Shown piece after piece: positions 1 to 64,000 of a DNA stretch of 64,000 bases. Position 1 is the stretch's first letter; each line of letters begins with the position of its first letter. This DNA is from Rhodovulum strictum (lineage in GTDB: Bacteria; Pseudomonadota; Alphaproteobacteria; Rhodobacterales; Rhodobacteraceae). Location: the NCBI RefSeq assembly GCF_009649175.1, contig NZ_WJPO01000007.1, positions 1-64,000 of the forward strand. The letters are read 5' to 3'. The notes under the pieces were generated by a model. The model was not told where the DNA came from, did no database searches, and saw only the letters and a list, made by a program, of their open reading frames with translations. The position numbers and the translations under genes are program-made.

Positions 1-1793
1 GCCTCGACGCCCGCGTTCAAGGCCAGCAGGTTGGTCTGGAACGCGATGTCGTCGATCACGCCGATGATCTGGCCGATCTCGTCCGAGGACCGCTTGATTT
101 CTGACATCGCACCAATGGCATCGCTCACCACCCGGCCCGAGACCTCGGCATCGCCGCGCGCGGCTGACACGACCCGCTCGACCTCGGCCGCACCGTCGGC
201 CGCCGCCCGCACGCTCGCGGTCAGTTCGTCCAGCGCGGCGGCGGTTTCCTCCAGCGTCGCGGCCTGGTTCTCGGTGCGCTGCGACAGATCGTCCGAGGCG
301 GTGCCGATTTCCTCGGCGCGGGCGTGGATATGGTCGGCACTTTCGACCACCGCCATCAGCATCTCGCGCAGCGTCGTCAGGGTCTTGTTGTAATTGGCGC
401 GAATCGGCTCGAACCCGTAGGGGAAGCGTTCCTCCAGCGTGCAGGTCAGATCCCCCTCGGCCAGCCCCTTCATGGCTTCGTCCAGCTTGCGGGTGACGAT
501 CTCCTGCGCCGCCCGGTCCCGCTCGCGCCGGGTTTCGGCCTCTTCGGCGGCGGCCAGCTTGTCGCGGTATTCGACCAGCGTGCGGCCAAGCGTTCCGATC
601 TCGTCGCGGCGGCCGGCCACGGCAACGGCGGTGCTGTAATCGCCACCGGCCACGCGCTTCATCGACTCGACGAAACTTGCCAGCGGCCTTGTGATGGTGC
701 GCGCCCCGGCCAGGCTTACCGCGGTTGCCAGCACCACCGCGATGGCCGCGATCAGGATCATCCTGTCGCGAAACCGCGCCAGACCGGCCATGTACTCGGC
801 CTTGTCCAGTTCCGCCACAAGGGTCCAGTCCGCCCAGTCCAGCGCCAGCGGCAGGCTGAGCACCAGACTTTCGGCCCCGGACACACCCGCGACACCGTGG
901 AAATAGCCCGTCGAGCCAGAGCGAAGCGCCCGGATATGCGGCACGTCCGGCAGCGCGTCGAACACCTGGAAACGGCCCGCAAAGCGCGAATTCGTGCGCG
1001 CCCGCCCGTCCGATCCGACGATGAACATGTCCCCCAGCGTGCCGATCCCGGCCGCGGCCGTGGCAAGCGCGGACAGCCGGTCCAGCGGCAGCTGGATCGC
1101 CAGCACCCCGACCCGGTCATCGCCATTGGCAAAGACCGGCGCGGCCATGAACGCCGCCGGGGCGCCCGCGCTTGGCGCATAGGGTTCGAAATCAGAGGCG
1201 ATCACGCTGCGCGGCGGGGCCTTGAGCGCGGCGGCAAAGACCCTGCCCAGCCCGGTTTCCGCATTCGGGCCGGTTGCGAAATTCTCGCCGAAATCGGACT
1301 CCTTGACGACGGTATAGACCAGGTTCCCGGCCGGATCGAACAGGAAGATGTCATAATAGCCAAAGGTTTGCAGCGTCTCGCGCATCACCGGATGGATGCG
1401 CCTGTGCGCCGCGCTGTAACTGGTGCCGTCCCGCGCATCGTCCAGATCCTGCGCGGACGGGTTCGGGTTTTCGGTGACATAGGCCGCCCGGGCACGCGCC
1501 ATCGCGTCCGGCGGCCCCGCCAGCGCCTGGCGGAAGTCCAGGATCGATTCGCTGCTGAACGGGTTCGCCGCGTCGGCGATCAGCTGGGCGCGGATCTGCT
1601 CGATCCAGGCTTCGATGCGCGCCGCCTGATCGCGCGCGACGAACTCGATCCGTTGCTCGGCATCGTGTTTCTGCTCATGCGCCGCCTGCTGATAGGCGAC
1701 CAGACCCATCAGCCCCGTCACCAGAAGGATGACAAGCGCGTTCGAGAACGGCAGACGATAGCGGATCGGGAATTCCAGCAGAGCCTTGAACAT
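1..1793 (-). CDS. Methyl-accepting chemotaxis protein, C-terminus cut by window edge
   Basis: Chemoreceptor that senses a ligand in the periplasm and signals to CheA/CheW. About 597 residues are visible from the ATG at 1793. A first membrane helix follows the short basic N-terminus (roughly residues 16-36). Next comes a periplasmic sensor of about 300 residues, probably Cache-type, then a second membrane helix ending in SLAGARTITRPL that leads into HAMP. A further HAMP-like or linker stretch (ERFPYGFEPIRANYNKTL) follows. The coding sequence leaves the window inside the signalling hairpin at IDDIAFQTNLLALNAGVEA, the invariant MCP tip. The methylation helices and C-terminus are therefore outside. 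It is transcribed away from the LPS genes and is 91 bp from the lpxL stop. The ligand cannot be read from the sequence. Confidence 0.93.
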   Translation of the reverse strand, partial: MFKALLEFPIRYRLPFSNALVILLVTGLMGLVAYQQAAHEQKHDAEQRIEFVARDQAARIEAWIEQIRAQLIADAANPFSSESILDFRQALAGPPDAMARARAAYVTENPNPSAQDLDDARDGTSYSAAHRRIHPVMRETLQTFGYYDIFLFDPAGNLVYTVVKESDFGENFATGPNAETGLGRVFAAALKAPPRSVIASDFEPYAPSAGAPAAFMAAPVFANGDDRVGVLAIQLPLDRLSALATAAAGIGTLGDMFIVGSDGRARTNSRFAGRFQVFDALPDVPHIRALRSGSTGYFHGVAGVSGAESLVLSLPLALDWADWTLVAELDKAEYMAGLARFRDRMILIAAIAVVLATAVSLAGARTITRPLASFVESMKRVAGGDYSTAVAVAGRRDEIGTLGRTLVEYRDKLAAAEEAETRRERDRAAQEIVTRKLDEAMKGLAEGDLTCTLEERFPYGFEPIRANYNKTLTTLREMLMAVVESADHIHARAEEIGTASDDLSQRTENQAATLEETAAALDELTASVRAAADGAAEVERVVSAARGDAEVSGRVVSDAIGAMSEIKRSSDEIGQIIGVIDDIAFQTNLLALNAGVE

Positions 1794-1884
1794 CGTTACC
1801 TGCACCGGATGCAATCGGGTTGGACAATTGCGCAGGTCGTAGCGCGCCTTGCCTTTACAGGCGGTTAAGGCGCGTCCGGGCGGC

Positions 1885-2781
1885 TCAGGCCCGTGTGCGG
1901 GGTTCCTTCCAGCGGCGATGGGTCCACAGCCACTGGCCCATATGCGCACGCACCCGGGCCTCCAGGCTGTCATTCAGCGCCTGGGTCATCGTCACATCAT
2001 CCGAATGCGGCACCGGCTCTTCGACCACCACGCGAAAGGACAGCCCGTCAGGCTGGCGGATCGCATAGATCGGCACCAGCAGCGCATCGTATTTCAGCGC
2101 CATCTGCGCCGCCGACAGCGCGGTGAACGCCGGGCGGCCGAAAAAGCGCAGCCGCGCGCCATGGCCCATATGCTGGTCGATCAGCAGCGCCAGCAGCCCG
2201 CCCTGTTTCAGATGCCGCACCATCGCGGCGAACCCCTGCCGCCCGCGCGGGAAAAGCGGCTCTCCGGTGGCGCGGATCGCGGCCTCGTAGCGGGCGTTGA
2301 ACAGCCGGTTGTTCATCGGCCGGAACAGCGCCCCCACATCGAAACCGCGCAGGATCAGCCCCGCGCGGAACACGTCGTAATTGCCGAAATGGCCCGACAC
2401 GGCGACCACCGCCCGGCCCTTGGCCCGCGCCGCCTCCAGCGCGGCCAGCCCAGGCCCCTCGAACGGCGTCTGCCCGGCCAGTTGCAGCAGATCGGCGGGC
2501 GAGAACAGCTCGATCAAGGACCGGCCCATATTGTCGGGCACCTCGATTTCCAGCCGCGCGCGCGTGGCGGCGTCCAGCCCGGGACAGACCAGATCCAGAT
2601 TGTCCCTGATCCGTCGGCGCATCCCCAGGACCGGCGCCGCCACCCGCGCGGTCAGCCAGCCCGCGACCGGCACGCGCCAGCGGAACGGCAAGCGCCGCAA
2701 CCCCGCCAGCCCCAGCGCGACGGCGGCATCCTCCAGCCTTTCCCGCAGCGAAAAGGGCGCGTCCTGCGCCGCCTTGGCCAT
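1885..2781 (-). CDS. lpxL: Lipid A biosynthesis acyltransferase (LpxL/HtrB family)
   Basis: Inner-membrane-associated acyltransferase that adds a secondary acyl chain to lipid A. The protein is 298 residues, normal for the family. The catalytic H-x4-D motif is HFGNYD at residues 131-136, and the downstream FRPMNN, FPRGRQG and LIDQHMG blocks match family motifs for acceptor and acyl-ACP binding. The start is the ATG at 2781, preceded by AGGAGCGCACAGC; an in-frame upstream extension lacks family similarity and overlaps the waaA relic. Whether it is LpxL- or LpxM-like cannot be decided here. Its upstream neighbour is now a piece of the waaA 3' end, suggesting that lpxL once directly followed waaA. 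Confidence 0.85.
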   Translation of the reverse strand: MAKAAQDAPFSLRERLEDAAVALGLAGLRRLPFRWRVPVAGWLTARVAAPVLGMRRRIRDNLDLVCPGLDAATRARLEIEVPDNMGRSLIELFSPADLLQLAGQTPFEGPGLAALEAARAKGRAVVAVSGHFGNYDVFRAGLILRGFDVGALFRPMNNRLFNARYEAAIRATGEPLFPRGRQGFAAMVRHLKQGGLLALLIDQHMGHGARLRFFGRPAFTALSAAQMALKYDALLVPIYAIRQPDGLSFRVVVEEPVPHSDDVTMTQALNDSLEARVRAHMGQWLWTHRRWKEPRTRA

Positions 2782-2889
2782 GCTGTGCGCTCCTGTCCTG
2801 TCGCGGCCGCGCCGTGTCCACCTGCCGGAATGGATCACGACGCTCCGGGGTCTGCCATGGCCCGGCCAGCGCCGCAAGGGTCCGCCCCC

Positions 2890-2954
2890 CTATCCCCGCC
2901 CCTGCTGCCCAAGCTGCCCCCGGATCGCGGCCAGCACCGCCTCGGCCGCGGGCG
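2890..2954 (-). pseudogene. Relic of the 3' end of waaA (Kdo transferase)
   Basis: Positions 2908-2954 match 8374-8420, inside the 3' end of the intact waaA, at 45 of 47 bases. In the waaA frame the relic reads PAAEAVLAAIRGQLG, identical to the intact protein, then diverges and stops at TAG (2890-2892). The frame is closed by a TGA just upstream of the match, so only the tail of the gene survives. It lies about 110 bp upstream of lpxL, in the same orientation as the intact gene. It is best explained as the scar of a duplication or recombination when the glycosyltransferase block (3.1-8.3 kb) entered between waaA and lpxL. Confidence 0.7.
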
Positions 2955-3075
2955 ATCAACGCCTCCGGTTCGCTGTCGACCCCGGTTTCCCTCGCGACCT
3001 TGCCGCCTTCGTCGAGAACCAGGCCGCAGCGGCACGATCCCGTCGACACGCAATGCGCACCAAGGGCAGAGACAC
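2955..3075 (-). pseudogene. Possible IS110-family transposase N-terminal remnant
   Basis: In one minus-strand frame this stretch reads as a short conserved-looking peptide including LVLDEGGKVARET and VDSEPEALIA. This resembles the N-terminal RuvC-like part of IS110-family transposases, where a 'VDE.GK/R...E.KV.SEPEAL' pattern is usual. The reading frame then runs straight into the waaA relic at 2954 without an IS end being visible. The remaining bases to 3152 show no recognisable gene. Assignment is from memory of the family pattern only. Confidence 0.4.
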
Positions 3076-3152
3076 CCCTCTCCAGCCTCTACGACAGGCC
3101 ATGACCGTGCCGATCCGCGACGCGCCCGATTACGGCATCTCTAAAGGCGGGC

Positions 3153-3905
3153 CTAACCCGCGATGGCAGGGTACAGCTCGATCCGCTCGGTGCCGGGACG
3201 TGACATCGCGAGTCCCATTCGCACCTGCCAGGCCAACCGGCGCATCCGGTGATAAATGGTGCCGCGACTGGGGCGCGCCACCGACGAAATCGCGCTGGCG
3301 ACGTCGATAGGCGGCGCCAGCCCGTAGCGCGCAGCCATGTCGATCTGGATCGCCTGCGCGGGTGCCGCCTGCCATCGCCGCAGGCCGGGTGTTTCGACCA
3401 GGACAGCATCGGCAAGCGCCGGAACCGCCTGAGACCGCGTGATCAGCTTACACGCGCCTTCGGGCCGCAGCAGATAGGCCGCCGCACCCGTTCGGTCCAA
3501 CCAAAGGCGCCGAATCCCAGCGAGTTTCGGATGTGGCGCGCCGATGAGCTTCTTGCGGCCACGGGTCTCCAGGCTCAGATGCTCGACCCCGGTCAACCCG
3601 GCAGCTTGCGCGGCAAGTCGGGCGGCCCCGGGCATCAGCCAGGCATCGTCTTCCAGAATCAGGACGGGAACCCCAAGGGCGATCACCCGCCGCCATGCCG
3701 CACGGTGGGAGAGAAGGGTTGCCTTCTCGACATCGCGCAGGGGGCGCTGCCAACGCTCCCATGACAGATCCTCACTCCGCGCAGAGAGGTCGGCGACCGT
3801 CACGGCGGGCACCACTTCCAGGTCCAGCCCCAGCCGCGCGGCTTGCTCGCGTTGAAACGCAAGCCGCCCGGTCTCGCAGGCAAGGTTGATGACGAGCGCC
3901 CGCAT
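3153..3905 (-). CDS. Glycosyltransferase family 25 protein (divergent)
   Basis: Probable sugar transferase acting on LPS core or another surface glycan in the cytoplasm. The 250-residue product starts with the family 25 pattern ALVINLACETGRL and has the metal/nucleotide-sugar motif LILEDD (EDD at residues 85-87), preceded by SHRAAWRRVIALG as in GT25 proteins. It is shorter and more divergent in the second half than the other GT25 protein in this block. It is the last gene of the block, 4 bp after the GT4 gene at 3910-4947. The acceptor and sugar are unknown. Confidence 0.75.
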   Translation of the reverse strand: MRALVINLACETGRLAFQREQAARLGLDLEVVPAVTVADLSARSEDLSWERWQRPLRDVEKATLLSHRAAWRRVIALGVPVLILEDDAWLMPGAARLAAQAAGLTGVEHLSLETRGRKKLIGAPHPKLAGIRRLWLDRTGAAAYLLRPEGACKLITRSQAVPALADAVLVETPGLRRWQAAPAQAIQIDMAARYGLAPPIDVASAISSVARPSRGTIYHRMRRLAWQVRMGLAMSRPGTERIELYPAIAG

Positions 3906-3909
3906 TCAC

Positions 3910-4947
3910 CTAGCCGCCAAAGTTGCCGGAGAAGACGCGCAGATAGGCGTCGACCACCGCGTCCTTGCTGAAGTACTCGTCCAGCCGGGCACGGGAATTC
4001 GAGACGAAGGATGCAGCCAGGGCCTTGTCGTCCCGAATGCGCGCCAGGCCCGCGCTGATCGCGACATCGTCGTCAATCGCGGCAAGGATGCCGTCGATGC
4101 CGTCGCGCATGTACCAATCCGGGCCCTCGGATCGGGTCGAGACCGAGGGGACGCCCGCAGCCCAGGCCTCAAGGAGCGTGTTGCCCAGCGGTTCGTGGCG
4201 TGAGGGCATGACGAAGGCATCCGCCGCCGCGATGAAGTGGATCGGCTCGGCCACCCAGCCGGTGAAGCGCACTCGGTCGGCCAGCCCGAGTTTCCGGGCC
4301 AGGTCCTCAAGGGCTTGGCGCTGTTCGCCTTCTCCGAGAAGCCACAGCCAGGCGCCGGGCAACCGGGCAATTGCGCGGATCAGCACGTCGAAGCCCTTGT
4401 GTGGCACGAAACGGCCGCTGGCGGCGACCAGAAAGGCATCTGCGGGTGTGTCCAGGCTCTCACGGGAAACCGGCTGCGGTACAACTTCGCGCGCGAAGTT
4501 GGAAATCGTCAGCACCGGCCGCTCCCAGCCAAGGTCCAGACAGCGGCGGGCAATGCCAGGAACGTTGCCAACAAGCACGTCGCAGTGGCCGAAGTGCTTC
4601 AGGTTCTTCGGAAAGTCACCCATCCGGGCCAGCTTGACCACGCCAGGCCAGGAATGCATCAGGCGTCCGGCCCGCGGCATCCATGCCATGACGGCATCTG
4701 GTTGCCAGCGCCGCACCAGCCATTCCACCTGGGCATGGGCTACCAGCGACATGGGCGAAACGCGGCTGAAATTGTTGCGGATCACTGGCCCCAGTTCAGC
4801 TATCTCAGCCTCCCAGGTCCGGTTAGGTCGCATGACGAAGCGCTGTTCCAGGCCGCGTGCAGCCAGTGCCTGGGCGAGATTGACAAAGAACCGCTCGGCT
4901 CCTCCCTCCTTGCCGAAATGGAAGTGCAGCACGCGCCGGGCGGTCAT
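3910..4947 (-). CDS. Glycosyltransferase family 4 protein
   Basis: Retaining glycosyltransferase of the GT-B fold, 345 residues. The N-terminal half has HFHFGKEGGAERFFVNLAQAL, typical of GT4 enzymes that begin by binding the acceptor. The C-terminal half has VAASGRFVPHKGFDVLIRA and the E-x7-E signature HEPLGNTLLEAW, used for nucleotide-sugar binding. I chose the ATG at 4947 because it overlaps the stop of the upstream GT25 gene as ATGA; a GTG three codons upstream is the alternative. Likely works on the same glycan as its neighbours. Confidence 0.85.
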   Translation of the reverse strand: MTARRVLHFHFGKEGGAERFFVNLAQALAARGLEQRFVMRPNRTWEAEIAELGPVIRNNFSRVSPMSLVAHAQVEWLVRRWQPDAVMAWMPRAGRLMHSWPGVVKLARMGDFPKNLKHFGHCDVLVGNVPGIARRCLDLGWERPVLTISNFAREVVPQPVSRESLDTPADAFLVAASGRFVPHKGFDVLIRAIARLPGAWLWLLGEGEQRQALEDLARKLGLADRVRFTGWVAEPIHFIAAADAFVMPSRHEPLGNTLLEAWAAGVPSVSTRSEGPDWYMRDGIDGILAAIDDDVAISAGLARIRDDKALAASFVSNSRARLDEYFSKDAVVDAYLRVFSGNFGG

Positions 4948-5699
4948 GTGTGCCACCCCTCGCGGGCGCGGTGTCGGGCCAGTGCCCGGCGGTAACGCAG
5001 GTTGTAACCCAGCCTGTGCAGCAGCTGTCCCAGCCCTTTGCGCCGGCCCTCTCGGCGGGCGCGGCCGACGGTGCCGGTGATGGCTTGCTGGTCGCCCAGA
5101 ACGACCGGAGGCGGCAGAACCAGGGCGACACGCAAGCCCGTCTCCCAGACGAATTTCTGGTCTTCGTCCACAGGGCGGAAGAACGGCAGCGCTCGCGCCG
5201 CCAAACCGGCTGCTGCGGCCTTTGTCAGGCCATAACCGATCAGGCAGGTCGGCACCCGGTACGGAATGCCGATGCGGAACCCATGCACCAGCTCACGCCC
5301 CCCGCCCAGCGAAACGGTCGGGTCGAGCGTGAAGAGCTTGACCATGTCCCAGTCACCCACCTCATCCACGGACAGCGCCTCCATCACCCGCGCAAGGTCG
5401 GGCGTGGCGTCGAAGTCATCCTCGAAGACGAAGCCCCCCGGTGCGGGCCCCTCGGCGATGCACCGCCAGGCGTTGATGTGCGAAAGGTAGCAACCGATCT
5501 CGGCGGGAACAAGCGGCTGGCGCCCGTCGCGTGCGTTTCGTCGGGCGTCGTAGACCCCGGCGATTTCATCGGGGGACAGCTTCCAGCCGTTCACCGCCTC
5601 GATCCGCTGGAACGCCACCCCCTGCGTCCCGAACACCCGGCTGACAGCGGCTAGCCGGGCGGTGTTTTCGGCCAGGTTGATGACGTGGACGGGCCACAT
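4944..5699 (-). CDS. Glycosyltransferase family 25 protein
   Basis: LPS-biosynthesis-type galactosyl- or glucosyltransferase of family 25, 251 residues. Family landmarks are VHVINLAENTARL at the N-terminus, IGCYLSHINAWR (69-80), the EDD motif at 93-95 and the late block PVDEDQKFVWETGL. It follows the FkbM methyltransferase gene by 3 bp and overlaps the downstream GT4 gene by ATGA, so the two are probably translationally coupled. It is the more canonical of two GT25 genes in this operon, so the pair may add successive residues of one oligosaccharide. That order of action is inference. Confidence 0.85.
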   Translation of the reverse strand: MWPVHVINLAENTARLAAVSRVFGTQGVAFQRIEAVNGWKLSPDEIAGVYDARRNARDGRQPLVPAEIGCYLSHINAWRCIAEGPAPGGFVFEDDFDATPDLARVMEALSVDEVGDWDMVKLFTLDPTVSLGGGRELVHGFRIGIPYRVPTCLIGYGLTKAAAAGLAARALPFFRPVDEDQKFVWETGLRVALVLPPPVVLGDQQAITGTVGRARREGRRKGLGQLLHRLGYNLRYRRALARHRAREGWHT

Positions 5700-5702
5700 G
5701 GA

Positions 5703-6431
5703 CTAGCTTACCCTGCTGAAGCGAATGTTCTTCTGTATGCGTCCGACAACCGCGAATCCCCGAGCGCAGACGTCGTCGATCATCGCCTGCGTCGGCGCAT
5801 CACCCACAATGTGGGGGTGCAATTCCACAATCACCTCGCGCAGACCGGACAGGTCAGCAGCGCGCAACAGGTCTATCTCGGCGCCCTCGACGTCCATCAC
5901 CAGGACAGTGGCACCTTCGTCCATCAGCACGCGGTTGATAGGGTCGCTTGGGACAGTCACCTGCTGAGCCTGGAGCCCGCGGTCGTAGACCGAGGACGAC
6001 ACCACGTTCTCGTTTCGGAAAAACGTGATCGGCGCGCCGTCTACTGTCACAGCACGTAGCCGAAGTCGCGGGGTGATGTTGTTCAGCGCAAAATTCTCGA
6101 CGATCACCGGTTCCAGAGCAGCATTGGCCTCGAAAGAGGTTACGTTGCCAACCCCAGCCAGCCGGTTGCAAAGCAGGCTCACGACCCCCACGCCGGCGCC
6201 GATCTCGACCACCTTGTCGCCCCGCCGCAGCGCAGCGCGCACCAGGCAGCGTTCGGGCGCTTCGTAGCTCCCTTTGATGATGGCGGTGGCGACCGAGCGG
6301 TGCACCCTGGCCGGATCACAAACAAGCCTCAGGCCGTCAAGAGTGGTGGTCTTGCGCCCGGTGATGCGGTGCCAGGCAAGGCGCAGACTGCGGAATGGCG
6401 ACTTCGGAGCATTTGGCGCGGGCGCAGTCAT
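5703..6431 (-). CDS. FkbM-family SAM-dependent methyltransferase
   Basis: Probable O-methyltransferase, 242 residues. The SAM-binding loop is KVVEIGAGVGVVSLLCNRL, and the characteristic FkbM C-terminal block VLVMDVEGAEIDLLR is present, followed by VIVELHPHIVG. The ATG at 6431 overlaps the stop of the upstream methyltransferase gene (TAATG), which supports this start over longer in-frame extensions. FkbM proteins in LPS and EPS clusters commonly methylate sugar hydroxyls; the target here is inferred from context. Confidence 0.82.
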   Translation of the reverse strand: MTAPAPNAPKSPFRSLRLAWHRITGRKTTTLDGLRLVCDPARVHRSVATAIIKGSYEAPERCLVRAALRRGDKVVEIGAGVGVVSLLCNRLAGVGNVTSFEANAALEPVIVENFALNNITPRLRLRAVTVDGAPITFFRNENVVSSSVYDRGLQAQQVTVPSDPINRVLMDEGATVLVMDVEGAEIDLLRAADLSGLREVIVELHPHIVGDAPTQAMIDDVCARGFAVVGRIQKNIRFSRVS

Positions 6432-7132
6432 TACTTGGTTCCGATCATGTACCAGCCCGGAGAGGTTCCGCAGATGCTTTCGCCGCGGCGCCCCGAGATG
6501 GTGGTGCCGCGCAACAGCAGCTTGGCTGTGAGAACGTCCAGAAGCATGGCGAGGTGCATCCGAAACCGCGGAGATGGCCCGTACAGACCCGGAACCACAG
6601 CTGCGGTGGAGCGCCTGCCCCAGACAAGAGGCGAAAGCAGCAGCGCCGAGAACCCGGTGCGTCCAAAGCTTTCCCGCCACCAGTTGGGTGTCGCGCGGAA
6701 ATAGTCGTCCGGGTGGCCGTGGATACGGAACATGAAGGGCACGATCACATGCACCTCGCCGCCCGGCCGGACGACGCGGTGCAGTTCCTTCAGGACGGCC
6801 ATGGCGTCGTAGATGTGTTCCAGCGTGTTGAAACAGATCGCGGCGTCGAAGCTGTCGTCGGCCAGCGGCAGCGGCTGACCCGGCTGCACCAGATGGGTGG
6901 GTTCAATCCTGGGGTCGATGTTTACGGACTCCAGATTGACCCCTTCAGGCAGCAGCGGCAGGTAGTCGGCGTTCCTGCCACCGCCCATGTCCAGAACCCG
7001 GCCCGACAATCTCACCGATGCGAGCCGTTCGTATTCGAGCATCCGAAGCAGAGATTGTCCCGGATGCGCCCAGGTCAGCTTGCGCCAGCGCTCCAGCGTG
7101 GGCACGGGAGGCGGGACATAGGTGTAGTCCAT
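6431..7132 (-). CDS. Class I SAM-dependent methyltransferase
   Basis: The 233-residue protein has the SAM motif I RVLDMGGGRNADYLPLLPEG, the acidic motif II region SVNIDPRIEPTHLV, and the post-II motif DDSFDAAICFNTLEHIYD typical of the Methyltransf_11 family. The segment RPGGEVHVIVPFMFRIHGHPDDYFRATP is often seen in methyltransferases from polysaccharide clusters. It is the first gene after a 99-bp gap and is coupled to the FkbM gene by TAATG. The substrate is unknown. Confidence 0.82.
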   Translation of the reverse strand: MDYTYVPPPVPTLERWRKLTWAHPGQSLLRMLEYERLASVRLSGRVLDMGGGRNADYLPLLPEGVNLESVNIDPRIEPTHLVQPGQPLPLADDSFDAAICFNTLEHIYDAMAVLKELHRVVRPGGEVHVIVPFMFRIHGHPDDYFRATPNWWRESFGRTGFSALLLSPLVWGRRSTAAVVPGLYGPSPRFRMHLAMLLDVLTAKLLLRGTTISGRRGESICGTSPGWYMIGTK

Positions 7133-7231
7133 GGCGGGCGGCCTTCTGCCTGACGAACCTCTTGCCGTTTGTACCTATTAGCGGCCAGTTCGTGCCCCGC
7201 CAAGGGCCAACCGAGACCTTGCCCGAGTCTC

Positions 7232-8293
7232 TCACGCATCTTCCTCGGCCAACAACCGCTGATAGATCGCAACCAGCGCCCCGGCTTCGGTATGGATGTC
7301 GAACTGGCGTTCGACATGGGTCCGCGCGGCGGCGCGGAAGCGGTCCAGCCGGGCCGGGTCGGCCAGCAGTTCCGCCGCGGCCCGTTCCAGCCGCTCTGCC
7401 GAACCGGCATCGACCACAAAGCCCGTCTCGCCCTCGGCCACCAGTTCGCGAAAGGCACCGACATCGGCCGCGACCACCGGCACGCCGCAGGCCATCGCCT
7501 CCAGCGGCGTCAGGCCGAAACCCTCCCATCGTTGCGGCGCGACATAGACATCCAGCGCGCGGTACCAGTCGGGCATCTCCCAGACCGGCACCTCGTCGCG
7601 GAACAGGATGCGGTGCTCCATCCCGGCCGCGCGGACTCGCTGGCGCAGGTCGTCCAGGAACGCGGCGTCCTTGGGCTGCGCCCGGCCCATCACCACGGCG
7701 CGCAGGTCCGGAAACGCCGCGCACAGCCGCAGCGCGGCCTCGACGAAAAGATCGGTACCCTTCTGCGCCCGGATGCGCCCGTAGCAGCCGATCAGCAGGC
7801 CATCGGGCGCAAGGCCCAGCCGCGCGCGCACGGCGCCCCGGTCGGCCGCGGGCGAAAAGGTCGTGTTGTCGATGCCGTGACGGATCACCCGCGCCGGCCG
7901 TTCCAGATAGGCCGCCGTCTTTTCCGAGGTGGCAATGACCACATCCATCCGCCGGATAAGCCAGCGCGTCAGGCCGGTATGGTGGCGCTGCGACGCCGAG
8001 GTAAAGACCAGCCGCAGCCGCTTGCCCAGCAGATGGCGCAGGGCAAGGCCGCCGATCATCTCGACATTGCGCCGGGCGTGCCAGACCCGCCAGCCCGACG
8101 GCCCGCGGCGTGACATCAGCGGCAGCGACCACAGCGGCACCTGCGGGATGTCGGGCGGCATCGACGGGGCCGCCACCGCAAGCGGGATCATCCGCGCCTG
8201 AAGCGGCGCCAGCCGGACGACCGTCGCCGTCACCCCCGACAGCCGACGCTTGAAATTCGGCACGATCACGTCGATCACGTTCACCGAAATCAT
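7232..8293 (-). CDS. Glycosyltransferase family 4 protein, LPS core type
   Basis: GT-B fold glycosyltransferase, 353 residues. It has VIVPNFKRRLSGVTATV at the N-terminus, YGRIRAQKGTDLF at the start of the donor domain, and the E-x7-E motif EGFGLTPLEAMACGVPVVA. Its ATG (8293) overlaps the waaA stop as ATGA, so it is coupled to Kdo transferase. Together with that context this suggests an inner-core sugar transferase acting on Kdo-lipid A. Alternative longer reading upstream overlaps the waaA coding sequence and is not supported. Confidence 0.87.
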   Translation of the reverse strand: MISVNVIDVIVPNFKRRLSGVTATVVRLAPLQARMIPLAVAAPSMPPDIPQVPLWSLPLMSRRGPSGWRVWHARRNVEMIGGLALRHLLGKRLRLVFTSASQRHHTGLTRWLIRRMDVVIATSEKTAAYLERPARVIRHGIDNTTFSPAADRGAVRARLGLAPDGLLIGCYGRIRAQKGTDLFVEAALRLCAAFPDLRAVVMGRAQPKDAAFLDDLRQRVRAAGMEHRILFRDEVPVWEMPDWYRALDVYVAPQRWEGFGLTPLEAMACGVPVVAADVGAFRELVAEGETGFVVDAGSAERLERAAAELLADPARLDRFRAAARTHVERQFDIHTEAGALVAIYQRLLAEEDA

Positions 8294-9651
8294 CTGCGGC
8301 TCCCTTCGGTTTGCGGCGCTGCCGGGTTGGCCTGTGCAACCGTCCTGTCGCCCCGGCCGTCGCGCGGCGCAAGCCCAAGCTGCCCCCGGATCGCGGCCAG
8401 CACCGCTTCGGCGGCGGGCGGGCGGGCGTCGAGGACGCGGCGCGCGGCGGCGGTGATCCGGGCCCGCGCCTGCGCGTCCCCCAGTTCCACAAGCCGCGCG
8501 GCGATCTCGTCCGCGGTCGCGGCGGCGATTGCGCCACCGGCCTCGGCCAGCCGGGCATGGATGCCGGGAAAGTTGAACACATGCGGGCCATGCAGCACCG
8601 CGCAATCCAGGTTGATCGGCTCATAGGGGTTGTGCCCGCCCACCGGCACCAGCGACCCGCCGACAAAGGCGACCGGGCAAAGCCGGTACCACAGGCCCAT
8701 CTCGCCCATGCTGTCGGCAACATAGATCTCGGTGCCCGCCCCCGGCAGCGCCCCGGCCGAGCGCAGCGCCACCGCCCATCCCCGCGCGGCCAGCCCCTCG
8801 GCAATCGCCGGGCCGCGCTCGGGATGGCGCGGGGCGACGATCAGCAGCGCCCGCCCGGCGCCGCGGCCAAAGGCGCGCTCATGCGCCTCGGCCAGGATGT
8901 CCTCCTCGCCCGCATGGGTCGAGGCGGCCAGCCAGCACGCCCGCCCCCCCAGCGCCGCCCGCATCGTCGACAGCGCGTCGGGGTCCGCCGCCAGCGGCGG
9001 CAGGCTTTCCTTGATCGAGCCCGTCACCGCCAGCCGCCCGGCCGGAACGCCGATCGCGCGCATGACGCTGGCGGTTGCGTCCTCCTGCACCAGGATGGCG
9101 CGGAACGGCGACAGCAGCGCCCGCGCCGTGCGCGGCCAGCGCCGCCAGCGCGCCGCCGTCCGGTCCGACACCCGCGCATTGACAAGCAGCATCGGAATGG
9201 CGCGGCGGTCGGTCTCGGCCAGAAGCCGCGGCCAAAGCTCGCTTTCGACCCAGACCGCCAGATCGGGGCGCCAGTGATCCAGAAAGCGCCGCACCGCCGC
9301 CCGCGTGTCGAAGGGCGAGAACTGGTGAACCGCGCGCTCGGGCAGCAGATCGGCCAGCATCCGCGCCGAGCTGACCGTGGTCGAGGTAATCAGCACCGTC
9401 AGCGCCCGGTCCTCCTCCAGCAGCCGCCGGACAAGATCCATCAGCGACAGCGTTTCGCCCACGCTGGCGGCATGAAACCACACCACCCGCCCCGGCGGCC
9501 GCGGCAGCGTCGCACGACCCTGCCGCTCGCCCACCCGGTCGGGCAGTTCCTTGCCGCTGGCCAGCCGGCGGTTGCGCAGCCACAGATAGACCGGATCGGC
9601 AATCGCGCTGGCCGCCAGATATGCCCGCAAGACCGCTGTGCTGGTCCTCAT
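8290..9651 (-). CDS. waaA: 3-deoxy-D-manno-octulosonic acid (Kdo) transferase
   Basis: Transfers Kdo from CMP-Kdo to lipid IVA at the inner membrane; essential in most LPS makers. The protein has 453 residues. Family features are the N-terminal HAASVGET block and PGRVVWF, the central LVNARVSDRTAARW, TGSIKESLPPLAADP and LAASTHAGEEDI segments, and the C-terminal signature GGSLVPVGGHNPYEPI. The start is the ATG at 9651; the upstream in-frame extension has no family similarity. Its last 50 bases were duplicated next to lpxL (2908-2954). A core gene beside a plasmid-type replication module makes it worth asking whether this is the sole copy in the genome. Confidence 0.92.
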   Translation of the reverse strand: MRTSTAVLRAYLAASAIADPVYLWLRNRRLASGKELPDRVGERQGRATLPRPPGRVVWFHAASVGETLSLMDLVRRLLEEDRALTVLITSTTVSSARMLADLLPERAVHQFSPFDTRAAVRRFLDHWRPDLAVWVESELWPRLLAETDRRAIPMLLVNARVSDRTAARWRRWPRTARALLSPFRAILVQEDATASVMRAIGVPAGRLAVTGSIKESLPPLAADPDALSTMRAALGGRACWLAASTHAGEEDILAEAHERAFGRGAGRALLIVAPRHPERGPAIAEGLAARGWAVALRSAGALPGAGTEIYVADSMGEMGLWYRLCPVAFVGGSLVPVGGHNPYEPINLDCAVLHGPHVFNFPGIHARLAEAGGAIAAATADEIAARLVELGDAQARARITAAARRVLDARPPAAEAVLAAIRGQLGLAPRDGRGDRTVAQANPAAPQTEGSRR

Positions 9652-9694
9652 GCCCGGTCCGTTCCCCGTCCTGTGCCGCGACGCGGCCTGCCGC

Positions 9695-10294
9695 CTAGCT
9701 GCGCCACGCGGAATAGAGCGCAAGGAACAGCGCAAGGGCAAACACCGCCTCGGCGCCCTCCTCCAGCAGATGCAGGCCATAACGCCAGTCGGCCCCGGCC
9801 AGCCCCGCCTTCAGGACCGCCTCGGTTCCAAGTGCGACGACCACCGCGCCGGAGGCCAGCGCAAGGAACCCGGCCCAGCGGCGCCCGTCGCGCAACCCGT
9901 TCCACAGGCACGGCACCCCCCAGCGCAGCGCCGCGAAAAGCGACCACAGCGCGACCGCGCCATAGATCGCGCCCACAAATGCGGCAAGGGACAGCCCCTG
10001 GTCGCGATAGAAGCTTTCCGTCAGCACCCGTTCGTCGAAGATCCACAGATCGCCCGGAAATTCCCGCGCGCCAAGCTGGAAGAACGAGAAGGGCAGGTAC
10101 AGATAGCGCAGCCATTGCCCCGGCGGGATCAACAGCGGCGACGCCGCGGCGGCGATGAACAGCACGCTGCACGACCATACCTCGATCGGGCCCTCTTCCT
10201 CGGTCAGCGAGGCGGGCATCCCCACCGCCAGCCAGTACACCATCATTCCCGCCAGAAACGCGAGCAGGAAACCCGTGACCTGCGAAACCGTCAT
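9695..10294 (-). CDS. Hypothetical integral membrane protein
   Basis: 199 residues with several hydrophobic segments, for example VTGFLLAFLAGMMVYWLAVG, CSVLFIAAAASPLLI, LAAFVGAIYGAVALWSLFAAL and GFLALASGAVVVALG. The C-terminal part carries acidic and histidine residues (DWRYGLHLLEEGAEAV). I do not recognise a named family. The chosen ATG at 10294 begins a hydrophobic N-terminus; upstream in-frame TTG codons add a basic, low-similarity tail. It lies 43 bp upstream of waaA on the same strand, so it may be the leading gene of the LPS operon. Confidence 0.6.
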   Translation of the reverse strand: MTVSQVTGFLLAFLAGMMVYWLAVGMPASLTEEEGPIEVWSCSVLFIAAAASPLLIPPGQWLRYLYLPFSFFQLGAREFPGDLWIFDERVLTESFYRDQGLSLAAFVGAIYGAVALWSLFAALRWGVPCLWNGLRDGRRWAGFLALASGAVVVALGTEAVLKAGLAGADWRYGLHLLEEGAEAVFALALFLALYSAWRS

Positions 10295-10559
10295 GCGCCG
10301 TCTTCCGAACCGACCATTCCATTCCCGGCGACCCACAACCGCCCGGATGCCCTGCCTGCCAGGGCAATCCGTCGTCATCCCATTCTGCGGCGCGGTGGTC
10401 AAGCCATCTGCGCCGCCGACAGCGCTTCCCCAAGGCCATGGCGGAGGAGCGTCAGGCGCGGCTGGCTGCTTCGGTGCGCAACCGCAGCCCGATATGCAAA
10501 CGCATCACCGCCCGCAGGCGGCAGCGCTGGCGGCCTGAGGGGCGCGTTTCCCGCAGGAT

Positions 10560-10720
10560 GCACAATGCACTGCGCAGCGCGTCCCTTGCGCCCTGCATAG
10601 CGTCCCGCGCGTTCTGCTGCGCGCTACCTGCATCGCGTCCCGCGTCCTTTGCGCCGCGTCCCGCGCGCAACGCTCAACGCCTTCTGCGCCGTGCCTTCTG
10701 CATTGCAACCCAGCGACCAG
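10560..10720. repeat. Low-complexity tract with a 7/21-base periodicity
   Basis: The motif GCGTCCC recurs at 10579, 10600, 10635 and 10656. The spacings are 21, 35 and 21 bases, all multiples of seven, separated by variable GCG/TGC-rich spacers. On the minus strand one frame reads ARDAMQG-ARDALRS-type alanine/arginine/aspartate repeats, but no start and ribosome-binding site support a gene. The tract sits in the largest gene-free stretch of the first 16 kb (10295-10955) and looks like degenerate repeat expansion. Confidence 0.4.
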
Positions 10721-10748
10721 CCCCAATCCCATGCCTCAACGAAATGAC

Positions 10749-10799
10749 TCCAAGCCCCTGATCCGCCTCCGCCGAGGCTGGGAGGCGGGGGGCTTGGAG
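10749..10799. other. Long imperfect inverted repeat
   Basis: TCCAAGCCCC at the left edge pairs with GGGGCTTGGA at the right edge. Inside, after a 4-base offset, CCGCCTCC pairs with GGAGGCGG, leaving a short GCCGAGGCT-type loop. No T-run follows on either strand, so a simple intrinsic terminator is not supported. It may be an insertion-sequence end or a structured transcript element. Confidence 0.4.
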
Positions 10800-10832
10800 G
10801 AAGTTGGCAAGAAATAGGAACGTATACTTCAC

Positions 10833-10955
10833 ATGCACCGCCATCGCAAACTGACCGGCGACGAACGCCGCCAGATCGTCGAGGCCGCCCGCGCGGGCTT
10901 CAGCGAACGCACCGCTCGGCGGATCAAGGGCGAGAGCGTCACCGCGCAGGCGCCG
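10833..10955 (+). pseudogene. Possible truncated helix-turn-helix (transposase-like) fragment
   Basis: From an ATG at 10833 the plus strand reads RKLTGDERRQIVEAARAG then FSERTARRIKGES, a pattern like the N-terminal helix-turn-helix of several transposase families. After about 40 residues the frame runs antisense into the 3' end of the MarR gene, where it is not credible. A TATACTT sequence and spacing upstream could be promoter-like. I see no inverted repeats that would define an IS, so this is a low-confidence remnant. Confidence 0.3.
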
Positions 10956-11420
10956 CTAGGCGGGCATGGCCGCGACCCTGGCCAGCCCCGCGCGCAGCAT
11001 GGCGGGCAGATCGGGCGGCAGCGCGGCGTCAAGCTCGGCATGGGCCTGCCGCCAGGCCTCGGCGGCCTCCCGCATCAGCGCGACCCCTTCGGGCGTGATG
11101 CGCAACCGGCGCGACCGGCGATCCCCGGGGTCGGGCTCGACCGTCAACAGCCCCCGGCGGGCAAGCGGCTTGACCGCGGCCGTCAGCGTGGACGGGTCCA
11201 TGCCCAGAAAGGGCGCCAGCCGTCCCATCGGCGGCGGGTCGGGCTGGTTCAGCGCCACCATCAGCGAGAACTGGCCATTGGTCAGGCCATAGGGCCTGAG
11301 CACCGTATCGAACCGCCGCGCCAGCCTGCGCGCCGCCCGCTGCACCGCCAGGCACAGACAGGTGTCGCGGATATGCAGGACGGTGTCGCGGGGCAGCAGG
11401 TCGGGGGTTGTTCCGGGCAT
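10956..11420 (-). CDS. MarR-family transcriptional regulator
   Basis: 154-residue winged-helix repressor. The dimerisation N-terminus contains CLCLAVQRAARRLARRFD. The recognition region is MGRLAPFLGMDPSTLTAAVKPLARRGLL, and the wing is VEPDPGDRRSRRLRITPEG with the conserved DxR element. It is divergent from the DUF1428 gene at 11521. An almost perfect 22-bp palindrome lies directly against its start codon, so autorepression and control of the divergent gene are likely. The effector is unknown; N-terminal cysteines (Cys in TCLCLAV) could allow redox sensing, but that is speculation. Confidence 0.88.
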   Translation of the reverse strand: MPGTTPDLLPRDTVLHIRDTCLCLAVQRAARRLARRFDTVLRPYGLTNGQFSLMVALNQPDPPPMGRLAPFLGMDPSTLTAAVKPLARRGLLTVEPDPGDRRSRRLRITPEGVALMREAAEAWRQAHAELDAALPPDLPAMLRAGLARVAAMPA

Positions 11421-11442
11421 GGAATTTTGATATCAAAGTTCC
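11421..11442. promoter_or_regulatory. Probable MarR operator palindrome
   Basis: A 22-bp inverted repeat abuts the marR start codon. The central 12 bases TTTGATATCAAA are perfectly self-complementary, and the outer GGAA/TTCC arms also pair, leaving a single mismatched position per half. AT-rich palindromes of this size are classical MarR sites. Bound here, the protein would cover the ribosome-binding and initiation region of its own gene and lie about 80 bp upstream of the divergent DUF1428 gene. Confidence 0.75.
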
Positions 11443-11520
11443 ATGGCCTCCGCAACCCCGCCAGACCGATCCTCGCCTTCCCGACAGCGCCGACTGCACA
11501 GGATGAAAGGGAGACGCCCC

Positions 11521-12234
11521 ATGACCTGCATCACCAGCTTCATCGCCGCCGTTCCGACCGCCAATCGCGACGCCTTCATCCGCCACGCCGCACTGGCGGC
11601 AGAGGCGTTCCACGATCACGGGCTGGCCTCGGCCCTCGAAGGATGGGGCGAGGACATGCAGGCGGGCGATGGCCCGTCCTTCCACGGATCGGTCCTGGCC
11701 ACGGCCGATGAAACCGTGGTCTTCTCCTTCTATCGCTGGCCCGACACGGCGACACAGGACGCGGCGATGCGAACCGCCATGGCGGATCCCCGGATCGACC
11801 CGGCAACGAACCCGATGCCCTTCGACGGCAAGCGGGTGATCTGGGGGCATTTCGAACCCGTGCTGGAACTGGGCGCGCCGCAGCCGGGCGGGTTCTTCGA
11901 CGGCTTCGTGATCCCGGTGCCCAGAACCGCCAGGGCCGAGTTCGAAGCCTTCGGCCGGTTCTGCGACCCGATCTTCATGGAACATGGCGCCGTCTGGATC
12001 GCCGAATGCTGGGAAACCCATGTGCCCGACGGCAAGCTGACCGACTTTCGCCGCGCCGTCGCGGCACGGCCCGACGAGGCCATCGTGTTTTCCTGGGTGC
12101 AATGGCCCGACCGCGCCGCGCGCGATGCGGGCAATGCCCGCATCTACGCCGATCCCCGCTTCGACGCCCGGACCTGCCCCTTCGACATGACGCGCATGAT
12201 CGTTGGCGGGTTCGTTCCCGTGGTCCAGACCTGA
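11521..12234 (+). CDS. Tandem DUF1428 protein
   Basis: 237 residues made of two copies of the DUF1428 (YbaA-like, ferredoxin-like/dimeric alpha-beta barrel) fold. The first is approximately residues 1-115 (TCITSFIAAVPTANRDAF to VIWGHFEPVLE). The second is approximately 121-237 (FVIPVPRTARAEFEAF, AECWETHVPDGKLTDF, IVFSWVQWPDRAARD, DPRFDARTCPFDMTRMI). Only the second copy keeps the full family signature, so the first may be a decayed or structural half. The start at 11521 has a good AGGGAG upstream. Most DUF1428 proteins are single-domain; function is unknown. It is divergent from marR and shares its control region. Confidence 0.8.
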   Translation: MTCITSFIAAVPTANRDAFIRHAALAAEAFHDHGLASALEGWGEDMQAGDGPSFHGSVLATADETVVFSFYRWPDTATQDAAMRTAMADPRIDPATNPMPFDGKRVIWGHFEPVLELGAPQPGGFFDGFVIPVPRTARAEFEAFGRFCDPIFMEHGAVWIAECWETHVPDGKLTDFRRAVAARPDEAIVFSWVQWPDRAARDAGNARIYADPRFDARTCPFDMTRMIVGGFVPVVQT

Positions 12235-12301
12235 GCGGGCCCCGCCGCGCCGCCGACCGTCCCATCCCGGCCGTCCCGCAGCGGGCGGGGCCGCCCCCCT
12301 T

Positions 12302-12802
12302 TCACCCCGTCTGGCTCAGGCCAAAGGCCGGGTGGTGGATCAGCTCGCCGCAGGGCGTGCTGGCGTCGAAGGGCAGTGCCTGAACCACCTCCGGCGGGCA
12401 GCCGGCGACGCCCAGACCGGCGAAGCACCGGAAACCGAAGCGGCCGTAATAGCCCGGATCGCCCACCAGCGCCGCGCCGCGGCAATTCAGCCGCAACCGC
12501 GCAAGCGCCTCGGCCATCAGCGCCGAGCCGATCCCCTGCCCGTGCCGCGACGGCCGCACGACCAGCGGCCCGATCAGCCCCCAGCCCTCCTGCGCCCCGA
12601 TCCGCGCCATCGAGGCCGCCAGATAGCCGAGGATCTCGCCCCGCTCCTCGGCCACCAGCGACAGCACAAGGGCGCGCTCGGCCCGCAACGCCTCGACGAT
12701 GCGCGCCTCGGTTCCGGTGGCCTCTGCCAGCAGCCCCAGCGCCTCGGTGACAAGCGCGCCGATTGCCGGGATGTCGCCTTCGGTTTCGTTTCGGATCAGC
12801 AT
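12302..12802 (-). CDS. yjhQ: GNAT-family N-acetyltransferase, YjhQ-like antitoxin
   Basis: 166-residue GNAT protein. The acetyl-CoA motif A is VRPSRHGQGIGSALMAEAL, followed by VGDPGYYGRFGFRCF, the conserved 'YYxRFGF' block of the YhbS/YjhQ group. It follows the topAI gene with a one-base gap (stop at 12804, start at 12802), the same order as yjhX-yjhQ in Escherichia coli. There, YjhQ counteracts the topoisomerase I inhibitor TopAI. The antitoxin role here rests on that synteny; generic small-molecule acetyltransferase is the alternative. Confidence 0.75.
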   Translation of the reverse strand: MLIRNETEGDIPAIGALVTEALGLLAEATGTEARIVEALRAERALVLSLVAEERGEILGYLAASMARIGAQEGWGLIGPLVVRPSRHGQGIGSALMAEALARLRLNCRGAALVGDPGYYGRFGFRCFAGLGVAGCPPEVVQALPFDASTPCGELIHHPAFGLSQTG

Positions 12803-12803
12803 G

Positions 12804-13067
12804 TTACATCCCCTGATTGTCAAGTTGCGCGCGCACCGACAGGCGGCCGCGTTTCGAGATGCGATAAGGGCTGCCCGAGCGGGATTCGATCAGCCGTTTC
12901 CGCCGCAGCCGGTTGAAAAGGACCAGGTCGAACCCGGCAAGGATCATCCCCTCGCGGGTCACGCAGGTCACGGCGATCACCCTGGGGCCACCGTCGCGTT
13001 CGTGCAGGATGCGCCCACCAAGGGCCAGAACGTGCAGCGCACGTTGTTCGGGTCGTGAGATATTCAT
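12804..13067 (-). CDS. topAI: TopAI (YjhX) toxin, topoisomerase I inhibitor
   Basis: 87-residue YjhX-family protein. Diagnostic blocks are MNISRPEQRALHVLALGGRI at the N-terminus, HERDGGPRVIAVTCVTREG in the middle, and LIESRSGSPYRISKRG plus VRAQLDNQG at the end, matching the E. coli toxin closely in length and pattern. E. coli TopAI binds topoisomerase I and blocks DNA relaxation. The ATG at 13067 is preferred over one six codons upstream because family proteins begin at MN(I/L)S. It is coupled to the yjhQ-like gene; a perfect inverted repeat lies 65-87 bp upstream. Confidence 0.85.
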   Translation of the reverse strand: MNISRPEQRALHVLALGGRILHERDGGPRVIAVTCVTREGMILAGFDLVLFNRLRRKRLIESRSGSPYRISKRGRLSVRAQLDNQGM

Positions 13068-13131
13068 GGAAGTCTCGTGTGGCAAACGGAATTACCCGGG
13101 CGCACAGGCACCCGGCCGGTTCACTTCACAG

Positions 13132-13154
13132 GGCTCTCCGCGGATCGGAGAGCC
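13132..13154. promoter_or_regulatory. Perfect inverted repeat upstream of topAI-yjhQ
   Basis: GGCTCTCC and GGAGAGCC flank a 7-base spacer. The element lies between the topAI start (13067) and the end of the methyltransferase gene (13299), and no T-tract follows on the minus strand. It could be an operator for the toxin-antitoxin pair or a terminator for the upstream methyltransferase transcript. The sequence does not decide. The remaining bases of 13068-13298 show no gene. Confidence 0.45.
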
Positions 13155-13298
13155 TTGTCACACAAGCTCTGACATCCAGTCTCCATCAAACGGGCAACGA
13201 CCAGCGCCGTCACCCGCCGCAATCGCTAGCAAACCCGCCCCCGGCGAACAACCCCGCGGCGCCGAAACGCCGCCACCTGTGTGCCGGACGACACGCCC

Positions 13299-14006
13299 TC
13301 AGCGCGCCCGGGCCGTGAACACGTCGCGCCCGGCCTGCGTCTCGACCGAAACGGCCTCGAACCCCGCTTCATCCAGGGCGGCACACCACAGCGCGCGGGG
13401 AAACAGGCCGAACCGGGCATGGTCATGCGCAACCAGCACCCGCCCGTCCGCCGCGCGCAGAAGATAGACGATATCCGTCTCGCACGAGGCACCGTCCGAC
13501 CCCATGCGCACCCATTCCATGTAACGCATCCCCCGGCCCCCGGCATCGCTTCCGCCCTGGCTGGTCTGCGGCGCGAAACATTCGATTGTCGCATCCGGGC
13601 AGAACACCCCGACACCCCCCGGCACAAGATGCGCGCGCGCCGTGGCCAGCGCGGCCTTCAGATCGTCCAGCCCTTCCATGTGGCTGATCGCGTCAAAGAT
13701 CAGCACGGCATCGAACCGCTCGTCCAGCCGCAGGCTGCGCATGTCGCCCGGCACATGGCGGCAGTCGGGGTTCAGTCGGCGGCTGAGATCCAGCATGCGC
13801 GGCGCGCAATCGACAAGCGTCATCTCGAAGCCGTGCTTCAGATGCCAGGCCAGATGACCGCCGCCCGCACCAAGTTCCAGCACCCGCAGCCGCCGCCCCG
13901 ACCGGCCCGGATCAAGCAGGCGGGCAATGCCGGCCGCTTCCTCGGCATAGTCGGCGGGCGGCGACATCAGCGGCCACCAGTCGGACAATTCGTCGTAAAG
14001 CCTCAT
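13299..14006 (-). CDS. Class I SAM-dependent methyltransferase
   Basis: 235 residues. Motif I is LRVLELGAGGGHLAWHLKHG; the acidic loop is TLVDCAPRMLDLSRRLNP; the FDAVLIFDAISHMEGLDDLKAAL segment is the post-II motif; VPGGVGVFCPD is motif III. N-terminal YDELSDWWPLMSPPADYAEEA is common in alphaproteobacterial methyltransferases of unknown substrate. It is 30 bp upstream-side of the quinone oxidoreductase gene's stop and on the same strand as both neighbours, but no functional link is evident. Confidence 0.82.
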   Translation of the reverse strand: MRLYDELSDWWPLMSPPADYAEEAAGIARLLDPGRSGRRLRVLELGAGGGHLAWHLKHGFEMTLVDCAPRMLDLSRRLNPDCRHVPGDMRSLRLDERFDAVLIFDAISHMEGLDDLKAALATARAHLVPGGVGVFCPDATIECFAPQTSQGGSDAGGRGMRYMEWVRMGSDGASCETDIVYLLRAADGRVLVAHDHARFGLFPRALWCAALDEAGFEAVSVETQAGRDVFTARAR

Positions 14007-14036
14007 CCGCGGCCCCGCATCCTTGCCCCCGCCGCG

Positions 14037-15017
14037 TCAGGGCAGCAGGATCGTGCTGCCGGTCGTGGCGCGGGCTTCCATCCGGCGATGCGCCTCGGCC
14101 ACGTCGGCCAGCGCGAATTCCTGCCCGATGCGGATCGCGACCTTGCCGGTCTCGACCATCCCGAACAGTTGCGCCGCCATCGCCTGACAATCCTCGTGCC
14201 GGGCGATATGGGTGAACAGCGTCGGCCGCGTCAGTTGCAGGCTGCCCTTGGCGCCCAGGATGGACAGATCGAAGGGCGGCACCTTGCCCGAGGCATTGCC
14301 GAAGCTGATCATCATGCCCACCGGCCGCAGGCAGTCGAGCGAGCGGTCAAACGTCGCCGCACCGATCGAATCCATCACCACATCGACGCCGCGCCCCTCG
14401 GTCAGGTCGCGCACGCGGGAAACGAAATCCTCGCGCTCGTAATTGATCGTCTCGGCCGCGCCATGCGCGCGCGCAAGGGCGCATTTCTCGTCCGTGCCCG
14501 CGGTGCCGATCAGCCTGATGCCCATCGCCCGCGCCCATTGGCAGGCGATCAGCCCCACGCCGCCCGCGGCCGCGTGAAACAGCACCGTATCGCCGGATTT
14601 CAGCGGCACCGTGCGGTGAAACAGGTATTGCACCGTCAGCCCCTGCAACATCATCGCCGCGGCGGTGCGAAAGTCGATGCTGTCGGGCAGGCGGCAGACC
14701 TGCGCCGCGTGCATCACCCGCACGTCGCAATAGGCGCCCGGGGGCGCGGCGGCATAGGCCACGCGGTCGCCGACGGCCAGATGGGTCACGCCCTCGCCCA
14801 CCGCCTCGACCACGCCCGCGCCTTCCATGCCCGGCACCTGCGGCAGCGGCATCGGATAGACGCCAGAGCGCTGGTAGATGTCGATATAGTTCAGCCCGCA
14901 GGCATGATGGCGGATGCGCAACTCGCCCGGGCCGGGCGCGCCCACCTCGCGGGTGACAAGTTTCAGCACCTCGGGGCCGCCGGGGGTCTCAAAGATGATG
15001 GCGCGGGTCTGGGTCAT
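14037..15017 (-). CDS. Quinone oxidoreductase (zeta-crystallin-like, MDR family)
   Basis: 326-residue NADPH-dependent reductase of the zinc-free medium-chain dehydrogenase family. GroES-like N-terminal domain: HHACGLNYIDIYQRSGVYP and PQVPGMEGAGVVEAVGEGV. Rossmann domain: FHAAAGGVGLIACQWARAMG with the NADPH-type AxxGGVG pattern, then VDVVMDSIGAATFDRSLDCL. No structural-zinc cysteines are present, as expected for QOR. The start at 15017 has AGAAGGA upstream and overlaps the matB stop as ATGA, so it is coupled to malonyl-CoA synthetase. The physiological acceptor is unknown. Confidence 0.88.
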   Translation of the reverse strand: MTQTRAIIFETPGGPEVLKLVTREVGAPGPGELRIRHHACGLNYIDIYQRSGVYPMPLPQVPGMEGAGVVEAVGEGVTHLAVGDRVAYAAAPPGAYCDVRVMHAAQVCRLPDSIDFRTAAAMMLQGLTVQYLFHRTVPLKSGDTVLFHAAAGGVGLIACQWARAMGIRLIGTAGTDEKCALARAHGAAETINYEREDFVSRVRDLTEGRGVDVVMDSIGAATFDRSLDCLRPVGMMISFGNASGKVPPFDLSILGAKGSLQLTRPTLFTHIARHEDCQAMAAQLFGMVETGKVAIRIGQEFALADVAEAHRRMEARATTGSTILLP

Positions 15018-16528
15018 CTTGCTGTCCTTCTGAACAGGTCGGCATGGGTCTTGCGCAACTCGGCCTTCTGCACCTTGCCCATGGCGTTGCGCGGCAGTTC
15101 GGGCAGGACGACATATTCCCGGGGCTGCTTGTAGCGCGCAAGCCTTTCGGACAGCGCCGCCCGGATCGCGCCCGGGTCCGGCCCCGCCCCGGCCGCGGCC
15201 AGCACGGCCACCACCGCCTCGCCCAGATCGGGATGGGGCAGGCCGATCACCGCGCTTTCCAGAACGCCCGGCATCTCGTCCAGCACCAGTTCGACCTCCT
15301 TGGGATAGACGTTGTAGCCGCCCGAGATGATCAGATCCTTGGCCCGGCCCACGATGGTCACATAGCCCTGATCGTCGATCACGCCCAGATCGCCGGTGAT
15401 GAAGTAACCGTCCGGGCGGAACTCGGCCGCGGTCTTTTCGGGCATCTGCCAATAGCCCTGGAACACGTTCGGCCCGCGCACCTCGATCATGCCGGTCTCG
15501 CCCGGCGCCAGTTCCGCCCCGGTCTCCGGGTCCACGATCCGCAGATCGACATCCGGCAGCGCCAGCCCCACCGTCCCGGCCCGCCGCGCACCGTCGCAGG
15601 GGTTCGAGGTCAGCATGTTGGTTTCGGTCATCCCGTAGCGTTCCAGGATCGCATGGCCCGTGCGCTCGGCCCAGGCATGATGGGTTTCCGCCAGCAGCGG
15701 GGCCGAGCCCGACACGAACAGCCGCATATGCCCGACCGTTCCGCGCCCCAGCCGCGGATCGTCCAGCAACCGGGTGTAGAAGGTCGGAACGCCCATCATC
15801 GCCGTTGCCCGCGGCAGCAGCGCGAAAACCTGCTCGATGTCGAATTTCGGCAGAAAGATCATCTGCCCGCCCGACAGCAGCACCACGTTGCTGGCCACGA
15901 ACAGCCCATGGGTGTGAAAGATCGGCAGGGCATGCAGCAGCACATCGGCTTCGGTGAACCGCCACAGGTCGACCAGCGTGCGCGCGTTCGACAACAGGTT
16001 GCGATGGCTCATCATCGCGCCCTTGGACCGCCCCGTGGTGCCCGAGGTATATAGCAGCGCCGCCAGATCCTCCGGCCCGCGCGGCTCGGGCGTCAGGCTG
16101 TCGGGCCCGGCATCCGCCAGCGCATCGAAACTGCCGCCCGGCCCCAGGCTTTCCAGCCGCAGGCCCAGCCGTTCGGCCAGCGGGGTCAGCGCCGCCACCC
16201 GGTCGGGATCGACCAGCAGCAGCCGGGCGCCGCAATCGGTGACGAAATATTCCAGCTCATCCGCCGTATAGGCCGGGTTCAGCGGCAGGAAGACCGCCCC
16301 CGTCGCCACCGCGGCCCCATAACAGGCCAGCATCTGCGGTGTCTTGGACGCCTGCACCGCGATCCGCTCGCCCGCCGCAAGGCCCATGGCCCGCAGCGCA
16401 TTGCCGAACCGCGCGATCATCCGGTGAAACCCGTCCGCACTGACCGCGCTGCCATCGGGCAGGATCAGAAAGGGCCGCTCCTGCCCCGCAAGCGGGGCGA
16501 ACAGCGCATCGTAAAGCGGGTTGGCCAT
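15014..16528 (-). CDS. matB: Malonyl-CoA synthetase
   Basis: Adenylate-forming acyl-CoA ligase, 504 residues, the length of characterised MatB proteins. The P-loop is TSGTTGRSKG (161-170). The region ERYGMTETNMLTSNPCDGARRAGTVG is the MatB-type A5 motif. YFITGDLG and KDLIISGGYNVYPKEVE are the hinge motifs, and NAMGKVQKAELR carries the C-terminal catalytic lysine. The ATG at 16528 has a strong AGGAGGT. MatB makes malonyl-CoA from malonate, ATP and CoA, usually for malonate use or detoxification. No malonyl-CoA decarboxylase (matA) is adjacent; a quinone oxidoreductase follows instead. Other short-chain acids are possible substrates. Confidence 0.83.
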   Translation of the reverse strand: MANPLYDALFAPLAGQERPFLILPDGSAVSADGFHRMIARFGNALRAMGLAAGERIAVQASKTPQMLACYGAAVATGAVFLPLNPAYTADELEYFVTDCGARLLLVDPDRVAALTPLAERLGLRLESLGPGGSFDALADAGPDSLTPEPRGPEDLAALLYTSGTTGRSKGAMMSHRNLLSNARTLVDLWRFTEADVLLHALPIFHTHGLFVASNVVLLSGGQMIFLPKFDIEQVFALLPRATAMMGVPTFYTRLLDDPRLGRGTVGHMRLFVSGSAPLLAETHHAWAERTGHAILERYGMTETNMLTSNPCDGARRAGTVGLALPDVDLRIVDPETGAELAPGETGMIEVRGPNVFQGYWQMPEKTAAEFRPDGYFITGDLGVIDDQGYVTIVGRAKDLIISGGYNVYPKEVELVLDEMPGVLESAVIGLPHPDLGEAVVAVLAAAGAGPDPGAIRAALSERLARYKQPREYVVLPELPRNAMGKVQKAELRKTHADLFRRTAR

Positions 16529-16947
16529 CGGTCGGACCTCCTGTTCGGGCGGCGCAGACCTGCCGCCCCCGTCTGTTGAGCAGGATCGGCCCGCATCGGC
16601 AAGAGCACGAACAGGTTCCCCCGGATGCGCCCCTTGCCCTGTCGGCCCGGAATCGCAGGATCCGTGGGTCGCCATGGCCGCGCCCGGTATCAACGGGCCT
16701 GTGCATCAAATCCGCAGGAACTGTCCGTTTCGCGGATCACATGCGGGGGTGCCATCTGCGGCCCTTTCGGACCCCCCTTTCCCCCGTCCGAAAAGACCCT
16801 GTTCCGCCCCGAAGCGCAGGAAACCGGCCCTCCGCGCGCCCGGCAAACGCCTTGCCCGCGCAATCAAATGGTCGTTTACCGATGACACATCAAACTGAAA
16901 ACGCCCCTGCCCTGCCCCGCTACCCACCGGGACAGCGCCGCAAAAAC
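16529..16947. other. Gene-free stretch upstream of matB
   Basis: No credible coding sequence. It contains the matB ribosome-binding site and an inverted repeat, TTTCGGAC at 16765-16772 with GTCCGAAA at 16786-16793 around a pyrimidine-rich 13-base spacer. The repeat may be an operator or hairpin for matB, since no T-tract follows on the minus strand. The segment 16861-16915 is locally richer in A and T and could hold a promoter, but I cannot place one. Confidence 0.4.
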
Positions 16948-16963
16948 CTTCCCCGCGGGGAAG
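16948..16963. repeat. parS: Partition palindrome, copy 1 (parS-like)
   Basis: Perfect 16-bp palindrome CTTCCCCGCGGGGAAG, 10 bases downstream of the parB stop. One of five copies between 16.9 and 19.5 kb; the motif was not noticed elsewhere in the window. Its restriction to the par/rep module supports a ParB binding (centromere) role. Confidence 0.7.
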
Positions 16964-16972
16964 ATTCCGGCC

Positions 16973-18094
16973 CTACCCGTCCAGTTGGTCCAGCATCTGG
17001 CGCACCGCCTGTTCCAGCCGCCGCCGGTCGATGGTGGTAAAGTCGCGGTCCAGCCGGATCTCCAGCTTGCCGACCCCGGCCACGCATTTGGCCCGCCCCT
17101 CGCGCCGGTCGAACTGAAAGCTCGCCCTGGCCTTTGCGGGTTTCTCGGGCCGGGTCGCGGGCCGGGCCGCGCCGGGCTCGTCCCAGCCCTGATCCGGCTC
17201 GGGCTCGCCCGCAAAGCGGCGCAGCACGCCCAGTTCATCCGCCAGCGAGCGGTTGTCCCAATCCCTGAGTTCGGCCCGGATCGCGCCGGACAGCCCCTCG
17301 ACCTCTTCCAGCTTGCGGGCCAGCGTCAGCCCCAGCGCACGCGGGATGCCCTGCGGATAGGTCAGGTCTTCGCCAAGCGCCTCGACCACCGTCATGAAGC
17401 CGCGGATATAGCTGCGCTTCTGGTAGCCCGCCGACTTGAACAGCACCGCGACGGCCTTTTCCGGGTCGCTGACCGCGGTACCCGGATCGGCGGCATAGTC
17501 GATCGCCAGCATGGCCATCTCGGCGAACGAGATATCCTTGCGCACCAGGTTCTCGTCGACCATCTTGCGATAGAGCGCCTCCAGATCCTCGCCGGGCTGG
17601 GTGACGGCAGCCGGGATGGTGGCATAGCGGGCGGTATCCCCTGTCTCCTCCAGAAGCTCGCGATAGGCCGCAAGCCGGCGATAACCCTGGATCAGTTCGT
17701 AGCGGCCATCCTCGCGCGATTCCAGCCGGATCGGGTTCGACAGGCCCAGTTCCGCAATCGACGCCTTGAGGTCGGCAAGCTCGGCATCCGGCCCCGCCTT
17801 GCGGTCGCGCACCAGCTTGGACATCTCGACCAGCTCCAGCGGCACCAGCTCGATGACCAGCCCAAGCCGCTTCAGCCGGACATGTTCATGCGCCAGCGCG
17901 TCGTTCTCGGCGCGGATCTGCGACTCGATTTCCTGCCGCTCCAGGGTCGAGGTGACGGTCTCGGAAATGGCGGTGGCCATCGGCCCGCGCCGGGCCGGGG
18001 CATCGCCGACCTTCCCCGCGGGGAAGGTTTCGGCGCCATCGGCGATGCTGCCCTCGGGCAGGTCGATGTCGAACATGCGGCGTTTCCTGCTCAT
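16973..18094 (-). CDS. parB: ParB/RepB-type plasmid partition protein
   Basis: Centromere-binding partner of ParA, 373 residues. The ParB/Srx-like domain contains VRDRKAGPDAELADLKASIAELG, NPIRLESREDGRYELIQGYRRLAAYREL and the MVDENLVRKDISFAEMAMLAIDY block, the analogue of the 'ENiqReDLnp' box. An HTH-like segment follows. The start at 18094 has GAGGGGGCCGCG upstream that overlaps the parA stop; the genes are 10 bp apart. Near the N-terminus (23-29) the palindromic parS-like element is translated as TFPAGKV, in an otherwise low-complexity region. Together with parA and the initiator at 19883 it defines a replicon. Confidence 0.87.
   Translation of the reverse strand: MSRKRRMFDIDLPEGSIADGAETFPAGKVGDAPARRGPMATAISETVTSTLERQEIESQIRAENDALAHEHVRLKRLGLVIELVPLELVEMSKLVRDRKAGPDAELADLKASIAELGLSNPIRLESREDGRYELIQGYRRLAAYRELLEETGDTARYATIPAAVTQPGEDLEALYRKMVDENLVRKDISFAEMAMLAIDYAADPGTAVSDPEKAVAVLFKSAGYQKRSYIRGFMTVVEALGEDLTYPQGIPRALGLTLARKLEEVEGLSGAIRAELRDWDNRSLADELGVLRRFAGEPEPDQGWDEPGAARPATRPEKPAKARASFQFDRREGRAKCVAGVGKLEIRLDRDFTTIDRRRLEQAVRQMLDQLDG
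18009..18028. repeat. parS: Partition palindrome, copy 2, inside parB
   Basis: 20-bp perfect palindrome with the shared 16-bp core at 18011-18026 plus AC/GT. It lies in frame within the parB N-terminal coding region and encodes TFPAGKV, the same heptapeptide as the copy inside parA. A site within the gene that is kept palindromic at every base argues for DNA-level selection. Confidence 0.72.
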
Positions 18095-18104
18095 CGCGGC
18101 CCCC

Positions 18105-19397
18105 TCAGATCCGGTCCCAGGCAGCCAGCATGCTGCCCCTGAATTCCTCATAGGCGCGGTCGAAACTGGCCCGCGCCCGGCGCCATGTCTCGCGCGTCAT
18201 CTCGCGATAGTCGATCTCGTATACCGACGAGAGAAAGCGGCCCGACTGCTCGACCGCGCGCGTCATCTCGATCGGATGCTCGGCGACATGCGGGCCAAAG
18301 ACCTTGCGAAAGGCGTCGAACATCGCGCGGTGCAGGTCGTTGCCCGGCTCGTAGCGGGTCATCAGAAAGCGGATCTCGGCAAAGCTCTTGGGCAGCGAAA
18401 CCTTCCCCGCGGGGAAGGTCGGACCGAAACCCGACAGATCCTCCAGCGCCTCGGCCAACTGCCCGATGAAGCTGGTGGTCGAGTCGTATTCCCAATAGCC
18501 GGGGCCCGACGGGATATAGAGCATGTCGGCGGCAAAGACCGCGTTCATCGACTGATAGCCGATGGCGGGCGGGCAGTCGAACAGCACCAAGTCGTAATCG
18601 TCGTCGCCCAGCCCGTCCAGATAGCGCGACACGGCGGCAAAGAACGACCATTCCGGGTTCAGGTGGCGATACTGCGCGCTGGCGAACTCGACAAAGGCGG
18701 CATTGGCACAGGAGGGCACGATGTCGATCGTGGACCAGGCCGTGGGCTTGATGAAGTCGCCATGCCGCAACTCGCCCAGACCCAGATCGCGGATCGAGGC
18801 CGGGATCTGGCGGCGGGGCAGGGCGGTGCCGCTGGCCGCCCCCGTGACGGCGGTGTTCATCCGGTCCGTCTCGCGGATCAGGTCGCGGGCCATGATGCCC
18901 CAGACGGTGTAATCCTCGGCCACGTCGGTCAGGCCCATGGAATGGCTCAGCGTCGCCTGCGGATCGAAATCGACCAGCAGCACCCGATAGCCATCCAGCG
19001 CCGCGGCATGGGCGAAATGCAGCGCCACCGTCGACTTGCCCGCCCCGCCCTTGAAGTTCGCGATGGCCGCCCGGAACGCCCGCTTGCCCGCCGGGCGGGG
19101 GGGCATCAGGGTCTTGCGGTTGATCTTCATCTTGCGGCGCAGCGCGTTGATCTCGTCGAGACTGAACCAGCGCTGCCGCCCGTCCGGCTCGACTTCCCCG
19201 CCGGGAAGGTCGGGCTCGGCCGCCAGCCGACCGCGGAAGGTGGACTGGTTGATGCGGAAGATCAGTTCCGCCACCTCCCAGGAGGAGAACCGGCGCAGGG
19301 TCTTCTGGTTCTCGGGGCTGAAGGTCTGCTGCCGGATCCAGCCCTGCATCTTGAGCGACTGGGCCTGCAATCGCGTCAGATCCTCATGTGTGTACAT
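18105..19397 (-). CDS. parA: ParA/RepA-type plasmid partition ATPase
   Basis: Walker-type partition ATPase, 430 residues. The N-terminal ~100 residues form a helix-turn-helix extension (THEDLTRLQAQSLKM, FSSWEVAELIFRINQSTFRG) as in autoregulatory ParA proteins. The deviant Walker A is FKGGAGKST (115-123), followed by VLLVDFDPQATLSHSMG and the Walker B region LVLFDCPPAIGYQSMNA. The start at 19397 has AGAGGCGAGT upstream. Two palindromic elements fall in the coding sequence: one encodes TFPAGKV at 326-332, an imperfect one DLPGGEV near 63-69. First gene of the parAB operon, with another palindrome about 90 bp upstream, consistent with autoregulation or centromere function. Confidence 0.9.
   Translation of the reverse strand: MYTHEDLTRLQAQSLKMQGWIRQQTFSPENQKTLRRFSSWEVAELIFRINQSTFRGRLAAEPDLPGGEVEPDGRQRWFSLDEINALRRKMKINRKTLMPPRPAGKRAFRAAIANFKGGAGKSTVALHFAHAAALDGYRVLLVDFDPQATLSHSMGLTDVAEDYTVWGIMARDLIRETDRMNTAVTGAASGTALPRRQIPASIRDLGLGELRHGDFIKPTAWSTIDIVPSCANAAFVEFASAQYRHLNPEWSFFAAVSRYLDGLGDDDYDLVLFDCPPAIGYQSMNAVFAADMLYIPSGPGYWEYDSTTSFIGQLAEALEDLSGFGPTFPAGKVSLPKSFAEIRFLMTRYEPGNDLHRAMFDAFRKVFGPHVAEHPIEMTRAVEQSGRFLSSVYEIDYREMTRETWRRARASFDRAYEEFRGSMLAAWDRI
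18400..18419. repeat. parS: Partition palindrome, copy 3, inside parA
   Basis: 20-bp perfect palindrome identical to copy 2, with AC/GT flanking the 16-bp core. In the parA frame it reads TFPAGKV, inserted between a helix ending LEDLSGFGP and a segment starting SLPKSF. Confidence 0.72.
19193..19208. repeat. parS: Partition palindrome, copy 4, degenerate, inside parA
   Basis: CTTCCCCGCCGGGAAG: the six outer bases of each arm are conserved and complementary, but the centre carries a mismatch. It lies in the 5' part of parA and encodes part of DLPGGEV. Likely a diverged copy of the same element. Confidence 0.55.
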
Positions 19398-19485
19398 ACT
19401 CGCCTCTTTGGAACGTAAATTCTTGCCTGTTTCCCAAATACGCCGAACTTGCCACGAATGCAAAACCGAAGTTATCATCGGATCA

Positions 19486-19507
19486 GATCTTCCCCGCGGG
19501 GAAGATC
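19486..19507. repeat. parS: Partition palindrome, copy 5, upstream of parA
   Basis: 22-bp perfect palindrome: the shared 16-bp core extended by GAT and ATC on either side. It is the longest copy and sits about 90 bp upstream of the parA start, where binding could also regulate the parAB promoter. Confidence 0.72.
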
Positions 19508-19582
19508 CGGCCCTGCGGCAAGGGGGATCGGCCCGAATCGCCCGGGGGGAGGGCAGGGGGGGGCGCCTCGGTCCAAGGCGGG

Positions 19583-19632
19583 CATATTGGGGGACAGATG
19601 GCTTGCCCCCACCGCATGTTGGGGGGACATTT
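19583..19632. repeat. Iteron-like direct repeats
   Basis: CATATTGGGGGACAGAT at 19583 and CATGTTGGGGGGACATTT at 19615 share CAT-R-TTGGGGG-ACA. The 32-base offset is close to three helical turns, so both would face the same side of the DNA. They lie 250-300 bp upstream of the replication initiator gene, where iterons would be expected. With two copies the case is modest. Confidence 0.4.
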
Positions 19633-19882
19633 CCTGCGGAATGGGGGTCACCCTATGCGACCCCCTTTACCATTGATACCCTTTTCCTCCGGAAAGGAAT
19701 TGGATCGGGGAACCGCCCCCAAGCCAGTGCCCTTGACAGAATCGCAAAGGCGGACGCTAATGACCGGCATGGAGCGAAGAGCGTTGAGTATCGGCGCCGC
19801 GCCCGCCAAGAGCCGGATCACGGCCAGCAAACCCGAGGCAGGCCCCGACCGGAACGCGGACGGGGATGGATAGGAGAGAGAC

Positions 19883-20563
19883 ATGCAGCTTGCCCGGCCC
19901 GTCGGGCGCGAGGCCGCATCGCGCAAGTACGACATCCTGTCGGCCCTGATGGCGTTCGGACTGTCGCAGGACAAGCATGTGCAGCGGCAGGTGCTGCGGG
20001 TCATGGCGCTGATCACCACGCGCTACAACTGGCAGCGCGACGAGCTGACGATGGGGCAGGGAGAAATCGCGCGGCTGTGGTCGGTGGACGAGCGCACGGT
20101 AAAGCGCGAGATGGCGCGGCTGCGGGCGCGGGGCTGGCTGGTGCTGAAACGGCAGGGCGCGCGCGGGCGGGTCAGCACCTATGGGATGGACCTGAACCGC
20201 ATGCTGGATGACACGCGCCCGGCCTGGCCGCTGATCGGCGAGGATTTCATGGCGCGGCTGGACCCGGCGGCCGCGGCGGGGCAGGGGGGGTCGAACGTGG
20301 TGCCGCTGCGCGCCGTGCCCGTGCCGATGGCGGATGGCTCTGTCTGGGCGGCGGCGCAGGCCTGGCTGCATGCCGAGGATCCGGCAACCTATGGCGCCTG
20401 GTTCCATGCGCTGAGCGATGCGGGGCTGGAGGCCAATGCCCTGACCCTGGCCGCGCCCACGCGGTTTCACGCAAGCTATGTCGCCACGAACCTCAAGGAA
20501 AAGCTGCTGTCGGCGCTGCGCCGGGTCGATCCCAGCGTCAGGGATGTGCGCATCGTCGGCTGA
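19883..20563 (+). CDS. DnaA-like plasmid replication initiator
   Basis: 226 residues. The N-terminal part is a winged-helix/HTH domain (VLRVMALITTRYNWQRDELTM, GEIARLWSVDERTVKREMARL, GRVSTYGMDLNRML). The C-terminal ~75 residues resemble domain I of DnaA (WAAAQAWLHAEDPATYGAWF, LTLAAPTRFHASYVATNLKEKL, DPSVRDVRIVG). This architecture is that of the 'DnaA-like' initiators known from plasmids of the Roseobacter group. A good AGGAGAGAG precedes the ATG. It is divergent from parAB across the 485-bp presumed origin, the expected layout of such replicons. No other replication gene is seen in the window. Confidence 0.8.
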   Translation: MQLARPVGREAASRKYDILSALMAFGLSQDKHVQRQVLRVMALITTRYNWQRDELTMGQGEIARLWSVDERTVKREMARLRARGWLVLKRQGARGRVSTYGMDLNRMLDDTRPAWPLIGEDFMARLDPAAAAGQGGSNVVPLRAVPVPMADGSVWAAAQAWLHAEDPATYGAWFHALSDAGLEANALTLAAPTRFHASYVATNLKEKLLSALRRVDPSVRDVRIVG

Positions 20564-20578
20564 CGGCCCGCGGCTGCG

Positions 20579-22201
20579 TCACGGTGCCGGATCGCCCGGG
20601 ACAGGGCGGAGGGCCAGAAGGGTGGTTCCGGCTGCGCTGGCCAGAGGGTCAAGGCCCGGGCGGTCGGGGGCGGTTCCGCCGATCAGCAGGACATGGGTGA
20701 AATGGTCCTGCCAGCCGGGAACGAAGGCCCAGATCTCGCGCATTGGCGCGCTGAAGCGGTCGGGCGGCAGGTCGAGCAGGTGGAGCGGCACCGCAACGGG
20801 CTGGGCGGCGGACAGGGCCTGCCATTCGGGGGCAAGGGCCAGGCGATGCGAGCCGCCGACAAAGAGCGTCGGCACGAAGGCCCCGGCAAGGGGCACCAGA
20901 TAGGCCGCGCTGTGGAAATGCCGCGTGGTCAGGGGGGCGCGGCTTGCGATCACGGGCAGCACCCGGGCCCCGGCGGGCAGGTTTGCCGCCACGGCGGCGA
21001 TGGAGGCGATCTCGGCCGAATAGGCGCGGGCCGCGCGGTCCAGCACATGCGCGCGCAGCGCGATGACGGCGAGCAGCGCCAGCATCAGCCCGCCCGCCAG
21101 CCGGTTCGACGGTGGGCGGGCGCCAGGGATCGGGCGCAGGTCGGTGGCCGCGATCAGCAGCCCGAGCAGCAGGACGGGATAGCGCAGATGGGTGAAATGG
21201 ACCCCCGACAACTGGACCGGCATCAGCAAGGTGACCAGCCCCAGCAGCAGAAGCGGCAGCCGCATCCCGGCGGCCAGCCGGATCGACAGCCCGTTGCGCC
21301 GCGCCAGCGCCCAGAGCAGGGGAAGGGCGGCCAGAAACAGCACCGCCTGCCCGGCAAGGGGGTGCAGCAACGCGCCCCCGCCCGGGGTGGAGCCGAAGGG
21401 CGACAGCAGGAGTTGCAGACGTTCGGACAGGGGGCCGAACTGCGTGGCGCTGCCGTAACCCGGCGCCGGGGCGGTGACGCCGATCAGCACATGCGCAAGG
21501 CAGATCGTGCAGATTGCCACAAGGCCGGGCCAGTCCACCGCGCGAAGATCGGGGCGCAGGCCGGGACGCCATGCGCGCCCGGCCTCGTAGCCGATGACCA
21601 GAGCCGCATAGGCGAGCAGCACCAGCACATGGCCCAGATAAAGCAGCGCCACCACCGCCAGCGTCAGGGCCAGACGCAGCGCGGGCGCGGCGCCGCGGGT
21701 GGCGATCCACAGGGCAAGGCCGAGGATGCCGAAGGGCAGGGTGACGGCGTAATTCTCGAACCCCCAGAGGATGTTGGCGTTATGGACCAGCAGTCCGGCC
21801 AGCAGCGGCCAGGCCGACCAGCGGCCATGCAGCACCCGGTGCAGCACCATGACCGCCCCCATGAAGCCGACCATCGCGAAGCCCATCGCCCAATGCGAGA
21901 AGGCGACCGCATCCGCCGCCGAGACGGGCGCGACCAGCATCCGCAGCCGCCAGGCCAGATCGACGGCGGCATTCGTGGCCGGACCGTCCAGCAGCCCGTC
22001 CCGAAGGATGAAATAGTCGGCCAGCGCCCCATCGGTCCCGGCCGCAAGATGGCGCCGGGCGATGTGGTTGGGCAGATCCTCGAAGGGCAGGAACGGGTTC
22101 AACACAAGCGGCAGCACGATCAGCGCCGCGGTCGCCAGCGTCAGCGCCGCAAGCCAGGGGACAGGGCGGAAGGCCGCGGCGTCAGGGGCCGGGCTTTGCA
22201 T
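20579..22201 (-). CDS. Polytopic membrane protein, candidate GtrS/GT-C-type glycosyltransferase
   Basis: 540 residues with about ten or more hydrophobic helices, e.g. WLAALTLATAALIVLPLVL, MGFAMVGFMGAVMVLH, LALTLAVVALLYLGHVLVLLAY and LPLLLLGLVTLLMPV. An acidic pair in the first periplasmic loop (PFLPFEDLPNHIARRHLA) resembles the catalytic loop of GT-C transferases, and a large soluble C-terminal domain follows. It overlaps the end of the GtrB-like gene by 20 bp, the position normally held by the serotype-specific GtrS transferase. That role is inference; the family is not recognised with certainty. Confidence 0.6.
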   Translation of the reverse strand: MQSPAPDAAAFRPVPWLAALTLATAALIVLPLVLNPFLPFEDLPNHIARRHLAAGTDGALADYFILRDGLLDGPATNAAVDLAWRLRMLVAPVSAADAVAFSHWAMGFAMVGFMGAVMVLHRVLHGRWSAWPLLAGLLVHNANILWGFENYAVTLPFGILGLALWIATRGAAPALRLALTLAVVALLYLGHVLVLLAYAALVIGYEAGRAWRPGLRPDLRAVDWPGLVAICTICLAHVLIGVTAPAPGYGSATQFGPLSERLQLLLSPFGSTPGGGALLHPLAGQAVLFLAALPLLWALARRNGLSIRLAAGMRLPLLLLGLVTLLMPVQLSGVHFTHLRYPVLLLGLLIAATDLRPIPGARPPSNRLAGGLMLALLAVIALRAHVLDRAARAYSAEIASIAAVAANLPAGARVLPVIASRAPLTTRHFHSAAYLVPLAGAFVPTLFVGGSHRLALAPEWQALSAAQPVAVPLHLLDLPPDRFSAPMREIWAFVPGWQDHFTHVLLIGGTAPDRPGLDPLASAAGTTLLALRPVPGDPAP

Positions 22202-23198
22202 GGCGCTGCACCTCGTCGATCAGGAAAGGCGGGCGGCGCTTGGTTTCCATGTAGGTCCGGCCCAGATATTCGCCGAGGATCCCGATGCCCATGATCTGGA
22301 TGCCGCCGATCAGGTAGATCGACACCACCAGCGAGGCCCAGCCCGACACCGTGGCCCCGGTCAGCGCCATGAAGACCGCATAGAGGATGTAGCCGAAGGC
22401 CAGCACCGAGATCACGAGCCCCAGATAGAAGATCCAGCGCAGCGGCCGCACCGAGAACGAGGTGATCCCGTCCAGCGCAAGCAGCAGCATCCGGCGCAAA
22501 GTGTAGCCGCTTTCGCCCCGGCAGCGCGGCAGGCGGGCATAGGAGACGACCGAACTGCGGAAGCCGAAGCTGCGGATCAGCCCGCGCAGGTACAGATTGG
22601 CCTCGCCATGCTGGCGCAATGCCTCGATCGACTTGCGCCCCATCAGGCGGAAATCGGCGTGGTTGTGCAGCACATCGACCCCCAGCGCCGCCAGCAGCCG
22701 GTAATAGCCCTGGGCGGTGATCCGCTTGAAGGCGGTATCGGCGCTGCGATCCTCGCGCACGCCGAACACGATCTCGTCGCCGCGCAGATGCGCCGCCAGC
22801 ATCCGGGGGATCACCGCGATGTCGTCCTGAAGATCGGCATCGAGGCTGATGACCGCATCGCCCGTCGCCGCCATCAGCCCGGCCAGCAGGGCGGGCTGGT
22901 GGCCGAAATTGCGCGACAGGCGGATCGCGACCGTGTCGGGGCGGCGCGTGGCGGCATCGGCGATCAGGGCCCAGGTGGCATCGGTCGAGCCGTCATCGAC
23001 AAGCACGATCTCGCAGCCGCGCAGGCCGGGGTTTTCCTGCCGCGCGGTGGCCCAGACCCGGTCCAGCGCCGCAAGCAGGGGGGCGATGTTGGCCGCCTCG
23101 TTGAAGCAGGGCACCACGAACGAGACCATGGCCGGGCGGGCCGCCGACGGGCTGACGGGCCAGACCGCGCCCAGGCGCTGTGCCGCGTTGCCGATCAT
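22182..23198 (-). CDS. Family 2 glycosyltransferase, GtrB-like polyprenyl-phosphate sugar transferase
   Basis: 338 residues. GT2 domain: SFVVPCFNEAANIAPLLAAL, EIVLVDDGSTDATW, SRNFGHQPALLAGL and SLDADLQDD (DxD and DLQD motifs). Two C-terminal membrane helices (IFYLGLVISVLAFGYILYAV, SLVVSIYLIGGIQIMGIGIL) and the LGEYLGRTYMETKRRP tail are those of GtrB/DPMS-like enzymes, which load a sugar onto undecaprenyl phosphate. The ATG at 23198 overlaps the gtrA-like stop as ATGA. With its neighbours it forms a gtr-type glycan modification operon. Confidence 0.87.
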   Translation of the reverse strand: MIGNAAQRLGAVWPVSPSAARPAMVSFVVPCFNEAANIAPLLAALDRVWATARQENPGLRGCEIVLVDDGSTDATWALIADAATRRPDTVAIRLSRNFGHQPALLAGLMAATGDAVISLDADLQDDIAVIPRMLAAHLRGDEIVFGVREDRSADTAFKRITAQGYYRLLAALGVDVLHNHADFRLMGRKSIEALRQHGEANLYLRGLIRSFGFRSSVVSYARLPRCRGESGYTLRRMLLLALDGITSFSVRPLRWIFYLGLVISVLAFGYILYAVFMALTGATVSGWASLVVSIYLIGGIQIMGIGILGEYLGRTYMETKRRPPFLIDEVQRHAKPGP

Positions 23199-23593
23199 CG
23201 CCGGAATACCCAATGTTGCAGGATGACCCAGTTCATCGCCGCCAGGGCCAGCGACACCGCAAGCCCGGTCGTCAGCGCATCAAGCCCGATCAGGTCGCGC
23301 AGGACGAGGACCAGAGCCGTGCTCAGCCCGAGGCCGAGCCCGTTCACGGCCAGAAAGCGCCCGGCCGTGCGGCCGAGCGCGCCGCCGGAGCGAAAGGTGA
23401 AATGCCGGTGCCCCAGGAACTGCACCACGATCGCGGCCAGATAGGCGATGGTGCTGGCCGGGGCGCTGGCCAGGCCCGCCCCCGCAAGCAGCGCGAATCC
23501 AAGCGCATAGATCGCCGCCACGACCACCCCGACCGTGCCGAAGCGCAGCAGCGTGGCCAAGACGGGCGGCAGGCTGCGGGGCCCGGCCATCAT
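23195..23593 (-). CDS. GtrA-family flippase-like membrane protein
   Basis: 132 residues with four predicted helices: RFGTVGVVVAAIYALGFALLA, APASTIAYLAAIVVQFLGHRHFTF, FLAVNGLGLGLSTALVLVL and TGLAVSLALAAMNWVILQHWVF. The 'FxxxRxFTF' and C-terminal 'NWVxxxxWVF' motifs are diagnostic for GtrA, thought to flip the polyprenyl-linked sugar. It is coupled on both sides by ATGA overlaps, upstream to the methyltransferase and downstream to gtrB. Confidence 0.88.
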   Translation of the reverse strand: MMAGPRSLPPVLATLLRFGTVGVVVAAIYALGFALLAGAGLASAPASTIAYLAAIVVQFLGHRHFTFRSGGALGRTAGRFLAVNGLGLGLSTALVLVLRDLIGLDALTTGLAVSLALAAMNWVILQHWVFRR

Positions 23594-24369
23594 GCGGCGG
23601 CCCGCAGCCGTGCGGCAGGGGCCGGGCGGCGCGACAGGAGGCGGCGCCTGGTGCGCGCGAGCATCAGGACCGCCCCCGCCGGAAGCCGCCGGATGATGGC
23701 GCAGCGCAGCCGCCACCAGCCCGAGGCAAGATCGGCCAGCGGCGCATCCGCGGGCACGATGGCTGCCGAATACGCCGCGGGCAGGTCGGCCAGCCGGTCG
23801 GCGCGGACATAGAGGATGGCGTTGTAGCGATACCACGGTTCGATCCGGCGGTCGCGGTGCAGCGCCGGGCGCAGGCAGTCGACCGCGACATAGCCATGGC
23901 TGCGAAACAGCCCGCGCCAGTAGTCGGGCGGCCGTTCGTTGACATGATGTTCGCCGCCCTGACCGGGGATTGCCGCGGAAAAGAGGACATGATCGGCATG
24001 GCCGACCAGCGTGCGGATGAACTCGGGCCCACTTTCGGGCGGCAGGTGTTCTGCCACCTCCAGCGAGATCGCAAGGCCGAAGCGGCGATCGGCCGGCAGC
24101 GGGCGGGTCAGGTCATGCGCCCGGAAATCCGCCGGGCGGATCGACAGGCGCGTGCGGTCCACATAATCGCCGTCGATCCCGCGCAGCTCTGCCCCGGGAA
24201 AGCGGGCGGCAAAGGCCGCGGCCCAGCTGCCCGATCCGCAGCCGATATCGACCACGGATCGCGGCAGGGTCTCGATCAGAGGTGCCAGATGGTCGAGGAC
24301 GATGGCGGCCGACCGGCTTGACCCCGCCTTGATTGATGCAAGGAAGCGGACATCGTATAGACCTGCCAT
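23590..24369 (-). CDS. Class I SAM-dependent methyltransferase in gtr operon
   Basis: 259 residues. Motif I is [20 protein letters not shown]; the second strand is [35 protein letters not shown] is the post-II motif, and [26 protein letters not shown] follows, as in methyltransferases of polysaccharide clusters. The start at 24369 gives [10 protein letters not shown]; a longer frame upstream overlaps the divergent promoter region. It is the first gene of the operon and overlaps gtrA by ATGA. Confidence 0.82.
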
Positions 24370-24473
24370 GGCTGCCCCGGGAACATTGTTTCGCTCAGGG
24401 GCATAATCCAGCTTTATGGCAGCAGTTGGGCGCGGTTCGAAAAACGCCCGGGAACAGCAAGGGACCAGAGCGC

Positions 24474-25550
24474 ATGCCCGTATTCGAACGATTCCTCTCC
24501 ATCTGGGTCGCACTTGCGATCCTTGCCGGGCTGGGGCTGGGGCAGGTCGCGCCGGGGCTGGTGGGGGTTCTGGCCGGGCTTGAATGGGGTTCGGTCAACC
24601 TGGTCGTCGCGATCCTGATCTGGTTCATGGTCTTTCCGATGATGGTGGGCGTCGATTTCTCGTCGCTGGCGCGCATCCATGAACGGCCCAAGGGGCTGAT
24701 CATCACGCTGGCGGTGAACTGGCTGATAAAGCCCTTCACCATGGCGGCGCTGGGGGTGCTGTTCTTCGAATGGGTCTTTGCCCCCTTCATCGAGCCGGGT
24801 ACGGCGGGGCAGTATATCGCGGGCATGATCCTGCTGGGCGCGGCACCCTGCACGGCGATGGTGTTCGTCTGGTCGCATCTGACCCGGGGCGATCCGAATT
24901 ACACGCTGGTTCAGGTCTCGCTGAACGATGTCATCATGGTGTTCGCCTTTGCGCCCATCGTCGCGCTGCTGCTGGGGGTGACCGACATTTCCGTGCCGTG
25001 GGAGGTGCTGGTGTTGTCGGTGGTGCTGTATGTGGTCATTCCGCTGGGGGCGGGTGTCCTGACCCGGCTGCGGCTGACGAGGGGTTCGGCCAGCGCCGCC
25101 GAGGGCGAGGCGCGGGTGGCGGCCTTTACCGCCCGGATCAAGCCGCTGTCGATCCTGGGGCTGCTGGCGACCGTGGTGATCCTGTTCGGCTTTCAGGGCG
25201 AGGTGATCCTGGACCGGCCGCTGGTGATCGCGATGATCGCGCTGCCGCTGCTGATCCAGTCCTACGGGATCTTTGCGCTGGCCTATTGGGCGGCGCGGGC
25301 GTGGCGGGTGCCGCACAAGGTGGCCGCGCCCTGCGCGCTGATCGGCACGTCGAATTTCTTTGAACTGGCGGTGGCGGTGGCGATCGGGCTGTTTGGCTTG
25401 AATTCGATCGCCGCCCTTGTCACCGTGGTCGGTGTGCTGGTCGAGGTGCCGGTCATGCTGTCGCTGGTGTGGTTCGCCAACCGCACCACCCACTGGTTCC
25501 CGGCCGAGGAAACCGCGCTGCGCCGCAGCCGCAGGAAGGAGCAGACCTGA
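24474..25550 (+). CDS. ACR3-family arsenite efflux transporter
   Basis: 358-residue, ten-helix inner-membrane protein of the BART superfamily. The ACR3 signature [18 protein letters not shown] carries the conserved transport cysteine (Cys126), and the helix-9 motif [13 protein letters not shown] carries the conserved glutamate. [14 protein letters not shown] and [18 protein letters not shown] are further family blocks. ACR3 exports As(III) by proton antiport. AAGGGA lies upstream of the ATG at 24474. No ArsR or arsenate reductase gene is beside it; instead it is fused at TGATG to a UspA gene. Confidence 0.88.
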
Positions 25551-26398
25551 TGTATGCCACCGCCCTGATCGCGCTGGATTTCACGGCCGCCGAAGGGCCG
25601 CTGCCGGACTGGCTGGGCGATCTGCGCGCGATGGGGGTGCGCCGGGCGATCCTGGTGCATGTGGTGCGGCCGGGCTATGGCCAGGGCGCGGGCTACGGGC
25701 ATGAGGAGGCGCTGCGCGACTGGCTGTCGCGTCGGGCCGAGGGGCTGCGCGCCGCCGGGCTGGAGGTTGCGGTGGATATCCGCACGGCGGGCGATGTCGC
25801 GGGCGATCTGGTCGCGGCGGCGGCGCAGCATGGTGCGGAACTGATCGTCATCGGCTCGCGCGGGCAGAGCCTGCTGCGCGGGCTGTTCCTGGGCTCGACC
25901 GCGCGGGCGCTCTTGCGCCAGAGCCCGCTGCCGGTGCTGCTGGAATGGCTGGAGCCGGAGGGCGAGGGCGCGCGGGGCGCGGGGCAGGGGCCGCAGCGGA
26001 TCGTCCTGGGCACCGATTTCTCGTACGAATCGCAGGCGGCCGAGGCGGCTGCCGTCGCGCTGGCGGCAACGGGTGCCTCGGTCGAGGTGGTGCATGTGCA
26101 GATCCCGGACGGCCGCGCGATCTATGCCCGCTGGCCGGAAATGGCGCGGGTGGCGCTTGCCCATATTGCCGACGATATCCGCGCCGCGGGGGGCAGGGCC
26201 GCGATCCACCAGCCTGACGGCAAACCGGCCGAGGAGATCGCCCGCCTTGCCGCCGCGCAGGACAGCGACCTTATCATCGTCGGCAAGCACGGGCAGAACC
26301 GGCTGCAAAGCATGGTGATCGGATCGACCGCGGCCCATCTGTGCGAAATCGCGCGCCGCCCGGTGCTGATGGTGCCGTCGCCGCAGCGGGAGGGCTGA
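25550..26398 (+). CDS. Tandem universal stress protein (UspA)
   Basis: 282 residues with two UspA domains, approximately 1-140 and 150-282. Both keep the ATP-binding G-2x-G-9x-G-S/T motif: GSRG...GST in the first and GKHG...GST in the second, so both halves may bind nucleotide. The start overlaps the ACR3 stop (TGATG), so the two proteins are co-translated. Pairing of a transporter with a UspA domain protein is common in bacteria and suggests modulation of transport by energy state, which is inference. Confidence 0.88.
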   Translation: MYATALIALDFTAAEGPLPDWLGDLRAMGVRRAILVHVVRPGYGQGAGYGHEEALRDWLSRRAEGLRAAGLEVAVDIRTAGDVAGDLVAAAAQHGAELIVIGSRGQSLLRGLFLGSTARALLRQSPLPVLLEWLEPEGEGARGAGQGPQRIVLGTDFSYESQAAEAAAVALAATGASVEVVHVQIPDGRAIYARWPEMARVALAHIADDIRAAGGRAAIHQPDGKPAEEIARLAAAQDSDLIIVGKHGQNRLQSMVIGSTAAHLCEIARRPVLMVPSPQREG

Positions 26399-26411
26399 GG
26401 CCGTCCTTGCG

Positions 26412-28247
26412 TCACTGTGCGGCGCGCTGGCGGTTGCGCCGGAAGGCGGCGCGCAGGCGGGTGGCGCGGTCGGGCTGGCCGCGGGCGGTCAGATGCGCGG
26501 TCATTTCCTGACGGTAGAGATAGACCGTCCTGCGGGCGCGGATCATGGCGTGGAAGCCTGCGCGGGTCAGGCTGCCCTCGATCGCGCCGGTCATCACCGC
26601 CTTGAGACAGCCCATCCGGTTCAGCACCAGCGCGGATTTGTGGCCCAGCCCCGGCGCGCGCAGATGGGTGACGTTCGGCCCGGACAGCCGGTCGGCATGC
26701 TGGCGGTCGGCGCGGTGGAAGGGGTCGTAGACGATCCAGGCCCGGTCCGCCGCCGCGACGCTGTGCGCCGCATCGCCAAAGCCAAGCGTCCAGTCCGCCG
26801 CCCGGCCCGGGGCAAAGCGCTGCTCCCACGGGACAAGGTCGGGGGCCAGCGTGCTTTGCGGGCTGAAGGCGATCACCGTTGCCCCGGGCGCCAGAGCCGA
26901 AAAGGCCAGCGCGCCGAAACCGCCCATCGAGGCACCCGCAAAGCCCACGCGGGCGAAACCGGCCAGAAAGCCCCGGGCCGCGGCGTCGTGGAACCAGTCG
27001 ATCAGCGCGGGATCGCGGAACCAGTCGGGGCGCCGGGACATCACCCCCAGATGCGACCAGCCGCGTTCGGCGGCAAGTTTCGCGGCCCAGGGCGCGCGGT
27101 CGGGGCGGGTGTCGCCGACATTGTGCAGGTTGTCGAAGCTGACCAGCAACTGGCCCGGCCCGCGATCGACGAACACCACCCCGTGATGGCCAAGCCAGTG
27201 GCAGAAGCCCTTGCGCGGCCCGGCGGGCCCGATCTCGGTCAGCCAGAGGGGCAGGGCAGGGGGCTCGGGCGGTTGCGGGGCGGCGGGGGGCGGGGTGCGC
27301 TCTGCCACGATCTGCATCGCGCGGGCCAGCGCCAGCGCGCCTGCGCGGGACCGCCGGGCGACGGCCTCGGGCGCCAGCGCCGCCCCGGCCTGCGGATCGT
27401 CGAGGTCGGACAGGTCGAACAGCGCCGCAAGGTCCGGGCGGAACCGCGCGCAGAGCGCGGCATTGTCCGCGGCGACATGGTCCATCACCGCCCGCAGCTG
27501 CGCCGGGGTGAAGGTGTCGCGCGAGACCGCCAGATCGTCGGGCGGCAAGCGGGCAATCTCGCGGATCAGTTCGCGCACATTGCCCAGCCGTTCACCGGCG
27601 ATCCGGCCCAGCATCTCGGACAGTTCGACCGAAAGCGTCGGGTTGGCATCGCCGCCTGCGCGCGCAAACCCGGTCAGGTCGTCGATGCCCAGACACTCTG
27701 CCGCGAAATCGGCCACGATGTCGCCCTCGGGCAAGAGCCGCCGGTCAAAGGGCCGGAGGTGCAGCGCCGCCTCGCCCATCAGATCGGCGTAGTCCCCCAG
27801 CACCTGCGAATAGCGCAGCCGGGGCAGGAAACCGTCGAGAAAGGCCGCGCGGTCGTCCAGCGCCAGACCGTTCTTTGCGCGTTGCTTGTAGATCGCCTCG
27901 GCATAGCGATCCTGACGGCGCAGGTAGCAGATCACCCGGACGCGCCCGCGCAGCGCCGCCGCCAGATCGCGCGGCATGCGTTGCGTGACGATGCTGCGGA
28001 ACAGGATTTCGCTGGACAGGACATGCAGCCGGTCGGGGGCGGCGTCGCATTCGCGCAGCACATCGGCCAGCAGCCGCGCGCCGTCCCCCTCGGCGATGGC
28101 CAGGGCAAGCGGGTTGTGGGCCAGATGCGCGCGCGCGGCCCGGACATAGTTGATGCCGCGCGCGCGCAGCGCGTCCTCGTTGTCATGCAGGAATTGCTGA
28201 AGCGCGGTCGTCCCCGTCTTGGGCGAGCCGATATGCAGGATCAGCAT
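26412..28247 (-). CDS. Sulfotransferase-like / alpha-beta hydrolase fusion protein
   Basis: 611 residues in two halves. Residues 1 to about 290 begin with the PAPS-binding loop of sulfotransferases, HIGSPKTGTTALQQFL (P-loop 7-14), with the 3'-phosphate-binding region VICYLRRQDRYAEAIYKQ further on. A proline-rich linker (about 319-332) joins a C-terminal domain with the nucleophile elbow GASMGG (438-443) and GATVIAFSPQSTL. That domain is clearly related to the free-standing protein encoded at 29083-30021. Last gene of a four-gene overlapping operon with a methyltransferase and a glycosyltransferase. The acceptor is unknown; a surface glycan is the likeliest target. Confidence 0.7.
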   Translation of the reverse strand: MLILHIGSPKTGTTALQQFLHDNEDALRARGINYVRAARAHLAHNPLALAIAEGDGARLLADVLRECDAAPDRLHVLSSEILFRSIVTQRMPRDLAAALRGRVRVICYLRRQDRYAEAIYKQRAKNGLALDDRAAFLDGFLPRLRYSQVLGDYADLMGEAALHLRPFDRRLLPEGDIVADFAAECLGIDDLTGFARAGGDANPTLSVELSEMLGRIAGERLGNVRELIREIARLPPDDLAVSRDTFTPAQLRAVMDHVAADNAALCARFRPDLAALFDLSDLDDPQAGAALAPEAVARRSRAGALALARAMQIVAERTPPPAAPQPPEPPALPLWLTEIGPAGPRKGFCHWLGHHGVVFVDRGPGQLLVSFDNLHNVGDTRPDRAPWAAKLAAERGWSHLGVMSRRPDWFRDPALIDWFHDAAARGFLAGFARVGFAGASMGGFGALAFSALAPGATVIAFSPQSTLAPDLVPWEQRFAPGRAADWTLGFGDAAHSVAAADRAWIVYDPFHRADRQHADRLSGPNVTHLRAPGLGHKSALVLNRMGCLKAVMTGAIEGSLTRAGFHAMIRARRTVYLYRQEMTAHLTARGQPDRATRLRAAFRRNRQRAAQ

Positions 28248-29086
28248 TTGCCCCCCAGCCTGAGCAGCTTGAACCCCAGCGCTTGGCCCCAGTGCAGATG
28301 CACGCCCACGCAGCGAAAGCCGCCCCGGTCATAGGCGCGCATCCCGGCGCGGAAGGTGTCGAACGCCGCGCGATAGCCGGGGTCGGCCGCGAAGGATTGC
28401 ATCATCGGGTTGAGCAGCACGAAGACCCCGGTGGTCGCGATGCGGCACATCTCGTCCACCACGGCAAGCCAGTGGCCGGGATGGCAGTAATGCTCGATCG
28501 CCTGAAGGCAGAGGACATAATCCTGGCTGCCGCTGTCCAGCGGATAGGGCAGGTGCCCGGCATCGAACAGCGCCATCGGCAGCCCGATGCTGTCGGTGAT
28601 CGGGCGATAGGGCCAGTCGGCAATCTGCCCGTCCGCCGGGATCGGGATGCCGTAATCGTCGATGCGGCGCGAAAAGCCCGGATCGTTCAGCGCGCGCAGG
28701 GCCGAACGGCCGCCATCCTCGCTGCCATTGACCATGTTGGCGAAGTCATTGCCCAGAACCGCGTGGCCGTAATGGCGCAGCACTTCCAGCATGGCGCCAT
28801 GCCCGGTCGAGAGTTCGAACACGCGCCGGGGCGGCCCGCCCATCAGTTCGGGCAGGTAAAGCTGGATGCGCCGGACGGCCCGGACAAGGTTCCTGCGCCG
28901 CTGAAGGTATTTTCGTTGCGGCGGGCGGCGGTTGCCGGACCATGCCCCCTCGGCAAGGGGGTAGTCGCGCGGCATCGGCAGGTCGGGCAGGGCGAAATGG
29001 CTGCCGATATCGGCGATCCGCAGCGCCCTGACACAGGCGCGGCGCAGCGTTTCGGGGTCGTCCGTGTCGGACGCCGTCTGTCTCAT
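28241..29086 (-). CDS. SAM-dependent methyltransferase-like protein
   Basis: 281 residues. RVFELSTGHGAMLEVLRHYG serves as motif I with a variant ELSTGHG loop, followed by AVLGNDFANM, and later DYVLCLQAIEHYCHPGHWLAVVDEMCRIA, typical of the post-II/III region. The variant first loop leaves some doubt about SAM binding. It overlaps its upstream hydrolase gene by ATGA and the downstream sulfotransferase fusion by 7 bp, so all are likely made together. Confidence 0.7.
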   Translation of the reverse strand: MRQTASDTDDPETLRRACVRALRIADIGSHFALPDLPMPRDYPLAEGAWSGNRRPPQRKYLQRRRNLVRAVRRIQLYLPELMGGPPRRVFELSTGHGAMLEVLRHYGHAVLGNDFANMVNGSEDGGRSALRALNDPGFSRRIDDYGIPIPADGQIADWPYRPITDSIGLPMALFDAGHLPYPLDSGSQDYVLCLQAIEHYCHPGHWLAVVDEMCRIATTGVFVLLNPMMQSFAADPGYRAAFDTFRAGMRAYDRGGFRCVGVHLHWGQALGFKLLRLGGKC

Positions 29087-30021
29087 GCCGCGGGTCCGGG
29101 CAGGCGGCGGCCCTCGGCCTCCAGCGTGGCGCGGGCGGCGTTCATGGCGGCGCGGAACCGCGGGCCGCGCCAGCGCGACAGGTAATGGCGGCAGAAGACA
29201 TAGGTCAGCCAGGGATCGTTGCGCCGTTCCAGCAATGCCAGCATCTCCTTGTAATAGCGGGGAAGGTCCCGGCGCTTGCGCAGCAGCGCATGAAATTCGC
29301 CCGGGTCCAGGCGCCCGTCGATCGCGGCCTCGATCACGGGTTTCAGGATGCCCATCCCCTGCATGGCCGAGGCGATGCGGTGCCCCATCATCGGGCAGCG
29401 CAGCAGCGTCACGCCCGGCCGGTCGAACAGCGCCGCATGTGCCCGGTCGAGCGGCGCCATCGGATCGTAGAGCAGATGCACCCGCCCGGCCGCGCGCAGC
29501 CCATCCGGGGCAAAGCCGTAGCGGCCGCGAAAATCACGCCCCCATGCCCGGGAATAGCGGGTTTCCCAGGGCGTCGTTTCGCGGTCGAGCGTGGCCTGCG
29601 GGCTGATGGCGATCACGGTTGCGCCGGGGCAGGCGGCCGAGAAGGCGGCGGCGGCATAGCCGCCCATCGAGGCGCCGTAGAACACCACGCGCCGGAAATC
29701 GTCGAAGAACCCGTCATCGCGCAGCCGGTCGAAGAAATCCAGCACGGCCGCGTCGCGATACCATGTCCAGCCATGTGCCATGAGCCCGAGGATCGACCAG
29801 CCCTGCGCGCGCACGAAGCCGAACCCCCAGGGCAGGCGGTCGGCCGCGTGGTCCAGCACATGATCGAGATTCTCGAAGGTGACGACCAGCGTATCGCCGC
29901 CGCGCAGATGCAGCGCGCTGTGCTCGGCCCCAAGCTCGCGATAGAAGCCGCCGGCATCGCCGATGCGCATCATCTCGCGCCGCCATGCGTCGCGGTCGGG
30001 GGAGGGCGATGCCTCAGCCAT
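29083..30021 (-). CDS. Alpha/beta hydrolase-like protein, paralogue of the fusion's C-terminal half
   Basis: 312 residues. The elbow GASMGG is at 116-121 in RVVFYGASMGGYAAAAFSA, followed by GATVIAISPQATLDRET. LVVTFENLDHVLDH and PWGFGFVRAQGWSILGLMAHG also align with the fusion protein (LLVSFDNLHNV, PWAAKLAAERGWSHLGVMSRR). The start at 30021 overlaps the glycosyltransferase stop by 8 bp. Family members in Rhodobacteraceae are usually labelled hypothetical. Esterase or deacetylase activity on a glycan is plausible but not shown. Confidence 0.65.
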   Translation of the reverse strand: MAEASPSPDRDAWRREMMRIGDAGGFYRELGAEHSALHLRGGDTLVVTFENLDHVLDHAADRLPWGFGFVRAQGWSILGLMAHGWTWYRDAAVLDFFDRLRDDGFFDDFRRVVFYGASMGGYAAAAFSAACPGATVIAISPQATLDRETTPWETRYSRAWGRDFRGRYGFAPDGLRAAGRVHLLYDPMAPLDRAHAALFDRPGVTLLRCPMMGHRIASAMQGMGILKPVIEAAIDGRLDPGEFHALLRKRRDLPRYYKEMLALLERRNDPWLTYVFCRHYLSRWRGPRFRAAMNAARATLEAEGRRLPGPAA

Positions 30022-31048
30022 CCTGCATCCCCCGGTAAAGCGCCGCGCTGTCGGGCTGCGCCAGCGCCGCGGCGATGCAGGCGCGGTGCCAGCCCACCGC
30101 CCTTGCATGCAGCGCGGCCAGCCGGGCATCGGCCATCAGCGCGGCGTGGCGGTCGCGCATCGCGGCCAGCCGCGGGGCGATGGTCAGGTCGGGCTGTTCG
30201 TTGCGGTTCATCCGCATCCAGTAGTCCAGGCTGCGCGCGATCCCGCCATGCGCGGCGCCCTTGAGCGATTTCACCAGAAAGGATTGCCGCGCGCGCACCG
30301 CGTAGTGATTGAGCTGGGCCAGCCCATAGCCCAGGCTGTCCTGCGCGCTGCGCCAGTTGCCCCGGGTCAGTTCGCGATAGCGCGCGGGCATCGGCTGGCC
30401 CGAGCCGTTCACCCAGCGCAGCCCCGTCCAGTCGCCGCCCGCGGGCGCCAGCGGCCGGTGGGTGCCCAGCCGGGCAAAGGCGGCGCTGCGCAGCAGGGTC
30501 TTGAACCCCCAGGCCTGGGCGGGGCGCGGGCAATGCAGCGGGGCCGCGCGCGTGAACCGCTCGGTCAGGAAGCCGGGGTCGTAGCGGTCGATGCCGGAAT
30601 CGCCGAACAGCCGCCAGGTGATCGAAATGGCGTCGGGATGCCCGGCACCGGCGATCAGGTCATGGACCGACCCATCCCCGGCATGGATGTTGAGATATTC
30701 GTCCGCATCCAGGACCATCGCCCAGCCATGCGCGCGATAGACCGGCTCGCGCAGCGCGCGCCTATAGGCGCGGATCTGGTAGCTTGCGCGCTGGCCCGGA
30801 TGGCGGGTGTTGTCGCGGTGGGTGGCGATGCCCAGTTCGGCAAGCCGGGCCACCATCGCGTCGGTGCCGTCGGAACAATCATTGGTGAAGATCAGGAAAT
30901 GGTCGAAGCCGATGGACTGGTGATAGGCGATCCATTCGGGCAGGATCGCGCCTTCGTCCTTCATGCAGGTGATGGCCAGCACGCCGGGTCGCGCCGCGCC
31001 GCCGGGCGTGGCGTCGGTCGGGGGATGTGCGTGCCATGTCTCGGCCAT
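30014..31048 (-). CDS. Family 2-like glycosyltransferase
   Basis: 344 residues. The N-terminal block ITCMKDEGAILPEWIAYHQSIGFDHFLIFTNDCSDGTD is the signature of the 'Glyco_tranf_2_4' (GT2/GT92-like) group, and AMVLDADEYLNIHAG carries the DxD metal motif. The start ATG at 31048 has AAAGGG upstream; an ATG 17 codons earlier is less likely. First gene of the four-gene operon ending at 26412. No signal peptide or membrane helix is seen, so it acts in the cytoplasm. Confidence 0.8.
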   Translation of the reverse strand: MAETWHAHPPTDATPGGAARPGVLAITCMKDEGAILPEWIAYHQSIGFDHFLIFTNDCSDGTDAMVARLAELGIATHRDNTRHPGQRASYQIRAYRRALREPVYRAHGWAMVLDADEYLNIHAGDGSVHDLIAGAGHPDAISITWRLFGDSGIDRYDPGFLTERFTRAAPLHCPRPAQAWGFKTLLRSAAFARLGTHRPLAPAGGDWTGLRWVNGSGQPMPARYRELTRGNWRSAQDSLGYGLAQLNHYAVRARQSFLVKSLKGAAHGGIARSLDYWMRMNRNEQPDLTIAPRLAAMRDRHAALMADARLAALHARAVGWHRACIAAALAQPDSAALYRGMQDG

Positions 31049-31298
31049 GACGGCCCTTTCGTTGCGCCCGCGCGGGTTTGGCGGCAGAGTGCAACGCATT
31101 CTCGAAATTTTTCCTTACCGGCGGCTGCCCGGACCGGCGCAAGTTGCATGGATTACATAATCTTGCTTATCCGCCTGACCTGAGCCGACAGGTCCGAGGA
31201 ATTTCCCTAAAAACGAAAGCTCTCCGTCGGGCTGTCTGGGGGCGGTGTTAACCTTTCGGTGCCACGAGAGGGGCAGGTGATACCGCAAAAGGTCTGCC

Positions 31299-33266
31299 GT
31301 GCGCCCTCTGGTCCGTCTCTTTCCGCCGCCGATCCGCGCGGCCCTGACCAAGCATCCCAGCCCCGAGGATGTGGCGAGTGTCGTCAATGGCACGTCTGTC
31401 GCGACCTTCGTCACCGCGCTGAATGCGGTCATCTACGCCATCAGCGCCTTTGATGGCGAGGCGATGTCCTTCCTTCTGGTCTGGCTTGGCGCCGTCCTTG
31501 CGCTGTCGCTGACGCTTGCGCGGATGTCGGCCCGGGCGGTGCGGCGGACGGTGACGCGGGTTTCGTCCCGCGCGGCGCGCAGGCTGATCGTGACCTCGGT
31601 GCTGTTTGCCCTGCCCTGGGCGGCGCTGCCGATCCATGTCGTGGGGCTGCGCGGTGCGGGCGAGCCGATGGTCGTGCTGATGATCTGCATCGGCATGCTG
31701 GCCGGCGGTGCCTTCATGCTGCACCGCACCTTTGTCGCCGCGCTGGCCTTCATGGCGCCGATCCTGGCGGCGGCCATCGTCTCGTACCATCTGGGCGGCT
31801 GGACCCATGCCTGGCCATTGACGGCCTATTCCTGCGCCTATGGCCTGTTCCTGGCCTATTTCGCCTATTCCACGGGCGAAACCGCGCGCCGGCACGATAC
31901 CTCGGTCGCGGCGCTGTCGCGCGCGGTCGATGACCTGCGCAAGGCGCATGAGGACAATTACCTGCTGGCCAATATCGACGACACCACCGGCCTGCCCAAC
32001 CGCAAGGCGTTCAAGGCCCTGCTGCGCGAGGCGGCCGAGCGCTACCGGCAGGAGGATGCCGGGTTCTCGGTGCTGCTGCTGGATCTGGACCGGTTCAAGA
32101 ATGTCAACGACCTGTTCGGCCATGGCGTCGGCGACGAGCTTCTGGCCGAGATCGCGCGGCGGCTGCGCGACAACCTGTCGGCCCGCGATGTCGTGGCCCG
32201 GCTGGGCGGGGACGAGTTCGCGGTGATCCTGGTCGAGGTCAGCGACGAGCCGACGATCCGGGTCGTGGCCGAGCGGCTGATGCAGGCGTTGCAGCAACCG
32301 GCGCGGCTGGCGGGGCGGCAGCTGCATCCCGGCGCCTCGATCGGCGCGGTGATCTGCCCCGACGACGCGACCGATCCGGTCGAGTTGCTGCAAAAGGCCG
32401 ATCTGGGGCTGAACCGCGCCAAGGAGGACGGCCGCGGCCAATGCGTCAAGTTCAATGCCCAGTTGCGCGAACGGCTGATCGCGAATGACACGATCGAGGC
32501 GGGCCTGCGCCAGGCGCTGAGGGACGAGCTGATCCATGTGCAGTACCAGCCCAAGCTGGCGCTGTCCGATGGCCGCCTGCTGGGGGCCGAGGCGCTGGTA
32601 CGCTGGCGGGCGGCGGATGGGTTCATGGTGCCGCCGGACTGCTTTCTGACCATCGCCGCCGAGCGCGGGCTGTTGCCGCACCTGTCGCGCCGCATCGCCG
32701 AGGCGGTGGCGGACGATATCCTGTCCTTGCGCCGGGCCGGGTTGGATCCGGGCAAGATCGCGCTGAACATCCATCCCGACGACATCAAGTCGCCCGAACT
32801 CTTGATGGAAACCATCGAGATGTTCGAGGCGCGCGGCATCGACGGCCGCCACCTGATGCTTGAGATCACCGAAGGCTGCTTTATCGGCCGCGGCACCGAC
32901 ATGGTCAGCATGGTGCTCGATACGCTGGCCGAACGCGGCTATGAACTGTCGCTGGACGATTTCGGCACCGGGCATGCGTCGCTGTCGCATCTCAAGAAGA
33001 TCCCGGTCGCCGAGATCAAGATCGACCGCAGTTTCATCGCGGGGATCGCGGTGCGGCGCGACGACCGCGCCATCGTTGCCGCCATCGCCGAGATCGCCGG
33101 CGGCATGGGCATCCGGTCGGTCGCCGAGGGGGTCGAGGAGGCCGCGCAGCGCGACATCCTTCTGGGCATGGGCATCGAGGTGGGACAGGGCTATCTGTGG
33201 GCGCGGCCGATGTCGGCGCAAAGCTTTGCCGATTATCTTGGCCAGCGCGGGCGTGCCGCCGGATAG
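31299..33266 (+). CDS. Membrane-anchored GGDEF-EAL cyclic-di-GMP enzyme
   Basis: 655 residues starting at GTG 31299 with AAAAGGT upstream. An N-terminal sensor with about five to six membrane helices (residues 35-190) is followed by a GGDEF domain (about 225-385, intact GGDEF at 303-307) and an EAL domain (about 395-645). The EAL motif is EALVRW at 431-436, with LEITEG, DDFGTG and IKIDRSF present, so both synthesis and hydrolysis of c-di-GMP are possible. The 250-bp region upstream is A/T-richer and probably holds divergent promoters for this gene and the glycosyltransferase operon. Convergent with hypE (12-bp gap). Confidence 0.92.
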   Translation: MRPLVRLFPPPIRAALTKHPSPEDVASVVNGTSVATFVTALNAVIYAISAFDGEAMSFLLVWLGAVLALSLTLARMSARAVRRTVTRVSSRAARRLIVTSVLFALPWAALPIHVVGLRGAGEPMVVLMICIGMLAGGAFMLHRTFVAALAFMAPILAAAIVSYHLGGWTHAWPLTAYSCAYGLFLAYFAYSTGETARRHDTSVAALSRAVDDLRKAHEDNYLLANIDDTTGLPNRKAFKALLREAAERYRQEDAGFSVLLLDLDRFKNVNDLFGHGVGDELLAEIARRLRDNLSARDVVARLGGDEFAVILVEVSDEPTIRVVAERLMQALQQPARLAGRQLHPGASIGAVICPDDATDPVELLQKADLGLNRAKEDGRGQCVKFNAQLRERLIANDTIEAGLRQALRDELIHVQYQPKLALSDGRLLGAEALVRWRAADGFMVPPDCFLTIAAERGLLPHLSRRIAEAVADDILSLRRAGLDPGKIALNIHPDDIKSPELLMETIEMFEARGIDGRHLMLEITEGCFIGRGTDMVSMVLDTLAERGYELSLDDFGTGHASLSHLKKIPVAEIKIDRSFIAGIAVRRDDRAIVAAIAEIAGGMGIRSVAEGVEEAAQRDILLGMGIEVGQGYLWARPMSAQSFADYLGQRGRAAG

Positions 33267-33278
33267 GCGGCGGGCGGC

Positions 33279-34313
33279 TCAGCAGATGCGCGGCAATTGC
33301 TCGCCCACCAGCATGTCGACGATGCGGCTGCCGCCGAAGACGGTGCGCATCCGCACCTGGCCCGGATGCGCCGCGACCGCCCGCCCGATGGCCACCGCGC
33401 CACGCCCTTCGGGCCGGGCGCGCATCGCCGCCAGCGCGGCGGGGGCCTGCGCCTCGGGGACAAAGGCGACCAGCGTGCCCTCGTTCGCCAGATAAAGCGG
33501 GTCGAGGCCGAGGATTTCGCACATGCCGCGCACCTCGTCGCGCAGGGGCAGCGCGTCTTCGTCGATCTCGATCCCCAGGGCGGCGGCGGCTGCCATCTCG
33601 TTCAGCGCCGAGGCCAGCCCGCCGCGGGTCGCATCGCGCGCGGCGCGGGTGCCCGGCGCGGCGGCGATCACCGCTTCCATCAGGTGGCCAAGGCTCTGGC
33701 AGTCCGAGACAAGATCGGTCGACAGCGCCAGATCGCCCCGCGCGGCCAGGATGGTGGCGCCGTGATCGCCCAGAACGCCGTTGACGATGGCGACATCGCC
33801 GGGGCGGATCAGGTCGGCGGCAAGGTTGCGGCCGGGCGGGATCACGCCCACGCCGGTCGTGGTGACGAACAGCCCGTCGGCGGCGCCGCGGCCGACGACC
33901 TTGGTATCGCCGGTGACGATCTGCACCCCTGCCCGCGCGGCCTCTTGCGCCATGGTGGCGACGATCCGGCGCAACAGGTCGATCTCGGTGCCCTCCTCGA
34001 TGATGAAGGCGGCCGACAGCCATAGCGGCCGCGCGCCGCCCACCGCCAGATCGTTGACCGTGCCGCAGATCGCCAGCTTGCCGATATCGCCGCCGGGAAA
34101 TTCCAGCGGCGTCACCACGAAACTGTCGGTGGTCAGCGCCAGCCGCGCGCCGGGATCCGACAGCGCGGGATGGGACAGGCGGGCCTGATCCTCGGCGGTC
34201 TGGGGCTGGAAGGCGGTGGCGAACACGCTGTCGATCAGGTCGCGCATCGCCCGCCCGCCGCCGCCATGGGACAGCGTCACGCGGGTATCGCGCAGGCGGC
34301 GGGGCGCGTTCAT
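33279..34313 (-). CDS. hypE: Hydrogenase maturation protein HypE
   Basis: Dehydrates the carbamoyl group on its C-terminal cysteine to thiocyanate, the source of the CN ligands of the NiFe site. 344 residues ending in the obligatory PRIC (Cys344). The PurM-like ATP-binding blocks are TLSHGGGGRAMRDLI, LTTDSFVVTPLEFPGGDIGKLA and VTGDTKVVGRG. The start at 34313 overlaps the hypD stop by ATGA. Last gene of the hupD-hypE maturation operon. Confidence 0.96.
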   Translation of the reverse strand: MNAPRRLRDTRVTLSHGGGGRAMRDLIDSVFATAFQPQTAEDQARLSHPALSDPGARLALTTDSFVVTPLEFPGGDIGKLAICGTVNDLAVGGARPLWLSAAFIIEEGTEIDLLRRIVATMAQEAARAGVQIVTGDTKVVGRGAADGLFVTTTGVGVIPPGRNLAADLIRPGDVAIVNGVLGDHGATILAARGDLALSTDLVSDCQSLGHLMEAVIAAAPGTRAARDATRGGLASALNEMAAAAALGIEIDEDALPLRDEVRGMCEILGLDPLYLANEGTLVAFVPEAQAPAALAAMRARPEGRGAVAIGRAVAAHPGQVRMRTVFGGSRIVDMLVGEQLPRIC

Positions 34314-35452
34314 TCCGCCGCCTCGCGGCCGCGCGCGCCGCCATATTGCCAATAGGCCGCGCAGGCCCCTTCGGAGCTGACCATCAGCGCGCCCAGCGGC
34401 ATGTCGGGGGTGCAGCCCTGGCCGAATTGCGGGCAGGCGGTGGGGCGGATGCGGCCGGTCATCACCGCCCCGCAGGCGCAGCCCTCGGGTTCGGGCACAT
34501 GGCGCGGCCCGGCGGCATAGCCCACGCCGAATTTCTCCTCGGCATCGAAGGCGGCATATTTCGCGCGGATGCGCAGCCCCGAGGCGTCGATCTCGCCAAG
34601 GCCGCGCCATTCGAAACTGGGGCGGCGTTCATAGACATCGGCGATGGCGGCCAGGCTGACGGGGTTGCCATGTTCGGGCACGACGCGGGCATACTGGTTT
34701 TCCACCTCTGCCCGGCGCTGGTGGATCTGGTCCAGCACCATCAGCACCGATTGCAACAGGTCCAGCGGCTCGAACCCCGCGACCACGATGGGCTTGCCGT
34801 AATCCTGCGCGATGAAATCATAGGGATGGGTGCCGATCACCATCGACACATGGCCCGGCCCGATGAAGCCGTCCAGCACCATATGCGGGTCGTCCAGCAG
34901 CGCGCGGATCGGTTCGGGCACCGTGATGTGATTGCAGAAGACGCTGAAATTGGGCAGGTTTTCGCGCGCCGCCTGCTGGATCGACAGCGCGGTAGAGGGG
35001 GTCGTGGTCTCGAAGCCGAGGCCGAAGAACACCACTTCGCGGCCGGGATTGCGCCGCGCCAGTTCCAGCGCGTCGAGCGGGGAATAGACCATGCGGATAT
35101 CGGCGCCCTCGGCCTTGGCCTGCATCAGCGACTTGCGCGTGCCGGGCACCCGCATCGCATCGCCGAAGGTGGTAAAGATCACCTCTGGCCGTTCCGCGAT
35201 TTCCACGCATTCGTCCACGCGGCTCATCGGCAGCACGCAGACCGGGCAGCCGGGGCCGTGGATGAACTCGACCCCCTCATGCACCAGCTTGTCCAGCCCG
35301 AAGCGAAAGATCGCATGGGTGTGGCCGCCGCAGATTTCCATGATGTGAACGGGTTTCTCGCGTGTGGCGCCGATGGCATCGGCCACCTGTGCGATGCGGG
35401 CCAGAAGGGCGCGGGCGGCTTTCGGGTCGCGGAATTCGGTGGCGTATTTCAT
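34310..35452 (-). CDS. hypD: Hydrogenase maturation protein HypD
   Basis: [4Fe-4S] scaffold on which, with HypC, the Fe(CN)2CO unit is assembled. 380 residues. CGGHTHAIFRFG carries the conserved active-site cysteine, followed by HGPGCPVCVLP and GLGFETTTPSTA; the C-terminal cluster ligands lie in EPEGCACGAVMTGRIRPTACPQFGQGCTP. Start ATG 35452 overlaps the hypC stop as ATGA. Confidence 0.97.
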   Translation of the reverse strand: MKYATEFRDPKAARALLARIAQVADAIGATREKPVHIMEICGGHTHAIFRFGLDKLVHEGVEFIHGPGCPVCVLPMSRVDECVEIAERPEVIFTTFGDAMRVPGTRKSLMQAKAEGADIRMVYSPLDALELARRNPGREVVFFGLGFETTTPSTALSIQQAARENLPNFSVFCNHITVPEPIRALLDDPHMVLDGFIGPGHVSMVIGTHPYDFIAQDYGKPIVVAGFEPLDLLQSVLMVLDQIHQRRAEVENQYARVVPEHGNPVSLAAIADVYERRPSFEWRGLGEIDASGLRIRAKYAAFDAEEKFGVGYAAGPRHVPEPEGCACGAVMTGRIRPTACPQFGQGCTPDMPLGALMVSSEGACAAYWQYGGARGREAAE

Positions 35453-35739
35453 GCCCCCCCCTCCAGCGCCTTCTGCCCCTCGGCCATGGCCTCCAGCGCC
35501 TCCTGGGCCTCGCCCAGATCGCGCAGGGCGTCCAGCGTGCGCGCGGCCTCGTCCGCGTCGATCAGGGCCATGGCAAAGCCGACATGGATCAGCGCCCATT
35601 CGCCCACCAGCGCGGCGATGGGGCGGTCCAGCACGCAGGCGATGTTGACCTCGCGGCGCACGCCAGACACCTCGGCCAGGGCGGTCATGCGGGTCTCGTC
35701 GGTGATGGCCACGATCCGGCCGGGGATGCCAAGGCACAT
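35449..35739 (-). CDS. hypC: Hydrogenase maturation chaperone HypC
   Basis: 96 residues beginning MCLGIPGRI, with the N-terminal Cys2 that coordinates the Fe(CN)2CO unit during transfer from HypD to the hydrogenase large-subunit precursor. The conserved VGEWALIHVGFAMALIDADEA block follows. It starts one base after the hupR stop. A second family member (HupF) is encoded at 41300-41620. Confidence 0.96.
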   Translation of the reverse strand: MCLGIPGRIVAITDETRMTALAEVSGVRREVNIACVLDRPIAALVGEWALIHVGFAMALIDADEAARTLDALRDLGEAQEALEAMAEGQKALEGGA

Positions 35740-35740
35740 C

Positions 35741-37228
35741 TCAGTCCTCCTCCTCGTCCTGCGTCACGCGGCCCGACGGGTCGGCGATGCCGTAGCGGTC
35801 GAGTTTGGCGCGCAGCCCCACCCGGGACAGGCCCAGTTCGGCGGCCGCGCGGCTCTTGTTCCAGCGATGGCGGGTCAGCGTTTCGCGCAGGATGCGCATT
35901 TCCATCAGTTCCACCCGGTCCTTGAGCGTGCCATCCGCGGTCAGCGCCGCCTCGGCCGAGCGGTCGGCGCCCTCCTCGCCCGGGGGGGCCTGAAGGATGT
36001 GGCGCGAGATCAGGTCGGCGCCCAGAACGGTATCCTGGGCAAAGACCAGCATGCGCGTGATCTCGTTCCTCAACTCGCGCAGGTTGCCGGGCCAGTCGTG
36101 GTTTTCCAGAAACCCCAGCGCCGCCTCGTCCAGCCCATGCACCGGCTTGCCATGCTGGGCGGCCAGATCGTCCAGCATCGCCTGGGCCAGGATCGCGACA
36201 TCGCCGCGCCGGGCGCGCAGCGGCGGCACCGCGATCTCGCCCGCGGCAAGCGCGAAATAGAGATCGGCGCGAAACGCCCCCTCGGCCACGCGCGCGCGCA
36301 GGTCGCAGCCCGCGCCGCAGATCAGCCGCAGGTTCGAGCGCAGCGTTTCCTGCCCGCCGACCGGGGTAAAGGCGCCCTCGGTCAGCACCCGCAGGATCGC
36401 CAGTTGCAATCCCGGCGAGGCGGTTTCGATCCCGCCAAGGTAAAGCGTGCCGCGATCGGCCTTCTGGATCAGGCCGATCCGCGCCACCCCGCCCAGGGCG
36501 ATGCCGCGCTTGGCGCCCATCAGTTCGATCAGCGCCAGATCCTCGGGCAGGCCGGCAAGGTTGAGGTCGTAGAACGGCTTGTCCGACCGCAGCGAGCCGT
36601 AATGCATGGCCCGCGCGATCTGTGCCTTGGCGGAACCCGGCTCGCCGACCAGCAGCACCGGCACGTCGAAGGTGGCGAACTGGCGGGCGGCGGCGATGGT
36701 GGCGTTCATCGGCGAATGGGGCGCGCGCAGCACGGTTTCGAACCCCATGCCCTCGCGCAGCGCGCGGCGGCGCTTTTCCAGCCGCGACTCGGCGGTCGAA
36801 CTGAGCAGCCGCATTTCCAGCGCCAGCCGCTCGTTCTCGCGCGCGAGATGGAACAGGCGGGCGGCGTTGCGCACGGCGACCAGCAATTGTTCGGGATGCC
36901 AGGGCTTGGTCAGGAACTGGTGGATGCCGGCGGCGTTGATCGCCTCGATCATCGCGCCGGGATCGGTGTAGCCGGTAATCAGCAGGCGCACGGTTTCGGG
37001 CCAGCGTTCGCGGATCTCGGCCAGGAAGGCGACGCCGGTCTGGCCCGGCATGCGCTGGTCGCAGATCACCACCTGCACCCATTCCTGTTCCAGCAGACGC
37101 GCCGCCTCGGCCGCGCCGGGCGCGGTCAGCACGTGGAATTCGTCCTCCAGCGCCATGCGCATCGCCGCCAGCGAATGCGGCTCGTCATCGACCAGCAGGA
37201 TCGCGGGAGCGGCAGCGTCGCGCGGCAT
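35741..37228 (-). CDS. hupR: Response regulator HupR, hydrogenase transcriptional activator
   Basis: 495-residue NtrC-type protein: receiver domain with phosphorylatable Asp57 ([10 protein letters not shown]) and Lys108 (FLTKPW), AAA+ domain, and C-terminal Fis-type HTH ([20 protein letters not shown]). The AAA+ motifs are degraded. Walker A is GEPGSAKAQ (194-202), the GAFTGA loop is replaced by GIALGG (242-247), and Walker B reads GTLYLGGI without the acidic pair. This fits R. capsulatus HupR, which activates with the housekeeping sigma factor and in its unphosphorylated form. The gene sits between hypB (TGATG overlap) and hypC, as in R. capsulatus. Target: the hupS promoter. Confidence 0.95.
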
Positions 37229-38100
37229 CAGGCCGCCCCGCCGGATTTCGCGGCAAGACCGGCGCGCAGCCAGTCGATCCAGGCCGCCATCCCCTCGCCG
37301 GTCCGGGCCGAGACGCGCAGGATCGCGATGTCGGGATTCACCCGGCGCAGGTTCGCCTCGTAGGCGTCGAGATCGGCGTCGCAATGCGGGGCAAGGTCGG
37401 TCTTGTTCAGGATCGCCAGCCGGGCGGCGGTGAACATGTCGGGATATTTCAGGGGCTTGTCCTCGCCCTCGGTGACCGAGAGGATCGCGACCTTGGCATC
37501 CTCGCCCAGATCGAAGGCGGCGGGGCAGACCAGGTTGCCGACATTCTCGATGAACAGAAGCGCGCCGCGGGGAAGGCCAAGGTGGTCCATCGCGTGGGCG
37601 ACCATATGCGCGTCCAGATGGCAGCCCTTGCCGGTATTGACCTGGATCGCGGGGGCGCCGGTGGCGCGGATGCGGTCGGCATCGTTGCTGGTCTGCTGGT
37701 CGCCCTCGATCACGGCCAGCGGCTGGCCGTCCAGCATGGCGATGGTCCGGCACAGAAGCGTCGTCTTGCCAGAGCCGGGCGAGGAGACGAGGTTGACCGC
37801 AAAGGCCCCCAGCGCCCTGAGCACGCGGCGGTTGCCGCTGGCATGGGCGTCGTTCTTCGACAGGATGTCGGTCTCGATCTCGATCAGGCGGGCCTGGCTG
37901 ACACCCGCAACGGCAACCCCCGCCGCGCCCTGGCCGAAATGCAGGTCGCCCTGCGGGCCGTGATGGTGGTGCCCGTGGTCATGCCCGTGGTCGTGGTCAT
38001 GGTGGTGATGGTGATGCCCGTGGCCGTGGGGGTGATCGTGGTCATGGCTGTGCGCCTTGCCCTCGGTCGTTGCCGTGCCGCATCCGCAAACCGTACACAT
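37228..38100 (-). CDS. hypB: Hydrogenase nickel incorporation GTPase HypB
   Basis: Metal-binding GTPase that inserts nickel together with HypA. 290 residues. The N-terminal CxxCGC nickel site is MCTVCGCG. A long histidine-rich stretch at about 18-47 can store many nickel ions. G-domain: [23 protein letters not shown] and NKTDL. The ATG at 38100 overlaps the hypA stop as TGATG. The His tract, not a DNA repeat array, explains the GGTGGTG-like sequence around 37965-38050. Confidence 0.97.
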
Positions 38101-38441
38101 CAGATCACCTCCATATCCCTGATCCGCATCTCGTCGCCCGCAACGGGCATCAGCCGCCCGCCGCCGCATTGCGGGCACGGGTCCAGCCGTTCGGCGATCT
38201 CGACCTCGTCGCCGCAATCATAGCAGAGCGCGCGGCCGGGCAGGTCGATCATCTCGAGCCGTGCGCCCTCGGCCGGGCTGCCGCGCATCACCACGTCAAA
38301 GGCGAATTCCAGCGCCTGTTTCTCGACGCCCGCGAAGCGGCCGATTTCCAGCCGCAGCGTGCGGACCGCGGAAAAGCCATGCGCGCGGGCCTGATCCTCG
38401 ACGATCCCGCGGATGCCTTCGCAGAGCGACATCTCATGCAT
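38100..38441 (-). CDS. hypA: Hydrogenase nickel incorporation protein HypA
   Basis: 113-residue nickel chaperone. MHEMSLCEG gives the N-terminal nickel site (Met1, His2), and the zinc finger is CYDC...CPQC. It overlaps the hupK stop by 8 bp. Confidence 0.97.
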
Positions 38442-39324
38442 TCTGGGCCTCGCGGATGGTCACGGCGATGCAGGGGTCGAGGATGTCGACGACAAGCGGC
38501 GCCAGATGCGCCCGGGCGGGGGGCAGCGTGGCCAGCGCCTGCGCCAGCGCGCCGCCCGGCGCCAGCAGGTGATCGGTGGGCGTCATGCGGGCAAAGGCGG
38601 TGACGCGCCCGGCGCCGACGCGCGCGGACAGGGCATAACACCCGCGCGCGGCGGGGACGAAGACCCAGTTGCCCTGCCTGCGGGGCGCCAGATCGGCCCG
38701 GCCCGCGGCCAGCGCGTCCAGATCGGCCAGCCGCGCCAGCGCCCGCCAGAGCGGCCCGCGCCCGAACCGCGATTCCGTGGCGGACAGCAGGGGGGCATCG
38801 GCATTGCGCGCGGCGGGGGTGTTTTCCTGGGCCAGCGCGGCGACCAGCGTTTCGGGGCGCGGCGCGGGCAGGTCGGCCACCGCCTCGCCGGGGGCGAAGG
38901 CGTCGGCGATGGCGGCCAGAACCGGCGCGACACCCGCGCCCGCGGCCAGCCAGCGCGGGAAATCGTCGGGGTCGGGCAGGCGCGCGGCGGGACCGAAGAT
39001 CGCGGCCCCCAGCGCCCCGGGGCCGGGCAGCGGGGCGGGCGGCAGGCCCAGCCGCCGCGGCCAGAGCACGCAGAACCGGGCCAGATGTTCGTGGAGTATC
39101 TCGCACCCAAGGGCGGCGTGATCCTGGGGGCCGAGGGGCAGGCCAAGCGCCAGCCGCGCGCCCATGCCCTGCGCCGCGCGGCAGAGGTTGAAGAGCCGCG
39201 GCAACAGCTCGGCGGCCTCAAGGGGGGTGCGGCCCAGCAGCAACGCCTCGACCGGCGCGGGCACGGGGGGGCGGATGCGCACCCCCCCCGGCGTCAGCGC
39301 GATGTCGAGCGCGGCAAGGCTCAT
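38434..39324 (-). CDS. hupK: Hydrogenase expression/formation protein HupK
   Basis: 296 residues. Distantly related to hydrogenase large subunits: the C-terminal [14 protein letters not shown] is a remnant of the DPC-x-x-C motif, and [16 protein letters not shown] resembles the N-terminal RxCxxC region with only one cysteine. HupK proteins are thought to act as scaffold during active-site assembly for uptake hydrogenases under air. The start at 39324 overlaps the hupJ stop by ATGA. Position between hupJ and hypA matches R. capsulatus. Confidence 0.9.
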
Positions 39325-40076
39325 TCCCCCGGCGCCCCCGCGGCCAGCCCGCCCGAGATCACCGCCCGGCGCGAGGGTTGCGGGGCGGGTGCGGGGGGCG
39401 CAAGTTCGGCCACGCGCGCGGCGCGGATCTCGGCGGCGCGGTCGGTCTCGTCCCGGTTCTCGGGGCGGAACAGTTCGGTCATCACCGCGCGGGCGACCTC
39501 GACCACCTGCAACTGGCTGGGAAAATCGCCCATCGGCGAGAACAGCGAGCACGCCTTGTAGCCGCCCACCATCGGCCGGACATTGTGCAGGAATTCGTAG
39601 ATGCCCGAGGGGAAGACGATTTCCTCTTTGGTGCCGGGGGTCAGGGTGGACCAGTCCTCGCCCTCGGCGGGCAGCATCACAAGGTTCATGCACCAGGGCG
39701 CGACCAGCACCCCCAGCGCGCGGCCCTCATGCGCGACAAAGCCCACCGCCTCGACATGCAGGGCCTTGTTGCAGAGCGGCACGTCGCGCATCTTGGCATG
39801 CCAGATCTCGCGGAAATCGGCTTCGAGTGCGGCGGCGCGGGTGGCGATCCGCGCGGCAAGGGCGTCGGCATCGGGATCGGCGCGCAGCAGGAAACTGGCG
39901 CGTGGGGCGTCGCAATTGGGGCAGGTCCAGTCGTCGGGCAGCGCGGAAAAGGGGGTGCCGGGCAGCACCTGGCGAAAGGCGTCGCCCTCGGCCGGGTCAT
40001 AGACCGCCCAGCAGATCCGGCATTCCAGGATCGCGGCGGGGCCGTGGGCGGCAGGATCGCCGGGCTGCGCGCTCAT
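39321..40076 (-). CDS. hupJ: HupI-HupJ fusion: rubredoxin plus HybE-family chaperone
   Basis: 251 residues. Residues 17-65 form a rubredoxin: LECRICWAVYDPAEG and LPDDWTCPNCDAPRASF with both CxxC pairs and the conserved DDW. From about 75 to 215 is the HupJ/HybE assembly domain (MRDVPLCNKALHVEAVGF, LVAPWCMNLVMLP, FPSGIYEFLHN, CSLFSPMGDFPSQ). A proline/alanine-rich tail ends the protein. In Rhizobium these are separate hupI and hupJ genes. The rubredoxin is thought to protect HupS maturation from oxygen. ATGA couplings on both sides. Confidence 0.92.
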   Translation of the reverse strand: MSAQPGDPAAHGPAAILECRICWAVYDPAEGDAFRQVLPGTPFSALPDDWTCPNCDAPRASFLLRADPDADALAARIATRAAALEADFREIWHAKMRDVPLCNKALHVEAVGFVAHEGRALGVLVAPWCMNLVMLPAEGEDWSTLTPGTKEEIVFPSGIYEFLHNVRPMVGGYKACSLFSPMGDFPSQLQVVEVARAVMTELFRPENRDETDRAAEIRAARVAELAPPAPAPQPSRRAVISGGLAAGAPGE

Positions 40077-40906
40077 CCGATCGCCTCCAGCACCTCGTCC
40101 AGACGTTCGGCGCTGTCGGCCAGATCCTCGGGCGCGGCCAGCGCGACCAGCGGCATGTCCGTCACCTCGAACGTGTCGAGGATGAGCGTATCCATCGAGT
40201 TGTAGAACCGCACCCGCCAGACGAAGGGCGTGGCCGTCGCCTCGATCCGGCAATTGCCATAGCCGCGCGACAGGATGGTGACGGCGCCCTGCCCCAGCCC
40301 GTCGTCAAGCCAGTCCAGATCGCCCTGCGTATGGGGCAGCAGCGTCAGGTTGAGCACATGCGGGTCGGTGCCGGGGCGGAAGGCGGCGGATTTGTCCAGC
40401 AGTTCGGCCAGCAGCGCGGGCGCGTTGAACACGTCCGGCCCGCGGGGCGCATCGAGCCCCAGCCCCGGGCGCACCGGGTCGAAGGCCGCCAGCGCGCGGG
40501 CGGGCACGGCGCCGATCTCGACCCGGTCGACGCCTGCGCCCAGCACCTGCCAGACCCCGGCAAAGACGCTTTCCTGCACCGCGACCGAGGGGATGCCGCG
40601 GATCTTCATCGACACCTCGCCCTGGCCCAGCGTTTCGGCGATCAGCTTGCGCGCGGCCGGCGCCATGCCTGACAGCACGATGCTGGCGCCCGCGCCGGTT
40701 TCGGCGCTGTGGGCGCAGGCGCGGGCGATGCGGGCCAGAACCTCGCGCGCGGGGGCGGCGGCGTCGGCATCGGTGATGTCGGGGATGCGGGGCTCGAACA
40801 CGCGCATGCCCGAGGGCATGGGCAGGTAGCTGGGGGCATCCTCGCCCTCGCCGGGCTGGGCGCCGGGGCCGAAGCCGGTGGGGGGCAAGAGAAAACTCGT
40901 GACCAT
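40073..40906 (-). CDS. hupH: Hydrogenase expression/formation protein HupH
   Basis: 277 residues of the HupH/HyaF family. GEVSMKIRGIPSVAVQESVFAGVW and SRGYGNCRIEATATPFVWRVRFYNSMDTLILDTFEV are the two characteristic regions. Family members associate with the small subunit during FeS cluster assembly. Start ATG 40906, 11 bp after hupG. Confidence 0.92.
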   Translation of the reverse strand: MVTSFLLPPTGFGPGAQPGEGEDAPSYLPMPSGMRVFEPRIPDITDADAAAPAREVLARIARACAHSAETGAGASIVLSGMAPAARKLIAETLGQGEVSMKIRGIPSVAVQESVFAGVWQVLGAGVDRVEIGAVPARALAAFDPVRPGLGLDAPRGPDVFNAPALLAELLDKSAAFRPGTDPHVLNLTLLPHTQGDLDWLDDGLGQGAVTILSRGYGNCRIEATATPFVWRVRFYNSMDTLILDTFEVTDMPLVALAAPEDLADSAERLDEVLEAIG

Positions 40907-40917
40907 GTGGCCTCCTC

Positions 40918-41295
40918 TCAGGCGTCTGTCAGCGACAGGATATGCGCGGTGCGCGCAAGGTAATCGTCCCAGTCGCGGATCTTCTGGATGTCGCCGAGAA
41001 ACTGCCCGGCGCGAAAGAACAGGAAACCCGGTGTCTTGAGCGCGCGGTGGGCCTCGCGCAGCTCGGCCTCGATCGCATCATCGACGATGGCGCAGTCGAA
41101 GGCGCCCTGAAAGGCGGCGGCAAGCTCGGGCAGGATCACCGCGGCGTCGGCGGTTTCAAGGTTGCGCACCGGATCGCCGGGGATGAACAGGCAATGCGCG
41201 CCGGGCGCCCCGGCAAAGGCGGCAACCGCTTCCATGCTGTCCAGCCGCGGCCAGTGCAGGTCGGTTTCAAGGCGGGCGATCAGCGGGTGGGTCAT
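40918..41295 (-). CDS. hupG: Hydrogenase accessory protein HupG (HyaE family)
   Basis: 125 residues with a thioredoxin-like fold lacking the CxxC motif. GAHCLFIPGDPVRNLETADAAVILPEL and FRAGQFLGDIQKIRDWDDYL are typical of HupG/HyaE. These proteins are thought to bind the Tat signal of the hydrogenase small subunit (HupS here) and prevent premature export. Start chosen at ATG 41295; upstream in-frame residues overlap hupF. Confidence 0.9.
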   Translation of the reverse strand: MTHPLIARLETDLHWPRLDSMEAVAAFAGAPGAHCLFIPGDPVRNLETADAAVILPELAAAFQGAFDCAIVDDAIEAELREAHRALKTPGFLFFRAGQFLGDIQKIRDWDDYLARTAHILSLTDA

Positions 41296-41299
41296 GGCA

Positions 41300-41620
41300 T
41301 CATCCCTGGCTTTGGCCGGCATCGAGTGCGGCCTGAAGATGCGGGGGCAGGCTGGGCGTGCGCGCGTCGAGATCGGCAAAGGCATCGCCCAGCTCGCCGC
41401 CCGCCATCACGGCGCGCAGACCGGCAAGGGCGGCGGCGATCTTCTGCGCCTCGTCTGCGTCGATCACGGCGCGCGCGCTGCCCAGAAAGGTCAGCACCCA
41501 GTCGCCGGGCCGCGCCTGAGGCGTCAGCGACAGGTCGATCAGCGCCTCGTCCGCGCCATCGCTGGCGCGCGCGGCGATGCCGTCGACGGACAGGATGCGC
41601 ATGGGCAGGCCGACGCACAT
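41300..41620 (-). CDS. hupF: HupF, HypC-family hydrogenase chaperone
   Basis: 106 residues. It must begin MCVGLPM because Cys2 is the functional residue of the family; the GTG one codon upstream is therefore rejected, and the ATG at 41620 overlaps the hupD stop as TGATG. A HypC paralogue that in Rhizobium protects the HupL precursor at high oxygen. It has a longer C-terminal extension than HypC. Confidence 0.93.
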
Positions 41621-42240
41621 CACCCGGCCCCCGGAAAGAAGCGGGCATCGCCGATGCGGCAGGCATCCGTTTCCGAGGGGCGCCCGCCCTCATAGGCGTC
41701 GCGGCGGAGCGCGGGGTCGGCAAGATCATGGGTGTCGGTCCGGCCCGGCCGCACCTCGACGCCCCAGGCGGCCAGTTCGGCCAGCCCCGCCGCGATGGCC
41801 GGGCCGATCTGTGCGGCGGCGATGGCGGTCAGCCCGCCGCCGTAATCCTCCAGCTCGGCGGGCTGGCAGCCGATCAGGGTCATGCGCGCGGGCAGGCAGC
41901 CCTTGAACGCGGCGGTGGCCAGAACGTCCTGGAACCCGGTCTGGTGCAGGCTCATCTTCTTGGCGCCCATGAAGGCGGGCACCTCGTCGTCGCGCACGAT
42001 CTTGAGCGTGCCGGGCGCAAGGCCGTAATCGACGGCATCAAAGACCAGAAGCGAGCCCATCCCTTCGAGGAAGGGCAGCAGGTAAAGCCCCTGCGTGCCG
42101 CCATCGAGCAGGCGCACGCCGGGGCCGAAGGCATGACTTTCGGCCAGCGCCTCGACACAGCGCGGGCCGAAGCCCTCGTCGGCCCAGAGCAGGTTGCCGA
42201 TGCCGAGGATCAGGACGGAGTCGGATGGCGCGGCTGGCAT
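41620..42240 (-). CDS. hupD: Hydrogenase maturation endopeptidase HupD
   Basis: 206 residues. Nickel-dependent protease that removes the C-terminal peptide of HupL after nickel insertion. Metal ligands lie in LLWADEGFG (Glu), [10 protein letters not shown] (Asp) and [11 protein letters not shown] (His). GGAGGGACC precedes the ATG at 42240. It heads the maturation operon, separated from hupC by a terminator and 290 bp. Its only substrate here should be HupL, since HupV lacks a C-terminal peptide. Confidence 0.96.
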
Positions 42241-42472
42241 TGGTCCCTCCCTGAACCGGTGCTGGCTGCGAATTTTTCGCATGATGATCTGAGGCAAGAT
42301 TATGCCGGGCCGGGCGGGCTGGCAGCGCGGAATTGCGGCGCGCTGCGACATTGTGACAAGCCCCTGTCGGGCAAGGGAAAAGACGGTATTCCCGGGTATA
42401 CACCGGGGCGCAAATCGGAAAGTTGCTTGCCGGTTTTGGTTCTGATGCGGAAGGGGGGCTGCCAAAAGGAAA

Positions 42473-42501
42473 GGCGCGGCCCAGGGGGATCGGGCCGCGC
42501 C
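42473..42501 (-). terminator. Intrinsic terminator after hupC
   Basis: GGCGCGGCCC pairs perfectly over 10 bp with GGGCCGCGCC around a 9-base loop. Read on the minus strand the hairpin is followed by TTTCCTTTT. It lies 30 bp past the hupC stop, so it should end the hupSLEC transcript. The rest of 42241-42530 shows no gene. It must hold the hupD promoter or allow read-through; GCGAATTTTTCGC at 42268 is a small inverted repeat there. Confidence 0.75.
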
Positions 42502-42530
42502 TCGGGGTACCGGATCACTCGTGACTCGAC

Positions 42531-43322
42531 TTATTCAACCCGGTTGTCCTTGAAGGTCCGCCAGCCCGACACGATCGTGGTCAGCATGGATTGGCGGGAC
42601 ATGATGTCTTCGCGCAGCGCCGCGTAGATATGGATGATGGCGAAGATGGTGATCGCCCACATGCCCAGATGGTGCAGCGTGTGCAGCCGCTGGGTGTTGG
42701 AGACCATCTCGATCACCCAGCCGAACAGCGCGTAATAGATCGAGTCCTGCCCCGCCCCTTCGGCATAAAGCGCGAAGCCCGTGATGATCATGAAGGTCAT
42801 GCCCAGCGTGATGAAGGTGAACATCGCGAAATGGGCCAGCGGGTTGTGGCCGATGTATTTCTTGGGCTCGGCTTCGAGAAAGGCGTACCAGCGGGCTTCG
42901 AAGATCAGTTCCTTCCACCAGCGGACGCGCCAGAACGGGATGTAGAACAATTGCCGCGCATGGCGGTTGCCGACGAAGGCCCAGTAGATGCGCGCCGCAA
43001 AGGCCACCGTCAGGATCATCCCGGCGGCGAAATGGGCAAAGCGGATATAGCCGAACAGGAACTGGTCGGTGGCCTCGGCGATTTCCATGGTGGGGGGGGG
43101 CGAGCCGATCAGGTAGCCGGTGATGATCAGGACCGTGATCGTGGCGGCGTTGACCCAGTGCCAGATGCGCACCGGTGCCTCGTAGACATAGATGGCGGCC
43201 TGCAACCGCAGGCTTTCGATGTCCTCGGGGCGCGCGCCGCCGGTCAGGCGCGCGGCCTCCAGCGGGGTGGGCGCGTCGGGGTTGGGGATGTGGATCGGGG
43301 TGTCGGTGCGGAAGTCGGTCAT
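42531..43322 (-). CDS. hupC: Hydrogenase b-type cytochrome subunit HupC
   Basis: 263 residues, four membrane helices. It anchors HupSL to the membrane and passes electrons from the distal FeS cluster to quinone. Probable haem-ligand histidines are in RIWHWVN, IRFAHFAAG, LHTLHHLGMW and AIIHIYAALRED. The family motif GHNPLAHFAMFTFI is present. An N-terminal extension of about 40 residues precedes the first helix. The start at 43322 is 10 bp after hupE. Confidence 0.95.
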   Translation of the reverse strand: MTDFRTDTPIHIPNPDAPTPLEAARLTGGARPEDIESLRLQAAIYVYEAPVRIWHWVNAATITVLIITGYLIGSPPPTMEIAEATDQFLFGYIRFAHFAAGMILTVAFAARIYWAFVGNRHARQLFYIPFWRVRWWKELIFEARWYAFLEAEPKKYIGHNPLAHFAMFTFITLGMTFMIITGFALYAEGAGQDSIYYALFGWVIEMVSNTQRLHTLHHLGMWAITIFAIIHIYAALREDIMSRQSMLTTIVSGWRTFKDNRVE

Positions 43323-43332
43323 GGCCCCGCCC

Positions 43333-43914
43333 TCAGCCCGAGACGAGCCAGGCGCCCGACGCGGCGATGCCCGCCCCCGCCGCCTTGCGCAGCACGCCCG
43401 CGCTGCGCAGCCGCGACACGGCGCGGGCCAGCCCGATGCCGACAAGATGCAGCGCACCGGTCGCGATCAGGAAGCCCGCCAGATAGGCCGCCGCCTGCCC
43501 CGTCGCCTCGGTCGCGTGGGCATGGCCGTGGCAGAGGCCGAACCCCGCGATGGCCGCCAGCGAGGCCAGCGTCAGCCCGCGCGACTGCCCGGCATGGGCA
43601 AAGACGGTCAGCACGCCGAAGACCAGCACCGAGGCCGCGATCAGCCCCTCGACGCCGGGGATCGGCACGCCCGACCAGGACAGCCCCGCCCCGGCGACCA
43701 TCGCCGACATGAAGGCCGCCGCGCCGCCCCAGACACGGGCCGGCAGCACGAAGCCCGACCACAGCCCCACCGCCAGCATCGCCAGCAGATGATCGAGCCC
43801 GAGGATCGGGTGGGCCAGCCCGTGGACCAGCCCCGAGGTTGTGCCCTGCCCGGTATGGGCCAGCGCGGGGGCGGCAATCGCGGCCAGCGCCGCGGCTAGG
43901 ATCAGTCGTTTCAT
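43333..43914 (-). CDS. hupE: HupE/UreJ-family nickel permease
   Basis: 193 residues with an N-terminal signal (RLILAAALAAIAAPALAH, mature His at the start) and about six further helices. The HupE motif GLAHPILGLDHLLAMLAVGLW (H-P-x-x-G-x-D-H) binds nickel, and GFGLCHGHAHA is a second His-rich site. Probable nickel uptake for the hydrogenase. It lies between hupL (14 bp) and hupC (10 bp), so it is in the structural operon. In Rhizobium hupE follows hupD, and R. capsulatus has hupC directly after hupL, as I recall. Confidence 0.93.
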   Translation of the reverse strand: MKRLILAAALAAIAAPALAHTGQGTTSGLVHGLAHPILGLDHLLAMLAVGLWSGFVLPARVWGGAAAFMSAMVAGAGLSWSGVPIPGVEGLIAASVLVFGVLTVFAHAGQSRGLTLASLAAIAGFGLCHGHAHATEATGQAAAYLAGFLIATGALHLVGIGLARAVSRLRSAGVLRKAAGAGIAASGAWLVSG

Positions 43915-43928
43915 CGGGTCTCCCTCCC

Positions 43929-45719
<1,791 letters not shown>

Positions 45720-45722
45720 CTA

Positions 45723-46817
45723 TCAGACCTCCTCTTTGCTGCGGTTATCGTCGGTTTTCTTCTGCGCGCGTTTCAGCGCCGAGGCGGCGATATGGGCGGC
45801 GATGCCCGCGCCCACGACGCCGGTGGCGGCAAGGCCGATCTGGTCGGCGGTGGCCTCGACCCCGAATTGCCGGATCGTGGTCAGCCGGTCATAGAAGCTG
45901 CCCTGATCCCAGAACCCGTCCTCGGAACAGCCGATGCAGCCATGGCCCGACTGGATCGGGAAGCTGACGCCCTCGTTCCAGCGCACGGTGGAACAGGCGT
46001 TGTAGGTGGTCGGCCCCTTGCAGCCCACCTTGTACAGGCAATAGCCCTTGCGCGCGTAGTCGTCGTCCCATTGCTCGACGAATTGCCCGGCATCGAAATG
46101 CGGGCGGCGATAGCATTTGTCGTGGATGCGCTGGGAATAGAACATCGCCGGGCGGCCCTGCCGGTCCAGCGGGGGCAGCCGGTCGAAGGTCAGCATGTAG
46201 GTGATGACGCCGGTCATCACCTCGGCAATCGGCGGGCAGCCGGGCACCTTGATGATCGGCTTGTCGGTGATGACCTTGTGAACCGGGGTTGCGCGGGTGG
46301 GGTTCGGCGCGGCGGCCTGCACGCAGCCATAGGACGCACACGATCCCCACGAGATGATCGCCTTGGCGTCCTTGGCGACATGGCGCAGCTTCTCGACAAA
46401 GGGCTTGCCGCCCTGAAAGCAGAACATCCCGTCCTCGTTCAGCGGCGGGTTGCCCTCGACCGCAAGGATGTAATTGCCCCGATGCGCGTCGATCGCCTCT
46501 TCCATCGCGTCCAGCGCGTGCTTTCCGGCCGCGGCCATCAGCACATGCGAATAATCGAGCGAGATCATCGACAGCACCACATCCTTGGCCAGCGGATGCG
46601 CGCCGCGGATGAAGCTTTCGCTGCAACAGGTGCATTCCAGCCCGTTGATCCAGATCACCGGGGTCCGGGGCTTGGTTTCCATCGCATGCGCGATCTTCGG
46701 CACGAAGGCGGGGCCAAGCCCCAGCGCCGAGGCGGTCAGCGAGCAGTATTTCATGAAGCTGCGCCGGGTGATCCCCTGCCGGCGCATCACGTCATAGAAG
46801 GTTTCGATCTGGGCCAA
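45723..46817 (-). CDS. hupS: Uptake [NiFe]-hydrogenase small subunit HupS
   Basis: 364 residues with a Tat signal (TRRSFMK at 17-23, processing likely near IAHA, residue 45). The proximal cluster is bound by six cysteines: 62, 64 and 65 in LECTCCSES, 160 and 165 in [10 protein letters not shown], and 193 in VPGCPP. With the signal removed these correspond to the 17/19/20/115/120/149 set of E. coli Hyd-1, the [4Fe-3S] signature of O2-tolerant enzymes. C-terminal ligands of the medial and distal clusters and an anchoring helix ([21 protein letters not shown]) follow. The start codon is TTG with a good AGGGAGGA; the next ATG is codon 11. Confidence 0.97.
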
Positions 46818-47028
46818 GTCGTCCTCCCTGTGCGGTGGTCCGGGCGGCTTGGGCGCGGACCGTCAGTATCCCAGCGTATGCAAGCAGGGGCGCAGGCATC
46901 GGTGCAAAGGAAATTTCGGCCGGCGGGGGATTTCGCGATTTCTTGGCAGATCAATGGGTTATGCGGTTTCGGGGCGGGGCTGGCCATGTGCGGCCGGTCA
47001 GTGGATTGCCAGCCGCAGGCCCGGCCGG
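46818..47028 (-). promoter_or_regulatory. hupS promoter region with candidate IHF and repeat sites
   Basis: 211 bp between hypF and hupS. GATCAATGGGTTA at 46949-46961 fits the IHF consensus WATCAANNNNTTR except at the first base. It overlaps TTGGCAGATCAA (46943-46954), a TTG/CAA dyad with six instead of the five spacer bases reported for HupR. CGGCCGGTCAG occurs twice, at 46991 and 47022, 31 bases apart; the second copy overlaps the hypF stop. In R. capsulatus the hupS promoter is bent by IHF and activated by HupR from far upstream, so this layout is sensible. No -10/-35 could be fixed. Confidence 0.4.
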
Positions 47029-49254
47029 TCAGCCGCTTACCGGCCCGGCGATCTGCCTCGCCGCAGCGATCACCGCCTGCCCCAGCGCCAGCCCGCCATC
47101 ATTGGCCGGGGTTTCGCGGTGGGTCAGCACGGGGACGTCACCCAGCGCGGCCAGCGTTTCGGCCAGCAGGCGGGCGTTCTGGAAACAGCCGCCCGACAGC
47201 GCGACGGCCTGCGCCCGGCCCTGTTCGACCAGCGCGCGGGCGGGGGCGGCAAAGGCATGGGCAAGCCCGGCATGGAACCGGGCCGAGATCATGCCGGGCG
47301 GCGTGCCCGCGGCCAGATCGGCGGCCAGCGCGTGAAACATCGGCGCGGGGTCGAGCCCGGCAAGGGGATAGGGCGCAGCGGTGATGCCCTCGGCCAGCGC
47401 CTCCAGCCGCATCGCGGCCTCGCCCTCATGGCTTTGGCGCGGCTGGCAGAGCCCCAGCGCGGCGGCGACCGCATCGAACAGCCGCCCGGCCGAGGAACAG
47501 GCGGGCGCGTTCAGCCCGGCGCGGGCGGCGGCGCGCAGGGTGTCGCGGGGCAGATCGGGGAACAGCCGGTCGGCCAGCGCGCCAAGGCCCGCCTGATCCA
47601 GCCGCACCAGCAGGTTGCGCCAGGGCTCGCGCGCTGCCAGATCGCCGCCGACCAGCGGCGCGGGCGTCAGATGCGCGATGCGCAGCGCCCCGCGGTAATC
47701 GCCCAGCAGCACCTCGCCGCCCCAGATCGTGCCGTCGGCCCCTGCCCCGGTGCCGTCCAGCACGATCCCCGCCACCGGCCCGGCACCAAGCGGCCACAGG
47801 TTTTCGGCAAGGCAGGCGGCCAGATGCGCGTGGTGGTGCTGCACCTCCGCGACCGGCAGGCCAAGGGTGTGGGCGTGCTGCGTCGCGCGATAGAGGGGGT
47901 GCGCGTCGCAGGCCACCAGCGCGGGGCGGTGGTCGAAAAGCGCGGTGTAATCGGCGATGGCCTTGAGGAATTCCTCCCATGTCAGGGCCTCGTCCAACTC
48001 GCCCAGATGATGCGACAACAGCGCCTGCCCGCCCTTGAGCAGGCAGATCGCGGATTTCATCTGCCCGCCCAGGGCCAGCACGGGCGGCGCATCCTCGAAG
48101 CCCGGCGGCAGGGGCAGCGTGCCCGGCACCCGGCCGCGCGCGCGGCGGATCACCATGCGCGGCGCGGCGCGTTCCACGCTGTCATCCAGCCGCCGGGCAA
48201 TGGCGCGGTCATGCATGAGGAAGGCATCGGCAAAGGCGCCCAGCGTGGCGCGCGCCTCGTCATTGGCGATGGCCTGCGGCTCGCCCGACAGGTTGCCCGA
48301 GGTCATCACCAGCGGCCCCGGCACGGCCTCCAGCAACAGGTGGTGCAGGGGCGTTGCGGGCAGCATCACGCCAAGGCAGGCCATGCCGGGGGCGATGCTG
48401 TCGGGCAGCGTGCCGGTGCCGCGGACCAGCACGACGGGGGCGGCGGGGTCGTGCAGCAGCGCCAGATCGGCGGGCGTGGGCGCGCAGAAGGCGGCCAGAT
48501 CATCGGCGCGGGCCATCAGGGCAAAGGGCTTGGCCGGGCGGCGCTTGCGGGCGCGCAGCAGGTCCACCGCGGCCGCATTCGCCGCGTCGCAGGCCAGATG
48601 AAAGCCCCCCAGCGCCTTGATCGCGACGATATGGCCCCGGGCCAATGCCTGCGCGGCGCCCGCGATGGGGTCGCCCGGCTGCACCGCGCCCGCGATTTCC
48701 AGCCACAGGCGCGGGCCGCACTCGGGGCAGGCGATGGGCTGGGCGTGAAAGCGGCGGTCGGCGGGGTCGTCATAATCCGCGCGGCAGGCGGGGCAGAGCG
48801 GGAAATCCGCCATCGTGGTCTGCGCCCGGTCATAGGGCAGCCGGTGCAGGATGCTGAAGCGCGGGCCGCAATGGGTGCAGTTGGTGAAGGGATAGCCGTG
48901 GCGGCGGCCGGGCGCGCGGATTTCGGCCAGGCAGTCGGGGCAGGTGGCGGTGTCCGGCGTCACGCGGGTTTCGGCCCCCTGCCCGCGGCTGGCGGCGATC
49001 ACGAACCCCGCGGGCGGGGTGGCAAAGCGGCAGGGCCGCGACTCGATTGCATCGACGCGGGCCAGGGCCGGGGCGCGGGCGGACAGGGCGGCCTGAAACC
49101 CGTCCAGATCGCCGCCGGTGGCGCGGATCAGCACGCCATGGGGGTCGTTGAACACCTCGCCCCGGATGCCGTGATCGCGGGCCAGTTGCCAGACGAAGGG
49201 GCGAAAGCCCACGCCCTGCACCTGTCCGCGCACGCGAATTTCGCGGCCCTGCAT
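47029..49254 (-). CDS. hypF: Carbamoyltransferase HypF
   Basis: 741 residues. Makes the CN precursor by transferring the carbamoyl group of carbamoyl phosphate to HypE. Acylphosphatase domain at 1-90 (VRGQVQGVGFRPFVWQLA). Two zinc-finger pairs follow (TCPDCLAEI, NCTHCGPRF, LCPACRADY, ACPECGPRL), then a YrdC-like domain (IVAIKALGGFHLACDA, PLVMTSGNLSGEP) and a Kae1-like C-terminal domain with VQHHHAHLAACLAE and LDGTGAGADGTIWGGE. ATG 49254 overlaps the hupV stop (TGATG), placing it in the hupTUV operon. Confidence 0.97.
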   Translation of the reverse strand: MQGREIRVRGQVQGVGFRPFVWQLARDHGIRGEVFNDPHGVLIRATGGDLDGFQAALSARAPALARVDAIESRPCRFATPPAGFVIAASRGQGAETRVTPDTATCPDCLAEIRAPGRRHGYPFTNCTHCGPRFSILHRLPYDRAQTTMADFPLCPACRADYDDPADRRFHAQPIACPECGPRLWLEIAGAVQPGDPIAGAAQALARGHIVAIKALGGFHLACDAANAAAVDLLRARKRRPAKPFALMARADDLAAFCAPTPADLALLHDPAAPVVLVRGTGTLPDSIAPGMACLGVMLPATPLHHLLLEAVPGPLVMTSGNLSGEPQAIANDEARATLGAFADAFLMHDRAIARRLDDSVERAAPRMVIRRARGRVPGTLPLPPGFEDAPPVLALGGQMKSAICLLKGGQALLSHHLGELDEALTWEEFLKAIADYTALFDHRPALVACDAHPLYRATQHAHTLGLPVAEVQHHHAHLAACLAENLWPLGAGPVAGIVLDGTGAGADGTIWGGEVLLGDYRGALRIAHLTPAPLVGGDLAAREPWRNLLVRLDQAGLGALADRLFPDLPRDTLRAAARAGLNAPACSSAGRLFDAVAAALGLCQPRQSHEGEAAMRLEALAEGITAAPYPLAGLDPAPMFHALAADLAAGTPPGMISARFHAGLAHAFAAPARALVEQGRAQAVALSGGCFQNARLLAETLAALGDVPVLTHRETPANDGGLALGQAVIAAARQIAGPVSG

Positions 49255-50681
49255 CAATGCACCGTGCAGACCATGCATGGATCGAAGCTGCGCACGATAT
49301 GCTGCACCGCGACGGGCGTGGTTTCGCCGGGGCCGACCGGGGCGCCCACGAGGGCGGCTTCCAGCGGGCCGGGCTGGCCTGTGCCGTCGCGGGGGCTGAA
49401 ATTCCAGGTGGTCGGGGCGACGATCTGATAGCCCGCGATCCGGCCCTTTTCCACCCGCAGCCAATGGCCAAGCGCCCCGCGCGCCGCCTCGACCAGCCCG
49501 GCGCCCGTGCCTTCGCGCAGGTCGGGGGCGGGGACCATGAAGCGGGCGGCGGGGTCGATGCCATGGGCCAGCCGTTCCATCAGCATCTGCGTGCGCGCCA
49601 GTTCCAGAAGCCGGGCGGCAACCCGGGCCAGCACGCCGCCCCCCGCCAGGTCGCGCGCCAGCGGATGGCCGTCGATCACCTGCCGGGCCAGCGCGCCTGT
49701 TTCATGGGTCAGCCCGCCCAGCCGCGGCGCCTTGCACCAGCTATAGGCGGCGTCGCGCATGTCCTCGTCTGGGATGGTCTGGCCGGTTTCGGGATGCGCG
49801 GGGGCCCCCAGCATCCAGCTATGGGCGTTGTCCTCGACCAGCCCGCTCAGGTCCAGCGGATGCGCCGCGCCGCCCTGCCAGATGCCGGGCGCAAAGCCAT
49901 GCCCGCCCCCGGCCGGATAGGCGCCGAAGGACAGGTAGCGCCCGCTGCCCCGCCCCAGCGCGTCAAGGTCCAGATCGGCGGCGATGCGCAGGAACAGGCC
50001 CGCATCGCCGGTGTCCCAGCCCATCAGCGCGGCGCGGGTGCTCAGCGCGGCAAATTCCTCGGGCGGGGCGCCGAAGACGACCGTTTCGAGGTAGCGGCGA
50101 AAGGCGGTCAGGCTGGCCGCGATGCGCACCTTGTCGCGCGGGCCGGGGGCGCGGGTGACGCCGCCGGGCTGGATGGCAAGGGTATGCGGCCACTTGCCCG
50201 CCAGAAGCCCCAATATGTGCATCAGCGCCGCCCGCGCCTCGACCGCCTGGCGCGCCGCGCTGCCCTCGATCGCGGTGAACCGCGCGGCGGCCTGCGCGTG
50301 CCATGGCCGCGCGGCGTAGCAGGGCCGGGCGAAATCGGGCATGAAGAACAGGGTGAAATGGGTCAGGTGGTCGGACACGTTCTCGATGGCATGGATCAGG
50401 GCGGCCACCGTTTCTCCCTGCGGCGCGGGGGTGTGGCCCCCGGCGGCGGCCAGCGCGCGGGCGGCGGCGGCGGATTGGCTGATCGAGCAGATGCCGCAGA
50501 TCCGCGGGGTCAGCGTCAGCGCGTCCGAGGGCGGGCGGCCCAGCAGCATCCGTTCGAACCCGCGATAGAGCGGGGCGTTGACGCGGGCCGCGCGCACGCT
50601 GCCGCCGGCGATGTCCAGATGCACCTCCAGATCGCCCTCGACGCGGTTGAAGGGGCCGACGATCAGGCGCGTATCGCTCAT
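49254..50681 (-). CDS. hupV: Regulatory (H2-sensing) hydrogenase large subunit HupV
   Basis: 475 residues. Ligand motifs RICGIC (Cys62, Cys65) and DPCMVCTVH at the very end. The protein stops at this histidine, so there is no C-terminal peptide and no need for an endopeptidase. This is a hallmark of regulatory hydrogenases (HoxC/HupV, group 2b). It pairs with HupU to sense H2 in the cytoplasm. ATGA overlap with hupU, TGATG with hypF. Confidence 0.97.
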   Translation of the reverse strand: MSDTRLIVGPFNRVEGDLEVHLDIAGGSVRAARVNAPLYRGFERMLLGRPPSDALTLTPRICGICSISQSAAAARALAAAGGHTPAPQGETVAALIHAIENVSDHLTHFTLFFMPDFARPCYAARPWHAQAAARFTAIEGSAARQAVEARAALMHILGLLAGKWPHTLAIQPGGVTRAPGPRDKVRIAASLTAFRRYLETVVFGAPPEEFAALSTRAALMGWDTGDAGLFLRIAADLDLDALGRGSGRYLSFGAYPAGGGHGFAPGIWQGGAAHPLDLSGLVEDNAHSWMLGAPAHPETGQTIPDEDMRDAAYSWCKAPRLGGLTHETGALARQVIDGHPLARDLAGGGVLARVAARLLELARTQMLMERLAHGIDPAARFMVPAPDLREGTGAGLVEAARGALGHWLRVEKGRIAGYQIVAPTTWNFSPRDGTGQPGPLEAALVGAPVGPGETTPVAVQHIVRSFDPCMVCTVH

Positions 50682-51670
50682 CCGCGGGGTTTCCGGGGGC
50701 TGGGCAGAACCTCGATCCGGTCGGCCACGGCGTTTCTCGACAGCCGTTCGGGCGTTGCGGCCTTGGACAGCGAGGCCAGCGCCATGAACCACGCCTTGGG
50801 CATGTCCGAGGGCAGGCCGACGGGGATGCCCGCGACCTTTGGCGTTTCGGTAAAGGCGTGGCGCGGTTCCTCGAATTCCGGCGCGGTGCAGGAGATGCAG
50901 GGATAGCCCGCGCGGGTGCAGCTGCCCGACCCGTTCCACGGCCGGATGTTGCAATCGCCCACCGCCTGCGTGCCGACGCAGCCCAGATGTTCCATCATGC
51001 AGCCCAGTTCGCAGAGCCGGGTGGCGCTGGCCTTGTATTCGTAGAACTCGTTCTTGGGGCAGCCGTGATGCACCAGATGTTCGGCATAGAAGCGCGGGCG
51101 CGCCAGATCGTCCAGATCGCCCGGCCCCAGCGCGCCCGCGGCCAGCAGCAACAGCGTTTCGCTGACCCAGTCCGGATGCGTCGGGCAGCCCGCGACATTG
51201 ATGACGGGCAGACCGGCGCGGGCGCGGAACTCGGGCGGCAGGATGCCGCCGCCATGCCCGCCCTCGTATTGCAGGCCCGCGGCATCCGAGGGGTTGCCGC
51301 CCGCGCTGGTGACACCGCCAAAGGCCGCGCAGGAACCGACCGCGACGACATGGCCCGCCAGCGGCGCCAGCGCGCGCAGCCAGTCCAGCATCGACCGCCC
51401 GGTGCCCGAGAGCATCTGGAACCGCCCCGTGCCGCGCGGCCCGCGCGCGATGGCGCCCTCGATGCACAGGATGTCGAGCGGCGTTTCGCCCGAAGCGATC
51501 CGATCCAGAAGCGCCGCCGCCTCGGCCCCGGTTTCGGCCGACAGCGCGGGGTGCCACAGCATCCGCAGGCCCGCATCGGCCAGAAGGCTGAGGATGTCGG
51601 GATGCTCGGCGCACAGCAGCGACATGGTGCAGCCGCCGCAGCCCGACGCCTGAAGCCACAGGATGTTCAT
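50678..51670 (-). CDS. hupU: Regulatory (H2-sensing) hydrogenase small subunit HupU
   Basis: 330 residues starting MNILWLQASGCGGCTMS, without Tat signal or membrane anchor, as expected for a cytoplasmic sensor. The proximal site has the classical pattern (GCGGCTMS, GSCAAFGGV, VAGCPTHPD), without the two extra cysteines found in HupS. Later cysteines (CPKNEFYEYK, CELGCMMEHLGC) bind the other clusters. ATG 51670 overlaps the hupT stop by ATGA. A frame extension upstream is rejected because it overlaps hupT. Confidence 0.97.
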   Translation of the reverse strand: MNILWLQASGCGGCTMSLLCAEHPDILSLLADAGLRMLWHPALSAETGAEAAALLDRIASGETPLDILCIEGAIARGPRGTGRFQMLSGTGRSMLDWLRALAPLAGHVVAVGSCAAFGGVTSAGGNPSDAAGLQYEGGHGGGILPPEFRARAGLPVINVAGCPTHPDWVSETLLLLAAGALGPGDLDDLARPRFYAEHLVHHGCPKNEFYEYKASATRLCELGCMMEHLGCVGTQAVGDCNIRPWNGSGSCTRAGYPCISCTAPEFEEPRHAFTETPKVAGIPVGLPSDMPKAWFMALASLSKAATPERLSRNAVADRIEVLPSPRKPRG

Positions 51671-52983
51671 GCGCCCCCCTCGGCCAGCGGCAGGTCGAAA
51701 CAGAAGCACGCCCCTGCCCCGTCCGGGCAGAGCCGCAGCGCGCCGCCATGTTCCTCGGCGATCTTGTGGCTGATCGCAAGGCCGAGGCCGGTGCCTTTCC
51801 CCACCTCCTTGGTGGTGAAGAACGGATCGAAGATCGCCTGTCGCAGATCGTCCGGCACGCCCGGCCCGTTATCGCTGACCGACAGCACCGCGCGGTCGCC
51901 CGCGATCCGGGTGGCGACCTCGATCCGGGCGTCGGGCTCGCCTGCGACGGCATCCAGCGCGTTCTGGACGAGGTTCATCACCACCTGCTGGATATGGCCG
52001 GGACGGCCGCGCACGATGGCGCGGGGCACGCCGGTCAGGGCGATGCGGACGCCGTGTTCGGTGCCCCGCATCACCCAGGTCGCCGCCACATGCGCGGTTT
52101 CGACCAGATCGAACCCGATCATCTCGCCCGTGCCCTCGGCCGAGAGGCGGCGCAGATCCTCGACGATGTCGCGCACCCGTTCGGCGCCTTCGCGCGCGCC
52201 CGCGACCGCCTCGCGCAGGTTGCCGATCTCGCGGTCGAGGCGCAATTCCTCGCGCAGGGCGATCAGTTCCTCGCGCGAGGCGCCGGCCTGCACCCGGTCG
52301 AAATAGGTTTCGAACTTGGCGGCGTAGCGGTCCAGCGCATGCGCATTGGCATAGACGAAGCTGATCGGGTTGTTCAGCTCATGCGCCACACCGGCCAGCA
52401 ACCGGCCGAGCGAGGCGAGTTTCTCGTTCCTGACCAGCAGCGCCTGCGCGGCCTTCAGCTCGTCATGGCTTTGTTCCAGTTCGGCATAGGCGCGGCGCAA
52501 TTCGCCCAGCGGGCGGCCGGTCAGGACATGGCCGGTGATCCGGCCGCGATCGTCCAGCCGGGCGCTGATCGACAGTTCCAGCGGCGCGTCATCGCCGGGG
52601 GTGGCCAGGTTCGCCTCGATCGTTTCGGGGGCGCGGTTCAGCGCGACGCGCGCCATCGCTCCGGCCAGCCGGGGGCGATCCTCGGGGCGGAACAGCGTTT
52701 CGACCGGCTGCCCGGCAAAGGCGGCCCCCTCGGGGAACGAGGCCGAGACCTCCTCGACCCGGCCGCTGCGCGAGACCACGATCAGGACATCCGAGACCGA
52801 GGCCAGGATCGAGGCCAGAAACGAGCGCATCGTCTCAAGCTCGGTATTCTTGCGTTCAAGCTGTTCCTGGTAATCGACAAGATCGGCATAGGTCCGGTCG
52901 ACGGCGGCCAGAACGTCGGCCCAGACGGAATCGGTCAGCGCGCCGGACGCGGACAGCATGTCCTGTGTCACCTGCTTGGCCAT
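51667..52983 (-). CDS. hupT: Sensor histidine kinase HupT
   Basis: 438 residues, soluble. An N-terminal coiled coil (YQEQLERKNTELETMRSFL) is followed by a PAS domain (about 55-165). The H-box is LASLGRLLAGVAHELNNPISFV with the phosphorylated histidine. N-box VVMNLVQNALDAV, and G boxes DNGPGVPDDLR and GKGTGLGLAISHKI. HupT phosphorylates HupR when H2 is absent and so switches hup off; HupUV relieves this with H2. It is first in the hupTUV-hypF operon, with GGAGGATCGGGA before the start. Confidence 0.96.
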   Translation of the reverse strand: MAKQVTQDMLSASGALTDSVWADVLAAVDRTYADLVDYQEQLERKNTELETMRSFLASILASVSDVLIVVSRSGRVEEVSASFPEGAAFAGQPVETLFRPEDRPRLAGAMARVALNRAPETIEANLATPGDDAPLELSISARLDDRGRITGHVLTGRPLGELRRAYAELEQSHDELKAAQALLVRNEKLASLGRLLAGVAHELNNPISFVYANAHALDRYAAKFETYFDRVQAGASREELIALREELRLDREIGNLREAVAGAREGAERVRDIVEDLRRLSAEGTGEMIGFDLVETAHVAATWVMRGTEHGVRIALTGVPRAIVRGRPGHIQQVVMNLVQNALDAVAGEPDARIEVATRIAGDRAVLSVSDNGPGVPDDLRQAIFDPFFTTKEVGKGTGLGLAISHKIAEEHGGALRLCPDGAGACFCFDLPLAEGGA

Positions 52984-53042
52984 TCCCGATCCTCCGCCGC
53001 AAGGATAGCGGCCGGGCGCGCGGCATCAAATCAATTCGGCGC

Positions 53043-53207
53043 TCAGCCGCGCGGCTTGCCGCTGGAGGCGATGAAATCCCACGCCACCAGCACCACGGTC
53101 AGCCCGATCACCAGGCCAAGGTCAAGCCGCGGCACCCCCATCGCGAGGATCCCCACGAACCCCAGGAAGACGGCAAAGGCGAAAAGCGCAATCAGGCGGT
53201 CGATCAT
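53043..53207 (-). CDS. Small two-helix membrane protein
   Basis: 54 residues from ATG 53207 to TGA 53043. Two hydrophobic stretches, LIALFAFAVFLGFVGILAM and LDLGLVIGLTVVLVAWDFIA, are joined by a short loop and followed by a basic tail SSGKPRG. GAAAGGACCGG precedes the start. It lies 22 bp downstream of the amidase stop and 59 bp upstream of hupT. It probably belongs to the TRAP/amidase operon rather than to hup; TRAP clusters often include such small membrane proteins. Function unknown. Confidence 0.65.
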   Translation of the reverse strand: MIDRLIALFAFAVFLGFVGILAMGVPRLDLGLVIGLTVVLVAWDFIASSGKPRG

Positions 53208-53229
53208 GGCCGGTCCTTTCCGTCATCTG

Positions 53230-54585
53230 TCATTGCGCGGCCCAGTCGCAGAGCCATTGCGCGGTTCGCAGCAGTCGCGCGTCATTGCCGGTCTGGCCGA
53301 CAAGCTGCACGCCCATCGGCAACCCGTTTCCGGCGGTCATCAGCGGCACCGTGACCGCGGGCGTGCCGCACAGCGTCCAGAGCCCGTTGAAGATCGCGCT
53401 GCCGGTCGAGCCCAGCCCCTCGGGCGCGGGGCCGGGGGCGGCGGGGCAGAGGATCGCATCGCAGCGTTCGAATATCTCGTCCAGCGCGGCGTTCAGCACC
53501 GGTTTCCAGTCGAGCGCGGCCAGGTAGTCGCGCGCGGGGATGGCGTTGCCCTCGTCCAGCGCGGCGCGGGTTTCGTTGGACAAAAGCGCGGGGTCGCGGC
53601 CATAGCGGTGATAGTAGCGCGCCATCTCGGCGAAATTGATGCGCCGCCGCTCGGGCTCGGCCTGGGCAAAGGCGGGCGGCAGGGCCACCTCGAAGACCTG
53701 ATCGCCAAGCGCCTGAACCAGTTCGGCAAGGCCGGCCTGCATCTCGGGATGGGCATCGTCCCAGCCGGGCGGGCGGACAAAGGCGAAGACCGGCCTGACC
53801 GGCGGGGCGGCGCGCGCGATCTCGAACAGGCGGGGATGCGGGCCGGGCGCGGTGGCCGGGTCGGCGGCGTCATGGCCGAACAGCGCCTCGGCCAGCAGCG
53901 CGGCGCCCAGCGGGTCGGCGGCAAAGACGCCCAGCGTGTCCAGGCTGGGCGATTGCATCAGCACGCCGCGCCGCGGGATCGCGCCGAAGCTGGGCTTGAA
54001 CCCCGTCACCCCGCAGAAGGAGGCGGGCCGGATCACCGAGCCGCCGGTCTGCGTGCCCACCGCCAGCGGCACCATGCCCGCCGCAACCGCCGCGGCCGAC
54101 CCCGAGGAGGATCCGCCGGGGGTGTGGGCCGGGTTGTGCGGATTGCGCGTCTTGCCCGGATGCAGGAAGGCCAGTTCGGTCGTCACCGTCTTGCCCATCA
54201 CGATGGCGCCCGCCGCGCGCAGCCGGTCCACCACAAAGGCATCGCGCTGCGGCACGCGGCCCTCGTCCAGCGCGGCGCCGTTCAGGGTGGGGATTTTCGC
54301 GGTGTCGATGACATCCTTCAGCCCCACCGGCAGCCCGTGCAGCGGCCCGATGGCGCGGCCGCTTTCGCGGTGGCGGTCCAGCGCCTCGGCCTGGGCGATG
54401 GCGTGATCGCCGTCGAGCCAGGCCCAGGCCTGCACCTCGGGTTCGGTCGCGGCGATGCGGGCCAGGCAGACCTCGACCAGATCGGTGGCGCGGAACTCGC
54501 CCGCGGTCAGCTTGTCGCGGATCGCCACCGCGCCCAGCGACAGGGCGGCGGCGGCGGACCGGGCGCGCGGGTTTGCCTTATCCAT
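53230..54585 (-). CDS. Amidase signature family hydrolase
   Basis: 451 residues. The Ser-cisSer-Lys triad is in place: Lys in LPVGLKDVIDTA, cis-Ser in TPGGSSSGSAAAVAAG, and the nucleophile in GTQTGGSVIRPASFCG. The C-terminal FNGLWTLCGTPAVTVPL is typical. Start ATG 54585 overlaps the dctM stop by 8 bp. Being coupled to the TRAP transporter, it probably hydrolyses the imported amide; a Glu-tRNA(Gln) amidotransferase role is unlikely without gatB/gatC. Confidence 0.88.
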   Translation of the reverse strand: MDKANPRARSAAAALSLGAVAIRDKLTAGEFRATDLVEVCLARIAATEPEVQAWAWLDGDHAIAQAEALDRHRESGRAIGPLHGLPVGLKDVIDTAKIPTLNGAALDEGRVPQRDAFVVDRLRAAGAIVMGKTVTTELAFLHPGKTRNPHNPAHTPGGSSSGSAAAVAAGMVPLAVGTQTGGSVIRPASFCGVTGFKPSFGAIPRRGVLMQSPSLDTLGVFAADPLGAALLAEALFGHDAADPATAPGPHPRLFEIARAAPPVRPVFAFVRPPGWDDAHPEMQAGLAELVQALGDQVFEVALPPAFAQAEPERRRINFAEMARYYHRYGRDPALLSNETRAALDEGNAIPARDYLAALDWKPVLNAALDEIFERCDAILCPAAPGPAPEGLGSTGSAIFNGLWTLCGTPAVTVPLMTAGNGLPMGVQLVGQTGNDARLLRTAQWLCDWAAQ

Positions 54586-55993
54586 AGAACAGCCTCGGCA
54601 GGTAGTAGACGATATCGGGATAGGCATACATCAGCGCCATCGCCATGAAGACGCAGAACAGGAACGGCATCACCCCGCGGAAGATCGCCGTCAGCTGCAC
54701 CGAGGGCGGCGCGATGCCCTTGAGGTAATAGGCCGACATCGCCATCGGTGGTGTCAGGAAGCTGGTCTGAAGGTTCAGCGCCACCAGCACGCCGAAGAAC
54801 AGCGGGTCGATGTCGAAGAATTTCAGCAGCGGCAGGAAGATCGGCACGAAGATGATGATGATCTCGGACCATTCCAGCGGCCAGCCCAGCAGGAAGATGA
54901 TGAGCTGGGCAAGGATCAGGAATTGCAGCGGCGTCAGGTTCAGGCTTTGCACGAATTCCGAGATCACATGCTCGCCCCCGAGATAGGAGAACACCGCCGA
55001 GAAGGTGTAGGAGCCGACGAACAGCCAGCACACCATCGCCGTCGTGCGCACCGTCAGGTAGACGCTTTCGCGCAGCCGCTTGTGGTTCATCGACCGATAG
55101 AGCACCGCCAGCAGCATCCCCCCCAGCGCGCCGATGGCCGCCGCCTCGGTCGGGGTGGCAAGGCCGAACAGGATCGAGCCCAGCACCGAGGCGATCAGGA
55201 AGGCCAGCGGCAGGAACGAGGTGGCCAGCATCCATGCCAGCTTGACGAAGGGCACGCGCGGCACCTCGTCCTCGGTGGGGCGCGGCGCGACCGAGGGTTG
55301 CAGGATCGCGCGGCCCATGACGTAGATCAGGTAAAGCCCGACCAGCGTCAGCCCCGGCAGGAGCGCGGCGGCGTAAAGCCGGACGATGGAGACGCCCGAG
55401 GCCGCGGCATAGACGATCAGCATGATCGAGGGCGGGATCAGGATGCCCAGCGTGCCGCCCGCGCAGATGATGCCGCTGGCGAATGACGGGCTGTAGCGCG
55501 CCTTGAGCATGGCGGGCAGCGCCAGCAGCCCCATCAGCGTCACCACCGCGCCGACGATGCCGGTTGCCGTGGCGAACAGCGCGCAGGTGATCAGCGCCGC
55601 CACCCCCATCGAGCCGGGCACGTTGCGCGCGGCGATGTTCAGCGTGCCGAACAGCCGGTCCACGATATTCGCGCGCTCGACGATATAGCCCATGAACAGG
55701 AACAGCGGGATCGCGGTCAGCACCTCGTTCGACATGACCGTATAGGTCTGGTTCACGAACAGGTCGAAGATGCGGTTGTTGAACAGCCCCTGTATCCAGG
55801 CGGTCCAGCGGTCCCACATGTCGGCATCCTCGCCGAGCCGGTTGAAGGTCCGCCACATCCGGCCCGCGTCGAAATAGGCGTAGTAGCCAAAGCCGATGCC
55901 CATGGCCATCAGCGTGAAGGCGATCGGGAAACCCAGGAAAACGAAGACGATGAACAGCCCCAGCATCATCAGGGCGATTTGCGGGTCCGTCAT
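54578..55993 (-). CDS. dctM: TRAP transporter large membrane subunit
   Basis: 471 residues, about 12-14 helices. DctM blocks: LFLGFPIAFTLMAMGIGF-like start, AIPLFLFMGYIVER, ATATGIVGAVVTLMGLLALPAML and GGTLGILIPPSIMLIVYA. It carries out sodium-driven uptake using the bound DctP. An insertion after helix 2 (DAGRMWRTFNRLGEDADMWDRW) marks the large-substrate subfamily with an extended periplasmic loop. ATG 55993 overlaps the dctQ stop. Confidence 0.93.
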   Translation of the reverse strand: MTDPQIALMMLGLFIVFVFLGFPIAFTLMAMGIGFGYYAYFDAGRMWRTFNRLGEDADMWDRWTAWIQGLFNNRIFDLFVNQTYTVMSNEVLTAIPLFLFMGYIVERANIVDRLFGTLNIAARNVPGSMGVAALITCALFATATGIVGAVVTLMGLLALPAMLKARYSPSFASGIICAGGTLGILIPPSIMLIVYAAASGVSIVRLYAAALLPGLTLVGLYLIYVMGRAILQPSVAPRPTEDEVPRVPFVKLAWMLATSFLPLAFLIASVLGSILFGLATPTEAAAIGALGGMLLAVLYRSMNHKRLRESVYLTVRTTAMVCWLFVGSYTFSAVFSYLGGEHVISEFVQSLNLTPLQFLILAQLIIFLLGWPLEWSEIIIIFVPIFLPLLKFFDIDPLFFGVLVALNLQTSFLTPPMAMSAYYLKGIAPPSVQLTAIFRGVMPFLFCVFMAMALMYAYPDIVYYLPRLFYG

Positions 55994-56574
55994 ATGTGGT
56001 GATCCCTTTCGGCCTTGTCGACTTCGCGCATCAGCACGTCCTCGGTCTCGAACACGTCCTCGTCGGCGGCCAGCCATTCATTGGTGCGGATCGCCAGGAT
56101 GCAGCGGCAGACCTGCGCGATGCCCTGCACGAACAGCAACAGCCCGGCCGCGACGATCACCGACTTGAACTGATAGATCGGGATGCCTGCGGGGCTGTTG
56201 ATCGAAACCTCGGTATAGCTCCAGGATCGCGCGGCGTATTTCCAGCCCGCGAAGATCAGCGCCAGCACGCCGGGAAAGAAGAACAGGATGTAAAGCGCCA
56301 GATCGACCCTGGCCTGCGTCTTCGGTTGCCAGAGCCGGTACAGGAAATCGCCCCGCACATGCCCGCCCCGCGACAGCGTATAGGCGCCCCCCATCATGAA
56401 CAGCGTGCCATACATCATGAAGGACACGTCCAGCGCCCAGGGCGTCGGCTTGTTCATGATGTAGCGCACGAAGACTTCGTAGCCGGTTCCCACGGCCATC
56501 AGGATGATCAGCCAGGCGAATGCCTTGCCGAACCAGGCCGACAGGCTGTCGGCGAAACGGATGAATCCGACCAC
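55990..56574 (-). CDS. dctQ: TRAP transporter small membrane subunit
   Basis: 194 residues, four helices. The DctQ motifs are YEVFVRYIMNKPTPWALDVSFMMYG and GGAYTLSRGGHVRGDFLYR. GTG start at 56574 following GGGGGTAAGGTC. It has a longer acidic C-terminal tail (WLAADEDVFETEDVLMREVD) than simple DctQ proteins. It lies 73 bp after dctP. Confidence 0.9.
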   Translation of the reverse strand: MVGFIRFADSLSAWFGKAFAWLIILMAVGTGYEVFVRYIMNKPTPWALDVSFMMYGTLFMMGGAYTLSRGGHVRGDFLYRLWQPKTQARVDLALYILFFFPGVLALIFAGWKYAARSWSYTEVSINSPAGIPIYQFKSVIVAAGLLLFVQGIAQVCRCILAIRTNEWLAADEDVFETEDVLMREVDKAERDHHI

Positions 56575-56647
56575 GACCTTACCCCCTTGTCGCGCGACGA
56601 ACCCCGGCGGCCGCGGCCGCCGGGGTCATTCGGCAAGTGTCGATGGG

Positions 56648-57778
56648 TCAGAGCTTGAGCCGGCCCGGGAAGAAATGCTCGTAGGCGAGCGCCAGGTCGG
56701 GCGAGGCCATCAGCTCGAAATAGGCGACCTTTTCGACCCATGCGCGCTGGCTGTCCATGATGCGCTTGTTCAGCTCGTCCTTTTCCAGATCGGCGATGAT
56801 CTGGTCCCAGGCCGTGAGCTGGGCCGCCAGGATGTCCTTGGAGGTGCGGTGCACCGCCACGCCGAACTCGTCGCGGATACGCTCCAGGTCGTTCGAGTAT
56901 TCGCGCAGCGACAGCGCGGTGTTCGAGGTCGATGCCGCCTCGACCCCGTATTTCAGGATCGCCTGAAGGTCGTCGTCCAGATCGTCGAAGAAGTCCTTGT
57001 TGAACAGGAATTCAAAGGATTCCGACGCCTGGTGATAGGAGGACAGGTAGTAGTTCTTGGCCACGTCCGGCGCACCGAAGCGCAAATCCGACGAGGGGTT
57101 GTTGAACTCGAAGGCGTCGATCACGCCGCGTTCCATCGCCGGGACGATCTCGCCGCCGGGAAGCTGCGCAACGCTCATGCCCATCGCCTGCAACAGGTCG
57201 GCGGCAAGGCCCACGGTGCGGTACTTGAAGCCCTGGACATCGGCGGCGGTGTTCACCTCGCCCTTGAACCAGCCGAAGGGCTGGGCGGGCATCGGGAAGC
57301 CCATGAAGCCGTAGACGTTCAGCCGCAGCACATCCTGCGTCAGTTCCCGGTAAAGCTCGGCGCCGCCGCCCTGGTAGAACCAGCCCAGCATGGTGTTGGC
57401 ATTGCCGCCAAAGACCGGGCCGGTGCCGAAGAAGGACGCGGCCTTGTGCTTGCCGTACCAGTAGACCGGCACGGTATGGGCGGCGTCGATCACGCCGTCA
57501 TGCACCGCGTCCATCACCTGGAACGCGCCGACGACCGCCCCGGCGGGCAGCAGGTCGACCCGGATGCGGCCGGCCGACATTTCCTCGACCCGGGTGACGT
57601 ATTCGCGCGCGAAATCCATCCAGATGTCCGAGGCGGGCCAGGAGGTCTGCATCTTGACCACCAGCGGCGCCTGGGCCAGCACGGCGGGCGCGGCCAGCGC
57701 GGTTCCGGCGGCGGCCCCGCCCATCAGGGCCGACGTCTTCAGGAACGAGCGGCGGTCGAGTGATTTCCGGTCTGTCAT
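56648..57778 (-). CDS. dctP: TRAP transporter periplasmic solute-binding protein
   Basis: 376 residues with a Tat-type signal (LDRRSFLKTSALMGGAAAGTALAAPAVLA, motif in RRSFLK), so it is probably exported folded. Mature part starts near QAPLVVKMQTSWPASDIW. YRTVGLAADLLQAMGMSVAQLPGGEIVPAMERGVIDAFEFNNPSSD is the ligand region of the TakP-like subfamily, which binds 2-oxo acids and related monocarboxylates. The actual ligand is unknown; the neighbouring amidase and urea carboxylase suggest a nitrogen-containing acid. First gene of dctPQM-amidase. Confidence 0.92.
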   Translation of the reverse strand: MTDRKSLDRRSFLKTSALMGGAAAGTALAAPAVLAQAPLVVKMQTSWPASDIWMDFAREYVTRVEEMSAGRIRVDLLPAGAVVGAFQVMDAVHDGVIDAAHTVPVYWYGKHKAASFFGTGPVFGGNANTMLGWFYQGGGAELYRELTQDVLRLNVYGFMGFPMPAQPFGWFKGEVNTAADVQGFKYRTVGLAADLLQAMGMSVAQLPGGEIVPAMERGVIDAFEFNNPSSDLRFGAPDVAKNYYLSSYHQASESFEFLFNKDFFDDLDDDLQAILKYGVEAASTSNTALSLREYSNDLERIRDEFGVAVHRTSKDILAAQLTAWDQIIADLEKDELNKRIMDSQRAWVEKVAYFELMASPDLALAYEHFFPGRLKL

Positions 57779-58041
57779 GTCTTTCCTCCCATGCCCCGTT
57801 CGGGCGTTTGTTGTTCCCGCGGATGCGGAAAAATCGGCAAGTGGCCCAGATCTATAGCAGCCGAGGGGCAGAGGGCAAGCTGTCCAGGTCGACAGGGTGG
57901 CGGGCGCGGGAACGGCAGGGGGGAACGCGGCGCCCGGCGGGACGCGCGGCAGGCGGCGCCGGGGCACGGCGCCACGCAAATCCCGCAGGATCTGTCAGGG
58001 ACTGATTCGTGACCGGCAGCGCGCCGGTGCCCCCGCCCGGG

Positions 58042-59175
58042 TCAGGCGGCGATCACGCGTTCCAGCACCGGGCGCAGGCGGGCCAGCGTCGCCTCGACAT
58101 CGCGCAGCTTGTCGAGGCCGAACAGGCCCAGCCGGAAGGTGCGGAAATCGGCGCCCTCGCCCACCTGAAGCGGCACGCCCGCGGCGATCTGCATGCCCTC
58201 GGCGACGAATTTGCGGCCGTTCTGGATGTCGGGATCGTCGGTATAGGACACCACGACGCCGGGCGCGCCGAAGCCCTGCGCCGCGACCGAGGCAATGCCC
58301 ATCCCGGCCAGCATCTCGCGCACGGCCTGGCCCAGCTGCCATTGCGCCGCGCAGGCGGCGGCGAAGCCGAAGGCCCGTGTCTCGGCCATCGCGTCGCGCA
58401 GGCCGACCAGCGCATCGGTCGGCATGGTGGCGTGATAGGCGTGGCCGCCATCCTCGTAGGCCTTCATGATCGCGCGCCATTTCTTGAGGTCCATCGCGAA
58501 GGAGGTCGAGGCGGTTTCGTCCAGCCGGGCGGCGGCGCGGGCCGACAGCATGACCATTCCCGCCGAGGGCGAGGCCGACCAGCCCTTTTGCGGGGCCGAG
58601 ATCAGCACATCGACGCCGGATTGCGCCATGTCCACCCAGACGCAGCCCGAGGCGATGCAGTCCAGCACCATCAGCGCGCCGACCTCATGCGCGGCGGCGG
58701 CCATCTGGCGGATGTAGTCGTCGGGCAGGATGATGCCGGACGAGGTTTCGACATGCGGGGCAAAGACGATTTCGGGCCGTTTCTCGCGGATTGCGGCGGT
58801 CACCTCGTCGATCGGGGCCGGGGCAAAGGGCGCGCGCGGCGCGTTGCCCGAGGGGCGGGCCATGACGACGGTGGTTTCCGCCGCGAAGCCGCCCGCCTCG
58901 AAGATCTGGGTCCAGCGATAGGAAAACCAGCCATTGCGCAGGATCAGCGCGTGGCGTCCGGTTGCGAACTGGCGGGCCACCGCCTCCATCGCGAAGGTGC
59001 CGCCGCCGGGGACAAGCGCCACCGCCTCGGCGGCATAGACCTCGCGCAGCATCGCCGAGATGTCGCGCATCGCGTGCTGGAATTTCGCGGACATGTGGTT
59101 CAGCGACCGGTCGGTGAACACCACCGAAAACTCGCTCAGGCCATCGGGATCGACATCGGGACGCAAGCCGGGCAA
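58042..59175 (-). CDS. Class V PLP-dependent aminotransferase
   Basis: 377 residues from a TTG at 59175. That start has AGGAGG eight bases upstream and yields MPGLRPDVDPDG; an in-frame ATG ten codons earlier (59205) places the AGGAGG inside the gene and is less likely. The PLP lysine is in VDVLISAPQKGWSASPS, and GGGTFAMEAVARQ is the phosphate-binding region. It belongs to the serine/alanine/ureidoglycine-glyoxylate aminotransferase group. Beside urea carboxylase and allophanate hydrolase, ureidoglycine-glyoxylate transamination is an attractive guess, but the substrate cannot be read from sequence. Confidence 0.8.
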   Translation of the reverse strand: MPGLRPDVDPDGLSEFSVVFTDRSLNHMSAKFQHAMRDISAMLREVYAAEAVALVPGGGTFAMEAVARQFATGRHALILRNGWFSYRWTQIFEAGGFAAETTVVMARPSGNAPRAPFAPAPIDEVTAAIREKRPEIVFAPHVETSSGIILPDDYIRQMAAAAHEVGALMVLDCIASGCVWVDMAQSGVDVLISAPQKGWSASPSAGMVMLSARAAARLDETASTSFAMDLKKWRAIMKAYEDGGHAYHATMPTDALVGLRDAMAETRAFGFAAACAAQWQLGQAVREMLAGMGIASVAAQGFGAPGVVVSYTDDPDIQNGRKFVAEGMQIAAGVPLQVGEGADFRTFRLGLFGLDKLRDVEATLARLRPVLERVIAA

Positions 59176-59262
59176 GGCGCAACCTCCTGTTTGCTGTTGC
59201 CCCATGGTCTATGACCGCAAACGCCCCTGCGCCAGCGAAAAAGCCCCCTCCGGGCCGCGGCG

Positions 59263-61050
59263 CTATCCGTCGGCGCAATAGGCCCGCCAGCCGCCGAAGG
59301 CGGTGATCTCGGTCGCGCCGTCAAGCGCGTGGGATTCGCACAGGAAGCCGCTGGCCGCGCTGCCGTCGCACAGCGCGACCCTGCCGATGCCCAGCGGCGC
59401 GGGGATGCGGGCGACGAAGGCGCCGAAGGCGGCCAGCGGCAGCGCCCAAAGCTCGACCTCGATCCCCGGCCCGGCAAAGCCCGGCGCGCGGATCAGGCCG
59501 GGTTTGGGCGGGGCCGTGCCGGGCAGCGCGTAAAGCCGGTAGTCGGGCGCGGTGCGGGTGGCGCGCAGGCAGACCCCGCCCGCGGCGACAAGTTCATGGT
59601 TCAGGGGCATCCCGCTCAGATGCGCGCCGACCACGACAAGGCCCGCCCAGCCCTCCGGGACCGGGCCGGGGTCGGGGGGCGGGGGCAGCGGCGCGGTGCG
59701 GTCGGCGCCGATCCCCGACCCCGCGGCGGCGTGCAGCGCGGCGGCAAAGGGCACCAGCGCCTCGTCGCTGAAACCCGGGCCGATCAGGGTGACGCCCGCG
59801 GGCCGGCCCGAGGGGGCAAAGCCCGCGGGCAGCGCGATGGCGGCCAGCCCCATCAGGTTGACGAAATTGGTATAGCGCCCGAGATGGCTGTTCAGCCGCA
59901 CCGGGTCGGCCAGCATCTCGGCCACGCGATAGCTGCGGGGCGCGGTGGGCAGCAGCAGCAGATCGACCGCCTCCCAGACCGGGGCGACGGCGCGGCGCAA
60001 TTCCTCCAGCCGGTAAAGGCCGCGGAAGGCCTCGACCGCCGTCCGGCCGCGCGCGCCCGCGATGATCGCGCGCACGGTGGGGTCGAAGGCGTCGGGATGG
60101 GCGTCGAGAAAACCCTCGACCGCGGCCAGACGCTCGGCCACCCAGGGGCCATCGTAAAGCAGCGCCGCCGCCTCGCGGAAGGGGGCGTAGTCGAAGGGCA
60201 CCAGCGTTGCGCCCAAGGCAGCGGCCCGGGCCAGGGCGGCGTCGTAGAGCGCCTCGGTGCCGGGATCGCCGAAGAACTCGCGTTCCGGCCCGTCGAGCAC
60301 CCCGATCCGCGGCGCGCGGGGCAGCGGCACCGGGCGGGCCGGGCGCGAGAACGGATCGCCGGGGTCCACGCCTTCGAGGATGCGGCGGATCTCGGCGCCC
60401 TCGGCGACGGTTCCGGCAAAGACCGTGACCACATCCAGACTGCGGCAGGCGGGCACGACGCCGGTATTGGGCACCAGCCCCGGCGTGGGCTTGATGCCGA
60501 CAAGGTTGTTGAACATCGCGGGCACCCGCCCCGACCCGGCGGTGTCGGTCCCCAGCGCAAAGGCGCAAAGCCCCGCCGCCACCGCCACCGCCGAGCCCGA
60601 GGACGACCCGCCCGAGATGTCGGCCGGATCGAAGACCGAGCGCGGCGCGCCATGCGGCGAGCGGGTGCCGTTCAGCCCGGTGGCGAACTGGTCGAGATTG
60701 GTCTTGCCGATCACCAGCGCGCCGGCCGCGCGCAGCCGCGCCACCACCGCCGCATCGGCGGCGGGGTGATAGGCGAAATCCGGGCAGGCGGCGGTGGTGG
60801 GCAGGCCCGCGACGTCGATATTGTCCTTGACCGCAAAGGGGATGCCGTAAAGCGGGCGGCCAAGGGGGCCCTCGTCCATCAGCTGCCGGGCGGCGTCGCG
60901 CAGGGCCGCGTCGGGGGTGGGGGTGATGAACACCGCCGGATCGGCCAGCGCGGCGCGGCGCACGATCACCTGCTCGACCACGTCAAGCGGGGTTGCGCCC
61001 GCGCCATAGGCGTCGCGCAGCGCGGCAAGGGTCAGCATTCGGGGCAGCAT
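59263..61050 (-). CDS. atzF: Allophanate hydrolase
   Basis: 595 residues. Converts allophanate to ammonia and CO2. N-terminal amidase domain with Lys in IPFAVKDNIDVAGLPTT, cis-Ser in ISGGSSSGSAVAVAAG, and the nucleophile in GTDTAGSGRVPAMFNNLVG. The C-terminal ~130 residues (from LVVVGAHLSGMPLNHELV) are the allophanate-hydrolase-specific domain that decarboxylates the product. ATG 61050 overlaps the urea carboxylase stop as TGATG, so the two steps of the urea amidolyase pathway are made together. Confidence 0.94.
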   Translation of the reverse strand: MLPRMLTLAALRDAYGAGATPLDVVEQVIVRRAALADPAVFITPTPDAALRDAARQLMDEGPLGRPLYGIPFAVKDNIDVAGLPTTAACPDFAYHPAADAAVVARLRAAGALVIGKTNLDQFATGLNGTRSPHGAPRSVFDPADISGGSSSGSAVAVAAGLCAFALGTDTAGSGRVPAMFNNLVGIKPTPGLVPNTGVVPACRSLDVVTVFAGTVAEGAEIRRILEGVDPGDPFSRPARPVPLPRAPRIGVLDGPEREFFGDPGTEALYDAALARAAALGATLVPFDYAPFREAAALLYDGPWVAERLAAVEGFLDAHPDAFDPTVRAIIAGARGRTAVEAFRGLYRLEELRRAVAPVWEAVDLLLLPTAPRSYRVAEMLADPVRLNSHLGRYTNFVNLMGLAAIALPAGFAPSGRPAGVTLIGPGFSDEALVPFAAALHAAAGSGIGADRTAPLPPPPDPGPVPEGWAGLVVVGAHLSGMPLNHELVAAGGVCLRATRTAPDYRLYALPGTAPPKPGLIRAPGFAGPGIEVELWALPLAAFGAFVARIPAPLGIGRVALCDGSAASGFLCESHALDGATEITAFGGWRAYCADG

Positions 61051-64000
61051 CAGTCGGCCTCCATCACGGCAAGGATGTCCCCGGCGCGCACGGTGCGCCC
61101 CGGTGCGGTGCGATAGCCCTGAAGCCGCCCGGCGACGGGGCTTTGCACGCCGATTTCCATCTTCATCGACTCGACGATGGCCACGGGCTGGCCCGCGGCG
61201 ACCCGTGCGCCCGGCTCGACAAGGAATTTCCAGACATTTCCGGGCACCGGGCTTTCGATGCCGATGGCGCCCTCGGGCAGCGCGGCTTCGGGTTCGGCGG
61301 GGGCGTCGGCGGCGATGAAACTGTCCAGCCCCTCGGCCTTCCAGCGCTCGCGTTCCGCGTCGAAGGCGGCGCGCTGGCGGGCGCGGAAGGCGGCGATGTC
61401 ATCGGCCGCGGCGGCGAGGTGCCGTTTCTCGGCGGCCCAGTCGAAGCGGCCCTCCTCGATCCGGATCGGATAGCCGCCATGGGGGAACGCCTCGCGCGCC
61501 TCGGCCAGTTCGGCGGCGCTGACGGGGAAGAACCGGATCACGTCGAAGAAATCCAGAAGCCAGGGCGTGTCGCGGAACGCGCCCGCGCGCCGCCAGGTGT
61601 TCCACATCTGGATCGTGCGCCCGAAAAGCTGGTAGCCGCCCGGCCCCTCCATGCCGTAGATGCACATGTAGGCGCCGCCGATGCCGACCGCGTTTTCCGG
61701 GGTCCATGTGCGGGCGGGGTTGTATTTCGTGGTCACCAGCCGGTGCCGCGGATCGACCGGCGTGGCGACCGGCGCGCCGAGATAGACATCGCCCAGCCCC
61801 ATCACCAGATAGCGCGCGTCAAGGATCGTGCGCTGAACCGCCGCCTCGTCGTCAAGGCCGTTGATCGAGCGGATGAACTCGATATTGCAGGGGCACCAGG
61901 GCGCGTTCGGGCGGACCAGTTCCTGGTATTTGCGCATCGCGCGCGCGGCCTCGGGGTCGTTCCACGACAGCGGCAGGTAGAGCGTGCGGCTGGGCAGGCT
62001 GACCGTTTCGGCGGGGGCAAGGCGGGTCTCGATCGCGCGCAGTTCGGCCAGCAGGTCGGCGCGGCTGATCCGGGCGGGGTCGTAATGCAGTTGCAGGGAC
62101 CGGATGCCGGGGGTCAGGTCGATCACCGGCAGGCCCGCCTCGGCCACGGCCTGCTGCAACAGATGCACGCGCAGCCGCGTTTCGATGTCCAGAACCATCG
62201 GGCCGTATTCCACCAGCAGGTTCTCGTCGCCCTGCCGCCGATAGGTCACGTCGGGCCCCGCGCCGCTGTCCCGGGCCAGAACCGCCGCCCCGGCGCGCAG
62301 ATGGGCCGGGCCTGCCAGCGGGTCGGCGGGCCGCGGCGCGGGGGCAAAGCGCACGCGGTCGCCGGGGCGCAACTGGCCGATCTTCCACAACTCGTCCGCG
62401 GCGACCACGGCGGGGCAGACGAAGCCGCCCAGGCTGGGGCCGTCGGGGCCAAGGATGATCGGCATGTCGCCGGTGAAGTCGATCGCGCCCACCGCATAGG
62501 CGTTGTCATGCAGGTTCGAGGGGTGAAGCCCCGCCTCGCCGCCATCGGCGCGCGCCCATTTCGGCGCGGGGCCGATCAGGCGGACGCCGGTGCGGGCCGA
62601 GTTGAAATGCACCTCGTAGGGGGTTGCGAACAGCGTCTCGATATCCTCGTCCAGAAAGAAATCGGGGGCGCCATGGGGGCCGTAGACCACCGCGATGTCC
62701 CAGTCATGGGTCAGCGGTGCGGGTTCGGGCGGGGCCGGGTCGGCGGTTGCGGCGCGGGCAAGATGCAGCACGTCGCCGGTCTTCAGCACGCCGGTCGCAT
62801 GGCCGCCGAACTGGCCAAGCGCAAAGGTCGCGCGCGAGCCCAGGATCACCGGCGCATCGACCCCGCCCGCGACCGCCAGATAGGCGCGCTGCCCCGGCCC
62901 CGCGATGGCGCCAAGCGCCAGAACGCCGCCCGCGGGCACGTCGATCACGGGGCCGGCCTGTGGCGCGCCGTCCAGCGTGACCGGCAGCGCCGCCCCCGCC
63001 AGCGCGACGCGCGCGGGCGCCAGAAAGCGCAGGGTCGGCCCGCTGGCGGTGATTTCCAGCGCGGCGGTATCGGGCGGGTTGCCGAGCAGGCGGTTGGCGT
63101 TGCGGTGGCTGCGCGCGTCCATCGGCCCCGAGGGCGGCACCCCCACATGCCAGAGCCCCAGCCGCCCCGGCAGTTCCTGAAGGCTGGTCTGGGCGCCGGG
63201 GCTGAGTACCTCGACCGCGTCGGGGGCATAGGGGAAATCGGCCAGCGCCGTGGTCGAGACCTGCCCCGAGGCCAGCAGATCGGACCCCGCAATGGCGCGC
63301 AGGTAGCCCAGGTTGGTTTCCACCCCGGCCACGCGCGTTTCGGCCAGCGCGGCGCGCAGCGCGGCGATGGCGGCCGGGCGGTCGGCGCCCGAGACGATGA
63401 TCTTGGCCAGCATCGGGTCGTAATGGGGGGTGATCTCGGTTCCGGTGGCAACCCAGCCGTCGATGCGGGCGGTGGCGGGGAAATGCACCTGGGTCAGCCG
63501 CCCCGCAGCGGGGCGGAAATCGGCATGGGGCATCTCGGCGTAAAGCCGCGCCTCGATGGCGGCGCCCCGGGGTTCGGGCAGGGGGGCGTCGGTCGGATCC
63601 TCGCCCGCGGCCTGGCGGATCATCCATTCGACAAGGTCGATGCCCAGAACCGCCTCGGTCACCGGATGTTCGACCTGAAGCCTTGTGTTGACCTCCAGGA
63701 AATAGAAGGCGCCACGCGCGGCGTCATAGATGAACTCGACCGTACCGGCCGAGGCATAATCGACCGAGGCGCACAGATCGGCCGCGGCGCGGTGCAGCGC
63801 GGCGCGGATGTCGTCGGGCAGGCCCGGCGCCGGGGTTTCCTCGATCACCTTCTGGTTGCGCCGTTGCAGGGAACAGTCCCGCTCGCCAAGCGCCAGCACG
63901 CGGCCCTTGCCATTGCCGAAGACCTGAACCTCGACATGGCGGGCGGGCGAGACGAAGCGTTCCAGATAGACCCGCGCATCGCCGAAACTGGCCCCCGCCG
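61050..64000 (-). CDS. uca: Urea carboxylase, N-terminus outside window
   Basis: About 983 residues are visible, running into the right edge. They contain the C-terminal part of the biotin carboxylase domain (SPARHVEVQVFGNG, ALGERDCSLQRRNQKVIEE, FLEVNTRLQVEHPVTE), then the KipA/KipI-like carboxyltransferase domains (GVPPSGPMDARSHRNANRLLG and later HLVTTKYNPARTWTPENAVGIGGAYM-type sequence). The end is the biotinyl domain with the ESMKMEI lysine. Carboxylates urea to allophanate using ATP and bicarbonate; some family members prefer guanidine, which cannot be excluded. Coupled to allophanate hydrolase. Confidence 0.95.
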   Translation of the reverse strand, partial: AGASFGDARVYLERFVSPARHVEVQVFGNGKGRVLALGERDCSLQRRNQKVIEETPAPGLPDDIRAALHRAAADLCASVDYASAGTVEFIYDAARGAFYFLEVNTRLQVEHPVTEAVLGIDLVEWMIRQAAGEDPTDAPLPEPRGAAIEARLYAEMPHADFRPAAGRLTQVHFPATARIDGWVATGTEITPHYDPMLAKIIVSGADRPAAIAALRAALAETRVAGVETNLGYLRAIAGSDLLASGQVSTTALADFPYAPDAVEVLSPGAQTSLQELPGRLGLWHVGVPPSGPMDARSHRNANRLLGNPPDTAALEITASGPTLRFLAPARVALAGAALPVTLDGAPQAGPVIDVPAGGVLALGAIAGPGQRAYLAVAGGVDAPVILGSRATFALGQFGGHATGVLKTGDVLHLARAATADPAPPEPAPLTHDWDIAVVYGPHGAPDFFLDEDIETLFATPYEVHFNSARTGVRLIGPAPKWARADGGEAGLHPSNLHDNAYAVGAIDFTGDMPIILGPDGPSLGGFVCPAVVAADELWKIGQLRPGDRVRFAPAPRPADPLAGPAHLRAGAAVLARDSGAGPDVTYRRQGDENLLVEYGPMVLDIETRLRVHLLQQAVAEAGLPVIDLTPGIRSLQLHYDPARISRADLLAELRAIETRLAPAETVSLPSRTLYLPLSWNDPEAARAMRKYQELVRPNAPWCPCNIEFIRSINGLDDEAAVQRTILDARYLVMGLGDVYLGAPVATPVDPRHRLVTTKYNPARTWTPENAVGIGGAYMCIYGMEGPGGYQLFGRTIQMWNTWRRAGAFRDTPWLLDFFDVIRFFPVSAAELAEAREAFPHGGYPIRIEEGRFDWAAEKRHLAAAADDIAAFRARQRAAFDAERERWKAEGLDSFIAADAPAEPEAALPEGAIGIESPVPGNVWKFLVEPGARVAAGQPVAIVESMKMEIGVQSPVAGRLQGYRTAPGRTVRAGDILAVMEAD

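Follow-up and report, generated by a model that had tools for sequence, protein, structure and literature searches.

Putative parS palindromes within the parA and parB genes of a DnaA-like replicon of Rhodobacterales

Five palindromes in a partition module of Rhodovulum strictum are, in our reading, putative parS sites of a ParABS system in a DnaA-like plasmid or chromid; selection would act on the DNA, and a loop of ParA would be its passenger. We put the probability of this reading at about 90%. Clustering of the sites, their palindromy, the agreement of coding with intergenic copies, the codon bias and the covariation with ParB residues are directly visible in the sequences compared here.

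The partition module and its replicon

The window, a stretch of 64 000 nucleotides, carries a parAB operon adjoined in divergent orientation by a gene for a replication initiator (Table 1). The parA product matched AAA_31 (E 2.7e-24), and its predicted fold resembles Vibrio ParA2 and plasmid ParA, in a model of only moderate confidence (mean pLDDT 69). The parB product scored 25.8 bits against ParB_N, slightly below the cut-off of 26.3; in a Foldseek search its model (mean pLDDT 81) matched ParB, Noc and KorB, the helix-turn-helix (HTH) being known from the model only. The initiator scored 24.8 bits against DnaA_N, just above the Pfam cut-off of 24.6, and matched no RepC model in NCBIfam, the sign of a repABC replicon that we looked for. 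It was 54.6% identical to the initiator of pGal_A255, a plasmid classed as DnaA-like-I in the available text of PMC4148982, which has the same gene order and the same initiator family as the window.

The DnaA_N match, the similarity to pGal_A255 and the gene order support what an earlier note on this DNA had proposed, a DnaA-like replicon with a ParA ATPase and a ParB-like protein. Its sequence places the module among the DnaA-like replicons of Rhodobacterales, with homology to published DnaA-like-I plasmids; no module-level difference from other replicons of this kind was seen. The contig carrying it has 155 341 bases, and a 40-60 base test found no overlap of the contig ends that would be a sign of circularity. 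G-rich near-repeats at 19582-19650 of the window (GCATATTGGGGG, GCATGTTGGGGG and AATGGGGG) are possible origin iterons.

Table 1. Features of the partition module in the window
Feature	Position	Strand	Remarks
parS-like palindrome downstream of parB	16948..16963	.	Exact copy; 9 bases past the parB stop
parB, 373 aa	16973..18094	-	ParB_N type; HTH from prediction; CTPase clamp assigned from the family alone
ParB residues 223-225 (G-Y-Q)	17420..17428	-	Start of the predicted recognition helix
parS-like palindrome within parB	18011..18026	.	Exact copy; ParB residues 23-29, TFPAGKV
parA, 430 aa	18105..19397	-	Deviant Walker A ATPase, KGGAGKS
parS-like palindrome within parA	18402..18417	.	Exact copy; ParA residues 327-333, TFPAGKV
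Degenerate palindrome within parA	19193..19208	.	1 mismatch, CTTCCCCGCCGGGAAG; residues 63-69, DLPGGEV
22-bp palindrome upstream of parA	19486..19507	.	Perfect; contains the exact 16-mer at 19489-19504
parA-initiator intergenic region, G-rich repeats	19508..19882	.	Candidate origin, by inference
DnaA-like replication initiator, 226 aa	19883..20563	+	DnaA_N domain at 154-213

Sets of homologous modules

Set 1 comprised 73 loci (72 with parA): that of the window, 12 plasmid loci and 60 genome loci, 2 of them from the same genus and 58 from the same family. Set 2 contained the 63 loci left of 80 after removal of 2 without full genes and 15 duplicates; together the sets hold 135 homologous modules with parA. 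Besides the window's own, 78 genomes of the family had a match, 20 of them outside set 1: 11 family loci, four more divergent ones (L146, L147, L148 and L159), L270, L271, G066, G050 and G264. The family loci, the four divergent loci, L270 and L271 were read apart from the sets as 17 further loci; G066 is an outgroup (L142), and G050 (the same as L046) and G264 (parB at the contig edge) were omitted. The nearest outgroup ParA proteins are L141-L145.

An initiator was found in 66 of the 73 set 1 loci, on the opposite strand every time; it was not found in L047, L088, L090, L092, L101, L111 and L136, among which the record of L047 begins at parA and has its initiator in L048. The parA and parB genes of set 1 overlap in 53 of 72 loci, are separated by 0-20 bases in 16 and by more than that in 3.

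Palindromic sites in the window and in the genome

A pattern scan of the window found four exact copies of CTTCCCCGCGGGGAAG and one copy with one mismatch, all in the par module. The scan bore out the earlier note, which had placed five sites here, three of them in coding DNA (one in parB, two in parA), and had the perfect intragenic copies encode TFPAGKV in both ParA and ParB; the degenerate copy is read in another frame. With up to three mismatches allowed, the window held a single further match, at 28340 (three mismatches); at this threshold 100 dinucleotide shuffles of the window gave 1.13 matches on average, and none reached six.

In the whole genome (3 825 097 bases in 97 contigs) exact copies numbered four, all in the module. 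Up to two mismatches gave 11 places, five in the module and six elsewhere; the six are at chance level, since a backward-read control pattern also gave six. The palindrome thus clusters at the module, a point that the note had proposed to check by a genome-wide search, and is not frequent elsewhere. The exact 16-mer is also present in four viral_contigs records (L253, L254, L255 and L256).

The 22-bp palindrome, whose 16-bp core starts 92 bases ahead of the parA start codon, is a putative parS and possibly also the operator of the par operon. At the other end, with GTTTTTGC after it on the parB strand, the copy downstream of parB may double as a terminator. One could go further and take all sites for ParB operators, with the upstream site and roadblocks in the coding sequence regulating the par operon and the centromere lying elsewhere or only partly here. 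A site about 90 bases upstream of parA fits such a role, and the upstream parS of repABC plasmids is described as regulatory in the available text of PMC9040568. In seven complete plasmids, however, 35 of 37 places (at most one mismatch) were in the module or up to 2 kb away (control, 0), and six of the seven had no copy beyond the module and its 2-kb surroundings, so that any centromere outside this region would have to use a different sequence. The roles of operator and centromere are compatible with each other. We consider the operator reading, with the centromere elsewhere or only in part at the module, unlikely.

Positions of the sites and their agreement within a replicon

We now follow the putative parS sites through the related modules. 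The ParA loop site, found in 121 of 134 replicons, was the most conserved of the array, a ranking that is not fully like with like for the intergenic sites because intergenic stretches differ in length. Up to 150 bases past parB a site was present in 97 of 131 replicons; 74 of 130 had one in the 300 bases ahead of parA. Within the genes, sites occurred in the N-terminal (69/134) and C-terminal (21/134) parts of ParB, in its residue-165 region (17/134) and in the codon-63 region of ParA (50/134); at least one coding site was present in 128 of 134 replicons, against 9 sites per 366 kb in control stretches. The centromere-like array over the par operon that the earlier note had suggested is supported by this clustering and by the palindromes of related modules.

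The ParB sites vary in place (about residues 17-23, 165 and 300-329). The one at residue 165 uses another frame and encodes LPRGE or VPRGE among the rows listed. In the ParB model, residues 8-25 and 305-320 have pLDDT <50 and residues 165-169 lie between a strand and a helix; the window's own parB copy (residues 23-29) sits in an N-terminal part without predicted structure.

Coding and intergenic copies of one replicon agree. The loop was at most one mismatch from its own intergenic palindrome in 59 of 65 set 1 replicons (shuffled mean 14.4) and in 44 of 53 set 2 replicons (shuffled mean 29.9); in neither set was this reached in 5000 shuffles, which ignore the relatedness of replicons. By this criterion 7 of 72 modules in set 1 and 10 of 63 in set 2 were without an intergenic palindrome. 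Loop type equalled intergenic type in 61 of 61 typed set 1 replicons (10 of 71 rows were untypable for the loop, for the intergenic sites or for both; L046 was excluded). A ParA tree made without the site columns, with many weakly supported branches, placed eight type changes for the loop and eight for the intergenic sites. Independent pairs on supported branches numbered 1 to 3 per type among the types listed, which does not suffice for a test. Relatedness makes the replicons non-independent: few supported branches separate the types.

ParB residues tracking the palindrome

In the ParB model a predicted helix (224-243) begins with residues 224 and 225. Among 266 ParB columns, residue 224 best explained bases 1-3 of the half-site; for bases 4-5 residue 225 came second by explained share (0.65), residue 174 being slightly higher (0.68). 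In the 122 palindromic loops, residue 224 paired with bases 1-3 as Y-CTT (93/93), R-TGT (18/18), P-TTT (5/5) and K-GTT (5/5), where one matching half-site per loop was enough. With bases 4-5, residue 225 paired as Q-CC (92/92) and T-AC (10/10); S at this position goes with AT, TT, AC or CC. On intergenic sites only, Y-CTT held in 43 of 44 replicons of set 1 and 42 of 44 of set 2, P-TTT in 4/5 and 1/1, and K-GTT in 1/1 and 3/3; the 18 replicons with R had TGT (10), CGT (7) or CCC (1). Residues 223-225 were readable in 11 of the 17 further loci; in every one of these the sites agreed, the first base being mixed in L264. The DnaA-like-I member pGal_A255, to which the window module is related, differs from it in palindrome type: its ParA-loop palindrome is of the TGTCCC type (7/8 pairs), and its ParB residues are GRQ.

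The ParB of L127 combines P with V, and its sites are TTTAC-like; in L082 (SYS) and L100 (SYT) the sites consist of one half of each type. We regard these replicons as likely intermediates of a specificity switch. The varying residues presumably correspond to residues 170-172 of Caulobacter ParB, a match by motif only, since profile alignments to solved ParB structures stopped short of the HTH.

Half-to-half pairing would likewise be conserved if the palindromes worked as RNA hairpins, that is, as terminators or attenuators of the operon, and the copy past parB is indeed followed by TTTTT. Hairpins, however, need neither identical letters across the sites of a replicon nor a tracking of ParB residues 224-225. 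TTTT follows only 20 of 91 sites located up to 30 bases past parB, a site also stands upstream of parA in the 74 of 130 replicons counted above, and in 16000-21000 of the window all Rfam families stayed below their gathering scores. A function as RNA hairpins is thus very unlikely.

Palindrome and peptide in the ParA loop

We counted a loop as palindromic if at least 7 of 8 pairs matched at ParA codons 327-332; this held for 64 of 72 loops in set 1 and 58 of 63 in set 2 (122 of 135 combined). In a sliding comparison of 1247 parA windows the loop ranked top, with 90% of 68 ungapped rows palindromic, and the second-ranked window reached only 46%. (The parA window 931 was likewise often palindromic, 46%.) Seven main half-site types were seen: CTTCCC, CTTACC, CTTATC, CTTTTC, TTTCCC, GTTCCC and TGTCCC. 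Nine of 13 left-over family loci (7/11 and 2/2) had a palindromic loop of a listed type; in the others the loop had six pairs (L262, L264), four pairs (L265) or seven pairs with different letters (L266).

The loop peptide varies with palindrome type (FPAGK, LPTGK, LSADK, FSAEK, VPAGT), and so it does with ParB residues 224/225. With YQ it is mainly FPAGK, FPTGK or FPAGN; with RQ, VPAGT (18/18); with YT, mainly LPTGK; with YS, mainly LSADK, FSAEK, FPAGK or LSAGK; with KQ, FPAGN (5/5); and with PQ, mainly FPAGK. Codon choice also follows the palindrome: where codon 328 encodes Leu (23 cases), TTA is used 22 times and CTC once, whereas TTA accounts for 1.4% of Leu codons in the rest of parA and parB; where codon 332 encodes Thr (18 cases), ACA is used 17 times, compared with 8.6% in the rest of these genes.

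Five pairs or fewer remained in 10 of the 135 loops (L040, L046, L090, L097, L101 and L121 in set 1; L185, L205, L210 and L217 in set 2), and the site is therefore not strictly required. The peptides of these ten are LPAGK (two), VPGCN (two), FARAG, QVPGV, VPTGG, LPPGT, VPGCH and VPGGT; only L040, with 4/8 pairs, clearly retains PAGK without the palindrome. Retention of TFPAGKV on non-palindromic DNA, the outcome that the earlier note named as speaking against it, was thus not what we saw: the peptide is mostly lost where the palindrome is broken. The note's suggestion that selection on DNA overrides the protein gains support, since the peptide changes with palindrome type and mostly drifts once the palindrome is gone.

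The reverse relation, with TFPAGKV a conserved protein motif and the palindrome its by-product, could draw on the presence of the peptide in both ParA and ParB, on P329 and G331 being common in the loop and on L040. It is less likely still than the hairpins: the peptide varies with palindrome type and mostly drifts where there is none, codons such as TTA are favoured in keeping with the palindrome, and ParB sites stand at differing places, one of them in another frame.

In the ParA model the loop (325-335) has pLDDT <50 and lies between a helix and a strand. Where the loop sits, the outgroup proteins L141-L145 carry sequence that is roughly as long but unrelated to it, so the site probably arose in a pre-existing variable loop; their loci have repeated palindromes at or past the end of parB. 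The insertion for which the note had proposed to search by alignment with relatives did not appear in comparison with these nearest outgroups; the loop is longer than in L146 and L158, which are more distant proteins. Least likely of all is several insertions of a mobile palindromic (REP-like) element, which the note had raised for the near-identical copies in two genes and which could also account for the varying places of the ParB copies: no exact copy is found outside the module, the outgroup comparison argues against insertion into the ParA loop, and the copies switch type together.

A further conserved stretch of parA was noticed. Positions 18816-18827 of the window (minus strand; ParA codons 191-194) read ACCGCCCTGCCC. 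The five ParA codons of strongest synonymous conservation are 192-194 together with the palindrome codons 329 and 330. The motif GCCCTGCCC, which is non-palindromic, had 101 matches in the 30-base bin around codons 191-194 of the 135 parA genes.

Exceptions

The loop does not always follow the other sites. Three divergent replicons have GTTCCC at their remaining sites, and their loop is CGTCCCTGCGGGGACG (L159), non-palindromic (L265) or a palindrome with other letters, GGTGCCTGCGGGCACC (L266).

The Donghicola replicons (L090, L205, L210 and L217) have lost the loop site, and their ParB is still GYQ. We rejected the view that they are devoid of any sites: three of the four genomes have CTTCCCC sites at a distance of 1.7-8 kb downstream of parB, the one match of the fourth genome being on another contig. 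The degenerate pattern gave 24, 11, 14 and 13 places versus 8, 7, 3 and 4 in controls, of which only the CTTCCCC places were counted. No initiator was found in the four genomes searched, an empty match that alone is no proof of absence. A RepB end and a RepC gene adjoin parAB in L090, and each of the four loci holds two copies of GTTGACAGCTGTCAAC, the repABC parS given in the available text of PMC9040568.

A possible mechanism

ParB binding, clamp loading, segregation and a part of the upstream site in self-regulation are what we infer from these comparisons. ParB dimers would bind each half-site via the HTH helix starting at residues 223-225; ParB would load at the parS sites, and ParA would move the ParB-DNA complex. 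Selection would keep the DNA letters, with the ParA loop and the ParB tails as protein passengers in flexible segments. When the specificity of ParB changed in a lineage, the sites would mostly change in concert, and with them the residues of the ParA loop. As for the location in genes, overlapping or nearly touching parA and parB would leave little spacer, and embedding may tie the centromere to its own ParAB.

One could speculate, at what we feel to be even odds, that the ParA-loop copy is the fixed main centromere site: two ParB residues would rewrite the centromere, the centromere would rewrite ParA, and motor, adaptor and centromere would form one cassette, hard to split under recombination. 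If so, the half-and-half sites of L082 and L100 would be switches caught under way.

Relation to known systems

In Bacillus subtilis a parS site lies inside the parB (spo0J) gene, so that parS in coding DNA is in itself no novelty. Conserved palindromes in the DnaA-like module of Rhodobacterales are reportedly mentioned in the abstract of Petersen et al. from 2011. Described here are the coding location of the sites, the way they change along with ParB residues, and the putative passenger peptide; in a limited literature search we found no description of a parS fixed inside parA of DnaA-like plasmids.

In repABC replicons, according to the available text of PMC9040568 and PMC5613091, a 16-bp palindromic parS, GTTNNCNGCNGNNAAC, is situated at the partition operon, with letters specific to compatibility groups; some copies occupy the 5' end of repB or ORFs that lie downstream of repC, and selection within coding sequence was proposed. 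The window module shares with these replicons palindromic sites at the partition operon, some within coding DNA. It differs from them in that they have a RepC initiator and a different palindrome, and the same available text describes no parS fixed inside repA. For chromosomal ParB-parS and Noc-NBS, specificity comes from residues of the DNA-binding interface, and switches have been reconstructed (PMC7383237, available text); in Caulobacter ParB the specificity residues are 173, 179, 184 and 201, and G170, K171 and S172 are conserved. ParB of the window family varies at the start of the recognition helix, in contrast to these Caulobacter specificity residues.

The seven main centromere types with their matching ParB residues make a natural series, in which the evolution of partition specificity and compatibility is testable by two-residue swaps, and compatibility types of a common plasmid family may become predictable from sequence. 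The ParA loop is a clear candidate case of a DNA site inside a gene dictating the protein sequence.

Two relatives of the module, L092 (4.15-Mb contig) and L114 (5.56-Mb contig), are on chromosome-sized contigs and are possibly integrated replicons. The host genome of the window also holds a second pair of partition genes, which differs in type (L158, at G000:C38).
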